64,000 bases of DNA. Source: Cytospora piceicola. Its lineage: Eukaryota; Ascomycota; Sordariomycetes; Diaporthales; Cytosporaceae. The DNA is taken from the NCBI GenBank assembly GCA_023375675.1, contig JALQBC010000012.1, positions 434,001 to 498,000 of the forward strand, written 5' to 3'. The translations under genes and the position numbers were made by a program. Of this stretch, positions 1-64,000 are shown piece after piece (positions within the stretch are counted from its first letter, which is position 1; the number at the start of each line of letters is the position of its first letter). Under the pieces are notes generated by a model. It had not been told where the DNA came from. It was given only the letters and a program-made list of their open reading frames with translations, and searched no databases.

Positions 1-1415
1 GTCGCTGGAGAATCAAACCCTGGTTGGGTCGACCTTTTGGCCGCATCCCTGGTAGTGTGCATGGTGTGTATGGTGTGCGTACCTGATGTTCCTTGTGCCG
101 TACCTCGAGGGACTGTGACATGTTATGGACTTTGCCAGGCTTGCGTGCTTCACAAGGCAACTTACCCGGGGGATCGACCCTTGGCTATGCCGGAAGCTTG
201 GCATAGCACCCGGGTACCGTACCACGAAGGCCCCTTTGCTCCGAGCCGTCAGGCGATCCTGGTCTGCTGTACCACCCCAGACACCGTTCCGATGCAGCTA
301 CACGTCGTCATGAGACACGTTGGGTAGCAACTATCGTTGATGAGAGGGTGTGTAGAAGCAGGACTCGAATGGAAACACGTCCGGGGACCGGACATGCAGA
401 CGGGTTGCAATGCGGGTAACGCGATCGATAGTGGAAATAATACTGAGGACGTGAACAAATGATACCAAAACTCCAGTGCGGATGTATGTATTCCGTACAT
501 GAGGTCATATCACATGCCACATCTGGACCGAAGCTTGGCTATAACTACCTAGGTACTCAAGTAGACAAAGTTCTACTTACAGAAAGTTGTAAGATGCATG
601 CAAGCAACAACAGGCACACTGCAGAGATAGTTAGCTTCCCCGAACTCATGCATCAATGTTATACATGATGCGCTTCTCGACGAAACGTTACCTGCAGAGT
701 ATATCACATTACTGGATCGAGACTGTGGAGCTTCAAGTATATAAGATTGGCCTTGACCGGCCGCGGATCACCGGTCCGGAGCACATTATCTAGATGGGCC
801 TGAGGAGGAGGCGGGGTGTGTGAGAGATTCATAAACGGTTTCCAACGACTTTAGATCGGTCAGATTCACAAAGGTACATATGTGTACCGAGGTGCCTAGT
901 CACGCTTTTGAGTGATACAACGTTGACGGATCCAGAGCTGGCCGAGAAAGTCTTGTGAAACCATGCCGGGATGGACTGTGAACATTACACGTTTTGCTTG
1001 TGAATTGTTTGGCAAGTCTCGAGGGAGAGAATAATTCCGAGCTCTTGGCAATGACAAAGTATGATTGAATTCATATCAACAAAAAAGCAATCGCTGTATA
1101 TCCTGCAGAGATATAATATCTAGTGAACGCCGCTGGTATTGATGTTGGCGTGTGTGAAGGGTGTAGTGTGTGTGGCCTTGCAGCCGTGGCCAATCCGTAA
1201 ATTGCGTCTTCCCAATCAAGTTGCTGAAACCCAAGGCCTTCCTTTCTTTCCTTTTTCGCCTCCTCCTCAATGCGCCAGAAAAACAAATACTAAGAATAAA
1301 AATATAGCAACTCAAACCAAAACAAAGAGGCACAAACGCAAGTTCGGGAGACCGTAACCATCATAAAGCTGTGTAGCGAAGCAAGAGAATACGTGTGTCA
1401 TGACAGGAGAGGCCA
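1..1415. other. Intergenic, no gene recognised
   Basis: No open frame here resembles a known protein or has an ATG-led exon with splice signals. The stretch carries one copy of the palindrome TACCTAGGTA (546-555). The last 60 bases or so before 1416 are probably the 3' untranslated region of the gluconokinase on the minus strand. Confidence 0.6.
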
Positions 1416-2232
1416 TCATGCGGCGTCCTCGGCCAGCTCCGCGACGACCCGGTCCAGGGCGTCCCGGCTGACCTCGCCGACCGAGCCGCTGACGTCGAGG
1501 CTGATGACGTCCCTCTCCTCGGCGGTCGGGGGCTCGAGGATGGCGAACTGGCTGTGGACCATCTTCTCGCCCATGTAGTGGCCCTTGCGCTCGGCCACCC
1601 GCCGCAGCAGGACGGCCTCGGGGGCGTGCAGGTAGATGAAGTGGAGCTGGAGGCCCGGGGAGAAGTAGGGCGCCACGCGGATGACGTCCCGGTACTTGCG
1701 CTTGAGCGCCGAGCACGTCACCACGACGCCCTCGTTGCCCAGGTCGAGCTGCTTCAGCGCCTCCTCGCGCAGCCGCGTGAGCCAGTCCCAGCGGTCGGCG
1801 TCTGTGAGCGGGATGCCGTTGCTCATCTTCTCGACGTTGGCTATTGGGTGGAACTGCGAGGTCGTGTTAGAGGGATCATGGGAGGTAAAGTGACTTGGTG
1901 GAATGAGAGAATATAAATGTGGGGTGGAGGGGGGGTGTAAGTGCGGAGAAAGAGAAAAAAGAACGTACCTCGTCGCCTTCTATGTAGGGCATGTTGAGAG
2001 AGTCGGCAACATGCTTAGCTACGGTGCTCTTACCACAGCCCGCGGGGCCTGTGACTAGCCATATGTGGTGGTGTTTGGGGTGGTCGCGGCCATTGGTGGC
2101 TACGGTGCCGTTGGTCGCCAAGATTTCCGCGGGCCTCTTGGTAGAGGCTATGACCTGCCGGGGTGCCGACATGTTGGTTGGTGATACTGGTGGTTGTCCG
2201 TTGACGGACACAGGAGTATTGTAGGATAGCAT
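1416..2232 (-). CDS. Gluconokinase (thermoresistant GntK-type carbohydrate kinase), two exons
   Basis: Predicted to phosphorylate D-gluconate with ATP to 6-phosphogluconate in the cytosol, feeding the pentose phosphate pathway. Exons are 2232-1969 and 1853-1416, giving 233 residues. The intron has donor GTACGT and acceptor CAG, and joins EGDE to FHPIANVEKMSNGIPLTD, which is the substrate-binding block of the GntK family. A P-loop, GPAGCGKST, lies at about residues 62-70. The downstream blocks DRWDWL, VVVTCSALKRKYRD, LHFIYLHAP and KGHYMGEKMVHSQF are in family order. The first ATG (2232) adds about 20 residues to the alternative Met-21 start (2172), and either could be used. Length is normal for fungal members. 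There is no operon context; the next gene, HEM14, is 4 kb away. Family recognition is firm; the choice of start is less so. Confidence 0.93.
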
Positions 2233-3008
2233 GTTGGCTAGCGTTTATGTTGTGCTTGTTGTCTCCGGTTGGCTGGTAGAAAACTTTCCCCTTGGACGTC
2301 TTCCAGAGGATGTTGTTGCGAGTCGCAGGTGAGGTGTGGTGACGCTGTTGTGGCAGGTGGTGGTAATCCTTCCCGGTGTTTTTGTTTTTTTTTTTGTTTC
2401 CGTGTACTGTGTACTGTGTAGATGGTACACTTAGTGGTATATATAACGTGTACAATAAGTTTTGACGTAGGAACGTATTGTGATTAATGCCTTATATAAG
2501 TGAGAAGGGCACAAGGGAACTGCAAAGCCGGGGGGGTAGTTGGCAAACCAATTTGAGATATATCAAAGACCAACAAGTTCCAGGGAGGGGCGGGGGGAAA
2601 TGACCGAAGAGATCACGACGAAGTTGGCCAGTGGGCCGATCGGGGTAATTATATGTTCGCGAAGGGTGGACGAGCATCAGGTTGAGACGAGCCGTCCCTC
2701 TCCGCGGCTGGGTCACCGCCGTCAGCGCGGGCCATCCATCCATGGATCCTTTTTGAGGTACTAAAAAAACACCCCGGGACGAGGACCGGGGACCGGGGAA
2801 GATCGCCCACCCACACAGGTACATCCAGTACATCCTAAGTACATGGCATGTATCTCGAAGGGCCGCTAGAAGCGGCAGTTCTGCTCCCAAGGTGGCAGTG
2901 CCCTGGATCTCCCAGGAACCTCGATCCGCATTGTTACAGAGCAAATACGTCGGCTCGTCGGGTTAGGATGTGGTCATGGTCAGGATGCAGATGGTACGTG
3001 GGACGAAT

Positions 3009-3023
3009 ACACACACACACACA

Positions 3024-3070
<47 letters not shown>
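3009..3070. repeat. Compound dinucleotide microsatellite (AC)n-(GA)n
   Basis: About nine AC units run directly into about twenty-one GA units. It lies in non-coding sequence, so it is expected to vary in length between isolates. Confidence 0.95.
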
Positions 3071-3073
<3 letters not shown>

Positions 3074-3668
3074 CGAGAGAGGCACAGAAGAAGTCAAGCC
3101 TCGATTTCATGTGCTCGCCCGATGTCACGTTTCCCGTCAGGTGTGTGGAAGAGGTCGTCTCAGGTGCAGGTACAAGGAAGTACAGAGGCGACTGGTCCTG
3201 ACGCAATCTTGGGTCTGGAGAATACCGGAGAAGCGTGGGATATTTCTGCATGTTGTGGGGAATGCAAGCCAAAATCCCACGTTTCCAACGAGAAACCCAC
3301 AACTGCCAGACTGCGGACGTACATATCCGTACGGGCCACCATGTTGACCATGACCAAGCTAAGAATACCATTACCTACCTATGTACCGACTGTAAATACG
3401 TCAAGAACTACAGGAGGTACCATGGTTTCCGGAAGTCGGGGTATCTCGGTGTCATGAAAAGATCATACATCGAACTTGTCTAGAGGACTGAAAAAACCCT
3501 CTACCACAGTAGTACATACCAACGCCTGCCAACCTGCAGTAGGTACGTACTTAAGTACCTAGGTGCATGGTACGTAAGGAGTCAGAGAGTGCCGAGGGCC
3601 AAAGAACCTTGTCCCTGTCTGGAACAGCGGAGGCAGAGAAGAAAAAGAAGAAAAAGAAGCAGAGGAAG

Positions 3669-3761
3669 AAAAAAAACCCAACGACGGGAATTGAACCCGA
3701 GTCGAAGCGGGTCCGTGTCGCGTGGGGGTCCCCAAGGTGCCGCCGTTCTCGCCATTCCCGT
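3669..3761 (-). other. Possible Pol III promoter relic (tRNA-like A box, B box, T-run)
   Basis: On the minus strand, TGGCGAGAACGG (3754-3743) fits the tRNA A-box pattern, GGGTTCAATTCCC (3698-3686) fits the B box and T-loop, and a run of eight T follows. No paired acceptor stem can be drawn: the 3' strand after the T arm is CGTTGGG and no CCCAACG lies upstream. A functional tRNA is therefore unlikely. A decayed tRNA or a tRNA-derived SINE fragment would look like this, but chance cannot be excluded. Confidence 0.25.
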
Positions 3762-6199
3762 GACACTTTTTTGGTTTTTAGTTTGTACATAGACTATGTA
3801 GTCTTCTCGTCACCCTCGTGGGCTTTGGCTCTGACCAACCACGCCGCACTGTTCAGGCTCCTACTTCATCATCAGGCTGAAAATTAGGGGCCAGCAACTT
3901 CAAGTTGTTGGTTCCAGGTCCAGGTAGGTAGCTCCCTTGTAGCCCAGGCCCAGTTCGGTTTTCCCATCCGAATTCGAAGGGGGGCCACAGAAGACCGATC
4001 CAAATCTCGGCGACAGCGAGAGAAAAAGAAGCAGGTACTGTAGAAAGGAAGAACTAAAGAAACGATGAAGAGGGAAATCAGGAAATGTAAGGGCTTGGTG
4101 GGTTCCGCCCTGCCGTCGTTAGAATACATATCTTGACTTTGTGTCACATTGTTCTGGAAGTCCTGGAGGGGTACACTATTTATTCCCACAAGATCCACGA
4201 TCTCCCGGGTTTCAGTGTATTTATTAACAGGCAACCGGGCAAAGGCAAGAAAAAAGGAAAAGCAAAACTCCTTCCTCCCACACCCCCCCCCCAAAAAAAA
4301 GGGAACACGGCAATCTGTAAAATTAAGGTGTCCACTCACAGCTGGAGTCTACAATGGTCGACTTGCGGCAATACATACTTCCTTCCCTATATTTACTTAG
4401 TAAGTACCTACTGTACATACATACCTAGGTACCTACATACTGTAAAGTGGATGGTTGTCTCGGCAGGCCGTACTACTGGGTAAGTAGTGTAGCCCTCCGG
4501 AAGGCGGGGCCGGCTCGCTGACAGGTATTGACTGTATCATAATCCTGTCGCAGAGTCACGCAGTGCAACAATGCAATGCACCCGTCCTGTCCTCATTCGA
4601 ACTGGCTTCCAGCCTTCTTTCCTTTTTCTCCTTTCTCGGACATACCTCTCTTCCCCGAGTTATGCAGCTGGCCGCATCGCCAGCCCGAGGGTCCCGGGTC
4701 CGTTGTCTTGTTTGTGCTTAAGTAGGCAACATGGGCCGAAGATGAAGCTGGGGCATGGCAAGCTGGCTGGGGGGGGGGGCCGAGAAGACATGGTAAAACA
4801 CTTATCCTCGTCCCCCCCCCCACGCTAGTAGAGGAGCTGAGGAGCTGAGGAGTTACACAGTACTGTGGTACATACAGAGCTGCCAGCCCGCCTCAACATT
4901 TCAATGATGCAGATCACGACAGTCCGTTCGTTCACAGTTCACCATGGTTTAACCGTGGCAGTCGCAGGCAGCATTGATGGGCGACATCACAACAGGTGTG
5001 GGCCACGATCCTCTAATACGGCCAAAATTGCCGATTTCATCGGGGGCTTTTGCCGTGCTGGGCACGCAAGTACGAAGCATTGACTTTGTCATTCACTTTG
5101 TGTCTGTGTCATCCAGAGACGTAATATTTCCAAACTTAAAGTGTTCGGTAGGTCGGCGTTACGCCGGCAGCACCTCCCGTCATGATGCAATGAGTTGGCC
5201 GAGGCCATCCATCCATGGATGACAGTTCCAAGGTTATTAGATGCTGAAACTCGCCAGTGCCTAGAGCCCCTCTTTCACCTGTCATAGGCTCCATGACTGT
5301 GGCCGTGCATTCCGTACCAAATAAATGCCTCCTTCCAAAATGTCACGTCCTCACGGAGGTGTCGTGTGATGAGATGGCTGAACTGACCCGATTGGCTGTG
5401 GCCAAATTGCGATGCATCGCCAGCATCCCCAGTGGCGGCCGGAGGATTGCGAGATCAACTCTCCCGTCGCGCTTGATCGGATAGGCGCTTAAAAGGTTGG
5501 CTGCTGCGTGTCGAAGCCTTTTGATCCTCGACTCCCCTCCCCCCGACCATCTCCATGTTGGTACCGGACAGACGATGTCGGACACCTTGGAAGGGTCCAG
5601 GCCTGCAACACGCTGATGTTCCCAAAGCTAACAGGCATATTGGGAGAGATCACACGTCTCTTTTGCTACATAGTAGATTGCAAATATCTCGTACAGTAAT
5701 TTCCAACTGTAGGACCAGTTAGGATGCCAGCCTCAGAGTGTCGTGGCTGAATTCTTGGAGGCGCTTGAGCGCACACCAGCCCTGGCACGATCTCTCACTC
5801 GACATGGCACCGCATAATATGGTAAGACAAGCCTTTCATAACATATACTTGAATACGCTTGGCCTCTTCCACTGAGAAGTAGGAGCCACTGCCTTTTCTC
5901 GGGTTGTTGCTGGTAAGAAGTCCAAGATGCCAGGTTCTAGTTGTCCCGTTCTTGTTTAAATAACATTTCGCGTCGGTAATTTTGCGAATTTGTAGTAGCT
6001 GAGAGCTATGGCGCATGGTGGACCTGATTTGTACTTAGGTAAGGTGTAGACCCCGGGAGCCCTCTGAAAGGTCCTGTAAGGTCCCCACCCAATGGGAATA
6101 TTACCGATTGGCCACCTGGGCAGTTACCACACCTAGGTACTTTCTTGCCTCCCGAGCTGATCCTTGTCCATCAGCCTTGCTACTGACGTTCGACATCGC

Positions 6200-6262
6200 A
6201 TGACCATGTTCTCCTTCACACATTCTCCAACCAAGGCCACCACTTTTGGCCTTTATTTATGA
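6200..6262 (+). other. Upstream ORF (20 codons) in the HEM14 leader
   Basis: An ATG at 6200 opens a 20-codon frame ending in TGA at 6262, just 19 bases before the HEM14 start and in a different frame. If the transcript begins upstream of 6200, ribosomes would meet this frame first. The transcription start is not known, so its use is inferred. Confidence 0.35.
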
Positions 6263-6281
6263 AGACCCATACATCCTCGCT

Positions 6282-8384
6282 ATGGTCTCTCACTTGACCA
6301 ATGAAGCTCGACGGGCTTTGTTGAGAGCCTACTGCATCGGCCCAAGGCGCATACTGGCCCAGCGACAACACAGCGCACGACGCATCATCCAGCCGTCGAC
6401 TCCCTATTCGAGCTTTGCGCCAGCCACCGTAACGGCAGCCCGTACCATACAATCGCTCCAACCCGGTCACTTCAGAGGCAGTCTAGCTTCGAGAAGTTAT
6501 GCGACAATCTCGAATTCCGAACCACCCAAGGACATCGCCGTCCTCGGCGGTGGTCTGACCGGCCTGACCACTGCCTACTACCTGACGCGCTTCCACCCCG
6601 AGGCCAAGATCACCCTATATGAATCGGGCGACAGGCTGGGAGGATGGATAGACACGGAGCAGGTTGAGGTCAAGAATTCGGAGGGGGAGGATGTCACAAT
6701 CAGCTTCGAACGTGGTGCGCGCGCCGTGTCGCCCCAGTCTGCCCTCACCCGCTGGGAAGACTTCGTGCTATACGACATGGTATGATGGTCCCGACGGTCC
6801 GACTCGCCAGGCTTTACTTCCCGCTGATGCGATGCTTGTCAGGTCGACCAACTCAACCTCCTCGAGGAGGCTGATGCCTTGCCAAAAGACAATGAGGTGA
6901 TCAAGAACCGCTACGTCTACTATCCCGACCATCTGGTTTGCATGCCGGGTAACCTGCCGACGACCTTGTTGGGCAGGCTCGGATGGGCAACTGGAATACT
7001 CTATCAGATTTTGACGGAGCCTGTTTTCAAGAACCTCTTCGGATCGGTCAAGTCGATGCTTTTGGCTTCGAACAGGGACAGTGCTGTAGGGAAAAAGCGG
7101 GCCATTGAAAACCGTGGGAGGCCTGCAGAGGGACCATCGAGACACGCCGTTGCGGACATCAAAGACATGTCCATAGGCGAATACTTCCAGTCAGTCTTCG
7201 AGCGCCCGGATCTTATCAACAACCTATTGTCAGCATTGGTTCACGGCATCTGGGGAGGCGACGTCTGGAAACTGAGCATGCTGGAAGGCACCTTCGCACA
7301 AGCTCTTCTTCAACGGCAGCACCCTGGAGAGGCTTTGATGCCTGTCCGGGATCACGATATCTACTCCTTCCGAGATGTTGCGATAAGGAACGAACAGGTC
7401 TTCAAACTGGCGACCCATTTTGGACCCAAGATTGGATACATCAGCTTTCGCAACGGCTTCAGCACCATCACGGACGCATTGGCTGATGTTCTGAGGGAGA
7501 ACCCCAACGTAACTATCAAGACGAGCACCCCGGTTACGTCAATAAGATACGAACAAGGCAAGGCAGTGGTTGCTTCCTCTGCTGCCGAAAGTTCGCACGA
7601 CAAGGTCATATCGAGTCTTTACAGCGGAGCACTCGCCAAGCTGACCGGCGACGCCCTCCCCACCCTCAAGAGCCACAGCTCGGCGGTAACAATCCAGATA
7701 GTCAACCTCTGGTACCCCAACCAACACCTTACATCTCGCCACCCCGGCTTCGGCTACCTCATCCCACAGTCCGTGCCCGTGGAGCAGAACCCACACGCAG
7801 CCCTGGGCGTGATCTTCGACTCGGACCGCGAGGCGGCCTCAAACTCCCCGGAGAGGGAGACGGCGCCGGGGACGAAGCTGACGGTCATGCTGGGCGGCCA
7901 CTACTGGGACTACCTGGAGGCCGACGCGTGGCCCGACGCCCAGGAGGCGACAGCCATGGCCATGGACACGGTCCAGCGGCAGCTGGGCATCCCGCCCACG
8001 GAGCCGGTGCACGCGGGCACCAAGGTGTGCCGCGAGTGCATACCGCAGCACCTCGTCGGGCACCGCGAGGCGATGGCGCGGGCCCACACGGAGCTCTACG
8101 AGGCCTTCCGCGGCACCCTGGCCGTGGTCGGCGGCTCGTACACGGCGCCCGGCGTGCTGCCCAGCCTCAAGGCCGCGCGGGACATGGCGCTGAAGGTGTC
8201 CGGGCAGGGGTACAAGCTGACGGACGGCACCGAGTACAACATGACGCACGTCGGGGAGACGGGGCTGGGCCGTTTCGTGGGGAGGAACGAGACGTACCGG
8301 CTGTGGAGCAGGGAGAGGCTGCCGTACCGGTTTGGAAACACCAAGGGCGCGTTTGATGATAAGGAGATGGGGACGGAGAAGTAA
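6282..8384 (+). CDS. HEM14: Protoporphyrinogen oxidase, mitochondrial (heme biosynthesis)
   Basis: Catalyses the six-electron, oxygen-dependent oxidation of protoporphyrinogen IX to protoporphyrin IX, the penultimate step of heme synthesis, at the mitochondrial inner membrane. Exons are 6282-6779 and 6843-8384 (679 residues); the intron has donor GTATGA and acceptor CAG and joins ...LYDM to VDQLNLLEE. The first 75 residues or so are rich in Arg, Ala and Ser and nearly free of acidic residues, as in a mitochondrial presequence. The FAD dinucleotide-binding fold is DIAVLGGGLTGLTTAYYL (about residues 84-101), followed by YESGDRLGGW and FERGARAVSP. The C-terminal block VVGGSYTAPGVLPSLKAARDMA is the second FAD-contact region. 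The start is the first in-frame ATG; further upstream the frame has only non-ATG codons. A short uORF precedes it. Confidence 0.95.
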
Positions 8385-9187
8385 AAGCACGTGTCCCGGG
8401 AATCGGCCCGCTGTTGTTGTACAACACTGTATCAAAACGAAGCTCGGCGAGAAATAAGTCGGATCAAAAGAAGATGTTCTTTGCTGGAGCCATGTGCTCA
8501 ACCACGGCTCGTCTCGTCGCGATATAGAGCTATATGGACCCATGATTTCGGGTTGCGGACGGCACTTACCAGCGAGGCGGTTTTGGGACGAGGCAACGAA
8601 CTGGGCGGGGGGTTATAATCAACGAAGTGTATAATCGAACCAGGCTATTGTTTGACAGCATTGTGCGTGCCTCTTCGTCTTCGCCAAGAGAAGTCGAAAA
8701 CATCCAATCTAGTTGCCCACTCAGAAGTCAGTACGAAGGTTTGGAATTACTACCGTGTCTCAAGCAATGGTGATTGTGATGACTTTTATAAAAATAATAA
8801 GAGAAGTAAAGCCGCAATCACGGCATGGATCATTCAGCAACTCGGTTTCCTCTCAAAGAGTCTTCAATGGTGGTATCGTTTGGTCCCAGGCATACCTATA
8901 CAATATCTACATCCGAAACGATGGACATGGCAAGATTGTTGCCCGAGAAAATATACGAAGATTCGAAGGAAACATAGAAAAAGAAGAAAACACCATTGCT
9001 GATAGTCCGAAACCCATTTTAGTAACTCCCAGCTTTCAAACAAATATTGGTATATAAGTAAGTACCCAAAGACTGACTCATCAAGGAAAGGCGAAAAGCA
9101 AAAGAACAAAGAAAAACGATATACGGCGATCAATGCTATATGGCTTTATATCGTGCGCCGAACCACTTGAAGGCGTTTCGGCTCTCT
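8385..9187. other. Convergent intergenic region
   Basis: This separates the 3' ends of HEM14 (plus) and the zinc-finger gene (minus). I see no gene here. It should hold both 3' untranslated regions and polyadenylation signals. Confidence 0.6.
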
Positions 9188-10454
9188 TCAGTAACCCCCA
9201 TGCGTCGTGTCCGGCGAAAACGGCGAGCCGAGCTTGACCTCCACGGGGACCCCCCGTCGCAGCTCCAGGGGGAGACCCACCCCCCTGCTCCCCTCGCGCC
9301 TCCCCCCCTGGGAGGACCCGGAGCTGTGCGCCCGCGGCGGCGACTCGTCCGACCCGGACCTCTCGGCACGCTCCCGTCTCTTCTCGTATGACGACTCCGG
9401 CGGCGCGGGTGTCTGGCGCGCAGACCCATCCTGAGGTGTCGGCCTCGACCCTCCGGCCTCAGACCGGCGGCGCGCCCTGTCCCCGTCCTCGTTGGGTACC
9501 GCGCCGGGGTCGACCTCCTGCCGGGGACGGCGCTGTTGCTGCGGGGGTTCTACCTCCCGGTACGCCCCCGCCGGCTGGTCCCTGACCGGGCCCCCGGCCG
9601 CCGCCGAGTCCTTCCCGGCACCGGCGCCGGCGCCACCGTTCCCGGCGCCATCGAGGCCCCCGGCACTGTTGCCGGCCACCACCGTGCTGCTCCAGGCGCC
9701 ACCGCCGGCCGGGCCGGCCGCGGCCGCGGGCGCGGCGGGGCGCGGCGCCGCCGCGCTGGGCACGATGACGTTGAGCACGCAGTCGTCCAGGTGCTCGTAG
9801 AACTCCTGCGCCGTGGAGAACTGGGTCTGGCAGATGGAGCACCTGGCGGTCGCGCCGCCCTGGGAGGACGCCCCCCCGCCGCCGGCGCCGCCGCCTTCCC
9901 GGGACGCCGCCGCGGGGCCGGAGGCGGAGGAGGAGGAGGAGGACCCGGCGCCGGCGCCGGCGCCGCCTCCCAGGGCCGTCTGCTTCCTGCTGTTGGGCGG
10001 GGTCTGCTCGACGTTGTGGACGGCCGTCAGGTGCCTCTTGAAGACGTCGGCGCGGTTGAAGGACTTCTCGTAGGCGGTGCCGGACCCGGGGCAGAAGGGG
10101 CACGCCATGGTGCCCTTGTAGTGCGTCAGCGCGTGGCGGTTCTTGTCGTACTTGCGGGCGAACCCCTTGGCGTGGTACTCGCAGGTCTCGATGGGGCACT
10201 TCTCGGGCCTCTCCTCCATGTGCGTCAGCATGTGGGCCGCGAGGTCCTTGAAGACGCGGCCGCACTGCGGGTGCGGGCAGCGGTTCCGGTTCGGGGCGGG
10301 CACGTTGTCGTCTGGTCTGCTGGTGGTGGTGGTGGTGGCGGTGGTGGTGGTACTACTCGCGATGTTGGCGAAGCCCGTGGTCGTGTTGGTCTGGAAATGG
10401 ATCGTGGCCGGGGCGGGGCGCGGCGGTGTCCCCAGAGGTGGTGCTGCAAGCAGA

Positions 10455-10493
<39 letters not shown>

Positions 10494-13400
10494 TGCTGCG
10501 CAGCTAGAGAATAAGGAGGGATGTTGCGAGGCAGCGGGGATGGTGCCGGGGCAAGCCTGGGCACCTCGAGAATCGACGATCGACGGCTGCTCTGCGGGGA
10601 TACGGGCCCAGGTTGCTGCTGTCTAAAGTCCGCATCCTCCTCACCGCTGTCCGAGTCCTGGTCGTTGGCGTCTTGGACAGGCTGTCGCACCTCCCTCATC
10701 CAATCCTTCAAGATCGTCATCGGTGGCCAGTCCCCGCTGGCCTTGCCGCCCCGGTGAGGGTTGAAGTGGGCTCTTCGCAGGTGGGCGGCGGCGTTGTAAT
10801 AGGCGCCGTAGCGCTTCTGTGTGACACACGCCTTGCACTTGGACAGCGGTACAACTGGCTCTGGCGACCCCAGGCCGTAGTTCTGTGGCTGGGAGCAGAC
10901 CCATCTCTTGACGAGAGCGGCGTGCTTAGCATCGTTGTGCCTCCGAAGCTCATGCTCGCCTCGAAACCCTTCAGGGTACTCGTTGCATTTTGCGCAATAC
11001 ACTCTGCGGAGTGGTGGCCGTTGATACGCGGGCCGTATCCTCGACGCGGGGATCGGGGATGTCAAGCCTCTGCCACCACTCCGGAAGATGGGGCTCTCGG
11101 CGACGGTGTGTCTGCGCCCAGGACTCATGACTTGCGGAGACATCAACAGCCTGTCCGACGAAAGCTTGGGAACAAAGAACTCCCTGTCCTGGTATCCTGC
11201 GCTTGGAGTCCACGGATCACCGACGGTTCGCACTTCCGGCAATGGTCTCCGAGGTTCTTCCCCGGATCTGGGCATTGGCGGCAGCGCGAAAAGCCCTGGT
11301 CGGCCAGGAGAAGTCCTCTGCCGGATGAAGCTATTGGCAAAGGGGCCGTTGAGGTCGCCGCCTCCGAGGAGCATCAGGAACTCTTTAGCCGACGGTATCC
11401 CTTGCTCGGCCCAAGAGTCTCGCCTTGTGATGATGGCCAAGAAGTTGAATATGCCCCTTTCTTCATCACTCAGGTGCACTTGTAGATCATCGAGAATCAT
11501 CGGTGACGCCGCGGCAAACGCGCTGACTAGAGCCTTGTAGACGCTTGTCATGCTTGCTGCGACCGAGGACGTATTGTTGCCAGACAGAGGGCTTACCCTT
11601 GAGCTGGTCGAAGCAAGGTCCGCTAGTAAAGCCCTGACGACACTAAATATACATAGCGAAGCAAAGACAGCAAGCCAGGCCCGTGGATCGAGTGGGACAC
11701 CCCTCAGGGTGATGTTCTCAAATGACTGTAGGTACTCAGCCATGCAGCTATATAGCAGCCGGTATCGACCATAGCTAGACGATTCGTCGAAATATGAATG
11801 CGCCAGAGTGTTGCCTCTTTCTGCATGTATGGTTGGCTCAGGCTGTTGCAAGTCATAGAACAGAACTTCTCTCAGCAGTATCTTCGCATGGTACAGCACT
11901 GGATAATTGGCAATCTCAGCACTTCTATTCGGTGATATATATCCCGTCAGCTTGAGCAGCTGCCAGAAGTCGTATGCTGTGTTGCTCATATTCCAGCTTG
12001 CGGCTAGGACCCTCAGCGACGGCGGTGGCCTCTCGGCTGGCTCTCGTGGGAACGAAGAAATGGATAGATTAGAGGGCGGAAACCTTGGCAAGTCCTCGGT
12101 CCACCAGAAGCCATCGTCGAAATCGAGTTGGCCCTTCACCATCCTCGATATGTCGGGGTTAACCGGATAACTTTGTTCGAGAATCTCATTCATATTTCGG
12201 CGTTGTGCAAGGGGTGATACCAGCGGGGTTTGACTCTGGCGTGGTGAGATTGAAACTGCTTTTCGTCAGTTACAAGTCAAGTTAGGAAGGGGATACACTC
12301 GACGGACTTGGAACTAAGGTCTCAGCGAGAGAAGCGAGTGGTCCTCTATGGCAACCAAGCGCAACCCAAAAATCCTCAGAGGCAGAATCCGCTTGATCAG
12401 TGCAGAACGAACAAGGATCGTTCGAGTCGCACTACAGAATTAGAGTCGTCCTACTCCCGATGGCATTTAGCAAGGTCTTGCTTACCGCTGTCCTCGAGAC
12501 GTTGCAACGAAGACATGGCTCAACATCGCGCAGTAGCCTGAGCTCCTCAATAGACTCGAGCCTGGATTGTCCAACGCGGCTGCGCTTCAAAGGTGGGAGG
12601 AGCGGGTCTACTTCGGAGTCTGCTGAGCCTCGCGGATCTCTCGCAGGTGCCGGAGGCTCGGATATGAACGAGTAAGACCTTAGGGTGTCTCTGTGGTCCC
12701 GGGGAAGTCCTGGAATTGGGGGAGTTGCGAGCTGCAGACTGCCAATGGGCCGTGGCAAATAGTGCGGCGATGATTGTGTCGGGTGCTCAGTGCTGTAGTT
12801 GCGATACTGTGAAGACTGGTCAGGAAAGATCAGCGGCGGTGTGCCACTGACAGACAAACCAGAATCCCTCTTTGACAATACTGAATGCTCCCTGATGTGG
12901 TGGTCTCGGTCTTCTTGAGTTGGGAACCCGTATATGTAGTGCAGACACCTGTCGTCCCAGCATTTGAACGAGCGAGGACCCCGGAACTTGGACAGGAGAC
13001 TGTCTCTCAACCTCCAACTCCGGGCGATTGGGTCAAACTGGGCTATATTTCTCTCGAGCCATGTCTCGTAACCGGCTGGAGCATCATCACGGAAATAGAG
13101 CCTCAAAGGCTCAGTCGCCTTGGGATCGTTGGGATCAAGACCTGTCGTAGCAGAAGAAGGTGAGGTTATTGATCCATTTTATTCGAGAGAACATGGTTTT
13201 GAGCTTGAGCATACCTTGTTCTAGACAAGCTGTCTCAATACACTCGCAGTGGTACTGAAGTGCTCTCGCATCCTCCATCTCAGACAAGATGGGGATCTTA
13301 TCAGATATGCCTATGGTACAACAGAATCAGACGAAGGAAAGGGGCGCCAAGATGGAATGATCAGTGTTGTCTTGGATAATTTCTACATATCCAAGAACGA

Positions 13401-13907
13401 ATTTCCCAAAAGCCAGGTAGGAAACGATGGCCTAGGGAAGTAGCTGTTAGGAGGATGAGGAAACGAGCTGGGTTGCTTACGATTATCACCGGCGAAAGCG
13501 CGCAAGATCCTAAGCTTGTGCCGTAACATATCGAGCTCGACCTTGACATTAGGGCCATATTTCTGGGGCAGAAGGGCGGCAAGCCTAGCTTCGATATCGG
13601 CTTGCTGGTCGAGAAGGGCTTTGATGGTGGGATCCAGGGAAGGATCATAGGGTAGACTGTTTGCTGTTATGGTGGTGGAGGTTGAAGCCTGGCCCTGGCT
13701 GAGACTGTAACTGTGAGTGTGACTGTGACTGTGACTGTGACTGTGGCCATGGTGAGAGGTGGAGGGAGGTGTATGGCCGGGAACGGGAGCGGGAGCGGAA
13801 GCGGAAGCGGGAGCGGGAACGGTGATGCTAGAGATGTCCCGATCCAGCCGGGGCGCGGTCGATGTACCGGTAGTCGCGAGAGTGGCCCCTAAGTTTTCGG
13901 AGGCCAT
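9188..13907 (-). CDS. Large multi-zinc-finger (C2H2-type) protein, five exons
   Basis: A predicted nuclear zinc-finger protein of 1459 residues; its targets are unknown. Exons (transcript order) are 13907-13481, 13310-13215, 13141-12486, 12431-12299 and 12255-9188. All junctions are GT-AG and phase-consistent. Residues 1-142 are low complexity with an HSHSHSHTHS tract. A C2H2-like unit lies at C235-x4-C240-x15-H256-x3-H260. The third intron splits a cysteine cluster that becomes complete only on splicing: C384-x2-C387-x6-C394-x5-C400-x2-C403, followed by FWVALGCHRGPLASLAETLVP, as I recall from related fungal proteins. The C-terminal half has a Cys/His block near residues 855-935, a polyproline tract near 1026, C2H2 fingers near 1095-1200 (CPHPQCGRVFKDLAAHMLTH and following) and a last CSICQTQF finger. 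The final 250 residues are Gly/Ala/Ser/Pro-rich. The 43-nt fourth intron is unusually short. The first ATG in frame is 13907. Confidence 0.8.
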
Positions 13908-14160
13908 GGGGGCCTTAGAACGCCGCCGGCCGGCGCTCCGGTGGCCGCACGGCAGCGCCAAGAAACGGTGGTGGAGACGGTGCTGTGCGGTGCCGTGCAC
14001 TGGATTTTGCTCTCCGTCCGGATTATGTTTCAGCAAGCCGTCTGTTTCTTTTGGGTCTCTTGCTTGACCCAAGACTGGCTTGCTAGTACCGAGAAGTTCA
14101 ATTGACCCAATTGACACACACTCACTTCGGACTCAGCTCAGTCATTCCCCAGGTACAGCA

Positions 14161-14200
14161 CAGCACACACAGCACAGCACAGGCACAGGCACAGGCACAG
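14161..14200. repeat. CACAG/CACAGG short tandem repeat
   Basis: Imperfect repeats of CAGCACA and CAGGCA units just upstream of the zinc-finger gene. Confidence 0.85.
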
Positions 14201-14521
14201 CTGATAGCCAATTCCTTCTCGACACCCCTTTGCCGTCTCCCCGGCTGTGGTCTGCAATAGGTTGTAATGTGGCAAGTAGATGATGCGTCCAGATTCAGTC
14301 CTGATTATGGCCTTGTCCGGCTCAATTCAGTTGATGCTCCAGCTGATCAGAAAGAAGAGCGCGCGCAACATAATCATGCGACAACAATATGAGAGTCATT
14401 AGACAGAAGATAGAAACATAGCAAGACCTTATACACGTAGGAATTGCATAGCGAGCAACAGGAAACGGGTGAAGGAGGGGGGGTGTGGGAGCGAGGATAA
14501 GGGTGAGGATGAAGGCAAAGC

Positions 14522-14522
14522 C

Positions 14523-14557
<35 letters not shown>

Positions 14558-14560
14558 GAG
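14522..14560 (+). repeat. (GGGTGA)n hexamer repeat with G-quadruplex potential
   Basis: Four consecutive GGG runs separated by TGA trinucleotides, with further GG and GGGG runs following. This satisfies the common G-quadruplex pattern on the plus strand, about 620 bp upstream of the zinc-finger start codon. Confidence 0.85.
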
Positions 14561-14621
14561 TGAGAGTGAAGACGAGATGAGGTACTCTCTTGTTGCGGGC
14601 GCGCGCAAGGCGATTGGGTTC

Positions 14622-14681
14622 GAGGCAAGGCAAGGCAGGGCAAGGCAAGGCAGGGCAGGACAGGGCAGGACAGGGCAGGGC
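14622..14681. repeat. GGCAA/GGGCA pentamer-type repeat
   Basis: Alternating GGCAAGGCA and GGGCAGGACA units form about 60 bp of purine-rich tandem repeat. Confidence 0.85.
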
Positions 14682-15526
14682 ACAGATAGATAAATGGAGC
14701 CCAGAACAGGAGGGCTGCTGCATGCGCGATTGATTAATTGGGAGCTGGACGGAATACTTCGTACGTCTGGTACCGACGGCACACATCAAGTCGCTCCCAC
14801 GTAGTTTACGTAGAGAAATACCATGCAAGGATGATACGGCAGGTGGGGCGACCGTTGGACGTTTTGGACTTGGTCAGTGTCTTCCCAATCCAATTCTTGA
14901 CCACTATCTACATAGTCTACAAACAAATATATATATACACACACACTACATATATATGTATGCATGCACTCATGCATGCGGACACACATACTGGACCTTA
15001 CCACTCCAGGGCTACTACTACCACAACTGCTACTAGTTGCTACGTACTATACCTTCCATACATACTTGCTGTGCGTCCAGCTAGACTGCAAGACTGCTAG
15101 ATCATCTCACTGCCACAGCTCGACACCCTCTCGACATCTCCCCCCCCCCCTTCTCTTCCCCCTTCTTCATCATATATGGCGACATTAACGGACTAGATTA
15201 CTCACCCCGGATCTGGCCTGCATTGCACTGCGCCCACTTTCAGCGACGCCTCATATCATTCCTTAGCTTTAGGGCCTAAAAGAAGAACACTTTCAAAACA
15301 GCTTGGAGCTCGCCGAGTGCACAAAGCTTGATCTGCCAACCAGCCAGCCACTGCCAGATCGCCAGAGAGTTGGAACTAAGTTCTGGAAGCGGTGCCGGTA
15401 AAAAAATCCATTATTCAGCTGTCCATAGGTGACAGAACCGAATAAAGGTATCAAGGATCAGTACTTAGATATTCCGAAGTATCGGTCCTCCGTATTCAGT
15501 TAGGAGCCAGCATCGATGAACCCAAA

Positions 15527-15582
15527 ACCACACCGAACCACACCACACCACACCACACCACAACACAACACAACACAACACA
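15527..15582. repeat. (CCACA)n then (ACACA)n repeat
   Basis: About five CCACA units pass into ACAAC/ACACA units. Confidence 0.9.
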
Positions 15583-16163
15583 CAAGACACCAAAGCTCGA
15601 CATGCGGAACCAAAGAAAACAGTACCATTGGTGTAACTTCTGAGCACCGCAACACCCTTGACAAGTCGAATCACCCGCTGCTGTGGCCTGGCGCCTGCAA
15701 CTGCACGCCCACACGTCTGCCGGCATGGGGTTTTTTTTATTTTGTTGCGCATCATCAGCTGGGGTGAGAGTAACACGCGGGGAGTGGTGGCCTTCACCAG
15801 CCCCTCTTGTCTATCTACTGGGCGTGGCATCTACCAGTAAGACCCCATCATGCCATACACAATAATCTGGGTCCTCAAGCGGGTGCGACTCTGGCACACA
15901 CCGCACAAGACCTCTCAGCCTCTCAGAGCTTCGCTGGGCGCTTCGACTGTAGGGGCACAGATAAGATTTCCTGCACGGTAAATTTGCTTTGTCGAGGCTG
16001 TGAGCTACCCTGGCTTGCCTTGCGAAGACAGATGAGCTGAGATGGAGCTTGAGATGAGTTGAGTTGAGTTCCTTGACATCACCAGCCAGTCATGCAAAAT
16101 TTGTGGAGGCGTAAAAGGGCACACGCGATAACACAACATAAAAGGCAATACGACGCAACGGTA

Positions 16164-16202
16164 CGCAAAGCAAAGCAACGCAACGCAACGCAACGCAACG
16201 CC
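16164..16202. repeat. (CAACG)n pentanucleotide repeat
   Basis: Two CAAAG-type units are followed by about six CAACG units, in non-coding sequence. Confidence 0.92.
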
Positions 16203-19200
16203 CAAGTTCATCGTTCCGAGGTGACGGACGAGTCTTCCCGCAACTAAACTGCTATGGGACTCCTCAGGGCTGCCAGTGGCGTACGCCTCCCGTCATCCCA
16301 TGCCGTCAACTGTGAGGATGTGGGGCCAACGGGAGTATCCACCTGACGATGCGTTCAATATTCAATATTCAAGGCCAATGTTCAATCCTCAGTGTTGGTA
16401 TTTGAAAATCTCAAGGGCCAGAAATCTTCAACTGAGACAACTTGATGGTTCCATACTACAAACAAGAGGCTGGCTGTCTGCTCGATCGAACAACTATCTT
16501 CCAAACAGCAGGGCGGCTGGAGAAACCACACTACAACCCTTACCTCAACATCTTTGCGACGACGATCGTTGCTCATCCCACGGGAAAATTCGGCGATCCC
16601 CAGACCTCAAACCTCACCTCGCGGCAGTCTACCGGTACTTCCGCGGGATCGGTTGGGGACTGCGCGACGCAACGGCTACTACAAAGGGGCAGAAGGCCGC
16701 CTTCCAGAATTCCTCCAGATTCACAAGAGCGCTATTCTAAACACGGCTCAAAATCCGTCCAACGACGCGTGTTCTCATGCATGCGGAGGTGCTTCACACC
16801 TGACATGCTGATGCACAGAGCACTTACAGAGCGACTGAAAGCAGGGCGGTCAGCTCGAGCTCGCCGGGGATACTGATGACACAAGACGGATGGGTCAGCT
16901 AGGCACGGCTCGACAATAATTGCCAACACTTCTGCTTTTTTGTAGGATCGCCACTGATCGCGACAATACTTACCTAGGTAAGGAGAGACGGTTGGCTACA
17001 CACAGCAGGCCCGGCACTTCCCAAGAGAGCTGCAGCTCCAACTGGCCGGCTTGACAGGCGATACAGGATGTAACTGTAACCACACCCCACCGAAACACTT
17101 GGAATATGTTCAACCTTCACTTCTATCTATGAGGTCGCCGCGAGGAACAACACCACCATGTTGAATCCCCCGATCGCCGTTATCACTCGAGAACTGCAGC
17201 TGAGATGCAAATCGGCAACACTCAGCATGATCCTCGACGACCCTGGCTATATCAACCTACTATTTCCCAGACTACTAGCTGCAGTGAAGGCTGTTCGCTG
17301 CCGAGACTACCGAGGTACGGAATAGTCCATCGCCAATTCATTCGGCCCCGGATACTGCATAACAAGCCTTTACCCAAAAGATTGTGCCTAAAGGATTGCG
17401 GTTGGTCTTTTATACACCCTGGCCTTTTCCATTAGCCTAATGAGATGGCTCATCCCCCCATCCGATCTGTGCATTTTTACACGATAGATTAAGCTGCATG
17501 CTTATCCGTGGGATCCCTGGAAGTCGGCCGTCCTGTCGCTTCGTCTGGCCGGTCACCGATGCCCGTCCTCCGAGGATTGGTACTTCTCCGCCCTGCTGCA
17601 TACGTTTTTCAAGCTTGTTTCCACGTCTAAATAGACTATTAGCTTCCAGCGTTGGCGGCCAGCTGGGACGGGGCTCTGCCTAGATGACTAAGTGGCATCC
17701 TGCCTTGCCGCTTTCTGCTCGCCTCACATTTCCTCTCAGCCGTCGGTTTCTACCTTCTACTTCGAGTTTATCATCGTCATTGCCCACCATAGATCCCATC
17801 TATCCCGCATTGTCGTCGGGCATCTCGCCAGTTGCTGTGTCCGGGCCTATGTCCCCCGACGAGGCCACACACCTGTCTCTCCCCGCCATATTGGAGCACG
17901 GCCTATGAGCGTCTATAAACGCGCGTCAGTTGAGGGAGGCCGGCCCTTGGAATGAACGTTTCGCCGGTGTTTTGTAAAAGCTGTCTCCCGATGGACAAAG
18001 CAATGCAGTGTTCCTGCAGCAGGCGGGACCGTGAGTCCCCGTGATCAAGCACCCTTCGGGGAACAGCCTTCTTGTCGCTGGGCGGCTAGTTGCGGGGGTC
18101 TTTGCAAGTGTGTCGCCCTCGAGAGGGTCGTCTCCACGAGGCTGCAGACGAATGCGTGAAGGGCTTCGTCATCATCTTGGCCTCGGAGGTTCAGAGCCTC
18201 TTAGATCCACGGAGATTGCGACTCCTTGGGCTTGGAGACACTCCGGCAAATACATCGTGGGCCCGACTGGACGCAAGCTTCGTGGGGGGGGGGGGGGACC
18301 ATACTGGATGGACCGCATACCCTCCAGACCCAGCTGCAGGTATCGAGGCTGGGTTTATACTCTGCACCTCCAGGGTGCCCCTCAGAGAGGTCGGATCGGC
18401 TGTTACGAAGCTCTGTCACATTATTCGTTGTAACGAGTGCCGGGAAGTCTAACATGCCGCCCGTGGGATATCATCCCATGGATACATCCGAGGGGAAGTG
18501 GGTATCTTGTACGCTTGGCTATAGGCCCTGCAGCTTGCTAGGCGAGGCATGTTTTTGAACACATGTTCCTGGATCTCGATAATCTGGCGAGCTCTAGTGG
18601 TGGAGAAGCAGAAGGGCTGAGCCCCCTCATCCAATGACCACCTCCTGAAGCTACACGTAGAGGGAAGGTAATATTCCAGCTATATCTTTCTCGAAGCCAC
18701 AGTATCGAGGACAACCACTCATCGCCCTCGCAGGTTCAAGACGCACCCCGCTGGCATAAGACGAGAGAGGCTTATCTCTCGCACGAGTCGTTCGGAGCCG
18801 CTCCAGGCGATATAATCCCCTGCCTCCTTGGGTCTCGCTACATTGCAATTAGGTTTGAGGGCGGTTGGCACCTGCGACGTGGGATATCACTGCGGGACTC
18901 CAATCAATGCCGAGAAGACGCCATGTTCCTCGCTACTATACGGCCCGACAATCCTCTAGGGAACCATCCCCCCCCCCTCTCCTGATGAGTACCGGTATGG
19001 CATGCGACGAGGTCCTGTGCGGTCGACAACTACCCGTTCCCGACGGTCTCCACGTAATCATCAGCCGAATCTTGCTTCCATCATCGCACATGCCGGCACC
19101 GGACGACTTCCGCGGGCAGACAAAACATATCCTTAGCCGCCCCCCCTCTCCCCACCGGGGGGGGGGGGGTGGTGCTTTGAGGGGTGGCAGACTCGCATGT

Positions 19201-21086
19201 GGCTGGACTTCGTCTATCTCACTGATATGGCCCTGGGCGACTCGATGGCTGCGGAGGAGCCGAGTGTGCCGCTGTCAAATCACCACCCTCCCCCTCCCCC
19301 TCTTCTGAGGCCAAGTCCCTCAGCCATCCCACGGCCTGGGAACGGTTGGGGACGGCTGGGGCAGCTCATCCTTTTCTCTCTCTTGCCGCTGACTTGTTGC
19401 AGATGCCGTGCTACTGCAAGTGATCCCCACGCTGATGTGACGCCCTCCTCTCGATGGGTGGGAAGGCTCGTCTCATGGACGAGGATGGGTGTCGTCGCAT
19501 GTGATTTGCGTATATGCCCTCTTCTGAGCCGGCACACGCGGTTGGTCGACCTGGTGCCGCTGGTCCAGCTGATTGGGCGGGTTCCAGGGACGCTCTCTTC
19601 ATCCTGCTTGGTCGGGGAGTTGAAATGATGCCTTCTTCCTTGTCGTGACGGTAGCTTCCGAGAGGATACGATGATTGTGGCGGCATGAGGGGCGCTTGAT
19701 CGAACCAGAGGCGGGATGTGAAAGTTCTGATTCCTTGGGGTGACTTACCCCCTGCTGATAAATATCTAGACGAATGTCTGGATGGGTCGGGGGGGGGGGG
19801 GGTACCATCACAATCGGCCCTCTGCCGACTGTGGCGGCAAAAATACCCCTTTTCATGCAGCATAAAGCAAGCACCGTGGGTGGATCAGGGTGCTGTCTTC
19901 CCCCTCTTCCCTCTCAATGTTTGGAGGGGGGGAGGGCACTGCCGGAGGACCCCAGTGATGAAGATCCTGGAATCAGATCCTATCAGAACTGGCCTTGGGT
20001 ATGCGACCACACCTCTCCTCGTGCTCTCCCCCTCGTGGCTGCCCTCTAAGCCTATTCTTCTGCCGCGGCTTGTCCGGTTCATGATAAGCGAACCTTGACC
20101 TTGTACTTGGCACATGCGCCTCATGCCACAGGGAGGGGGTGGGCGGCGAGCTTGGAGACTATGTTGCGCATGGTTAGCACGCGGGCCGCATAATCACTAG
20201 CATCGTGGGGGACACAACTTCGCCGCCGAGGCTCGGTGGCCGTGGTGTGGTGTGTGCCCAAGACACGGCGGAGTTCCGTGACATCGTTTGTGGCGTGTCT
20301 CAGGGGCCTAGGTGGTAGCTGTACCCAGCTCTTGTCGATGTCAAGTCTCCTCGGGTGGTACTTGAGAACTACAACCGGCTTTCACTATATGCATCTGCTG
20401 AGAGGTATCCTCGCTTGGGGCAGTGTCTCCGGTAGCATGTAAAACCGGACCAAACTTGCGCCTTGCAAGTTTAGCAGGTCAGCTCACCAAATGTCTCTTT
20501 CCATGACCTTGGAAATTCCAGCGTTCGAACCTGGCTTGCTCGGTTCCTTGGGGTCTTGATCTCTCCAGAGTGCTGGGATGGGACGCCTTGGCTGCGGGTT
20601 CTTGGACTCCTCGCTGCGCATGCCAACGTGAACATTACTTCTTTGGCTGAAAATGCCCGGTGTACTATGCTTTGTCTATGTACCGTTGTGGGCGTATTGT
20701 GTATACTTGACATAGCGCGTCTACACTCGAGCGCGAAGTCTCGCACAGAATCCAGAATCCGTTGGCCCGGAAGATACGATGAGCTATGTGATAGGATTTA
20801 GAAATGGCTGGAAAGACTGATAGGTCGAGTTCGTGGGCTGGTTTATTCAGTAAAGAAAAAACAACCACCATGCTGGCGCCTTGGCATGCTATATTATTAA
20901 TGACTTCTATATCCTCTTCTCCAGATAGATAGCATGTTGAATGACTAGAAATTTATCCCTGATCATGAAGCAACGTCTCGACAAGTATTGGGTATTTTTT
21001 TCCTTTCGTACATCTCGCCTCGCCTCGCCTCGCCGAACTTTGGAACCAAATGATACAAGTCAAAAATAGCAGGTGAGTGCGCTCTC

Positions 21087-22463
21087 CTATTCTTCACCCC
21101 ACCGCCGTTCCCGCAGCGGCATCTCCTTCCCGTCGGCCTTGCGGCTTCCATCTACCTCTGCCTTCCATGCCCAATACTCCCCAAGTCTCACCTCGGCGTA
21201 GGAGGCATAGTCGAAGTCTATGTCAGAGATAGTGGCCTGGATCAGCGCCCAGATCCCCCAGTAGAACCCGGGGACTCCACGGAAAAGATCAACTTCGTCC
21301 GAGAGCTTCTGTATCTCGGCCTCCTCGTCGTGCTTGGGCTTTCCGGGCAGCAGGCTAAAGTACGCCTGCACATACTTGGTAATGAACTCTCGCCGCTGCG
21401 ACTTGGTCGGCAGTACGTTGAAGTCGCAGTCGAAACCGCCCCACTCGGCAAAGTGGTTGCTGAGATCGAAGGCAGCAGGCGAGGGCACGGCGTATTCGTA
21501 GTCAATGAAGGTTACAGATTCGCCGGTGCCGGTTGCAGCGCCATTGCCTGATATGCCGGAGTCCTGTGCGCCTCCTTTGGGCATGACGATGACGTTGCCG
21601 CAGAGAAGATCGCAGTGTGCGAAGATTAGCTGTTCTTTGTTAGCTCTCGGTCGCGGAGGGGGGAATGTGTCCAGGTGTAAACTCACGCCGTCCTCGCCCA
21701 AGCCCGTCCGCTGGCTCAGCTCGGCAACCAGCTTCTCCAACTCGCCCTGTAGCCTCTGCTGCCGCTCTTTTTGGACCGCGGTCTCAGTTGGCAGCGCAAA
21801 TATCCACTTCTGCATGACAGTCCACACATTGGGTGCCTGCTTTCCCGGCGCGGCGGCGTCGATGGCTTCCTGCAAGGTCGTGTACCTCTTGGCTGCCGCG
21901 GCCAAGATCTCGGCACAGTGCCCGTTCATCTTCTCGCTGACATGCGTCTTCCCAGGCAGACACGGCACGGTGGCATGCCACTGCGCCAGGCGTCCTGCGA
22001 CGGCCAGGTATATCTCGGGTTTCCTCAGGTCCTCGGGCGTCGTGACGCTGCCCCGGATGAACCTGTACATCATGCCATTGTCGAAGCGCGCCAACAGATC
22101 CGGCGCCAGCCCGTTCTGCATGAGCAGCTCGTGGTTCTGTGTCTCCCGGGCGCGGTCGATGATCAGGTCGGTGCCGTGGCCGTAGGCTCGCAGCAGGATT
22201 GCCTCCCTGTCGACGTCATCTTTGGACAGCCCCGGTCGCTTGTTGACAGCTTTGAGCAGAGTGTTGGTGATGCCATCAGTGAAGCGGACGAACTCGAGGT
22301 TCGAACCTTCTGATGCCCACTCCGGCCGGAGTGCGAGGATAAGTCGGCGAGCAGAGGCGTCGGAGTCGGAGCTGTCGTAGCTTTGGGAAATGTAACGGAC
22401 GGGAGTGTGTTGTTGATCGGCGCCGGGGCCGCCGTCGACAGTGGTGCCGTTTTGGTGTACCAT
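21087..22463 (-). CDS. EKI1: Ethanolamine kinase (choline/ethanolamine kinase family), two exons
   Basis: ATP-dependent phosphorylation of ethanolamine (possibly also choline), the first step of the CDP-ethanolamine (Kennedy) route to phosphatidylethanolamine, in the cytosol. Exons are 22463-21687 and 21629-21087 (439 residues). The 57-nt intron (donor GTGAGT, branch GCTAAC, acceptor CAG) has no stop and keeps the frame, so an intronless reading would insert 19 residues just before the catalytic core. Splicing restores DG-LIFAHCDLLCGNVIV. Key residues are H264, D266 and N271 in the HCDLLCGN catalytic loop (HxDxxxxN) and D302 in FIDYEYA. N-terminal blocks FVRFTDGITNTLLKAV and EAILLRAYGHGTDLIIDR are typical of fungal ethanolamine kinases. 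The start is the only ATG before the conserved block. A CA-rich microsatellite sits 55-95 bases upstream. Family is certain; ethanolamine over choline preference is inferred by resemblance. Confidence 0.93.
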   Translation of the reverse strand: MVHQNGTTVDGGPGADQQHTPVRYISQSYDSSDSDASARRLILALRPEWASEGSNLEFVRFTDGITNTLLKAVNKRPGLSKDDVDREAILLRAYGHGTDLIIDRARETQNHELLMQNGLAPDLLARFDNGMMYRFIRGSVTTPEDLRKPEIYLAVAGRLAQWHATVPCLPGKTHVSEKMNGHCAEILAAAAKRYTTLQEAIDAAAPGKQAPNVWTVMQKWIFALPTETAVQKERQQRLQGELEKLVAELSQRTGLGEDGVSLHLDTFPPPRPRANKEQLIFAHCDLLCGNVIVMPKGGAQDSGISGNGAATGTGESVTFIDYEYAVPSPAAFDLSNHFAEWGGFDCDFNVLPTKSQRREFITKYVQAYFSLLPGKPKHDEEAEIQKLSDEVDLFRGVPGFYWGIWALIQATISDIDFDYASYAEVRLGEYWAWKAEVDGSRKADGKEMPLRERRWGEE

Positions 22464-22518
22464 GGTTGGAGAAAGGAAGAGGGGATGCGGAGGGGAGTGG
22501 CAGGCAGGGTAGTTGGGC

Positions 22519-22559
22519 GCGTGTGTGTGTAGGTGTGTGTGTGTGCGCGTGTGTGTGTG
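22519..22559. repeat. GT/CA microsatellite in EKI1 leader
   Basis: (GT)n interrupted by AG and GC steps; on the minus strand this is a CA-rich tract 55-95 bases before the EKI1 ATG. Confidence 0.92.
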
Positions 22560-22950
22560 ACTATGGTTGGTCTTGGTGGTGTGGAGGGGTTGGAAAAGGG
22601 GGCTGGCGTCTTTGGTTGTAGAGAGATGAGGAAAGGGCAATGCTGCTCTAGCGCTCTATCAGATACTCTAGTACGTTGTCAGATCCTCAATCATGTGCCT
22701 CTACTTCGAACTTCGTGGCCAGAGTTCGTTTGTCTTTGTCTCATTGACACCTCCCCCAAACGGTGTGTCCAGGATGGATGCAAAGTCAAGGAGAGACCAA
22801 GACGTCATAGGTTTGTGCAGAGCTGCAGCAGAGTGGGAGAGACAGAAAAGAGAGCTTACCATGCAATTGGACCCGGTATGAGGAGGGGAGCACTGAAGAG
22901 GGGAGGTCACTATGGCTTAGGACCCGCGCAGAGCAATGCGACTGACTATC

Positions 22951-22960
22951 TACCTAGGTA
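22951..22960. repeat. Dispersed palindrome TACCTAGGTA (example copy)
   Basis: Perfect 10-bp palindrome. Other exact copies start at 546, 4422, 16971, 23428, 30919, 45635, 46199 and 51691, all in non-coding sequence. Confidence 0.9.
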
Positions 22961-23878
22961 GCTAGGTAGTCTAGGTACCTCGGTTTCAATGGAGCTGAAA
23001 GTCCCAAGATGGTACAAGAAATACTACAAGATGCCAGGAACGGGGAATTGGGGAAGAAAGTAAGAAGAACTGAAGACCTCAAGTGCCTCGGGACAATGCA
23101 ATCAACCTCTTGATGTTTTTGAATGCTGTAACAGACGGGCCACGAGGACAGTTTCCTGAAGAACAACAGGGCAGAAGAGGCACTTCCTAATATGGAGTAC
23201 ATTTTGTTAAGAAGAAGGGTGTGCCCCTGTTTGATAGCGAGTGCCCCACAAGGGTCCAGATGTCTTTCAATCAAATAATGTTGATTGTTGAGGAGGACAA
23301 CCTTGAAAGTTCCCATGTGAAGATCACGCTGTGCTGCTACTTATCTTTTGTACCTATGTACCTGGGTACCTTGACTGCCAGCTGGGGACACCAGTTGACA
23401 GCTGGCAGCAGCTGGCTAATATAACATTACCTAGGTAGCTCTCTCCCTCATTTGTTCTCAGGTAAGCTAGCAGCAAGGGTCCACTGCTTGTCTGGATATA
23501 CCAGTTGATTTGACATGGCAGACACCACCCCCCCCCCCCTTCAAAAAAGAATATCTACAAACAAAACAACACTCCGTCTGTCCAGATATAACCAAGGTAC
23601 ACTCTTTGAATCTTTCCATCGTTCTGGTGTTTATCTCGCAATTTTGCAAATCTATCCGTCACGGTAATACAAACACGACATGTGACAACTTCCTCTACTT
23701 CAGCTATTGATGCCATGCACCGTCCATGAGGAACTCGGATATTCGCAATCTATGGGCTTTTAATACCTATTGATCAATCTCAAACACCACTCGGCCGCCT
23801 GGCTTTGCATGTATTGAGGCCAGAGAATGGAAACGACCTGACAGGATCCCCCATTCTTACGTCTCGACCAAACCGGCC

Positions 23879-26578
23879 ATGGCTCTACCAGTCCTCCCCA
23901 ACTCTTCCAACTTCCTCGGCGTGGCTTTGGTCATAAATAGGAATCGTGACGGCCCCAGATTCGTCTTCCACTATCCTCCACACATTGTACCTGTTGAGGA
24001 TCGGCATGAGGAGGAAGACGAAGAAGGCGTTGACGAGGATGACATCTTGCTGGAAAGGGCTGCCGGGCCCGCTGATGGCTCATCGCCCTACAACCTTAAC
24101 GTTTCCGACCTCATATCATGGAACCAGGATGACCATATCATTACAGATGATGGCACGCAAATCGTACCGTGGGAACATGTCGCCGGTTTCCCAACAAAGG
24201 ACTTGGAGAGCATCCTGACCCCAGCAAGGGCATACCACAAGACGCTATTCCAGATCTCTCTGGACCCGTTGTACTTTGTCTCGTATCCCATCCACAAGCC
24301 TGAGAAGGGCATATGGAAGAAGAGCAGAAAGAACGGCGATGCAACCAAGAAAGAGGATGACCGGGTCTCGCCGCACGATGAGGGCCATGACGCCGAAGCC
24401 AGTGCCGACGCAGATGAGACCCATTTGGCCCCTGATGATGACAATGTCGAGGCCAAGGAAACGGCAGGGAAATCAGCAGCGAGTAAGCCTACGTCGTCCC
24501 AAGAGGAGACTGAGGATAAGGTCAGCTCCATGACCATGTTTAACTTGGTCTTCATTCTCAATCCACGAAAGCACGAAGCCAAGGACTTGATGGATAACAT
24601 GTACACCAACATCATCCGCAAGGTCAACAAGGCCTATAAATACGTCCAACAGCGCAGCGATTTCGTATGGAAGGAGTCCAAGAAGATCCTGTTACTGAAG
24701 GACAGGGCACGCGAAGACAAGCGCAAGATGAGCGTGCTGTGGGAGGAGATTCTGCAGAGTTCGTCACTGGCTGCATCGATGCAAGACTTGTACGACGCCA
24801 TTTCGCGCAACAAGATCGCTGCTCTACAGCTTGATACTGGCGAGGGTACCATCACCCATTCTGTACAGATCCCCGTCCCCTTCCACATCGCGGACCTGCC
24901 ACCCCAGGACCGTGAGGACGACAATCGTGGCCTGTGGATCACGACGGCAAACTCGTTTGTTGGCGATAGCGGTGCTTTTGACGAGCCGCACTTTTTGGAC
25001 AAGAACTTTGCCATGCTTCTCATGGACGATGACAAAAAGATCATTTCAGAACTCTCCGCCGACCCGGACGAAACCACCCTCTCCATGACCGAGTTTGTCC
25101 GCCACTCTAAACCAACCATGTCCTTCCATCAAGTCGCCCAGCAGACCAACAACATCCTCGCCCTCGGGCAGGTGCGCAAGTTCGCGCAGCACTTCATCTT
25201 CTGGCGACGGGCCATCGCCATCCCGCCGCTGCACGCCAGGGACGTGTACATCCTCAGCCCTAACGCCGACATGAAGACGCTGCCGCGCGCGAGCGATATA
25301 TGGGCCAGGCAGTTCCCCTTCGCGCCGGCCCTACCGACCTTCCTCGCTGACCTGTCCGCGGCGCCCAGGCCGTACAAGTGGTTCTGCCCGTCTAAGAGCT
25401 TCCGGCCGAGCTACCTGCAGATGCTGGCGTGGCTCATGCGCGGCGGGTGGGTGACGCAGCTGTGCACCTTTGCGTATGTCATCGTCTGGCCCGAGATTTT
25501 GTACGAGGTGGAGTACGCGCTTGAGACAGAGGAGGTCACCAAGGCGAAGAAGGCGCAGGTGGCTGCCGTGGACGACCTGGAGCACGGCTCGCCGGACAAG
25601 GCTGCCAGCGTCCTGCTCAGCGTGGAGAGGAACCGGAGAGGCAGCAAGGGCAGCGACATGATGAGCAGTAGCATCGGCGACCTCGCGTCCTCGACATCAA
25701 CGCTCCAGCAGCCCGACAGTACAGCCGGCGGCGGCGGGCTCGACAGGAGCATTGGCGACCTCAGCGCCATCTCGATCAGCGACAAGGACCAGCCGTCGCC
25801 CCTCGTGCCCTCGTCACCCTCGTCCTCATTCCTCAAAGACTCCACGCTCGCCTCCCCCGTCGCCCAGTCCCCCACATCGCCCGGCCCCAGCACCACCACC
25901 ACCACCAACAACAACAACGACAACCGCCCGCGGTCCCAGCCCACGCTCGCCGAGCAGGTCGCCGAGAAGGCGCGCCTCGAGCGCATAGCCGACAAGCTGG
26001 CCCGCGAGCTGGCCGAGAAGGCGACCGCGCACGCGCGCAAGGTGGTGCCCCGGGCGACGGACCACCCCAGCATCAACAGCGCCCCGCACCTGGCCGACCT
26101 GAGCCCCCACGTCATACTGGACGCCAAGAAGGCGACGGGCAAGGAGTCGCTCTACCTGTCGGCCATCGCGAGGCGCCTCCGGGAGAGGACGACCGAGGCC
26201 CCGCCGCCGCCGTCGTCGTCGTCCAAGAAGGCCCCCGCCGCCGCCGCCGCCCCCGACACCGCCAAGTCGAGGACGCACACCGCGGCCACCACCGCCACGG
26301 CGGCCGCTGCTGCTGCTGCTTCTTCTTCTTCTGCACCTGGTGGGAAAGATGGGAACAAGGGCGGCGGCGGCGGCGGCGCTGGTGCTGGTGCTGGTGCTGG
26401 TGCTGGTAGGGGCGACTGGGACGAGCACGTGGCCAACATGTGGCCCGTCTTCTGGAAGTACTTCAACGGGCGGTCCGCGCTGGAGAGGATCGCGCTGCAG
26501 CAGGAGCTGAAGAGGAAGGAGGTGTGGAACTTGCTGACAGCTATGAGTGAATACCTGCTGTGTACGAGGCATTGGTAG
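23879..26578 (+). CDS. NPR3: NPR3, nitrogen permease regulator 3-like subunit of SEACIT/GATOR1
   Basis: Subunit, with Npr2 and Iml1, of the complex that restrains TORC1 when amino acids are scarce, at the vacuolar surface. Single exon of 899 residues with the first in-frame ATG in good context (GCCATGG). The N terminus, FLGVALVINRNRDGPRFVFHYPP, is the longin-like domain start typical of Npr3. It continues after an acidic insert with DLISWNQDD, YFVSYPIH and MFNLVFILNP. A middle block, NKAYKYVQQRSDFVWKESKKILLLKD, is characteristic. The C terminus has a helical domain around YKWFCPSKSFRPSYLQMLAWLMRGGWVTQLCTFAYVIVWPEI and ends in a winged-helix-like EHVANMWPVFWKYFNGRSALERI...LCTRHW. The stretch between (about residues 570-845) is low-complexity, with Ser-, Asn-, Ala- and Gly-rich runs, including a GGTGCT-coded Gly-Ala repeat just before the last domain. 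Confidence 0.95.
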   Translation: MALPVLPNSSNFLGVALVINRNRDGPRFVFHYPPHIVPVEDRHEEEDEEGVDEDDILLERAAGPADGSSPYNLNVSDLISWNQDDHIITDDGTQIVPWEHVAGFPTKDLESILTPARAYHKTLFQISLDPLYFVSYPIHKPEKGIWKKSRKNGDATKKEDDRVSPHDEGHDAEASADADETHLAPDDDNVEAKETAGKSAASKPTSSQEETEDKVSSMTMFNLVFILNPRKHEAKDLMDNMYTNIIRKVNKAYKYVQQRSDFVWKESKKILLLKDRAREDKRKMSVLWEEILQSSSLAASMQDLYDAISRNKIAALQLDTGEGTITHSVQIPVPFHIADLPPQDREDDNRGLWITTANSFVGDSGAFDEPHFLDKNFAMLLMDDDKKIISELSADPDETTLSMTEFVRHSKPTMSFHQVAQQTNNILALGQVRKFAQHFIFWRRAIAIPPLHARDVYILSPNADMKTLPRASDIWARQFPFAPALPTFLADLSAAPRPYKWFCPSKSFRPSYLQMLAWLMRGGWVTQLCTFAYVIVWPEILYEVEYALETEEVTKAKKAQVAAVDDLEHGSPDKAASVLLSVERNRRGSKGSDMMSSSIGDLASSTSTLQQPDSTAGGGGLDRSIGDLSAISISDKDQPSPLVPSSPSSSFLKDSTLASPVAQSPTSPGPSTTTTTNNNNDNRPRSQPTLAEQVAEKARLERIADKLARELAEKATAHARKVVPRATDHPSINSAPHLADLSPHVILDAKKATGKESLYLSAIARRLRERTTEAPPPPSSSSKKAPAAAAAPDTAKSRTHTAATTATAAAAAAASSSSAPGGKDGNKGGGGGGAGAGAGAGAGRGDWDEHVANMWPVFWKYFNGRSALERIALQQELKRKEVWNLLTAMSEYLLCTRHW

Positions 26579-27412
26579 GGGATTACAGAAAAGTGTGAGG
26601 GTACTGTCCTGCTGCTTCGGTGGTTCGGGATTTTGGTCTTATCTCGCAACAAGTGGGTGAACAGAATAAGGATACCGGGAGTCTAGGGAGGAGGCTGTGT
26701 GTCCTCTAGCTAGAGGCATCATACTAGGAGCACATTGAGAGCCAGGGGTCTACGTCGAGGAGGTATCTTATTCCGAAGCAACAAGAGGACCACACAATCA
26801 CGGAAACGAATTGTAAGGATAATTGTGTTGGATTCCAAACTGAATGTTGAGCGAGCAATTCCAAAGAGCTAGCGTATTGTCCCTCGGTACTAAATAGCCC
26901 AATGAGCCTGCCTGCCATACTGGTATCATAATGTAAGCAGAACCGATCTGTAGTAATAACTGAAACTAAACCAAGATAGACCCGCCCCAAATAAACCTAA
27001 CGAAAGAGTATCAAAGTTGAGTGGGTGTGTGTTAAATGACGACAAGAATCTATAGCACGGAGGTCCATTCCAACTGCGTGAAATGTAGGTGGGCTCATTA
27101 GTGGAGGGGAGGGAGGAGGGCGGGACAAGGTATCTCGCGAACCCGAAAAAGACGAGAAGAAAAAGCCACAAAAACGCCAGTATGTTGCCCTTCCCCAAAC
27201 ACCACTCCACGTCCGCCTATGCAAGCAATAGCAAACAGTCTCGAACTGACAAATGAAAACAAAACATGCTTGTGGGATTCCGCTAACACAGAAACGCAAG
27301 CGAGGGAGACCATCGAGGCCTTTGTGTAAAGAGCATCGCGGATACTCGAACTCAACGCCAAAAACCGTGTGTAAGCCCCAGGTGAACATAGCAAGTATGA
27401 CCAAAGCCGGAT
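26579..27412. other. Convergent intergenic region
   Basis: This separates the 3' ends of NPR3 (plus) and the bHLH gene (minus). No gene is recognised. Confidence 0.6.
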
Positions 27413-28987
27413 CTATGAGCCCATATCCATGAATTCATCTTCCTCGTCAAAGCTGTGACGATTGAACTTTATGTCCTCAGCTTCGTCTTCCCAGAAGGTG
27501 TTGCTGTCCAACATATCGTTGCCAAGGTGACCGTTTGCGCCGCCATCTGGGCTGATAGAGTTCATATCGGTGCCAGGATCTGCGCTGCCGTTGAGAGGCT
27601 CGCCCTTGTAGTCGGTGTGGTGAGGCACTCTTAGACCAGTTCCAGCCGCTCGTGAGTAAGTGAACTCGGCTGCCTCGTTCTTGGCCATAGCCTCGAGCAA
27701 CTCGGTTTGCATCCTCTTCTCGTCATCGGTGATGTCAAAAGGAGCATGGCCACCAAGCTCATGGATGATGTTGACGAGCTCCTCTTCTTGTTGAATCTTG
27801 GTTTGCAGCATCCACATGAGATCGCGTGTCCAGCTTACGGCACCATTCAGGATGTCACCTTTGTTGGGGCCTTTGTCTTTATCCTCCATCGGTAGCCCCG
27901 TGGTGATGTTTCCTGCAGCTCCGGTCGTAGCTCGTCTCGCCCCAGGACCCGCCAACCCAGATGTAGCTGGTGAGTTGCCAGAGAGTGTCGGTGACATTGG
28001 ACTACCGTTGGTGATCATCTTGCGGATCTTCTCGTCTTCCAGTCTGTGAGTCGGTACCAGTTTACTGAGATCCTGGATCCTCTCGTTGATGTTGTCCCGT
28101 CTCCGTCTCTCCACCAGATTGTGAGACTCTCGCCGGCGCTTCTTCTTGGCTTCTTGTTGCGAGTTCAGGGCATTTGCCTGGCCTAGCTTTGCGGGCATGG
28201 ATGTGCCCTTCATCAAGAATTCATTGATCTGGTGAGTTCCATGCATTTCGGTCTGCAATGGCGAAGGCAAGCCCGACCCAGGGAATGAAGTCATGCTATT
28301 CGGTGTGTGTGCCCATTGGCCGGAGGGTGCTTTGGCATGATGAGCTCCACCTGTCCGTATTGGCTGTGCGCCGAATCCGTCCTGAGAGCCCATGGACAAA
28401 CCCAACGCGCCCATTTTGGGAGTAAGTGGACTTCTAGCGTTGGATGCCTTGCGCTGCATGGCCTGCGCCTGGAGCCTTTGACGAGCCTGGACATAATTTG
28501 GGTCGTTGGGATCCTTGGCCAGCCCGTTGGCCAAGGGTGAGCCGCCATAAGATACGGGCGACTGTATTGTGTTGCCGAATGGCTGAGCATGCATCGAACG
28601 GTATTGTCCCAGATTTTGCATAAAGGGGCTCTGGATAGGATCTCCATCGGGTGTGTTCGAGTACCCTGGTATGTGCGATTGTTCGATTGGCACGCTTTGA
28701 TGAGAGTTGTAAACGCCTCCGTTCTGGTTGTAACCCATGTTCATCTCGTTCATACCACCGAATTCTTGATTCTGCATGCCTGAAGCTGCATCAGTCGGGC
28801 TCGCCAAGCCCTCTAGTAGCTCGTCGTCGCCGAATACGGCTGAACCACTGGAGAAGGCGTTGTTCTGGTTGTTTGCATCCGCCCCGAAATTTTGCTGGAA
28901 GCCTTGGTTGAAGTTCAGATCGTTGGGGTCGATGCTTCCGCCACCACCGTGGCTTCCGCCAAATTGATGGAACCCCTGTTGGGTCAT
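27413..28987 (-). CDS. bHLH transcription factor with expanded loop
   Basis: A predicted nuclear, dimeric E-box-binding regulator of 524 residues in one exon. The basic region is KKKRRRESHNLVERRRRDNI (about 281-300), with the H-x3-E-x3-R pattern (H289, E293, R297) that contacts CANNTG DNA. Helix 1 follows (NERIQDLSKLVP). Helix 2 is GDILNGAVSWTRDLMWML (about 377-394) and runs into a short Gln/Glu-rich coiled-coil-like stretch. The loop between the helices is about 60 residues instead of the usual 5-15 and Ser/Pro/Gly/Thr-rich; I recall similarly long loops in related fungal proteins, so it is probably real and not a retained intron. The N-terminal 270 residues are Asn/Gln/Gly-rich with many SP sites; the C terminus is acidic. 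The basic region resembles MITF/SREBP/Rtg3-type factors, but I cannot assign an ortholog. About 5 kb of non-coding sequence lies upstream. Confidence 0.9.
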   Translation of the reverse strand: MTQQGFHQFGGSHGGGGSIDPNDLNFNQGFQQNFGADANNQNNAFSSGSAVFGDDELLEGLASPTDAASGMQNQEFGGMNEMNMGYNQNGGVYNSHQSVPIEQSHIPGYSNTPDGDPIQSPFMQNLGQYRSMHAQPFGNTIQSPVSYGGSPLANGLAKDPNDPNYVQARQRLQAQAMQRKASNARSPLTPKMGALGLSMGSQDGFGAQPIRTGGAHHAKAPSGQWAHTPNSMTSFPGSGLPSPLQTEMHGTHQINEFLMKGTSMPAKLGQANALNSQQEAKKKRRRESHNLVERRRRDNINERIQDLSKLVPTHRLEDEKIRKMITNGSPMSPTLSGNSPATSGLAGPGARRATTGAAGNITTGLPMEDKDKGPNKGDILNGAVSWTRDLMWMLQTKIQQEEELVNIIHELGGHAPFDITDDEKRMQTELLEAMAKNEAAEFTYSRAAGTGLRVPHHTDYKGEPLNGSADPGTDMNSISPDGGANGHLGNDMLDSNTFWEDEAEDIKFNRHSFDEEDEFMDMGS

Positions 28988-31900
28988 TTTTGATCGTATG
29001 TGGATAGGGGCTCGATGTTGAGTTTTGGTCCTTCCGGAGCTCGTGGAAAATGGCGACTCAAAATGACAGTTACGCTTCGCAGGCGTAATCGTGTGGTGAA
29101 CAATCTGCGATCAACTCTGCAACAAAACAAAGTTAGCTTCGAGCTCAATAATTGAATGATAGCATGGTGATGAACATGATTCCGGAGCACAGGCCCTGGC
29201 CTCGGCCTCTTGAGTAGTAGTAATGGCAGTCGAGGCTCCCTCTGGCATCATGTAACGGCGTCATCCGGCACTCTGGGTGGCAAAATGGCAGCTTGCCTTT
29301 TCAAAGGGCAACGGTCGGTCCCTTAGCTATGTGTAGTGCAAAGTGTATTGCCTACTAGTAGTAGAGATCGGGCAAGGTGACTCAATATGTGGAGGGCAGC
29401 ATTCAACTTGCGGTCAGCGAAACCGGGGAAGTCATAGGCCGGGGGTGCCGATTCCATGGGGTTTCTCGCCTGCTACTATTGCAAAGGGGAATTTGGGGAG
29501 GGTTTGTGACCAAGTAAATATGATACTTACTATAGGCAGATTTGGAGTTGAATTGTGAGGATTCGGTGGATTCGGTGTGTGAAGGACTCAACAGTAGTCC
29601 ATCACCCTCTGAGGCTGTACTTCGGCCAAGTTCTTGGTGGGGCTTGGCAGCGTTGAGATTCGGGCGTCGGTCAGAGGAGGTTGTGTGACGAAACCGATGA
29701 TGACTGCTGCGATCCCAGCAGGTTGCAAGGTCGTAATAGGCAACGACTTGGAATACAAAGGTGAGAGAAGAGCGACTCGGGTCAGAGTAATTTAATCGAC
29801 GAGGAGATGTTTGTAACGAGACGATTCCCTCTTTCTTTGCCTGCCTTTCTGGCGAGTTGATGAATAGGCGGAAAGGGCGGAAAAGGCGGGATGTGTGGGC
29901 GAACCAAGCGTGGCTGGGCTGTAATCCGTAACACTAATCAGTACAAAATCAAGGACAACTTGAGGTCTAAGCCGCTAGCTCGCTTGGGATACTGCGCGGC
30001 ATTTACTCTTCAGACGGAAGAACGAGGCCATGGACAGTAATAAATAAATAGAAAACAAGATGGAAGGGAACTTACGGGGTCGAGTGGGGGAACAGGGAAA
30101 GTTGACTTGAAGTAGTGTACGTTGCGGGTTGCGGTTTACGAGTTGCGGGTTGCGACGGGCGGATTGACAGCTGGGTTGTGGGTTGTTCGATGGTGGATTG
30201 TAGTTTTGGTGGGTCGTGGGTCGGTGTCTGGTCGCTCAATCTGGAGAAGAGAGATGAAATGCTGGGGTTTTCTGGAGAACAGACAAGGATTGATGACAGC
30301 TCCCAAGTGAGCACAGACCACTTTCTAATCTGTGCGTCTGGTCTCCCACTTTTCGGAGGGTGGGGAGGGGCCAATGAGGGGTTGTGTTGCCCGGACAAGC
30401 TTAGCCTCGGGGAAGTTCCCGACGACGATGATGAGGCAAATAAATAGACTGATGGCGATGGCGATGGCGATGGTGGTGGTGAAGGATCTGTTGCTAAACA
30501 AGAAGACAAAGTCCTATGAGCAAGCGAAAAGAAGAAGAAAAGAAGGCGTTGGCGCGGACGGTGTGTCCTTGTTATCAGTTTCCGAAAGCAACAGGATGAT
30601 ATCGGGTGGGATGGATGGTATGCCCAGTAGTATATATGTATGGTGTGGTGTGGGTGTGTGCACTGAAAAGTGAGATGGAGTGGTCAGTAGGGCAATCCAT
30701 TAATCAACCTTGATGTTCTAATGGAACAGTGATGGACCAGGATGCCCACCACAGACTTCCAAGATTGTCTTGCTGGAGGGACTACGGCACTGGCGCTGCT
30801 GACCTGAAGGCTTGAAGATCATATATGACCTGAGACAAAGGCGAACGCGCCGGACGCCAATCCTGTCTGTTATCTTTCTAGTATAGGAGCCCACGCCGAT
30901 GATCCGATCTTAGCCCTCTACCTAGGTAGTCTAAATGGCAGAAGGTCAGTCAAACTTCCGACCTTGTCTCCGCAGCGTGCGCGCAATGCAGATGGCAAGG
31001 TTCGCCCTCGGTGTAACAAATCAACGGAAAAACAAGGATGGGCCTACCTGCATCTATTCCAGTGAATAGGTGGATTATATTTCCCGGCTCCCAACGTCGA
31101 GGACAAGCTTGGTCGCTTGGCTGCTTGGCTGCTTCTTGCAAATCTGACGGCCGAAGATGTACAAGGCAACATGTACTGCACAAGTCCGCAGTAGCAGCGC
31201 TTCACAAACGTCGCGGATTGGTCGTGACCTCGATTTTCGCTCCGACGCTTGCCTCTTCCTGTCGAATTAAGTGTCTCTGCTTTTGAGGCCGTCACTTTTC
31301 GAAACGTCCAACGTTCGGCCAATCTTATTTAGTTTCTTCCTCCTGCGCGTTCGTCTCCTGCTAGTGCTTGGGCACACGGTGACAAGTAGCTGCAAATCGC
31401 GAGTTGACTTTGGTGGTGCCGGGATCTAGACCAACACAGTCAAGGTTGGGGTAGTAAATCCCGAACAAAGATGGTAGGTAGCACGGGTATGTGGGTTGGT
31501 GCCTGTTGGGTTTGTTTGTGTCTTCTTCCACGGTGTTGGTCAGCTACAGACAAGAACGAGGCAATACGGCGACATCATAGGCAACTCTCTGTGGCAAGCC
31601 ACGGTGTCCCTGATACAGTCCTGATACAGGTTCAGGTGCCAGAGTTCGGGGCTCGTATCACACCATAGCCGTGGACTGAAGTAACTCACCAAGCGTTTTC
31701 CTCCCTTCCTGGGGGTCGAGATCGGTCAACGAGAGAGAGCAAATGGTTCGAGATGCCGGCTGCTGGGAGACTTACACGGCCGGGAGCCAAGTCGTATATA
31801 TACTAAGTGATTAACTCAGCCACGGCTTGGGATGGAGACAGGATACGAGTTCGAAAAAAGCTACATCAAGTACTTAGGACACGAAGAAATACAGGACATA

Positions 31901-32251
31901 TGGACATGGATGTATCTCGAGGACCCATCTTTTTAAATACTCTCTACACTAGATTAGAAGTCATGTACTCGGGTCCTCTTCTCGATGCTCGTGTCTCCTG
32001 ACTTTGGACAGATAAGAAGGTGCGGGAAACAGAAAGACAGATGTCGTCACACAGTCCCAGTCTGCCCTACAGCATGCATCTGCTCTTTGGGAGTTTTGAC
32101 CGGGAAGTTTTCGTGTTGGAAGGTTATGATACAGTGATGATACAGTATGGGCATTCTCGGGGAGGATTAAAAGGGTGGCGGTGGTGGGTGGCAGCATTAA
32201 ACCCAACGTGACTCATATAGCTGGGTCAACCTAAGACATCTATCACACCGA

Positions 32252-32279
32252 GAGCAATAGCAATAGCAATAGCAATAGC
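32252..32279. repeat. (AGCAAT)n hexamer repeat
   Basis: About four and a half AGCAAT units, followed by degenerate AGAGCAAGCGCAAGAGCA units. Confidence 0.88.
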
Positions 32280-32325
32280 TAGAGCAAGCGCAAGAGCAAC
32301 GGACGAAGAACAAGAAATAACAGCC

Positions 32326-32370
32326 CTCTTCTCCAGCTCTTCCAGCTCTTCCAGCTCTCCCAGCTCCTCT
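32326..32370. repeat. (CTTCCAGCT)n nonamer repeat
   Basis: Four to five tandem copies of a 9-bp CTTCCAGCT unit with small changes at the ends. Confidence 0.88.
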
Positions 32371-33068
32371 ACGTAATCTAGGACGTATTTCAACTTCATC
32401 AGCGGCAATAACGGCCATAAGCAACGGGTACCTCAGCCACACTCGCTTTTTTGGCTGGATAAATCATCATCATGCCCATCTGGTACAGTGATAGATTCCA
32501 AGGTTGTCTTAGACCAGCTCTATTTCCGGAGCAGTCCCAAGCGCCTTCGACGCTCTTAAAAGTCCGGCACCGTGCTCGACAGCATCCTATGCAGCCCTAC
32601 TGTCGCCACAGCCGAGATTGTTCGGGCACCAATAGGCAAAAGAAGCAAAAAAGAAAAGAAAAGGAAAGGCTGGACAAGGCCACGAATCAAGCTTCACGCC
32701 GCGTCTTCGCAGCGACCCCCACGCCTGCTGCTCGCGGTCGCTGTAGGAAGCTTTGCCTGCCCCGAATCTCATTGTCCGGTATGCGGGTCTAGGCAACAGG
32801 GCCTAAATGGCAACAAATCACCTTGCTTGGCGGGCTTAAATTCCGAATCGAGGAATTGCAGTTGCGGTCTCGGGGCTGGAAGAGAGGGAACGGATGATCA
32901 TGGGATTCTTGAATTACCATCTTCCGGCCAAGAACTACTATGGTGGTCTCGAAGTGGACCTAGAATCACGTCGTCGCGGGCTAAGAATGGTCATGACCCC
33001 CCTTCCCGTAGCCAAACAAGCTGAGATGGCGGGTTGTTGCAGGAATGTAAGTGAGGTTGAAGCTGTTG

Positions 33069-33129
33069 GTGTGGGTGCGTGTGTGGGAGTGTGTTTGTGT
33101 GTGTGTGCGTGTGTGTGTGTGTGTGTGTC
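33069..33129. repeat. GT microsatellite
   Basis: Interrupted (GT)n tract of about 60 bp in non-coding sequence upstream of SFT2. Confidence 0.92.
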
Positions 33130-34082
33130 AAGGGTCCAAGACGAACCTCGAGGACTCAACATGTCCAATCAACTTGGGTCGGATATAATGTGGTCTTTTT
33201 CAAGTGCCGCTGCAATGGCATGGGCACGAGCAAGGGTAGCACGGGGCACCTCGCGGCCTGGACCCTGAACCCAGACCCGCTAATATTCTGGGAAGGTAGC
33301 ATTGACGTCTCAAACTCAACGTCTCTCCATCGTCATTGTGGGTGTCCCATACTGTGTTGTAGGCGACATCGAGACACACACCACCTGCTTGACATCTCTG
33401 AGTCCTGTCACATTCACGGCCTATACTTCACCTTGTAGGCATCTGTACCGCCTTATCGCTTAAGCTTTGTGTCTGCCTGCCTTTGCCTCCAACCACGGTA
33501 CGCGCGTCTGCCCAGGCTGCCGAGTTAGTTTCGTGTTTGACTACGTTACCTGACCGCATATGAAGCCGCAGCTCCCTGAGACAAAACGAACGATCGCACG
33601 ATAGGCGCCCCAGATCTGCAAAACCGAAGATTCCCCCGAGTTTGATTCAAACCCCAAGCACGCAAGAGCACAGGATACCGTTCCGACCCGCCCTCTAAAT
33701 CCTCACGTGCTCTGCGTCCGCCCTCCTACAACCGGATCGATACTTACGACGGATAAGGTGGTCACTTCTCCAAGTCGCAGCCTTGTACCTGCTGTTCCAC
33801 CAGCCCACCCTAGCGGCCCTCTATTTCCCTCTCCCTTACGCATACATCAATACTGTCCAATAGGATCGTGCGCTTCGAGCATCCTACACCCCCTTCTTCG
33901 ACCACAGAAATCACAAGCCGGGTTTTCGATAAAAGTCACTTGGAAGAGGGTCACTCGACACAACTTCGCGACACTATACTGTTCGGGCGGAGCTCTTGAT
34001 CCTGGACACTTGCCAACTCTACACTTACAAGGAAACTCCCGGAAAGCTCGGAACCAAGCGAAGGAGTTGCCGCAGTCCTAAA

Positions 34083-35409
34083 ATGGCATCCGCATCATTC
34101 AGGGATCAGATGAACGCGCTGGGCTGGTCGCGGCGCGGTCAAGACGAGCCCGTGAACACCTCCCAGCAGACTGGCCTACTGTCCTCGATACAATCACTGA
34201 ACCCTTTTGGCGACCGTGGCTACGTGCGCCTTCCCACGACCGAGGGCGCTGGTGCCCCACTGCCGGCGCCATCACGGCGAGAAGAAGAGGAAGGTTGGCT
34301 TGCATGTGAGTCGTTGATCGTCACTCAAACTTCATCCTCCCTCAGAGAGTCTCAGTTGCCCTTGCGGGAAGCCAGTCGCCCATTACAGCCTGGACCAGCC
34401 AGCGATGAAACGGGTACTGGACGGGGGCGTCAGTCTCATTGCCGCACCTAAACATGTGGTTTTGGACTTGTTGATTGTGCTCTTTTTTAAAATCACTTTC
34501 TAGGAAGGAGGCTGACTTTGTTGCCTCCGGGCTAATTCCTACAGTGAGTCGATGGGACCGATTACTCATTTTCACTGCTTGTAATCTGGGAGCTCTCGCC
34601 TGCTTCGTCATCTGCTTCGCTCTGTTTCCCGTTCTGTCACTAAAGCCACGGAAATTCGTCATTCTGTAAGTTCTCATGTTTCCTTTTTGTACCATGTGAA
34701 CGTTGCATGGTAGCGCACTTGCCGCTATTATTATGTGCTGTAGGGAAGTGTACCCCATGGCACCCCCCTCCCAACCCATGAGGTTTCCTTATCGGACCCG
34801 CTTGTCCTTCAAGGAAAACAAGCTTGTTCTCCTGCAGCTACCCGTCTTGCATAGGTTATCGATCTTGCATGGCAAGCCGAGCGATCAGTTCCGCGCCCGG
34901 TGACTGGTGAAGGTGACCTGCAAGGCACAACCCTCCTGCCAGCCTATTTTCGAATATGTTCTATCGTACCCAATGTTGGACATGACTGACTCACAAACTC
35001 GCTTTCAGATGGACTCTAGGCTCGACGCTATTCCTGGCATCCTTCGCGGCTATGATGGGCCCTATGACCTACGTCCAACATCTGTTCTCAGGACAACGGC
35101 TCCCCTTTACGGCCGCCTACTTTGGATCGGTGGCTCTTACACTCTACTTCTCCATGGGGGTGAGTCATCCCCCGTTCCCTGTCAACCTAGTGTGCAGAGC
35201 ATGTCGTTGTACTTGTCGAAACGTGGCTGACAGAAATTCCTTGGTTGCTTCAACAGCTTCACAGCACAATTCTCACCCTGTTTTCTGCCATTATCCAGCT
35301 CGCCGCCTTGGCATGGTACCTTGTCAGCTACTTCCCAATGGGAACGAGCAGCTTGCGTATGGCTACATCTTTTGGCGCCCGGAGAGCCGCGACGTGGATG
35401 ACGGGCTGA
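34083..35409 (+). CDS. SFT2: SFT2, Golgi membrane protein of vesicle transport, four exons
   Basis: Small tetraspanning Got1/Sft2-family protein that assists fusion of endosome-derived vesicles with the late Golgi. Exons are 34083-34305, 34545-34665, 35009-35159 and 35257-35409 (215 residues). Splices are GTGAGT/CAG, GTAAGT/CAG and GTGAGT/CAG, in phases 1, 2 and 0. Joining restores EEEEGWLA-L-SRWDRLLIF, then RKFVI-L-WTLGSTLFLASFAAMMGP, then YFSMG-LHSTILTLFSAII, all expected of Sft2. The cytosolic N terminus is about 75 residues. Four hydrophobic segments lie at about 82-102, 115-133, 148-164 and 167-189, with the conserved SLKPRKF loop and the YFPMG motif near the end. The first ATG of the frame is used. 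Introns 1 and 2 (239 and 343 nt) are long for this window. The family call is firm; an extra small exon within the long introns is not excluded but not needed. Confidence 0.93.
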
Positions 35410-36949
35410 TATGGGCCTCCGCTGTATACTTCTCCAAAAAGCTCTTGGCAAACAATACGGGGCGAAACTTGGTTGTTGGAAAGATGGTGTTTTGGTTGGC
35501 CAGCAGACCTGGACCTATTAATTGCGAGCGTGAGGCGTACGGGGCATGTATGTTTCAGAAAGCTGGGAAGCCAAGGCTGGCTAATAGCAGTCACAGCGCT
35601 GAACATACTCGTGAAGGGCATGTTGTATGTCCACGGAAATACTACAAAAGTGGAGGCGTGGTAGACATCATGCACGATCATCAGAATGTAATATATCTAT
35701 CCGTTTCCGCATTTCCGAACGACGGATGCACGACATAGCTGTGGCGCACTGATCAGCTATGCTGACTGAGTGAAATGAATGGTTGGCGCAGAGCGCGGCT
35801 GTCCCGGGAATATGCACTTCACGGGACGGCACTGTAGCATGCATGCTATTACGGCACATGTGAAAGTTCAGAGGGGATCCTAGTTCTCTTTGGTGGTGGG
35901 GAGGTTGTGGCGAGTATTATACGTATACTTGAACGTCACCGTATAGTACAGCCCCCGTCCAATATACCGTAGCTACGAGTACGGCGGTGCATCTTCAAGA
36001 TGGTAAAACGCCCGAAAGCCACACCCCACCTTCTCCCAGGCAGACAGCAGACACCCGGAGACACATACCCCGAGATTCTTGAAATGGGAATGCCATCCCA
36101 TCTCTGTCTCGCTTTCTTGGTTCTTTTCCAGATAAATGAGCGTCACGTGGCGGATTCGGGCACCCACACCTTCTCGCGATGGGGCCCTTGGGAGCTTGCC
36201 TGAACACATCTGCCGTTTCCTTCCCCGTTCATGTTCCCTCTGTCAGGAGTGAATGGTCTGACTGTCAAACTGAGAGGAGCAAGGTGCGCGCAAGCAGAAG
36301 GTTCGTTTCTGGATTACGGAGAAGGGTAAGTCGGGTCTGTCACGACAGTGAAGAAAAGGGGGAGGGGGAGACTTCAGGGTTGGGCCAAAGCCTCACTCGC
36401 TCAGCAGCAATCCAACGTCTGTTCGCCAGATGGTGTGATACATATACACTCAGAGCCTACGGTCTGATGCCCATTACACGGGCTTGACAACGTGCACTGG
36501 ATACGTGAATAGTCCATAGCCAACGTCTGCCTACTGGGTGCTTCCGGAAGGGTTTACGGAACACCGGCAGCATAAGCACGCATACATGATGGAGGCATGT
36601 TCCAGGGCTGGCATCCACTGTAGATACATAACATTTCACGGTCAGGCACACCTAGGACCTTATAAGGACGTCCTCAGTCGGGTTCGTCTGGGCAGTTTCA
36701 TATCGCAGGATATGTGAAAGCTTTGCTGAAACGACAGAAGGTACAATATATATGGAATGGTATGTACCACAACCCTGAAGTGATTCAGCACTGGCTTTGG
36801 GGTTTGGGTAATGGGAAATACGGAAGACCTGTCGCCGCTGAAGTGGTGATGATAGAGATATCCCCAAAAGATGCCGGTCAGTCCGTGCTCCGATATGAAC
36901 GTTAGATCCGGTCCGGCTCTCGTCTAACCCCCGGACCCGAAATACCGAG
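35410..36949. other. Intergenic region left of the AT-rich island
   Basis: Balanced composition; no gene recognised. It holds the SFT2 3' region and the left flank of the Helitron. Composition changes abruptly near 36,950. Confidence 0.55.
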
Positions 36950-37399
36950 CATCATTCCTTTATATACGTAAGCTCTATCTTATTTAGCGGTTATACGGTT
37001 AGTCTTTTTTACCTGTAAAACGTCTGTATATTAATAGCCTGTTAGCCGATAACGATTTACATTTATAAAACAGCTAAGTATTAATAGATAATATATATTA
37101 GCTGTTAAGCTTTTATTTTACTATTTACTATTATAAAAAGTAAAACTCTATATACCGGTATATATATATTATATATTTACTATATTACTTTATTATTATA
37201 CCGCTTCGGGTAAATCGTTTTACTTATTTTTCTTAAACTAACTTTTATAGTTACTATAAAAACTTCTACTTTATTATAGCCTTTCGATTATATTATAACG
37301 GTACTCTTTATACTATATATCTACTTTACAACGTTATTTATAATAAGTAGCTTTTAAAAGAGATTTTTAAAAATATATATATAATACGGTTGTAGTAAC

Positions 37400-40300
37400 T
37401 AGTTATTATATTTATTTATATACCGGAGTTAAAAAAGCTGTATAGCTAACTACTTATAAATAGTATCGAAAGTATTCTTATACTTAATTTAAAGCCTATA
37501 ATAGTTAAATATAAATCTTATAATACTATATACTAAATAAACGAAAAACTTTTTATATATATTATAAATATAGATATTATATTATAGTTAAATAGAATAT
37601 TAATAATTTTACTATATAATAATTTATAACTATAAACCCGAAGTTTAAAAAATACTACTTATAAGATAATATATATATTCCGGCTTTCCGGCTTTTATTA
37701 TCTTTTTTATATAACTTATTATATAATATTATATTATATAGTAAGGCTTTTCGTAAAGATATATAACAATATAATAATATCTTTACCTTTACTTTTATCG
37801 ACTATAAAAAGATAAGGTATAATATTATAAACGGTAAACTTATAGATTTTTAAATTTATAAGGCTTTATATTACCGAACCGGCCTATTATAGAAGGTATT
37901 AGGTTAAAGGCTATAATATATATAGCTGTATTTTTATAATCTTAACTACGTTTTTATACTTTATTTTATATTTAACGACAGCTTAAATATAATAATTTTT
38001 AACTATATTATAGATTACTTATATAAGAATAACCTGTTTATTAATATATATTTTACTATATAAGAGTAGTTTTAGTAAGTAATAGGCTTAGTATAGGTAG
38101 CTTTAAACTTATAAATATAGTTAATATTTAAAGATAAGGCCGACTAAAGATATATAAACCTTCTTATAGCTAATAAGGTTATTATTATTATTCCGTATAA
38201 GTATATAAACGTTAGCTTTCGGGATTTCGTTTTTATAGAACGAACTATAAATAGTATAGAGGTTATAGCTTTTTATTATATATAGCTATCTTATTTTATA
38301 TATTTTTTTTTATATACCTTTTTATACTATTATATAGTAACTATAGCTAATACTAAAGAATAAAAGTCCGGGATTTATAAGATATTAGCTGTAAATCGGA
38401 TTATATAAGCTTATAAAAGTATAGCCGATATATCTTTTACCTACGAATAGCGAATTTATAAATATTATTTTCCTTTCGATAGTTATTTTAATAGCTATTA
38501 GTAAATTTATAGGCTATAACAGACTAAATAAAGCTTACTTAGTTAAAGACTTATTAAGCTAACCTATAAGCAGACCTATATAATAGTATTATAGATTAGC
38601 TATAGTAGAGCGACGGCGATATAGCTTAAGTCGAGACCTATATTATTCTGCTTATAACGTATATTAAAGGCTAGCGGTTTATTAGTTAGTACTATTAAGA
38701 CTTTATTACTATTATATAGGCCTTTAGTATACTTACGTTTTTTATTATAGTTATTATAAACCTTATATAACCGGAAATCTTTTATAAACTTAGTTTAAAT
38801 AAGTTTATTATAAACCGTTTAAATATTATAGGCTGTATATTTTAGCTTAAATATAACGCTTTTTTAAAAGAATTATAAAATAAGCTATTTAAAGACTTTA
38901 TAAGCGTAGTTTAAACTATCGAGTTTTAAAAATAAAGCTTATCTTATAAATATATCTTACTATTTCTTACTTATAAAGCTATAGATTTTTATAGGTTTTT
39001 TATAAATATCGATTATATAATTCGTACGGAACTTTTTACCCCGGAGGAAGATTTAAATAGTATATTATAAGGTATTATAAAAAGTTTTATAGTATATAGT
39101 TTATACGGTATAGTAAACCTATAGAGTTTTTATATATAGCCTTTTAAAACTATAGCCTTGATTATTTATTATAAAAACTTTCCGAAAGATTTTATAAACA
39201 AAATATTAATATCGGAGGATAAATACCTATTTTATAAACGTTATAATAATAGTTAAACTATAAAAAAAAAGGTAAATAACTAAAAGGTTTAGCTAAATAA
39301 CCGCTAAGTTATACCGTATAGCTTATACCTCTACTATAAATACTAAGTATATATTAATATAAAGATTTATATAACTATAAAGGCTATAAAGTATATTTAT
39401 AAGTATATATATAAAGGTATAGATAAAGCTATAGTTATATTATAAAATAGCCGTACTTTTAATAAGATTATTATATACCTATAAAGCCGGTATATAAGCT
39501 TTATAAAGGCGATTATATATTTATTTAAATACTTTATTTATAAGAAGTTTTTACTTATAATACGTTTACCGGTTTATTTAAAAGGTTAACAGCTTATATA
39601 TTTCCGAGATAATACTTTTTTATAAAAGGTTATAGGTATTATAAACTATAGTAAGTCTTAGTTAATAGCGTTTTTTAACTATAATAAGGATAATATAAAC
39701 AGGCGAAAGCTTTTATATATCGACTTTCCTTATTCTTATATTTAAAAATAATAGTAAAAGTAGTAATAGTCTTAATAACGTAGTACTACGGTTAGCTATA
39801 TATATTATATATTACTTATTATTAATAAGCTATACTTTTTATAGCTTTTCTTTTATAATATTTATAGCCTGTAGTTATTCGAGTATATATAAACTATTAA
39901 TAACGTTATTTATCTTACTTATAAAGCTGTTTATTTTACTATAGGTCTGTTAAACTATAATAGTTATTAAACTACTTATTTTAAAAAGGCTATAGTTTAA
40001 TAGACCGGCTTTACGTTATAACGTTTTTTTATTATTATACTTTTTTATAAAAACGTTTTAAACTATACCGGGTTATAGAATACGTTTATAGCTTCGATTT
40101 ATAATAATCTACTATACCGTTTCTATAGCTATACTAATATCTTACCTAGCTTTTAAAAGCTATATTTTAATTATAGCTTTTTCTTTTTTTAATAACAGCT
40201 TTATAAATATAAAAAGAACTTTAAGGATTTCGGTCTTTTTAAGCTATAATATAGCTAGAAATCGGTATAATTAAACTTATAGCTAAAAGTTAAGCTAGAC

Positions 40301-41690
40301 TATAATATAAAAGACTAACAGCTATTTTATAATAACGCTTATAGCCGGTTTAATAAGTAGTAGTTGTTTATTTTTTAAAAAATTATTATTACGGTAAAAA
40401 CTATACCCGAAAACGTATACTTTTTTATTTAAGGTTTAAAAGGGATAAGGAAAACCTTTCTTTATAAGGCTTTTACAGCGTATATATAAGCTTATAGATA
40501 GGTTATTCTTTATATAGCCTCTTTTAGTATTATAGTATTACTTTTCCCGGGCGGCTGTATAGCTTACTCCTGCTTCCGGATCTTTATATCGATTTACTAA
40601 GCGTTTATATATAGTATTAAAAAGAACTTTAAGCTTATTGACTTACTATAGGCTATATCTTTTATTATTTAAAACAAGGTTTTTATATAGTATAAGTACT
40701 ACTTTAAAGCTATAAACCGTATATTATAGGATATTATATATAGCGATAAATTATTTAATAGGATCTTTATAGCTTTTAACGGTAATTTTATTTAAATTCT
40801 CTCGGTTATATAGAAAGAAATATATATATAAATTATATAAGTATTTTTGTTATAGTTATATATTTAGCTTAATATATAAGTTCGGCGTTTTATAAAGAAT
40901 ATACAGGTTTAAAAAGCTAATAAAAAGAACTATAACTTTATTTAATAATTATAAGATATACTGTATAAGCCGGAACTATATAGGTTAATCGAGTTATACC
41001 TTATAATCTCTTTATATTCTAATATTATAGACTTTTTTTAAACAGTATATTTAAACTAGCTATTAATATAAGCCTTTTTTAACCCGGGTATATTTATAAA
41101 CCGCTATATATTATCTGAGATAAATATTACCGTTATAAAGCTAAATTATACTACCTTTTACCGCTTTCCCGGTAATACTACAGCCTGTTTAGCTATTATA
41201 AAGGTTATAAACGGCTTTAAAGATATCTTTATAGTTAGCTTTTTACTAGAGTTTTTATAGTTTATAGAGTTTCTTTTTATTTTACTTACTTATTTAAATC
41301 TAAAGTTTAAAGTTTTTATAATTTTTATATAAAACTTTAATATATAATAAGGTTTATATAATAGTACTTATATAGTTATTTTATAGATAAAGAAGAACTA
41401 TTTAAAAGTTTATGTTTTTATAAGTAACTTTATAGGCGAGACTTAGTATATTCTTTATATTAAACTAATAATTTCGTTAAAAAACTTCGCTTTTATTATT
41501 TCTTATATATAGTTTCTGATTTAGCTTTACTTTATAATAACGATTAATAAGTTATAAAGTTAGTTATTTATATATATAAGTATAGACTTATAGTAGCTAA
41601 TGTTTTTTTATAGTTAGTTTTATATAGTAATATTCTGTATTATAGATATTTATAGTCTATATATTTTATATTTAATCGATACTTTTTATA
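37400..41690 (+). pseudogene. Helitron RepHel protein (HUH Rep endonuclease plus PIF1-like helicase), destroyed by RIP
   Basis: The ancestral protein nicked and rejoined single strands with its HUH Rep domain and unwound DNA with a superfamily 1 PIF1-like helicase. In one plus-strand frame from about 38,480 to 41,650 I read, in order: a DIA*VET...YYQDFITII*AF block near 38,618 (Rep N side); SLSYKYILLFL at 38,936-38,968, which is GLPHEHILLFL with G, P, H, E and H codons changed only by C-to-T or G-to-A; KNFPKDF near 39,173; a VIPYSLYL...AIKYIYKYIYKG block near 39,310-39,420; the Walker A relic GLKGIRKT (40,433, from a GLGGTGKT-like motif); and ITINKL*S* (41,537, from MTINKSQGQ), the helicase end. 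An N-terminal block (KDKAD*RYINLLIANKV, 38,130) is in another frame, so at least one indel lies near 38.3-38.5 kb. The 5' limit is approximate. Confidence 0.87.
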
Positions 41691-42299
41691 TAATAAACGT
41701 AGTTTACTTAAAAGTATTAGTTATAAAAAACTTTTTATAAATAATTTATAAGTATATAATAAAACTTTTATTTTATTACCGGCTAATAATATATATAATA
41801 GTTTATTTTATACTTAAAAAAGTAGTTTATATATATACTTCCGGCTTACTACTATATAAATATATAGCTATAGAATATCTTATTCCTATCTTTATAGTAT
41901 TAATATACTTTACTTTCCTTTCGCAGTTTTATAGCTATATAAATAAAAACGGCTATTTACGTATACTTTTCTTTTTACCGCCTATTAAACTTATTTACTT
42001 TAAAGTTATAAATAACTAAGTCTTTTTTAGCCTGCCGGCCTATTAGTATAGAAAATAGAAGTAATTATAATATATAAATCTCTTACCTTTTAAGTTAAGT
42101 TATAAAATATACTAATTTCCGAGTCTTATAGATTAATATACTCGAACAGAATATACTTAAGAATAATAAACGGCTTTTAAACGTTTATTAAAAAGCTATT
42201 ACGTTATTATTACTTTATTATAGCCTTCTTTATTTTATTTATAAACGTAATATAATCGTCGTTAAAGTTAAAGTTTATATATATAATAATACTATATTA

Positions 42300-44090
42300 T
42301 AGGTTTAAAAGAGCTATAAAAACTATAAAGTATAATATATAATAAAAGTATAGTTATTATATAGGTTAACGTATAAAATTTCCTCCTCTTCCGGCTATAA
42401 AAGTTTATACTTATTATATAGTAATTTCTATTATAAGTTAAGATTTTTATAATTACAGGTTATAATAAAGCGAAATTATATAAACTTCTTAGTTTATCTT
42501 ATCTTATTTTCGGCTTATATACTTATTATAAACCGGTTTCTTCTTTATTTTATATAATTTAAAGCTATAATTAAAGTATTCCGGACGTTATAATCTACCT
42601 TTATTTATCTTACTTATTAAAAGCTACCTTTAAGGTAGTTATAAAGTTATAAAGTATTCTAACTATTCTATAGCCTTTTACTATAAATATATAAAGTATA
42701 AGGATTATAAAAAAAGTTCTAGTAGCTATTTTAGCTTTTATATATTTAGTTATATCTATAAGAATAGCTATATTAAAGGCGTTAAAAGCTATAGTATTAA
42801 TATAGCTAAACGTATAGTACTAACTATAGCTAAGTAAGGTATATATTATAAAGCTATACTATTAAAAACCGGAACTAAATATAAAAGTAGTATAGATATC
42901 GCCGGGTGTAAAACTAGTATAGTTTTTAATAGTAGTAGTAGCCGTAGCCGTAGCTATAGCTATAGCTATAATAGCTTCGCCGGTATACTAAAATATAGTA
43001 GTTTTTATAAAAGATAAAGTATTATCCGATTTTTATAAGCTATTATTATTAATTTTATTTAATACTATATAGAGCTGTTTAGCCTGCTTATCTTTCTATA
43101 GCTTCTCTATAGACTTTTAAGCTATAGCGTAGTTATAACGTTTTTTACTTATAGGTATAGCGGCTATAGGCTTTACTACCTTTTCTTCTTTTACTACGTC
43201 TTTTACTTTTTTTTTATCGGACGAGTTATAGGTCTAGCTTTTTTTCTTTAAGCTTATAACCTTATAAAACGTATAACAGGTACTTTTTAAGTTATAGTAG
43301 TAGTTACTATAAGCCTTATAAGCGATACCCGGAACTTTATAGTAGCTTATAAATAGGCTTATAGCTTTTTAACAGTTCGTATATATAATATATAAGCAGA
43401 TTTTAATACTTATAATTTAAATTAATATAACCTTTAAGTTAATAAACCGACTTTAATTAACAGTTTTATTACTTTATATAACGTAGTTACGTTTTACTTA
43501 TATTACTATAAGTATTTTTATAGTTTATAGTTCGGTTATAAGAAGTACTTACGTTTATTAGTATTAACGACTATATAGCCTTTATAAACTTTTCTAGTAA
43601 GTACGATATAATATACTTTATATTAATAAGTATAATATCGCTTATAACCTTATTTATAGCTTTCGATACGGCTTTAGCTAAAGCTTTATTAAAGTTATAG
43701 TTTTTAACGATAGGCTTTATAACAGGCTTTATAATAGTAATACGGCCTATAGTATTTAAGATTTAAGTAAGCTACTAAGGCTATATAGCTGTTATAAGCT
43801 AAGTAAAGATTAAAGGCTTAAAAAGGTTTACGGTTTTAAATATATTAACAGCTTATATAAGCTATAAAGTCGGCGCGGTTTCGGGTATATTAATAGCTTA
43901 CGTAAGCTATAAAGTCGGCGTAGTCTTAAGCGTATAAATAGCCTATATAAGTTAAAAAGGCGCTATAGGCTTTATAAAAGGTATAAAAGTCGTAGTAGGA
44001 GTAGTAGGTATATTTAAGGAAGGCGTATCGGCTATAGGTTTAGCGGCGTTATCTGTTAAGAGGCTTTAAAGGGCTATATCGGTTATTTTT
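42300..44090 (-). pseudogene. Degenerate minus-strand frame inside the Helitron (possible cargo gene)
   Basis: Downstream of the helicase the plus strand no longer gives protein-like text, but the minus strand does when stops are ignored. Examples are a Lys/Ala-rich stretch, FNKALAKAVSKAINKVISD, near 43,640-43,710 and a block NLKSTCYTFYKVISLKKKS followed by SDKKKVKDVVKEEKVVKPIAA near 43,150-43,300. The Cys-containing part may once have been a zinc-binding motif. I do not recognise the family. Fungal Helitrons can carry extra genes, so cargo is possible; it could also be part of another decayed element. Confidence 0.35.
43845..43945. repeat. Imperfect tandem repeat, about 54-60 bp unit
   Basis: The unit containing AGCTTAYRTAAGCTATAAAGTCGGCG occurs twice, with a third, more diverged copy (GCCTATATAAGTTAAAAAGGCG), inside the RIP-mutated island. 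Confidence 0.6.
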
Positions 44091-44163
44091 ATATACAGAA
44101 ATAATAAAAACGGACTTTTTAGTATTAGTTTAATTAAATCTGCGGTTTAATTAGGTAAAGACA

Positions 44164-44188
44164 GGCCGTAAATAGTAGGAATACGGCC
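44164..44188 (+). other. Candidate Helitron 3' subterminal hairpin
   Basis: GGCCGTA (44164-44170) and TACGGCC (44182-44188) form a perfect 7-bp stem with an 11-nt loop. A TTAG lies 12 bases further on (44200-44203), followed by T. Helitron 3' ends have a hairpin 10-12 bases before CTRR; the C is a T here, which RIP could explain. The stem is shorter than usual. Confidence 0.5.
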
Positions 44189-44207
44189 CGTTTATATAGT
44201 TAGTTAG

Positions 44208-47200
44208 AAGGTTAAGTTGGTGGTAGAAGGAAGAAAGTCAGACCTCGCGTGTGGCGGGGTGGTAAAACCTAGTGTGAAATATCTGATGAGGATTCGCTCT
44301 AGTATGATGGCCGCGGCCCTCCGAAACACCAGCCATTATAACAGCCTTGGCACTGATAAGGAAACAGAAAGAAGGAAGAAAGATGTCCCTACTTATCATG
44401 GTCTTGAAGCCCTATATTATCTTGGCCCCACGTGGAGTAGACGACGGGAGAGCTGCGGCCTGGCAAGCCACAGCAGTTGGGTTTGATAAAGTCCCGGGCA
44501 GTTCCGCACCTCTATCATCATCAGTCTTCATCGGACTTGTACGAACTCTGATATGTGTGGAGTTTAAGGGACACCACTAGTAGGCTTGTCCAACCAGCTG
44601 CCAAAACAAGAGGGCAAACTCTGCTGGCGGGCTACGAGTGGACGTACGCACGCAGTGTACATACCTAAGTCTCGCAGCAGACGTGCGCCTTGCTGGACGC
44701 TTGATGATCTTCAGGGGTTTTTGGCGATGCCATACCACCATCTATCTGTAAGACCACAAACCGGTGTTACGAGGACTGTGCAGCTTCGCCAATTGCCCAA
44801 TAGGGTGCTTGGACGACCAAGGCTGTCCGTGCTGTGTTGAGCTTGTGCCTCCCAACGTTGTGGGCGGTAATGCAGATTCGTCAGCCTGCCAGATTGTCTT
44901 GGTAGGTAGGGCTTGCCGACGTTGTGTGTGTTTCAAGAGCAAGAGCTTGCTAACATTGTTGTGTTGTGAGGTTCCCTGGTTCTGCGTCTTTTTTCTTACT
45001 GAAATACTCGGTAGACTACTTATCCAGGTTGTAGTGGCATGAAACTTGGGAATGTGGACCCTCGACCAGTCCACTGTGTAGTAATCGGTAACTCGTAGTC
45101 CGTAGTCTGTACCTACTTACAGTAAGTAGGTAATCACATCTCTCACCCGGTGGAGCACCGAGGTTCATCCAGTACCCGACTGGTACGTGTGATATTTAAG
45201 TGAGAATTGTATGTTATGTTTGATCAGATTTGCAATGTGCCCCTCCAACAAACTTTCGCGGAGGACTTCCTCTGGCGACAGATCATCCAACTACCTAGGC
45301 AGGTACTAGACATCCCAATCCGGGTTACTTGGGCCAGCGGGGTTGAGGGGTCTGAGACACCGAGGTGCCAAGTTGCTTATTCTTTGCTCAGCAATGCATC
45401 TGTCGGGCGCGGTGTTTCCTTCGTCTCACTCTCGGGTGCCCGGGAAGCGGACAGACAGACAATTTTGAGATTAGACGCAGATTACCCCGCCATGAGGATG
45501 CATGTGAGCTGTTATTTGCCTGGACGGAGAGGAAGATGTTCCCAATGGGTTCAGGCGCCTGCACGGTTTGTTACATGCGGGGATCACATTCGGTAATCAC
45601 CAAAGTACCTGAGTACAGTTTGCACCAGTATGAATACCTAGGTACCTAGTGTATCTAGTGTATAGGTCCGTAGGTATTTGATAAAAATATAGCCGGGTTC
45701 CAGGTTGGTCCAGCCCTGAGGGAAGGTCCCTTGATGATTGGGCTCCAGGATCATGATTATTGAACCAGCAGCAGCAGTCAAGTTAGTACCATCATCAGTC
45801 ATGATGCCTGTAGATGTATCCCTTTAGGACTCTTGGCTGGAATTTTCTGGAGAGAAGAGAGAGAGAAAAAAAAGAAGAAAAAGGGTAAAAAGGGCTGCCT
45901 AGGTACCCGGGCTGCCGGGCTGGAAGACGACAGCCTTAGGACGGCAAGGCCAATAGCGACAAAGTGCCGTTTGTAGTCCGTACCGCCGTGGTCACAGACA
46001 GCATTGCTATCGTAGAGATCTTAATTTTTTAAGTATCACGGACAGCATATATTCAAGTCAGCGAGGTTGATATCGTAATCATTTACGTACTCAAGTGAAG
46101 TATTTACTGCTAAATGAGGCAAAAAAAGAAGGAAGTCAATCTTGGAAGTGAAGTAGAGTGGTAAAGTGGTAAAGTGGGTGGTAAAGTGAGTGCATATCTA
46201 CCTAGGTAGTGTACTTGGTTAGTCTAATGTAGTGGGCTACACTGTAGTCAGTACCTACTAGGCCCAGGTCCAGGGCGGGACACGACCAGTCCAAGTGCTG
46301 CAACTGCCAGCCCAGCACCCAGTCAGTGACTTATCGCTCGTCCACAGCGGATAGCGCGAAGGTGCGGGCACTTGCCTCAAATTTTTCTTACGGCCACACA
46401 AAAATTCATGCAGAACTTTGAGCCTTTCTCCTCTTCGACATCATTCCCACGATCGGTTTTCCTTTTACCCTGCCCTACTCCCACTCTTTCCCTTCTCCCG
46501 AGAGTGTGGTCCTGTTTGTTTCCTTGCGCAAAATCTCTCGTATCGAGAGAGGGGTTTTTTCTGTGGACAACCATTAGGTACGGAAACATCATTTGAAGAG
46601 CATTCTTTGGTGTCAGCTTCCCTCGTCAATCGCCGACAGTACTATCCTGCACTGCACCGCGCACCGCACACTACCTACGGCAACGAACATTTCGACGCCC
46701 ACAGTCAGACCGACGTCCTGCTCCTCACTTCCGAATTTCCGGATCTAGCTCGACATATCACGACTTTCATCAGTCTCGGTCCCCCGTTTTCCTTCTGATC
46801 ACTACAGGTGCCCCTGCCTGCCGAAGCAAAACCAGAGAGGTACGTACGAAGTGCATCAAACAATTTTATTTTCCCTCCTTCCAAAACCCGCCCCAACCAA
46901 TCCGACCCAAACCAAAGTCCGACATTGAGCTCACGTCTTCCTTCTTTACAAACAGGAACGCACTGCGCATCTTTCCTGCAGCAACAGCCTATACGTCGCT
47001 CGGATTACGCGCCAACCTTGCGAAAGTCACGTTCGATTTTCACTTTCAAGTCTTGTGGTTCTTCCACGAAATTGCTCTGACGACCCTCGTTTGAGGCGTG
47101 CCTAGGTCGAGGATCTTATTGACACCACCAACCACTTGCCCGAGCTGGGCTGCGACTGCACATCGCTGTTGCAGGCCAACCCTATCGACAGTGTACTGTA

Positions 47201-47250
47201 ATCACAGTCACGTCAACGTCAACGTCAGCACATCGCTGCAAATAGAAAAT
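44208..47250. other. Intergenic region and La-protein gene leader
   Basis: Normal composition resumes. No gene is recognised. TACCTAGGTA occurs at 45635 and 46199, with related CTACCTAGGC at 45291 and GCCTAGGTACC near 45898. The final 800 bases are pyrimidine- and CCAAC-rich and probably include the leader, perhaps with an intron, of the La-motif protein gene. Confidence 0.55.
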
Positions 47251-50200
47251 ATGTCGGCCGCCGCGACCTTCTCCTACGCGCAAGCCGCGAAAGGCGAGGC
47301 CCCGGTTCCAACAAACTCACAATCTGCTGCAAACTCTAGCCAGATGGACCTACATGCCAAGGATGACTCTAGCTCGGTGACCACAGTCGCCGATGCCGCC
47401 GCAAACACCTTCTCGACAACCTCGGAGGCTTCAGAATCTGCCAAGAGCTCGCAGGTGGATGTGGAAGTAACCGCCTCTAAGAACACTTCTGAGGTCGCCA
47501 ACAACGGCGATTCCGACGCCGCGGACGCACCTTCAAAGGACGAGTCCTCGCCTGCGACCCAACCAGACGAGGCCCCTGAGACCCCTTCGCAAACTACGAC
47601 AAGCGAGAAGCCAGCGCGCTCGTCCAATCGCACCAATGAGCCCACGGATTCCAGAAAGGGACGCAAAGGCAAGAAGGGAAGGAATTCGGAGAAGGAATCC
47701 GAAGGCGACCAAGCCCAGCAGGAGCAGGAGAAAGAAGTCATCCCCGTCAAGCTCACCGAGGCGCCGCCACCAGCAGTAAACATATGGCAACAGCGTGCCA
47801 CCGTTTTTGCCAAGGCCAAGCCTGCCAATGGATCCCCCGTCTCAGCTGGCGCTGACGTAGCAAGCAAGCTTACTGCGCAAGACTCAACCAAGGGAAGCAA
47901 CAGCGCCGAGGGTGCTGAAGGTCCAGGCTCTGAAAACGGCCGCCCTGCGAAGTCTGCCGATGGATCTCGCTCTGTCGACCAACGTGCTCGCCGGAATCCC
48001 CGGGGAAGCAGGGTGGGTGAGCAATCCACGGGCAGCAACCCACCTCCTGTCGAGGATGTGACACTCTGGCCCACGCCGGACACTGCTGCCACCACCCCCG
48101 AGGACACCAAGCGCAAGGGCTCTGTGGTGGAGACGGATTCTTCTCCCAAAGAGAAGCAGGAAGATGCTTCTAGCAAGACGTCCCGACCCAAATACAATGT
48201 CAAGATGGACATCAACCCTTCAGTCAGGTGGGAAACTCAGATGCCTCAGTCGCGTACCGTAAGCAAAACTCGCGGTGGTGGTCAGCCTGGACGGAGCTCA
48301 GTCGGCCGAGGTGGTCATGCCTCGTCTGCAAGCATGTCCGGCGAGAAGTTGCAAGGCGTTGAGGCGCCCGCGCCCAACTCAAACAGTGATTCTCAAGGAA
48401 AGCCGAGGGAAGAAGTTGCGCCACGCGCCAACTTGGGGGTGCCCTCCGAGAAATCTAAGAGGTTCTCCGAAAACACTCAAGATGTGCGAAAGTCTCTGCC
48501 TTCCGGGAACCGTGGATCCTCCGCGGAGTATGCCACCACCAAGAATGGGGCCACCAAGGGTACCAAGAGCGATTCAGCTCAAGGCTTTGGCGGACAGCAA
48601 GGCCTCTCGAGAACCGAGGGTGCCGACCAAGGAAGAAAGGAGGGAGGCTTCTCTGGCCATAAAGATGCGCGCCCAAGAAGAGGAGCACATGGAAATGGGC
48701 GTGGTGGACACAATGGAAGTCAACCTCATGGAGGGTCATCATTCCTGACCAACGGTCACAGTGCTCGGTCGAACCCCTACAGCCCTACATTTGGAGCAAG
48801 TGGGTATTCCTATCCTGGATCCAGTCGCGGTGGCCGTGGCCGTCCCATGTCCATGAACGGCTTCAAGGGTCCCGCCAATGGAGCCTCCAAGGTGCCGATG
48901 CAACCTCTGGCAACCGATTTCGCCCCTTACCCTCCTTATGCTCAAGCGCCTCATTCTGCCTTCCCTGGAGTTTCACCTGACTACTCGCTCATTCATCAGG
49001 CCCTGAAATCCCAGATTGAGTACTACTTCTCCGCAACGAACTTGCCAAAGGACGTGTTCCTGAGGGAGCACATGGACTCTCAGGGCTTTGTGTCTCTGGA
49101 ATTCATTGCTGATTTCAGCAGGGTCCGGGGCATATCGCAGCGGAACCTGAACCTTGTTCGGGAAGCTTGCGCGGATTCCAAGGAGATTGACTACGTGTTT
49201 GGTGATGGAGAGGAGCTCTTGCGACGCCGGGAAGGCTGGGAGAAGTATGTGCTGCCTGAGGACAAGAGGAAGGAGCATGCACGCAAGCCTGGCCCCGCGA
49301 ACATCCAGTCCAGGTCCAGACAAAACCTGCCCAACAACTACCAGCAGCAACCTCATATGCCATACCCCTACCCAGCCATGTCACCACCAGCATTTGGAGC
49401 AGCGTTCCCTGGTGACATGTACCAGGGTTACATAAACGCACCAGCTTACCACCAAGGTGTTAACGGCAGCCAAGTCGACCAATCCCAGGGTGATAATGCG
49501 CGGTTGAATGCTGCCGTGCCTGAGTTTGCACCCGGAACCTTGGCCACTCTGGCCGTGAATGGTTTCATTGGCTCAGCTACCCATACACCTAGCCCATGGA
49601 CGGATGAGGCACTGCAAGAGGCGAACATCTTCACTGATGAAGACGTAGCCAAGTTGCAAATGGTTGCCCAGGGACAGTCAGAGAAGTCGCCGAAGGAAGC
49701 TGAGATGCTGCCCAATGGAGACGCCCCTGAGACCACCGAGGGCTACAAGGTTGCTGAGACCAATGGTGTGCACACTGGCGCCGATGTCCCGAACACGTAC
49801 GTACATACTGCGCCTTTGAGGACCAATTCGTCACATACTGACTGAAGCACAGGCCCGAGCAAGCTCCTGTTGGAGAGGAGACCTCCTCTCCCACATACTG
49901 GCGATTGGATGGCACAGTCGCTCAAGTCTCTGGTGACAAGCTCACTGAGTACTACGTCGATGTACGTGCCAGAGCACTCGAACAGCGTCAATCCGCCAAC
50001 CCAGGAGAGGTGCCAGATGACATGAAGAGGCTCTACAGATTCTGGGCACACTCTTTGATTACTCACTTCAATGCCGGGATGTACAAGGAGTTCCGCCAGC
50101 TTGCAATCGAGGATGCAACGTCCCAAGTCCCAAGCAGAAACGGCCTCGGAAACCTCCTCAAGTTTTACCACCGTGTGCTTTCCAGAGGCGAGAGTGCGGC

Positions 50201-50303
50201 ACTTTCCAGACCTGACCTCCCAGTCTACAAGGTGCTACAAACAGACTTCGAACACGCCCAAAACTTCACCAGCCCAGTTGCCAGCAGCGAGGTCCCAGTC
50301 TAA
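47251..50303 (+). CDS. La-motif RNA-binding protein (LARP1/Sro9 type), two exons
   Basis: A predicted cytoplasmic mRNA-binding protein affecting translation or stability of mRNAs. Exons are 47251-49796 and 49853-50303 (998 residues); the 56-nt intron (donor GTACGT, branch CTGAC, acceptor CAG) joins VPNT to PEQAPVGEE. The N terminus (MSAAATFSYAQAAKG) resembles Sro9/Slf1-type fungal proteins. Residues 20-460 are disordered, rich in Ser, Thr, Glu and Lys, with a conserved VNIWQQR. RGG/GRG-like basic patches lie at about 470-540. The La motif spans about residues 574-669 (QIEYYFSATNLPKDVFLREHM...GFVSLEFIADFSRVR), with the aromatic YYF signature. No RRM follows. The last 100 residues contain RLYRFWAHSLITHFNAGMYKEFRQLA, which resembles the DM15 cap-binding repeats of LARP1 and argues for LARP1. 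The start is the first ATG of the frame. Confidence 0.92.
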
Positions 50304-52751
50304 ACACGGGCTGAAGGCCTTGTATTCAGTGTCTCCTGCCTTCGTCACTTTGGGGAAACTTCAGTTGCGAGCTGTGCATTGTGAAGTTGTATTGAGGCGA
50401 CGGCAACCCCTGCCTCACATTGCGACACTAAGCCAGCCAGGATTGCAAGTCTAGGAGGGGAGTCAACTGGCAAGCGCCCCCGACGTGCGTCTGGGATTTT
50501 TAGGGATTTGGAAGTGTTAGATATCATCATGCACTTCTTGGGAAGAGCAATCTGACGACAACCCGATAATATCTGTCGTTGCACAGAACATGGATCCATT
50601 GCTGGAACTCGGATCTATCAGATCGCGGCTTGCGAGCCATGACTTTGGCTCTAGTCTGGCAGATCACCCTTCGGACTTGGCTGCATGTTGTCTGGCGTAT
50701 CTCTTTCCGTGGAAAATCTGGATCTGGACAACTACAGTCCTGGGGGACATGCCATCTTGGGCAATCATCTCCTGCCCCTTCGTCATTGGAACCACACTAT
50801 ATCCACGAATAGTTTCTTGTTTTTTTGTACGTCAACATGTCCTCACACGCCATCATAATCGACACAATACCCCAACTTCTGAAGAGGCCCTCGATGGGAC
50901 ATGACTGGTGGGGAGAAAGGGGGGGGGGACTACAGCCGCATGAGACGGGTTTTCGGCCAAGTTGCATTACATTCGGCCACACCTTCAAAGTTGTGAAGTT
51001 TTACTGCACATTGATCTATTTATCATGGATTGCTTTGCAAATGGACAAGCTCGATTATTTTCAAAAACCAAAAAAATCAAAAGCGTGCAAGGAAAGAGCC
51101 CTGCCGAGAAAAAGAAGGAGGATCAGGTCGTCGGGCCCTGCCCTTCCTCGTGTGTGATGGACCCGATACGATACGCCAAGGATGGATGGGTGGGACAAGC
51201 ATCCGTTTAACATACCCAGGCGGTGCAAGAAAGGGTGGTTCAGACAAGGGCAAAAGAAAGGACGAGGGATGGCCGTACTCGGTCGACATTGTGACGAAAT
51301 TATTAGATCTCCCTTTTCTCCAGGGCTCCGGAATGGAAAGACAAAAAAGAAATCTGCATTTTCTTGCTTCTCAGTTGAAAATTTGGTTGTATGATTAGGA
51401 GTCGATGCAGCACAGGCGAAAAGACGATAGGGGAGAGAAACAAGCCATGATATAATAATCCACATCAATGTAAATATCTACGTTTGGAGTGTGTTGAGCA
51501 AGAAAGCGTCTTCCTCAAATCAGTGGGACAGGCGTGGTATTTATTGTAAGTACCTGGTTCATCTAGGAGTCTTCTTCATGGGAATCGTCACTTCCCTTCT
51601 TGATTCTCCTATTGTCTTCTTCTCTTGTTGTGCCCGTAATCCTCATCTCCCAATTAGGAATGTAGTAGTAGCCGCCGTCGAGTTGATATATACCTAGGTA
51701 TATCTATGTACATAGCAGCGACTTCCGGGTGCTGCGGTCATGGAGTCGGGGCGCCCCGGGCCGGATCGGTCGGCCGCCGTTCAGTCAAGTGAGACGAGAA
51801 AAGACCTTGACCCCGGCCCGGCCCTTGAGGTGCCATGGTCTGTCTGTCTGTATTTTGTCCGTACTGATATTGCCTCGTCCTACTTCCTCCCTCACACGGT
51901 GTCACCATACCTGGTTGTTGAAGGCTGGGGATGACAAAGGAGGGGTCACTTCCCTTCTACACTAACATATCTACGTCACCGTGGGGTTTTGTTGCGCTTC
52001 TTTGGTGGTTGGGCACCAGACAAACCTGACAAACTCGAAAATAACCCCCACTGATTTTGTTCTCGCAGGGCCTGGCTTGAAAACCTTGATGCATGTACAC
52101 TACAGTAGGTAGGTATTGGGTGCCAATCGAATCGTCAATGAGTCAAAGTTTGCGGAGGACTGAGGCTCATGTCCATGTTGGGCTGCATTTCCGATTGTCC
52201 AGCAATTAATTGGTTGCTGCGCCACCGGTGTACATACTCGGACCCCTCTCAATATGTGTGTGGCTGCATCAAGTTCGAGAACTTTATGCAGTCTGCCAGT
52301 ATTCAGCCGAACAGTCCGCCTCGTGTTTCCGTCTGGCCGGTATCGTTGAGCAGCAGCAGTTCAACAAGCAAGAAGGAGGGCCTCCAATTCTGCAGCAGGC
52401 CGCTTGTCCATACCTACGTACCCATTGTCCTCTTCATGCCGGGACGAGTACTGAAGGCACAGTACATACAAACAAGAGGGGCGGGGGGATAAGAAGAGAG
52501 GGGGGAGGGGTAAGAGAAAAAAAAGTGCCCCGTGCGATACAAACCCGTGGCTGGAGTGATACATACATGCAGGACATGCAGGCTCACCTGGCTCACTCAC
52601 CCACTCACCACTTCTCGTGTGTACTTTGGGCCATGCAACCGGCCTTCCGGGGTCATCCTTCGATGACGGCAGTCCCAGTGGTCCCTTCTGCCCCTCTCAT
52701 TGCTCGAAGGTCGTCGCCCCACTACACAGACTGGCAGTGAGCCTCTCGTGA

Positions 52752-52820
52752 CTCTCTCTGCCTCTCTCTCTCTCTCTCTCTGTGTGTGTGTATCTTTCGA
52801 TGATGATGATGATGATGATG
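52752..52820. repeat. (CT)n-(GT)n microsatellite and (GAT)n repeat
   Basis: CT repeats pass directly into GT repeats; ten bases later seven GAT units follow. Confidence 0.92.
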
Positions 52821-53574
52821 GGGTCCTAGTTGCTGCCCGGCCCAGCTGTCAAATCAAGATGCTGCCTGACGAGGGATGGGGAGAAGAAAGGGAGAAGGAA
52901 GAGAGGGAAAAAATAAAATATAATGGAGCCAGGCTTCTGGAGTGCAGGAATATGCCGCTGCCGGGGCCTGGCTGGCTGGGGCTGCTGGGCTGCTGGGCTG
53001 GGCTGGGCTTGGTGCTCATGCTTCAGGCCCTGATGATCGGGTCAGGGAAAACATGCACGTTGACGGAGGAGGACGACTCCTCCTGTGAAGGGCCGAAACA
53101 TCCTCAGGCCAACCGGAGAGGCCTACACAGTACCAACACGCCTCAGCCACCACAACCCTCTTGCCCCCTCTCAACGGTTTGAAACTTCTCTGTTGTTCCA
53201 GATCAGGCTGGAAAACCCCCTTGAAATCGTTTTGTCATTATTGTATGTACTTGCTCAGAGTATATACTTGGGCCACACTGGAGAGAACCGCAGTGGGAAC
53301 GGCACCGATCGATCATCAACAAGTTGTTGAACTTGCCTGTCTCGCCTGTGAATGGTGCATAAGCTCCAAGATCACGCATGCCATACAGCCATACATACAT
53401 CACGTACATACAAAAGTTAGCACTGCCTGCTTTTCCCTCCCTGTTTTTGCCCGCTTTCTTATTTTAGTTGCATCGACCGGAATCCTCACCCACATTCGTG
53501 ACCACTCACTTTTGCTCTGGTCCTTCACACCCCCCCCCTTCCTCTTTTGCCCCTCACTCAACATCTCTCAGCTG

Positions 53575-53616
53575 AACACACACACACACACACACTCACA
53601 CACTCACACACTCAAG
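53575..53616. repeat. CA microsatellite with CACTCA units
   Basis: About ten CA units then three CACACT units, roughly 200 bp before the start codon of the DUF3824-type gene. Confidence 0.92.
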
Positions 53617-53808
53617 TCAGCCTTGAATAACTCATTGTCTCTAACCAAGATCCTTCCTTCTCACTACGACTTGCGTCTACCACGCATACGCATACGACAA
53701 CACCATCTATCAATATCATCATCATTACTCTTCTCTTAACTTAGAAGATACTCCTCAGTAACTTTCATCAGCCAGGCTCTGACGTCACACCCAAGGACAG
53801 TGCCAGCC

Positions 53809-55995
53809 ATGTCCTACGACTACGATGCTCCTCGGCGGCAGCGCAGCACCCGCCAGGACCAGTATTATCGCGATGATAGGTACTCTGAAGCTCCGGACCC
53901 CTACCTGAGGGTCCAGCCAGCTCGAGACCTCATCCCAAGAGGTCGAGAGGATATGGACCTCGCCGTCGAGGAAGTCCACCGGGACTTCCCTCCGCCGGGC
54001 TACGCTCGCGGCGACGTCCGGAGGGCCCGCTCTGCTGAGCCTTATGACTACGACGACGACGCCCGTTCCGTCTATACAAGGCGGAGCCGTGACGACTACT
54101 ACGAGCCTGATCGCCGGCCTCGCAAGAAGACCGAGAGCGTCTACATCGAGGAGGAGAGGAGGAAGCAGAAGCGCATGCTGGGCCAGCAGCAGAAGATCAT
54201 GGCTGCCATCGCCGGCGCTGCCGTCGTCCTCGGCGGCAAGGAGCTATACGATCGCCGCGAGGCGGAGCAGGAGGGTACAGATGTCCACCGCAACTTGGTG
54301 TCCTCGGCGGCTCTGGGCGCCGCCGGCGCTCTCGCTGCTTACCAAGGTGCCGAGTTCTACAACAAGCGCGCCGAAAAGGGCAGCGAGAAGTCGACCCACG
54401 TCGTTCACAAGGGGCGTGACGGGAGGGTCCACGAGGAGTGGTACTCCGACGACGAAGAGGACAGGCACAAGAAGGGCCACAAGAACTTCCTCGAGGCCGC
54501 TCTCGGAGCTGCCGGCCTCGGCACGGCCCTCAAGGCCCTCACCGGCGGCGGTGGTCATGACGACAAGCGTGACAGGGACAGAGACTCGAGATCCACCACG
54601 CGGAGCCTCCGTGGAAGCCGGCACGACTCACCAAACAAGGGTGGCAGCAAGATCCAAAAGGCTGCCATGGCCTCCCTCATTGCTGGAGCCACGGAGGCAT
54701 TCCGTGTGTCCAAGGAGCCGGGTGGCTGGAAGGGCGAGAAGGCCAAGCGTGTGCTCACCGCGGCTGCTGGTGCTGCCACTATAGATGCCGCCCAGAAGCC
54801 CGGAAAGGACGGCAGCAAGCTTGGTCTGGCCGAAGCCGTGATTGGTGGTCTCGTTGGCAACCGCATGATCAACGGCTCCAAGAGAGACATCATCGAGGAC
54901 AGGAAGACCGGCCGAAGCCGGTCGCGCTCCCGCGCCAGGTCTCAGAGCCGCGGCGGCAGCGGCGGGATGGGCCTTGCCGCGCTGGCTACTGCCGGCCTGG
55001 GCGCGATCGGTGCCAAGAAGGCCGTCGACAACATCCGCGACGAACGTTCTCGTTCCCGGACCCGCTCCAGGACCCGTCGCCGAGACGACTCCGTGGACTC
55101 GTATGATAGCAGGGACGAGTCTCCGAGGCGCAACCGCAGCCGGAGCCGAAGCCGCAGTGTGGTAGACAAGGCGCGCAGAGGTCTGGCAAGGATTGGCCTG
55201 GGCAAGGGAGAGGATGGGAGCGAGGTCAGCGAGCCCCGCGGCTCGCGCCGAGGAGGGCGCTATGACGATGATTATGAGTCTCGGGACAGTCGCTACCGCG
55301 ACGATTACGATGATGACCGCTCGTACCGGGCCCGCAGCCGGTCAAGAGGGGCGCCGCCCCGGAGTAGGGCGTCGTCCCGAGGGTCGATGTCCGAGTCGGA
55401 CCTGGGAGACTCGGACGAGGATGAGAAGAGGGCCAAGAAGATGAGAGGTAAGCAACTTGTTACCACTGGCCTTGCGGCCGTGGCCACCATCCACGCAGCA
55501 CACAACGTGTACCAGAGCATGGAGAAGAGGAACACGCGACACAAGGCGGTCAAGGAGGGGCGTCTCAGCCCGGAGGAAGCGAAAAAGCTCAAGTCGAAGG
55601 CCCTGCTGCAAGATGCTGCGTCTGTCGGCATCGCTGCGATGGGCATCAAGGGCGCCATCTCCGAGCTCAAGGAGGCTCGCGAACTGAGCCACGAGGTTAC
55701 CGAGTTCAAGCACGAGAAGGAGGAGCGGCACAAGCGCCGAGCGGAGCGCCTGGCACGCCTGGCACGCGAGCAGCAGAAGAAGATCCACTATAGCCCGAGC
55801 GACTCTGACTACGGTGGAGACTCGGACGACGAAGCGGCCACCCAATACAGCAGGAGGTCCAGGTCTGGCCGTCGTGGTGCCTCCACATCTGGTCCTCGGC
55901 GGTCGAGCAGGTACGACGACGGGCCCCGCTACTCCGATGGGAACCCGTACGCTGTTTTGCCTGTCCCTCCTGGTGACTACGACAACAGGAGGTGA
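53809..55995 (+). CDS. DUF3824-type glycine-zipper, RS-rich protein
   Basis: A 728-residue, single-exon protein with no known enzymatic role. The sequence alternates charged, disordered stretches with short Ala/Gly-rich helices such as MAAIAGAAVVLGGKELYD (about 130-147), NLVSSAALGAAGALAAYQGAEFY (about 166-188), FLEAALGAAGLGTALKAL, AAMASLIAGATEAF, GLAEAVIGGLVGNRM, GMGLAALATAGLGAIGAKKA and LVTTGLAAVATIHAAHNVY. These glycine-zipper-like segments match the fungal DUF3824 pattern and suggest membrane association or self-assembly. Ser-Arg repeats flank them. The N terminus is Tyr/Asp/Arg-rich, and a Lys/Glu/Arg helix (HEKEERHKRRAERLARLA) precedes the disordered end. Some Pezizomycotina septal-pore-associated proteins have a similar make-up, but that link is only a guess. 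The start is the ATG at 53809; a GTG three codons earlier is not a fungal start. A GTAAGC at 55448 is not used as a donor because the frame continues sensibly. Confidence 0.85.
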   Translation: MSYDYDAPRRQRSTRQDQYYRDDRYSEAPDPYLRVQPARDLIPRGREDMDLAVEEVHRDFPPPGYARGDVRRARSAEPYDYDDDARSVYTRRSRDDYYEPDRRPRKKTESVYIEEERRKQKRMLGQQQKIMAAIAGAAVVLGGKELYDRREAEQEGTDVHRNLVSSAALGAAGALAAYQGAEFYNKRAEKGSEKSTHVVHKGRDGRVHEEWYSDDEEDRHKKGHKNFLEAALGAAGLGTALKALTGGGGHDDKRDRDRDSRSTTRSLRGSRHDSPNKGGSKIQKAAMASLIAGATEAFRVSKEPGGWKGEKAKRVLTAAAGAATIDAAQKPGKDGSKLGLAEAVIGGLVGNRMINGSKRDIIEDRKTGRSRSRSRARSQSRGGSGGMGLAALATAGLGAIGAKKAVDNIRDERSRSRTRSRTRRRDDSVDSYDSRDESPRRNRSRSRSRSVVDKARRGLARIGLGKGEDGSEVSEPRGSRRGGRYDDDYESRDSRYRDDYDDDRSYRARSRSRGAPPRSRASSRGSMSESDLGDSDEDEKRAKKMRGKQLVTTGLAAVATIHAAHNVYQSMEKRNTRHKAVKEGRLSPEEAKKLKSKALLQDAASVGIAAMGIKGAISELKEARELSHEVTEFKHEKEERHKRRAERLARLAREQQKKIHYSPSDSDYGGDSDDEAATQYSRRSRSGRRGASTSGPRRSSRYDDGPRYSDGNPYAVLPVPPGDYDNRR

Positions 55996-58321
55996 GGACT
56001 TGGACACACACCATAACAACTATGGGCGTCTCCGTTATGACCCGCTCCTTCTGCTGCGCTTCTTCGTCTTGTTCGGCCTGCTCTGTGCTGCTTCGGCAAC
56101 ACGGACCCGCACGCGTGCTCGAGCGCGGCATCAACTTCCGCAACATTCTTTACCACAAAATCAAAGGCGTTCCAAAGATGTCGGGGTATAGACACTGGGT
56201 TGAGACACAAAATGGGCTTTCAAGATGGGCTTTTATGACCTCACGACTTCCTCCTTACCGCTGTACTGGGATGGTGGCCGCGGCTTGTTCCATCAAGCCT
56301 GTCCACACACCTTTTTCTTCATCCACATGCACACCAGCACATGATTATATACACAGCACCACGCACAATCCCTCTGCCCATTTGGGGCAAGCAGATAGAT
56401 ATCAGGCATCTGCTCCAGCCCCTGTTTTGCTTAACACTAATTCACTTGTTTTTCCTCCTCTTACTAAATTCAAATACTGATCGTTTTCCCCACCTCGTGA
56501 CAGATCGGCGCCATCGCCGTTAAAGAAAAAGAAAAATATACATACGATGTCGCCTCACCTCTTGGGACCAAAGATGCCTGATGTTTCGAAAGAGGACAAG
56601 GGCCGCGGTCCCCAATCTTGGTTTCCCCCCTGCACGGCCGTGTAGCCACCTGCTCCTTCGGGCTGTGTCACACGACCGTAACGGTCGGGAGTCAAGGTAT
56701 GGATCGACGGCTGCAGGTGCATGCAGCATCATCACCAGGGGTCGGTTCCGGTGGGAAACCTGCAGCCGGCGATGGAACGAACGGCCCGAGGTTTCAGGTA
56801 CACAGACCGGACGAAGACGCCCGACGAGCAAAAGAGGAAACGAGGACGAAGGAAAAAGCAGGGAGAGGGAAGAGACAGAGAGAGAGAGCGCCTGGGCGCG
56901 CGAGGGGCGGCGGGGGCGGCGGGGAGGAGATTTGGGCCGAGGTATGCAGGCGATCGGGGACGGGACGGGGTTTTCGTGTGCGTGTTTTTTTGTTGAAAGG
57001 AACTCCGGACGACAACGTTATTGGTTCTCGGTACTGTGTCTCGGATCGAGTTTTGGATTTTATGGGCGGGGGCGGTCTGGTTATGTGAACGAAAGATCGA
57101 ACGACACTTGATGAACTTCTTTTTGCTTTTTTTCTTTTCCTTTGTTTTCTGTTTTGTTTAATCATGATAACAGACAAAACCCTCTCGAATCAACGACTTT
57201 ATGACTGGTTGGGGGGTTTATGGGGCATCATGATACTTGCCTACATAGGTAGTCTCTCTTTCTTCGCTTGTTTCTCGAAAATGCAAAACCCATGGCGATA
57301 TTATTCTTCTTGTTTTGCCCCTCATCGCACTTGGACAATGTCGTAGCGTCGCAGTCTTGGAACGTCGCAGTCTTGGAAAATGGGTAGAACGGCATTGCAC
57401 AGCGACTGCAGCATGACCCTAGTACATTAGTCTCGACCCCAAAGATGACGCCGCGCGGGAGGGGAGGGGCGGCATGTTTGCTGATTGGGTCTGTCGGTGT
57501 TGAGCGGTGTAAGGGAGAGGTGAGAGACTTGCATGGGTGAGGATGAGGGTTGAGGGTGAGGGCAACTCAAGAGTTCCAAGATTACTTCGGGATGGACTCC
57601 TTGATATTTACCGTATTTTATCTCGAGTATGTCCTCATTGTCAGTTACCCAGAGCATCACGGGAACTCACAGTCACCTATCCGTCACGATGTTCCGGGCT
57701 TGCTTCCCTCACCATCATCACACATTTCCGCGTAGACATCGAGTTCCTTCCACGGTTAGTCTTCCGGATCACCCCCTTCTTGATGAGTACGACATAAGCG
57801 TAGTATCCGCGATGTCAAAGGGCAATAGCGGGAGGGCCCAGCTTGGCAGACATAAGGAGCGAGGAGGATGACATCACTGTACAGACTGGAGGCTGGTTGG
57901 CTGTCTGGAGCACTTGTTCCGGAAGCGAGGGCGATACGGTAAGATATGGTACAATGTGTACATAGTAGGGCCGGGGTGGATAACGGCTATGGGGTGCGGA
58001 TACCCAGGTAGCTTGACCCTGTTCTATCTGACCCAGAATCGAGGCACATAGTAGAAATCGCGCGAGAAGGGGACTTTGGCGTCTGCTTTGTTGATGATGA
58101 AGTGAATGCACATACCTGTGCATATACGCTCAGGTTTGAGCCTGCTGGCGAGGCTCGATGGCAGACGTCAAGGTTAGGATGTAAAGTACAGAGTGGGGCA
58201 CTAGAGGATCCAAGGCGCAAGTAGAATGGTCCAATATGTTAATAGTGTTGTAGTTCAGTCTTCATTGCCACCGTTATGTAGCCTCTCGATGATGGGGTGA
58301 GAACCGCTACCATCATCCTCA
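55996..58321. other. Convergent intergenic region
   Basis: 2.3 kb between the 3' ends of the DUF3824-type gene (plus) and CLF1 (minus). No gene recognised; frames at 56.6-57.1 kb are arginine-rich low-complexity text without family resemblance. Confidence 0.55.
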
Positions 58322-60313
58322 TTACTTTTGCTTCCAGGCCTGTGCCATAGCCAACAGGTTTGAGATGTCTGCCGGCTGCTGCTCGTCCACGGGGAACACA
58401 TAGTCGAAGTACTCCTCCATCTCTCCCTCCTCGTTCTTCCTGGTCTTCCTGACCTTGCGCGGCATTTGCTTCTCGACCTTCTCGACGTCCGACTTCGTGC
58501 CCTGTTCCCTCTCGAACGCCAGCCATGCGTTCAACAACGTGACCCGCTCCGCCTTCCTGTCCCTCATGCTCTTGAGCGCGCGCTCGAACACCTTGCGCGT
58601 GCGGTCCTTGGCCTCCTCTGACACGCCCTCGTCTTCCTCGGTCTCCTTCTCGTCGGGCGCGCCGAGCTCGAACTGCGCGTAGCTGATCCAGACCTTGGGG
58701 TGGTCCGCCTTCTCCAGCAGCCGCTCGTACAGGGCCCGCGCCCTCTCGAACTCGCCCTCCTCCTCCTCGAAGTCGATGTACTTCTTCCAGACCATCTCCG
58801 GCATGTCCAGGACGGGCTGTTCGATGCCGAGCTCGAAGATGGCCCGCGACCGCTCCAGGTCCCCCAGGGCGCGCTCCAGCTGCGCCCAGTCGATCCACGT
58901 CTGGCAGTTGGATGGGTTGAACTCAATGTGCTTCTCGTACAGGGTCCGACACCGTTGGAACTCGAAGAGTTTCTGCTCCAGTGTGATGTAACCCTTGAAC
59001 AGCGAGTCCTTGGGGCACATGCCGATGGCGCGGCCGAGCGTCTTGCGTGCGACCGTAAGGTTGGCTTGACGGATCTCGAATTGGGCCTTCAGCAGCCAGA
59101 CCTTGGCGAATGTGAATTTTTTGTGCGGGATCAGGTTGAGGCATTCGTCGTAGACCTGCCGAGCGCGCTCGACATCCTGTGCTTCCATCTCCTCGTAGAT
59201 GGCGTAGAAAACCCAAAGATATATGTATCGCCTCCACAGCCGCTTTTCTTGTGCTGGAGGCACCTGTGCTACGGCTTTTTCGTAAACTTCTCGTATCCGG
59301 TCAACATTGCCAGATGCCTGCTCAAGGTTCGCATAGTCGATCCATGTATCGTAGTTCTTCGGGTTCTCCCTCACCAACTCCTCGTAATGTCTCCTCCTCT
59401 TGGAAAGAACGACGTCCTCGACGCCCTCCCTGTCGCCGAATTGCTTCTCAAAAACAGTGTAGTCGGCGTGAAGCTTCATCGACCTGGACCGGGGAAGGTT
59501 GTCCAGAGCAAACTTGAAGATAGCCCTTGCCCGATCGTATTGCCTGAGCTTCGCCTCATACCTTGCAAAGGCGATGAACAGCCGCTCATCCACATACTCA
59601 TCCCCCAAGGACTCGATGGCGGTCGTGAAAACCTGCCTTACCATATCCGTCGTCCCAAACTCCTCTTCGAACTTGGCCCATTTGATGAAATTCCTCGGCT
59701 CCGGGTGGACCATGACGAATCTCTCAAAAATGTTCCGCGCATTGTCAAACTCCTGGTACCGTCTCTCAAAGTGAATGTAGGCGCTCCAAGCCCGCTCATC
59801 CGGCTGCCATTGCATCCACCTCTCAAAGATCTGACGACAACCCGGTACATCTCCCAGACCCTCCTGTACATAGACATACTTGTACCACATCTTGTCTACA
59901 CGCGGCAACAGCGTGACCGACCGGTCAAGGAGGTTTCGCGCATGCTGGATGTTGCGCTCCTTGATCTCAAAATCAATATAGCGCATCCACAGGGCCGGGT
60001 GTGTAGGCAGCGCGTCCAAGGCACGCTCGAATACGGACCGCGCCCGGGCGAACTCCTTGTACTGGATCTCAAAATCGGTGTACTGTGTCCAGTTTTTGAG
60101 AGACTGGCTGTTGCGCCGGATGTAGTCCTCATACTCGCGGCGTTTGCGGCCCTGGAACTCCTTCAGCTCCTCGAGGTCGGCGAAGCGCTGTTCGGGCTTG
60201 TGAAGTGACCCCTCCTGCCTGTCGACAGCTTCGCGGAGAAGCTGCTCGGCGCTGATCTGGATGGGCGCGGCGCCCTTGTTCTTCACCCGGGGAGGACCGC
60301 GTGAGGACTCCAT
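58322..60313 (-). CDS. CLF1: CLF1 (Syf3/Crooked neck), HAT-repeat splicing factor
   Basis: Scaffold protein of the Prp19-associated (NTC) complex, needed for spliceosome assembly and activation in the nucleus. A single exon encodes 663 residues. The whole length is built of HAT (half-a-TPR) repeats with the W-x2-Y-x2-FE pattern: [89 protein letters not shown]. The N-terminal block [19 protein letters not shown] is diagnostic for Clf1/CRNKL1. An acidic insert ([14 protein letters not shown]) precedes the last repeat. The C terminus contains a Lys/Arg-rich patch and DYVFPVDE, as in orthologs. The first ATG is 60313. It is transcribed away from PRP31 across a 460-bp shared spacer. Confidence 0.96.
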
Positions 60314-60773
60314 GATGGGCGTGTCGACGGGCGGTGGTGACTGGGAAGTGAGATAGAATGAGAGGGGTTGGTAGAGCACGTGTGGCAAGACCGTTGACGA
60401 GGGTGGTCTTGAGTGCCTTCGCAAAAGGCTACGAAATGACAAGGCGGATAATGGGGCGAATTAAGCCGCGTTGTGAGGCTGAAGTGAAGGTGGAATCATT
60501 TATTTTCATCACCACCCGAAACGGTAAAGCGCAGCCTGACACGCCTTGGTCAGTGCCTTTGGCGCTAAAATTGTGGCACTCGCACGGGCCTCGGCGACTT
60601 CTCTCTCCAAACCTTCAAGCTTCGCGACCACATGCAGGCTTCTGCTAGAAACACAGCAACATCACAACAACACGTGCGCTCCTTCGTTGTCTTGTCTTAT
60701 CTTTCGCAAGCAAGGACCAGGAACAAACAACTCACCAGGCCATTACCGGAATACGAGGACCAGGTGTGGCAAG
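60314..60773. promoter_or_regulatory. Shared divergent promoter region of CLF1 and PRP31
   Basis: The two start codons, facing away from each other, are 460 bp apart with no gene between. Both promoters and leaders must lie here. No specific factor site can be named from the sequence alone. Confidence 0.6.
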
Positions 60774-62696
60774 ATGTCGACGCTCGTGGATGAGCTGCTT
60801 CAAGATTTCGAGGATTCGGGCTCTGAGCAAGGCGACGAGCGCAACGAAGATGATTTCCTCGGAAATACAGGTGGCGAGGCCCCGGCCGGCACACATGCAA
60901 CCGGAGATATGGACCTAGATGGAGGCGAGGAAGGGGACGAGGAGATGGGCGGCACTGATACTGGCAAAGAAGTACCTGAGGATCCAGAGGAGGCCAAGGC
61001 GAGAATAGAGAAGTTGCAGCTGAAGGACGTCAACGACGTGCGCAACGTTGCTGGTCTCATGAAGACCTTGGAGCCAGTACTTGAGGTTAGTCAACCCCCC
61101 CTGAACCCCCTATATCCTACTTGTTCAAGACATTGTGAAGTGTTTACATCTTTATCCCTGGACACTAGCCCTGACTATTTGCTCCCGGCCTTGCAGAAAA
61201 TCGCACACTTCCAAGCGCAACCACCAGAGACGCGAGATGCCAGCATCGGTAACGTTGAGGATCACCCAGAATACAACCTCTTGACCGAGTCGAACCAGTT
61301 GTCTACCTCTATCGATTCAGAAATTGTGCTGGTGCACAAATACATACGCGATCACTACTCGATACGATTTCCCGAGCTCGAGACGCTCATCACGAACCCC
61401 CTCGAATATGCGAAGGTTGTCGCGATCCTGGGGAACGGCCCTCTGGACTCGCAGAATGTCAAGACTCTGGAGACGTCTTCGAGTAACATCCTCAACGCCA
61501 CCTTGAAGGAGGTGCTGGATGGACCGTCTCTCATGATCGTGACGCTCGAGGCTACGAGGACGAATGGACGGGAGATGTCGCAGGATGAACTCAGCCGAGT
61601 GGGGAGGGCTTGCAAGATGGTTGTGGACCTGGACAAAGCAAAGAAGACCTTGACCGAATACGTGCAATCACGCATGAATATTTTCGCTCCAAACCTGACT
61701 GCTCTTGTCGGGTCTCTTACTGCGGCGCAAATGCTGAACGCGGCCGGCGGTTTGACTGGACTGGCCAAAACACCATCTTGCAATATTTCAGCATGGGGGT
61801 CCAAGAAACAACAAAGTGGTGCGCTGGCCACGAACGTCACAATTCGACAGCAAGGCTTCCTTTACCACTCCCCAATCATCCGCAGTGTGCCCTCCGACAT
61901 GAAGAAGCAGGCATTGCGGATAGTCTCTGCCAAGGCTGTGCTCGCTGCTCGGGTGGACTGCGCGCACTCAAGCCCAGACGGTTCGACCGGCGAAGATTTC
62001 AAGCAGCACTGCCTCGAGCGGCTTGACAAGCTGCAAGAGAAGCCCCTGAGCAAGGGCCAACGCGCCCTGCCCGTGCCGGACGACAAGCCGAGCCGGAAGC
62101 GAGGTGGTCGGCGTGCACGGAAGGCAAAGGAGGCGACGTCCATGACGGAGCTGCGCAAGGCGCAGAACCGCATGGCCTTTGGCAAGGAGGAGAAGGAAGC
62201 CGGGTATGGTGCCGGCGACTCCACCGTCGGCATGGGCATGATCGGACAGGCGGACACGGGCCGGGTGCGCGGCATACAGATCGATTCCCGCACGCGGGCG
62301 AAGCTCAGCGCCAAAAACAAGGGCTGGGGTGGCCTCGCGAGCTCCGTCACGGGCGGCGCGGCGTCGTCGCTCAAGAGCTTCGGCCAGAGGCCTGGCAGCC
62401 TCGATCTCCGGGGCAATGGGCTACGGTCATCTGGTGTCGGGACTACGGTGGGCGGCGGCGGTACCATGTCGTCACTCAACTTCACGCCGGTGCAGGGTCT
62501 GGAGCTGGTCGACCCGAAGGTACAGGCCGAGATGAAGCGCAAGAGGGAACAGGAGCAGGACAGGTGGTTCAAGGGCGGCACTTTCACCCAGGTTGGGGGC
62601 AGTGGTGGTAGCAAGATGAGCGACGATGGCGTGTTCAAGAAACCACAATTGCCACCAAGCAAGAGGGTTGATACGGGTGCGACGAAGGGGGCGTGA
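60774..62696 (+). CDS. PRP31: PRP31, U4/U6 snRNP-associated splicing factor, two exons
   Basis: Nop-domain protein that binds the 15.5K (Snu13)-U4 snRNA complex and holds U4/U6 to U5 in the tri-snRNP, in the nucleus. Exons are 60774-61085 and 61197-62696 (603 residues). The 111-nt intron (donor GTTAGT, branch CTGAC, acceptor CAG) is stop-free and a multiple of three, so an unspliced reading adds 37 residues between LEPVLE and KIAHFQAQ, which are continuous in orthologs. The N terminus is acidic. The NOSIC region includes LLTESNQLSTSIDSEI and HKYIRDHYSIRFPELETLI. The Nop domain contains GGLTGLAKTPSCNISAWGSKK and GFLYHSPIIRSVPSDMKKQALRIVSAKAVLAARVD, the RNA- and Snu13-contact blocks. The Prp31 C-terminal domain follows with a Lys/Arg-rich stretch and MAFGKEEKEAGYG. 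Length is normal for fungi. Confidence 0.96.
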   Translation: MSTLVDELLQDFEDSGSEQGDERNEDDFLGNTGGEAPAGTHATGDMDLDGGEEGDEEMGGTDTGKEVPEDPEEAKARIEKLQLKDVNDVRNVAGLMKTLEPVLEVSQPPLNPLYPTCSRHCEVFTSLSLDTSPDYLLPALQKIAHFQAQPPETRDASIGNVEDHPEYNLLTESNQLSTSIDSEIVLVHKYIRDHYSIRFPELETLITNPLEYAKVVAILGNGPLDSQNVKTLETSSSNILNATLKEVLDGPSLMIVTLEATRTNGREMSQDELSRVGRACKMVVDLDKAKKTLTEYVQSRMNIFAPNLTALVGSLTAAQMLNAAGGLTGLAKTPSCNISAWGSKKQQSGALATNVTIRQQGFLYHSPIIRSVPSDMKKQALRIVSAKAVLAARVDCAHSSPDGSTGEDFKQHCLERLDKLQEKPLSKGQRALPVPDDKPSRKRGGRRARKAKEATSMTELRKAQNRMAFGKEEKEAGYGAGDSTVGMGMIGQADTGRVRGIQIDSRTRAKLSAKNKGWGGLASSVTGGAASSLKSFGQRPGSLDLRGNGLRSSGVGTTVGGGGTMSSLNFTPVQGLELVDPKVQAEMKRKREQEQDRWFKGGTFTQVGGSGGSKMSDDGVFKKPQLPPSKRVDTGATKGA

Positions 62697-64000
62697 AGAG
62701 ACTTGGCAATAGGCACGCACAGAAGAGGCCTCATCAAAACGGCCACACCTGTACGGCAGAGGGGATCCCAATGCACCCTAGAAGATAGGGGAAAGTTGGG
62801 GACGAGGTTACCTAGCGTTAGCGATTGAGTTTACTTGATACGAAACTCAATTGCCAGCCAGCTGCATGGCGACTCGTGCATCGTGCATGGCGATTAAGGA
62901 GGCAGATTGCGCTGAACAACATGTTGCATATGTAGGTGATCAGCCAATCCTGCCCAATCACAACGGACATGTGTGTTTGATACAGACTTTGCGGAAGACC
63001 GGATGGTGCCAGCCAGACTGGCCAGCCCGGCGCATTAACGCTCACTAGTAATAGCCGAACTGTCGTCGCGTGATGGTCCAGAGCGACCGCCACCCCGCTT
63101 ATTAGAAAAAAGCTTGCTCGCCGGTGCCACAGCTCGCTGGCCGACGAAGGGCCGGCAGTCCGGGTGGCAGATGGATGGATCTGGGATGGATGGTGAACAG
63201 GGTGAACCGACCTTCCAAGGACCCTCGATTTCTCGAATAGGGGAAGGTCTGCGAATGTGGCGAGGGGGGGCGAGACCCTTGGCCCCCGCTGTGCTGCAAC
63301 GCCAACGCGGCAGGGTAATGGAATTCATGCTTATTCGAGCATGGCATTTCTCCAAAATGCCATGGTTCGCTCCTCCTCGGCACTTCGGTTGTTTTTTCGG
63401 GGGCTAAATGATAACGTCCCTCTATTATTCGTCATATATTCACCATCTATCCCGTGGGACGTACCGTTTTACAGTACTGATGATCGGTCGACCTCATGTT
63501 CATGTCACTCTGGGTCCCAGCTCTCCCAGCTGTTTGACGTGGCATGCTGGCATGCACGGCACGGCATGCACGGCACACCTGGCCATCTGCTGGGGCGCTT
63601 CTCAGAGCTCCGTCACAGCTGCCTGGCAAAGCTCCTGACCTTGAGCTCCTGCCTTCATCCTATGTACCTACTTAGGTATAAAGGGTCGTCGAACCCTGCA
63701 TGCCGCGGTAGCCCTGCATATGTGGTGGTGCAACACAGTGCTTCGGAGTTGATGTCCGGGGCAGCGCGGGTACATTCATCGGCAAGAGGAATTGTTCGGG
63801 AGTGGTCCTCTCCCACATTATTTGCAATCCTAGATGCGTTTGATGCCTGACTCTGCAGTGTTGGCAGCAACACCCTATTGGATAGGCTGGAGGGGAATTG
63901 CGATAGGTGCGGGTTGGGAAGATGTGCCGTCCGCCCTCTCTAGATGTTGTACCACCCTCGAGTCTCGGTTATCTCCCTCCAGCTGCAGGGTAGCCCCTAG
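62697..64000. other. Intergenic, no gene recognised to window end
   Basis: PRP31 3' region followed by sequence with no convincing exon. The palindrome-like CTTAGGTATA at 63671 is only a diverged relative of the TACCTAGGTA family. A gene beginning outside the window cannot be excluded. Confidence 0.5.

What the first reader, a model, noticed from the sequence alone, without database searches (positions are those of the whole stretch)
36950..44207. An ORF-less AT-rich island is a RIP-destroyed Helitron
The island would normally be written off as anonymous AT-rich DNA. Read through stops, it gives Helitron motifs in the correct order on one strand: Rep N block, HUH region, Rep-to-helicase linker, Walker A and the MTINKSQGQ helicase end. 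Most are in one uninterrupted frame over more than 3 kb. This implies the host has or had active RIP, and that at least two copies of this Helitron once existed, since RIP acts on duplicated sequences.
Basis: partly seen in the sequence, partly recalled or inferred. Interest (0 to 1): 0.9.

Follow-up and report, generated by a model that had tools for sequence, protein, structure and literature searches.

The report
RIP-destroyed Helitron transposon in a fungus
This AT-rich stretch is the wreck of a rolling-circle jumping gene (a Helitron) in a fungus, inactivated by a defence that mutates repeated DNA; it is clearly real, and a well-preserved meeting of two known things rather than a new kind of system.

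Summary
The island is one 7,321-bp Helitron, window 36952-44272; the reported 3' end missed 65 bp holding the hairpin and CTAG terminus. Read through stops, one frame matches Helitron_like_N (6.5e-15), PIF1 (9e-26) and the solved Helraiser transposase (4.6e-72); the other five frames give no Pfam hit below E 0.3. TpA/ApT is 1.585 and (CpA+TpG)/(ApC+GpT) 0.10, against 0.68-0.74 and 1.20-1.21 in the flanks. The coding relic holds 118 stops (68 TAA, 50 TAG, no TGA). At least 11 copies carrying this gene were found in the genome, all with stops, and 17 family 3' ends, all CTAG then T. Across 14 sibling loci (10 copies) there are 184-1251 transitions but only 0-8 transversions in 12 of 14. A gene fragment with the RID-type PCQ and EET motifs is present. 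One host gene is 91% identical to Cytospora. The ends are of canonical Helitron1 type, except that A precedes the 5' TC in only 7 of 15 copies read. RIP-hit Helitrons are already in print, so this is a new member of a known kind; it illustrates how RIP hides Helitrons from gene-based surveys.

The parts
36952..44272 (+). whole Helitron relic, 7,321 bp, TC...CTAG, followed by T
   Evidence: siblings begin and end here
36952..36980 (+). 5' terminus starting TC; 16 matches without mismatch to the degenerate pattern in the genome, 3 more with 1-2 mismatches
37665..41722 (+). relic of the Rep-helicase gene; 118 in-frame stops (68 TAA, 50 TAG, 0 TGA); the frame changes once near 38.3 kb
38315..41722 (+). 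3.4-kb stretch in one frame with Helitron_like_N, PIF1 and a weak Pif1_2B match (E 0.07)
38939..38962 (+). HUH region; both histidine places read as tyrosine, as CpA to TpA would give
39389..39418 (+). KYIYKYIYKG block (Rep tyrosine motif region; the motif name is recalled)
40433..40465 (+). Walker A region of the PIF1-like helicase, decayed (motif name recalled)
41540..41575 (+). C-terminal helicase motif, decayed
43469..44272 (+). 3' module also kept by the non-autonomous copies
43831..43965 (+). three direct repeats of 45 bp near the 3' end
44242..44260 (+). 3' subterminal hairpin, 7-bp stem and 5-nt loop
   Evidence: folded as 44233-44271 (z -2.09; 7 of 200 shuffles fold at least as well)
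44269..44272 (+). CTAG 3' terminus (CTRR type), followed by T at 44273

Best explanation
The island is a full-length insertion of a canonical (Helitron1-type) Helitron. Shown here: its ends, its Rep-helicase relic, its siblings and its mutation pattern. Inferred: it once encoded a HUH Rep plus PIF1 helicase that nicked at the ends and moved the element by rolling-circle transfer into sites followed by T. It spread to at least 11 copies with the gene plus non-autonomous derivatives. The host's RIP system, which mutates repeated DNA in the sexual cycle (general knowledge), then turned cytosines on both strands into T, first and most completely in CpA and less so in CpG, CpT and CpC, probably over repeated cycles. 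Every copy found carries stops, and GC is 0.18-0.36 in the ten siblings measured and 0.229 here.
For: Pfam PIF1 9e-26 and Helitron_like_N 6.5e-15 in one frame, nothing below E 0.3 in the other five. Helraiser 7lcc_A 4.6e-72 for the window copy and 1.4e-123 for sibling L009; two of the five other frames, tried as controls, match no solved chain at E 1. 29 homologues of the L009 reading, best 1.7e-274 with 39% identity over 98% of the queried region. 17 of 17 family 3' ends read CTAG then T; 0 matches for the reversed control pattern. RIP indices; CpA and TpG obs/exp 0.10, CpG 2.05, which points to CpA rather than CpG as the main target. 184-1251 transitions against 0-8 transversions in 12 of 14 sibling loci, which represent 10 copies. 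Against the less mutated sibling, C is T in the window at 176/221 CpA, 384/746 CpG, 421/1062 CpT and 122/600 CpC. RID-like gene fragment with PPCQ and EET (meaning of the motifs from PMC6709928, passages read).
Against: The base 5' of TC is A in only 7 of 15 copies read (T 4, G 4; [quoted passage not shown] No empty site was found in the genome for 8 of 13 joined flanks searched, so absence of a target duplication is not proved. L008 and L014 have 59 and 50 transversions, 47 and 45 of them within 36986-37338, so the 5' segment of those copies has another history. Copy-to-copy differences are not confined to CpA: many lie in CpT and CpG, which I read as the result of CpA being nearly exhausted in all. 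No tree was built.
Confidence: 0.97

Rival explanations
1. The Helitron motifs are a chance reading of low-complexity AT-rich DNA once stops are ignored.
For: Very biased composition; weak spurious matches do occur (MCLC E 0.31 in another frame; DUF7049 E 0.0061, below its cut-off, in a sibling frame).
Against: 9e-26 and 6.5e-15 in one frame only; 4.6e-72 to Helraiser over collinear stretches; the same protein is found in 11 copies.
Confidence: 0.005
2. The AT-richness comes from ordinary decay of methylated CpG or a general AT mutation bias, not RIP.
For: Against the less mutated sibling, CpG and CpT cytosines also changed often (384/746 and 421/1062).
Against: CpG is over-represented (2.05) and CpA/TpG almost absent (0.10); the index returns to flank values within a few hundred bases of the element borders; transversions are nearly absent in 12 of 14 sibling loci, so long neutral decay is unlikely.
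Confidence: 0.03
3. It is a Helitron2-type element, as most known Pezizomycotina Helitrons are (PMC5148889, section 12 read).
For: The 5' flank base is not always A; Helitron2 is the common type in this group.
Against: The 3' end is a hairpin then CTAG, not an ATTTT end with an upstream inverted repeat; no significant 5' hairpin; the best match among solved structures is Helraiser. No tree with Helitron2 proteins was built, and no Helitron2 protein was compared directly.
Confidence: 0.05

Closest known systems
Helraiser (Helitron transposase, PDB 7lcc)
   Same: Rep plus PIF1-type helicase, collinear over most of the protein
   Different: The window copy is dead; the host is an ascomycete, whereas Helraiser comes from a bat (recalled)
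Morchella sextelata protein P0009 and metagenome protein P0008
   Same: 36% and 39% identity over 98% of the queried region of the sibling L009 reading
   Different: These are listed as open proteins of 1,477 and 1,387 aa; no open copy of this family was found in the assembly by the search
RIP-hit FoHeli1 of Fusarium solani (PMC5148889, section 13 read)
   Same: Fungal Helitron with an excess of CpA-to-TpA type mutation; the authors link this to few detectable Rep-helicase proteins
   Different: FoHeli1 has Helitron2-type ends (TCAG...ATTTT, inverted repeats; passages read); this one has TC...hairpin...CTAG
HELPO1 of Pleurotus ostreatus (PMC4289320, passages read)
   Same: TC/CTRR-type ends, subterminal hairpin, Rep-helicase ORF
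   Different: Basidiomycete; AT content of the elements there is like that of the genome (49%)

Membership tests
Canonical Helitron (Helitron1) | Rep (HUH) domain followed by PIF1-like helicase in one gene | tested here: met
Canonical Helitron (Helitron1) | 5' end TC | tested here: met
   of 16 family 5' ends matching the degenerate pattern without mismatch, 13 begin TC and 3 begin TT, its C-to-T form
Canonical Helitron (Helitron1) | 3' end CTRR with a hairpin 10-12 nt from the 3' terminus | tested here: met
   CTAG in 17 of 17; the hairpin ends at 44260, 12 nt before the terminus 44272
Canonical Helitron (Helitron1) | Insertion between A and T | tested here: inconclusive
   3' T in 17 of 17; 5' A in only 7 of 15
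Canonical Helitron (Helitron1) | No target-site duplication | tested here: inconclusive
   no duplication is apparent beside the ends but no empty site was found (8 of 13 joined flanks searched)
Canonical Helitron (Helitron1) | Rep-helicase grouping with Helitron1 in a tree | not tested
   no tree was built
RIP | CpA/TpG loss and TpA gain in repeated DNA and not beside it | tested here: met
   island against the rest of the window; the island is repeated
RIP | C-to-T on both strands with few other changes between copies | tested here: met
   exceptions L008 and L014
RIP | RID/Masc1-type methyltransferase in the host | tested here: met
   C1:1594954-1595951 with PPCQ and EET; only 1,011 bases were read, no tree was built, function not tested
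RIP | Mutation occurs in the sexual cycle | not testable with these tools
   needs crosses
Helitron2 | Asymmetric terminal inverted repeats and hairpins at both ends | tested here: not met
   no significant 5' hairpin (91 of 200 shuffles fold at least as well); 3' ends read CTAG, not ATTTT; inverted repeats between the ends were looked for only in the general repeat list, which showed its 25 longest of 32

The most novel reading that the evidence does not exclude
Canonical Helitrons were common in ascomycetes, and their apparent rarity in protein-based surveys is largely produced by RIP: whole families, like this one with 11 gene-bearing copies and no open copy found, vanish from gene sets but can be recovered by stop-tolerant searches.
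Probability: 0.3. Interest if true: 0.55.

Novelty: new member of a known kind. Interest (0 to 1): 0.35.

Why it matters
It shows, with termini, siblings and a solved homologue, that an AT-rich island without ORFs can be read back as a complete Helitron. PMC4289320 (passages read) reports Rep-helicase proteins in 87% of the basidiomycete genomes analysed but in 30% of the ascomycete ones, and PMC5148889 (section 13 read) suggests RIP as part of the reason in one species. This family is a direct case: all 11 gene-bearing copies found carry many stops. The idea can be tested by stop-tolerant searches over many RIP-competent genomes.

Tried and rejected
Another gene beyond the transposase: six frames of the 3' third of sibling L009 (1434-4100) against Pfam gave only DUF7049 at E 0.0061, under its cut-off. 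No Rfam family reached its gathering score in the window. The Pfam-only genome search found 2 loci and missed the window copy and all siblings but one, so it was not used for copy counts. Empty sites: 8 of 13 joined flanks searched, 22 hits, 16 of them the flanks themselves and 6 partial; none ran across a junction by more than about 9 bases. P0007, P0008 and P0009 did not match the second Helitron_like_N locus on C57 in tblastn at 1e-3, so that locus stays unplaced. Paper searches. The two aimed at Cytospora, Valsa or Diaporthales listed 12 of 237 and 10 of 164 papers; no listed title is about a Helitron in these fungi, which is not proof of absence. PMC9911072 (five Valsa genomes) was seen in the listing only.

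Full report
What is there. The region 36950-44207 has GC 0.226 against 0.547 and 0.550 on the two sides. TpA/ApT is 1.585 inside and 0.737/0.684 outside; (CpA+TpG)/(ApC+GpT) is 0.100 inside and 1.195/1.214 outside. CpA and TpG fall to 0.10 of expectation while CpG rises to 2.05. No ORF of 60 aa or more with an ATG/GTG/TTG start lies inside it.

Helitron identity. With stops read as residues, one + frame matches PIF1 (9e-26), Helitron_like_N (6.5e-15) and weakly Pif1_2B (0.07). The other two + frames and the three - frames have nothing below E 0.3; one has MCLC at 0.31. Against the sequences of solved structures the same reading matches one protein, Helraiser (7lcc_A), at 4.6e-72; two control frames match none at E 1. 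The less mutated sibling L009 matches Helraiser at 1.4e-123 over residues 228-1580 and passes the cut-offs of PF05970, PF14214 and PF21530. A database search with residues 280-1580 of the L009 reading finds 29 proteins, the best with 39% identity over 98% (only proteins of 0.55 to 1.75 times the 2,440-residue reading were candidates). The two histidines of the HUH site read as tyrosine in both copies, as CpA to TpA would give.

Reading frame. Against the relative P0008 the relic spans 37665-41722, in two frames that change near 38.3 kb. The window copy is one base shorter than L009, and each of the ten other gene-bearing copies has a match that runs through this point in one frame. In-frame stops in the window are 68 TAA, 50 TAG and no TGA, as expected where TpG has been removed; the matches in the other copies also list only TAG and TAA.

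Ends. Extending the query showed that siblings match beyond 44207. The shared end is AGACCTCGCG...AAAACCTAG. A search allowing 3 mismatches found 17 places, 16 without mismatch and one with 1, and none for the reversed control. The next base is T in 17 of 17. It ends at 44272 in the window. A hairpin with a 7-bp stem lies at 44242-44260 (z -2.09). The 5' end begins TCATTCC at 36952; a degenerate pattern finds 16 places without mismatch and 3 with 1-2. The base before it is A in 7, T in 4 and G in 4 of 15 distinct copies read. Because the element begins with T and is followed by T, the cut could also be placed one base to the right at both ends.

Family. A DNA search of the genome gave 51 matches, with 40 of 52 candidates scored, so counts are lower bounds. 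Eleven elements carry the Rep-helicase relic (the window copy on C6, C40, C14 twice, C69, C79 twice, C1, C27, C11, C29); all 18 protein matches in them carry stops. The other 4 of the 22 matches in that call are short, weak matches at the helicase end of the query (three without stops, one with a TGA) and were not examined. Non-autonomous copies on C1, C2, C7, C15 and C18 keep mainly the last 740 bp or so of the island, and four of these five also keep the first 150-170 bp. Several long copies are in separate pieces, apparently split by other insertions; the inserts were not identified.

Mutation pattern. In 14 sibling loci, which represent 10 copies, transitions number 184-1251. Transversions are 0-8 in 12 of them; the exceptions are L008 (59, of which 47 lie in 36986-37338) and L014 (50, of which 45 lie there). 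Two transversions, 40639 and 41805, are each seen in all ten loci that span them and so belong to the window copy. Taking L009 as reference, the window has T at 80% of its CpA, 51% of CpG, 40% of CpT and 20% of CpC cytosines; the reverse rates are 5-19%. L009 is therefore the less mutated of the two (GC 0.359 against 0.229). Between the other copies many differences lie in CpT and CpG rather than CpA, which fits exhaustion of CpA but does not by itself show CpA preference; the composition does. The inference is that the copies were nearly identical when RIP struck and that little neutral change has followed.

Host. A bHLH gene in the window is 91% identical over 97% to a Cytospora leucostoma protein, the best of 1,314 matches, so the host is probably Cytospora or a close relative (Diaporthales; placement recalled). 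Five loci match the DNA methylase family. One, C1:1594954-1595951, shows PPCQ and EET; PMC6709928 (passages read) gives EQT or EET in place of ENV as the mark of the Masc1/RID group. Another, on C15, lacks the PCQ cysteine. The other three were not read.

Verdict. Observation confirmed; interpretation supported with corrected ends. A RIP-hit fungal Helitron has been reported (PMC5148889, section 13), so this is a new member of a known kind. The gain is a delimited, canonical-type ascomycete Helitron family that ORF-based annotation would not see.

Noticed in passing
G000:C57:602280-602882 (L002, L056): A second Helitron_like_N match (48.9 bits, 3 stops) in a region of RIP-like composition; not matched by P0007, P0008 or P0009, so probably another Helitron group.
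   Followed up: partly
G000:C15:605500-606450 (L058): A methyltransferase-like gene, open over the 951 bases read, that reads SPNLQ where SPPCQ is expected; possibly a non-catalytic RID-like paralogue.
   Followed up: partly
G000:C2:891973-894749, C1:665693-668774, C15:336638-349416, C7:823596-839976: Copies with the Helitron ends around a related internal segment (about 1.25 kb in C1 and C2; GC down to 0.08-0.09 in 500-bp windows); the C15 and C7 copies span 12.8 and 16.4 kb, through nested insertions or captured DNA.
   Followed up: partly
window 36986-37338 against L008 and L014: Two copies share a 5' segment rich in transversions (47 of 59 and 45 of 50), suggesting a subfamily or exchange of 5' ends.
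   Followed up: no
window 3251-4750 and 44751-46500: Raised composite RIP index in 500-bp windows (up to 0.97 and 0.43) at near-normal GC; perhaps older or lightly hit repeats.
   Followed up: no
window 43831-43965: Three 45-bp direct repeats close to the Helitron 3' end.
   Followed up: no
window 6879-62696: Ordinary host genes around the island by Pfam, 7 of 8 ORFs tried with a match: amine oxidase, DUF7896, choline kinase, NPR3, bHLH, La domain, Prp31.
   Followed up: partly
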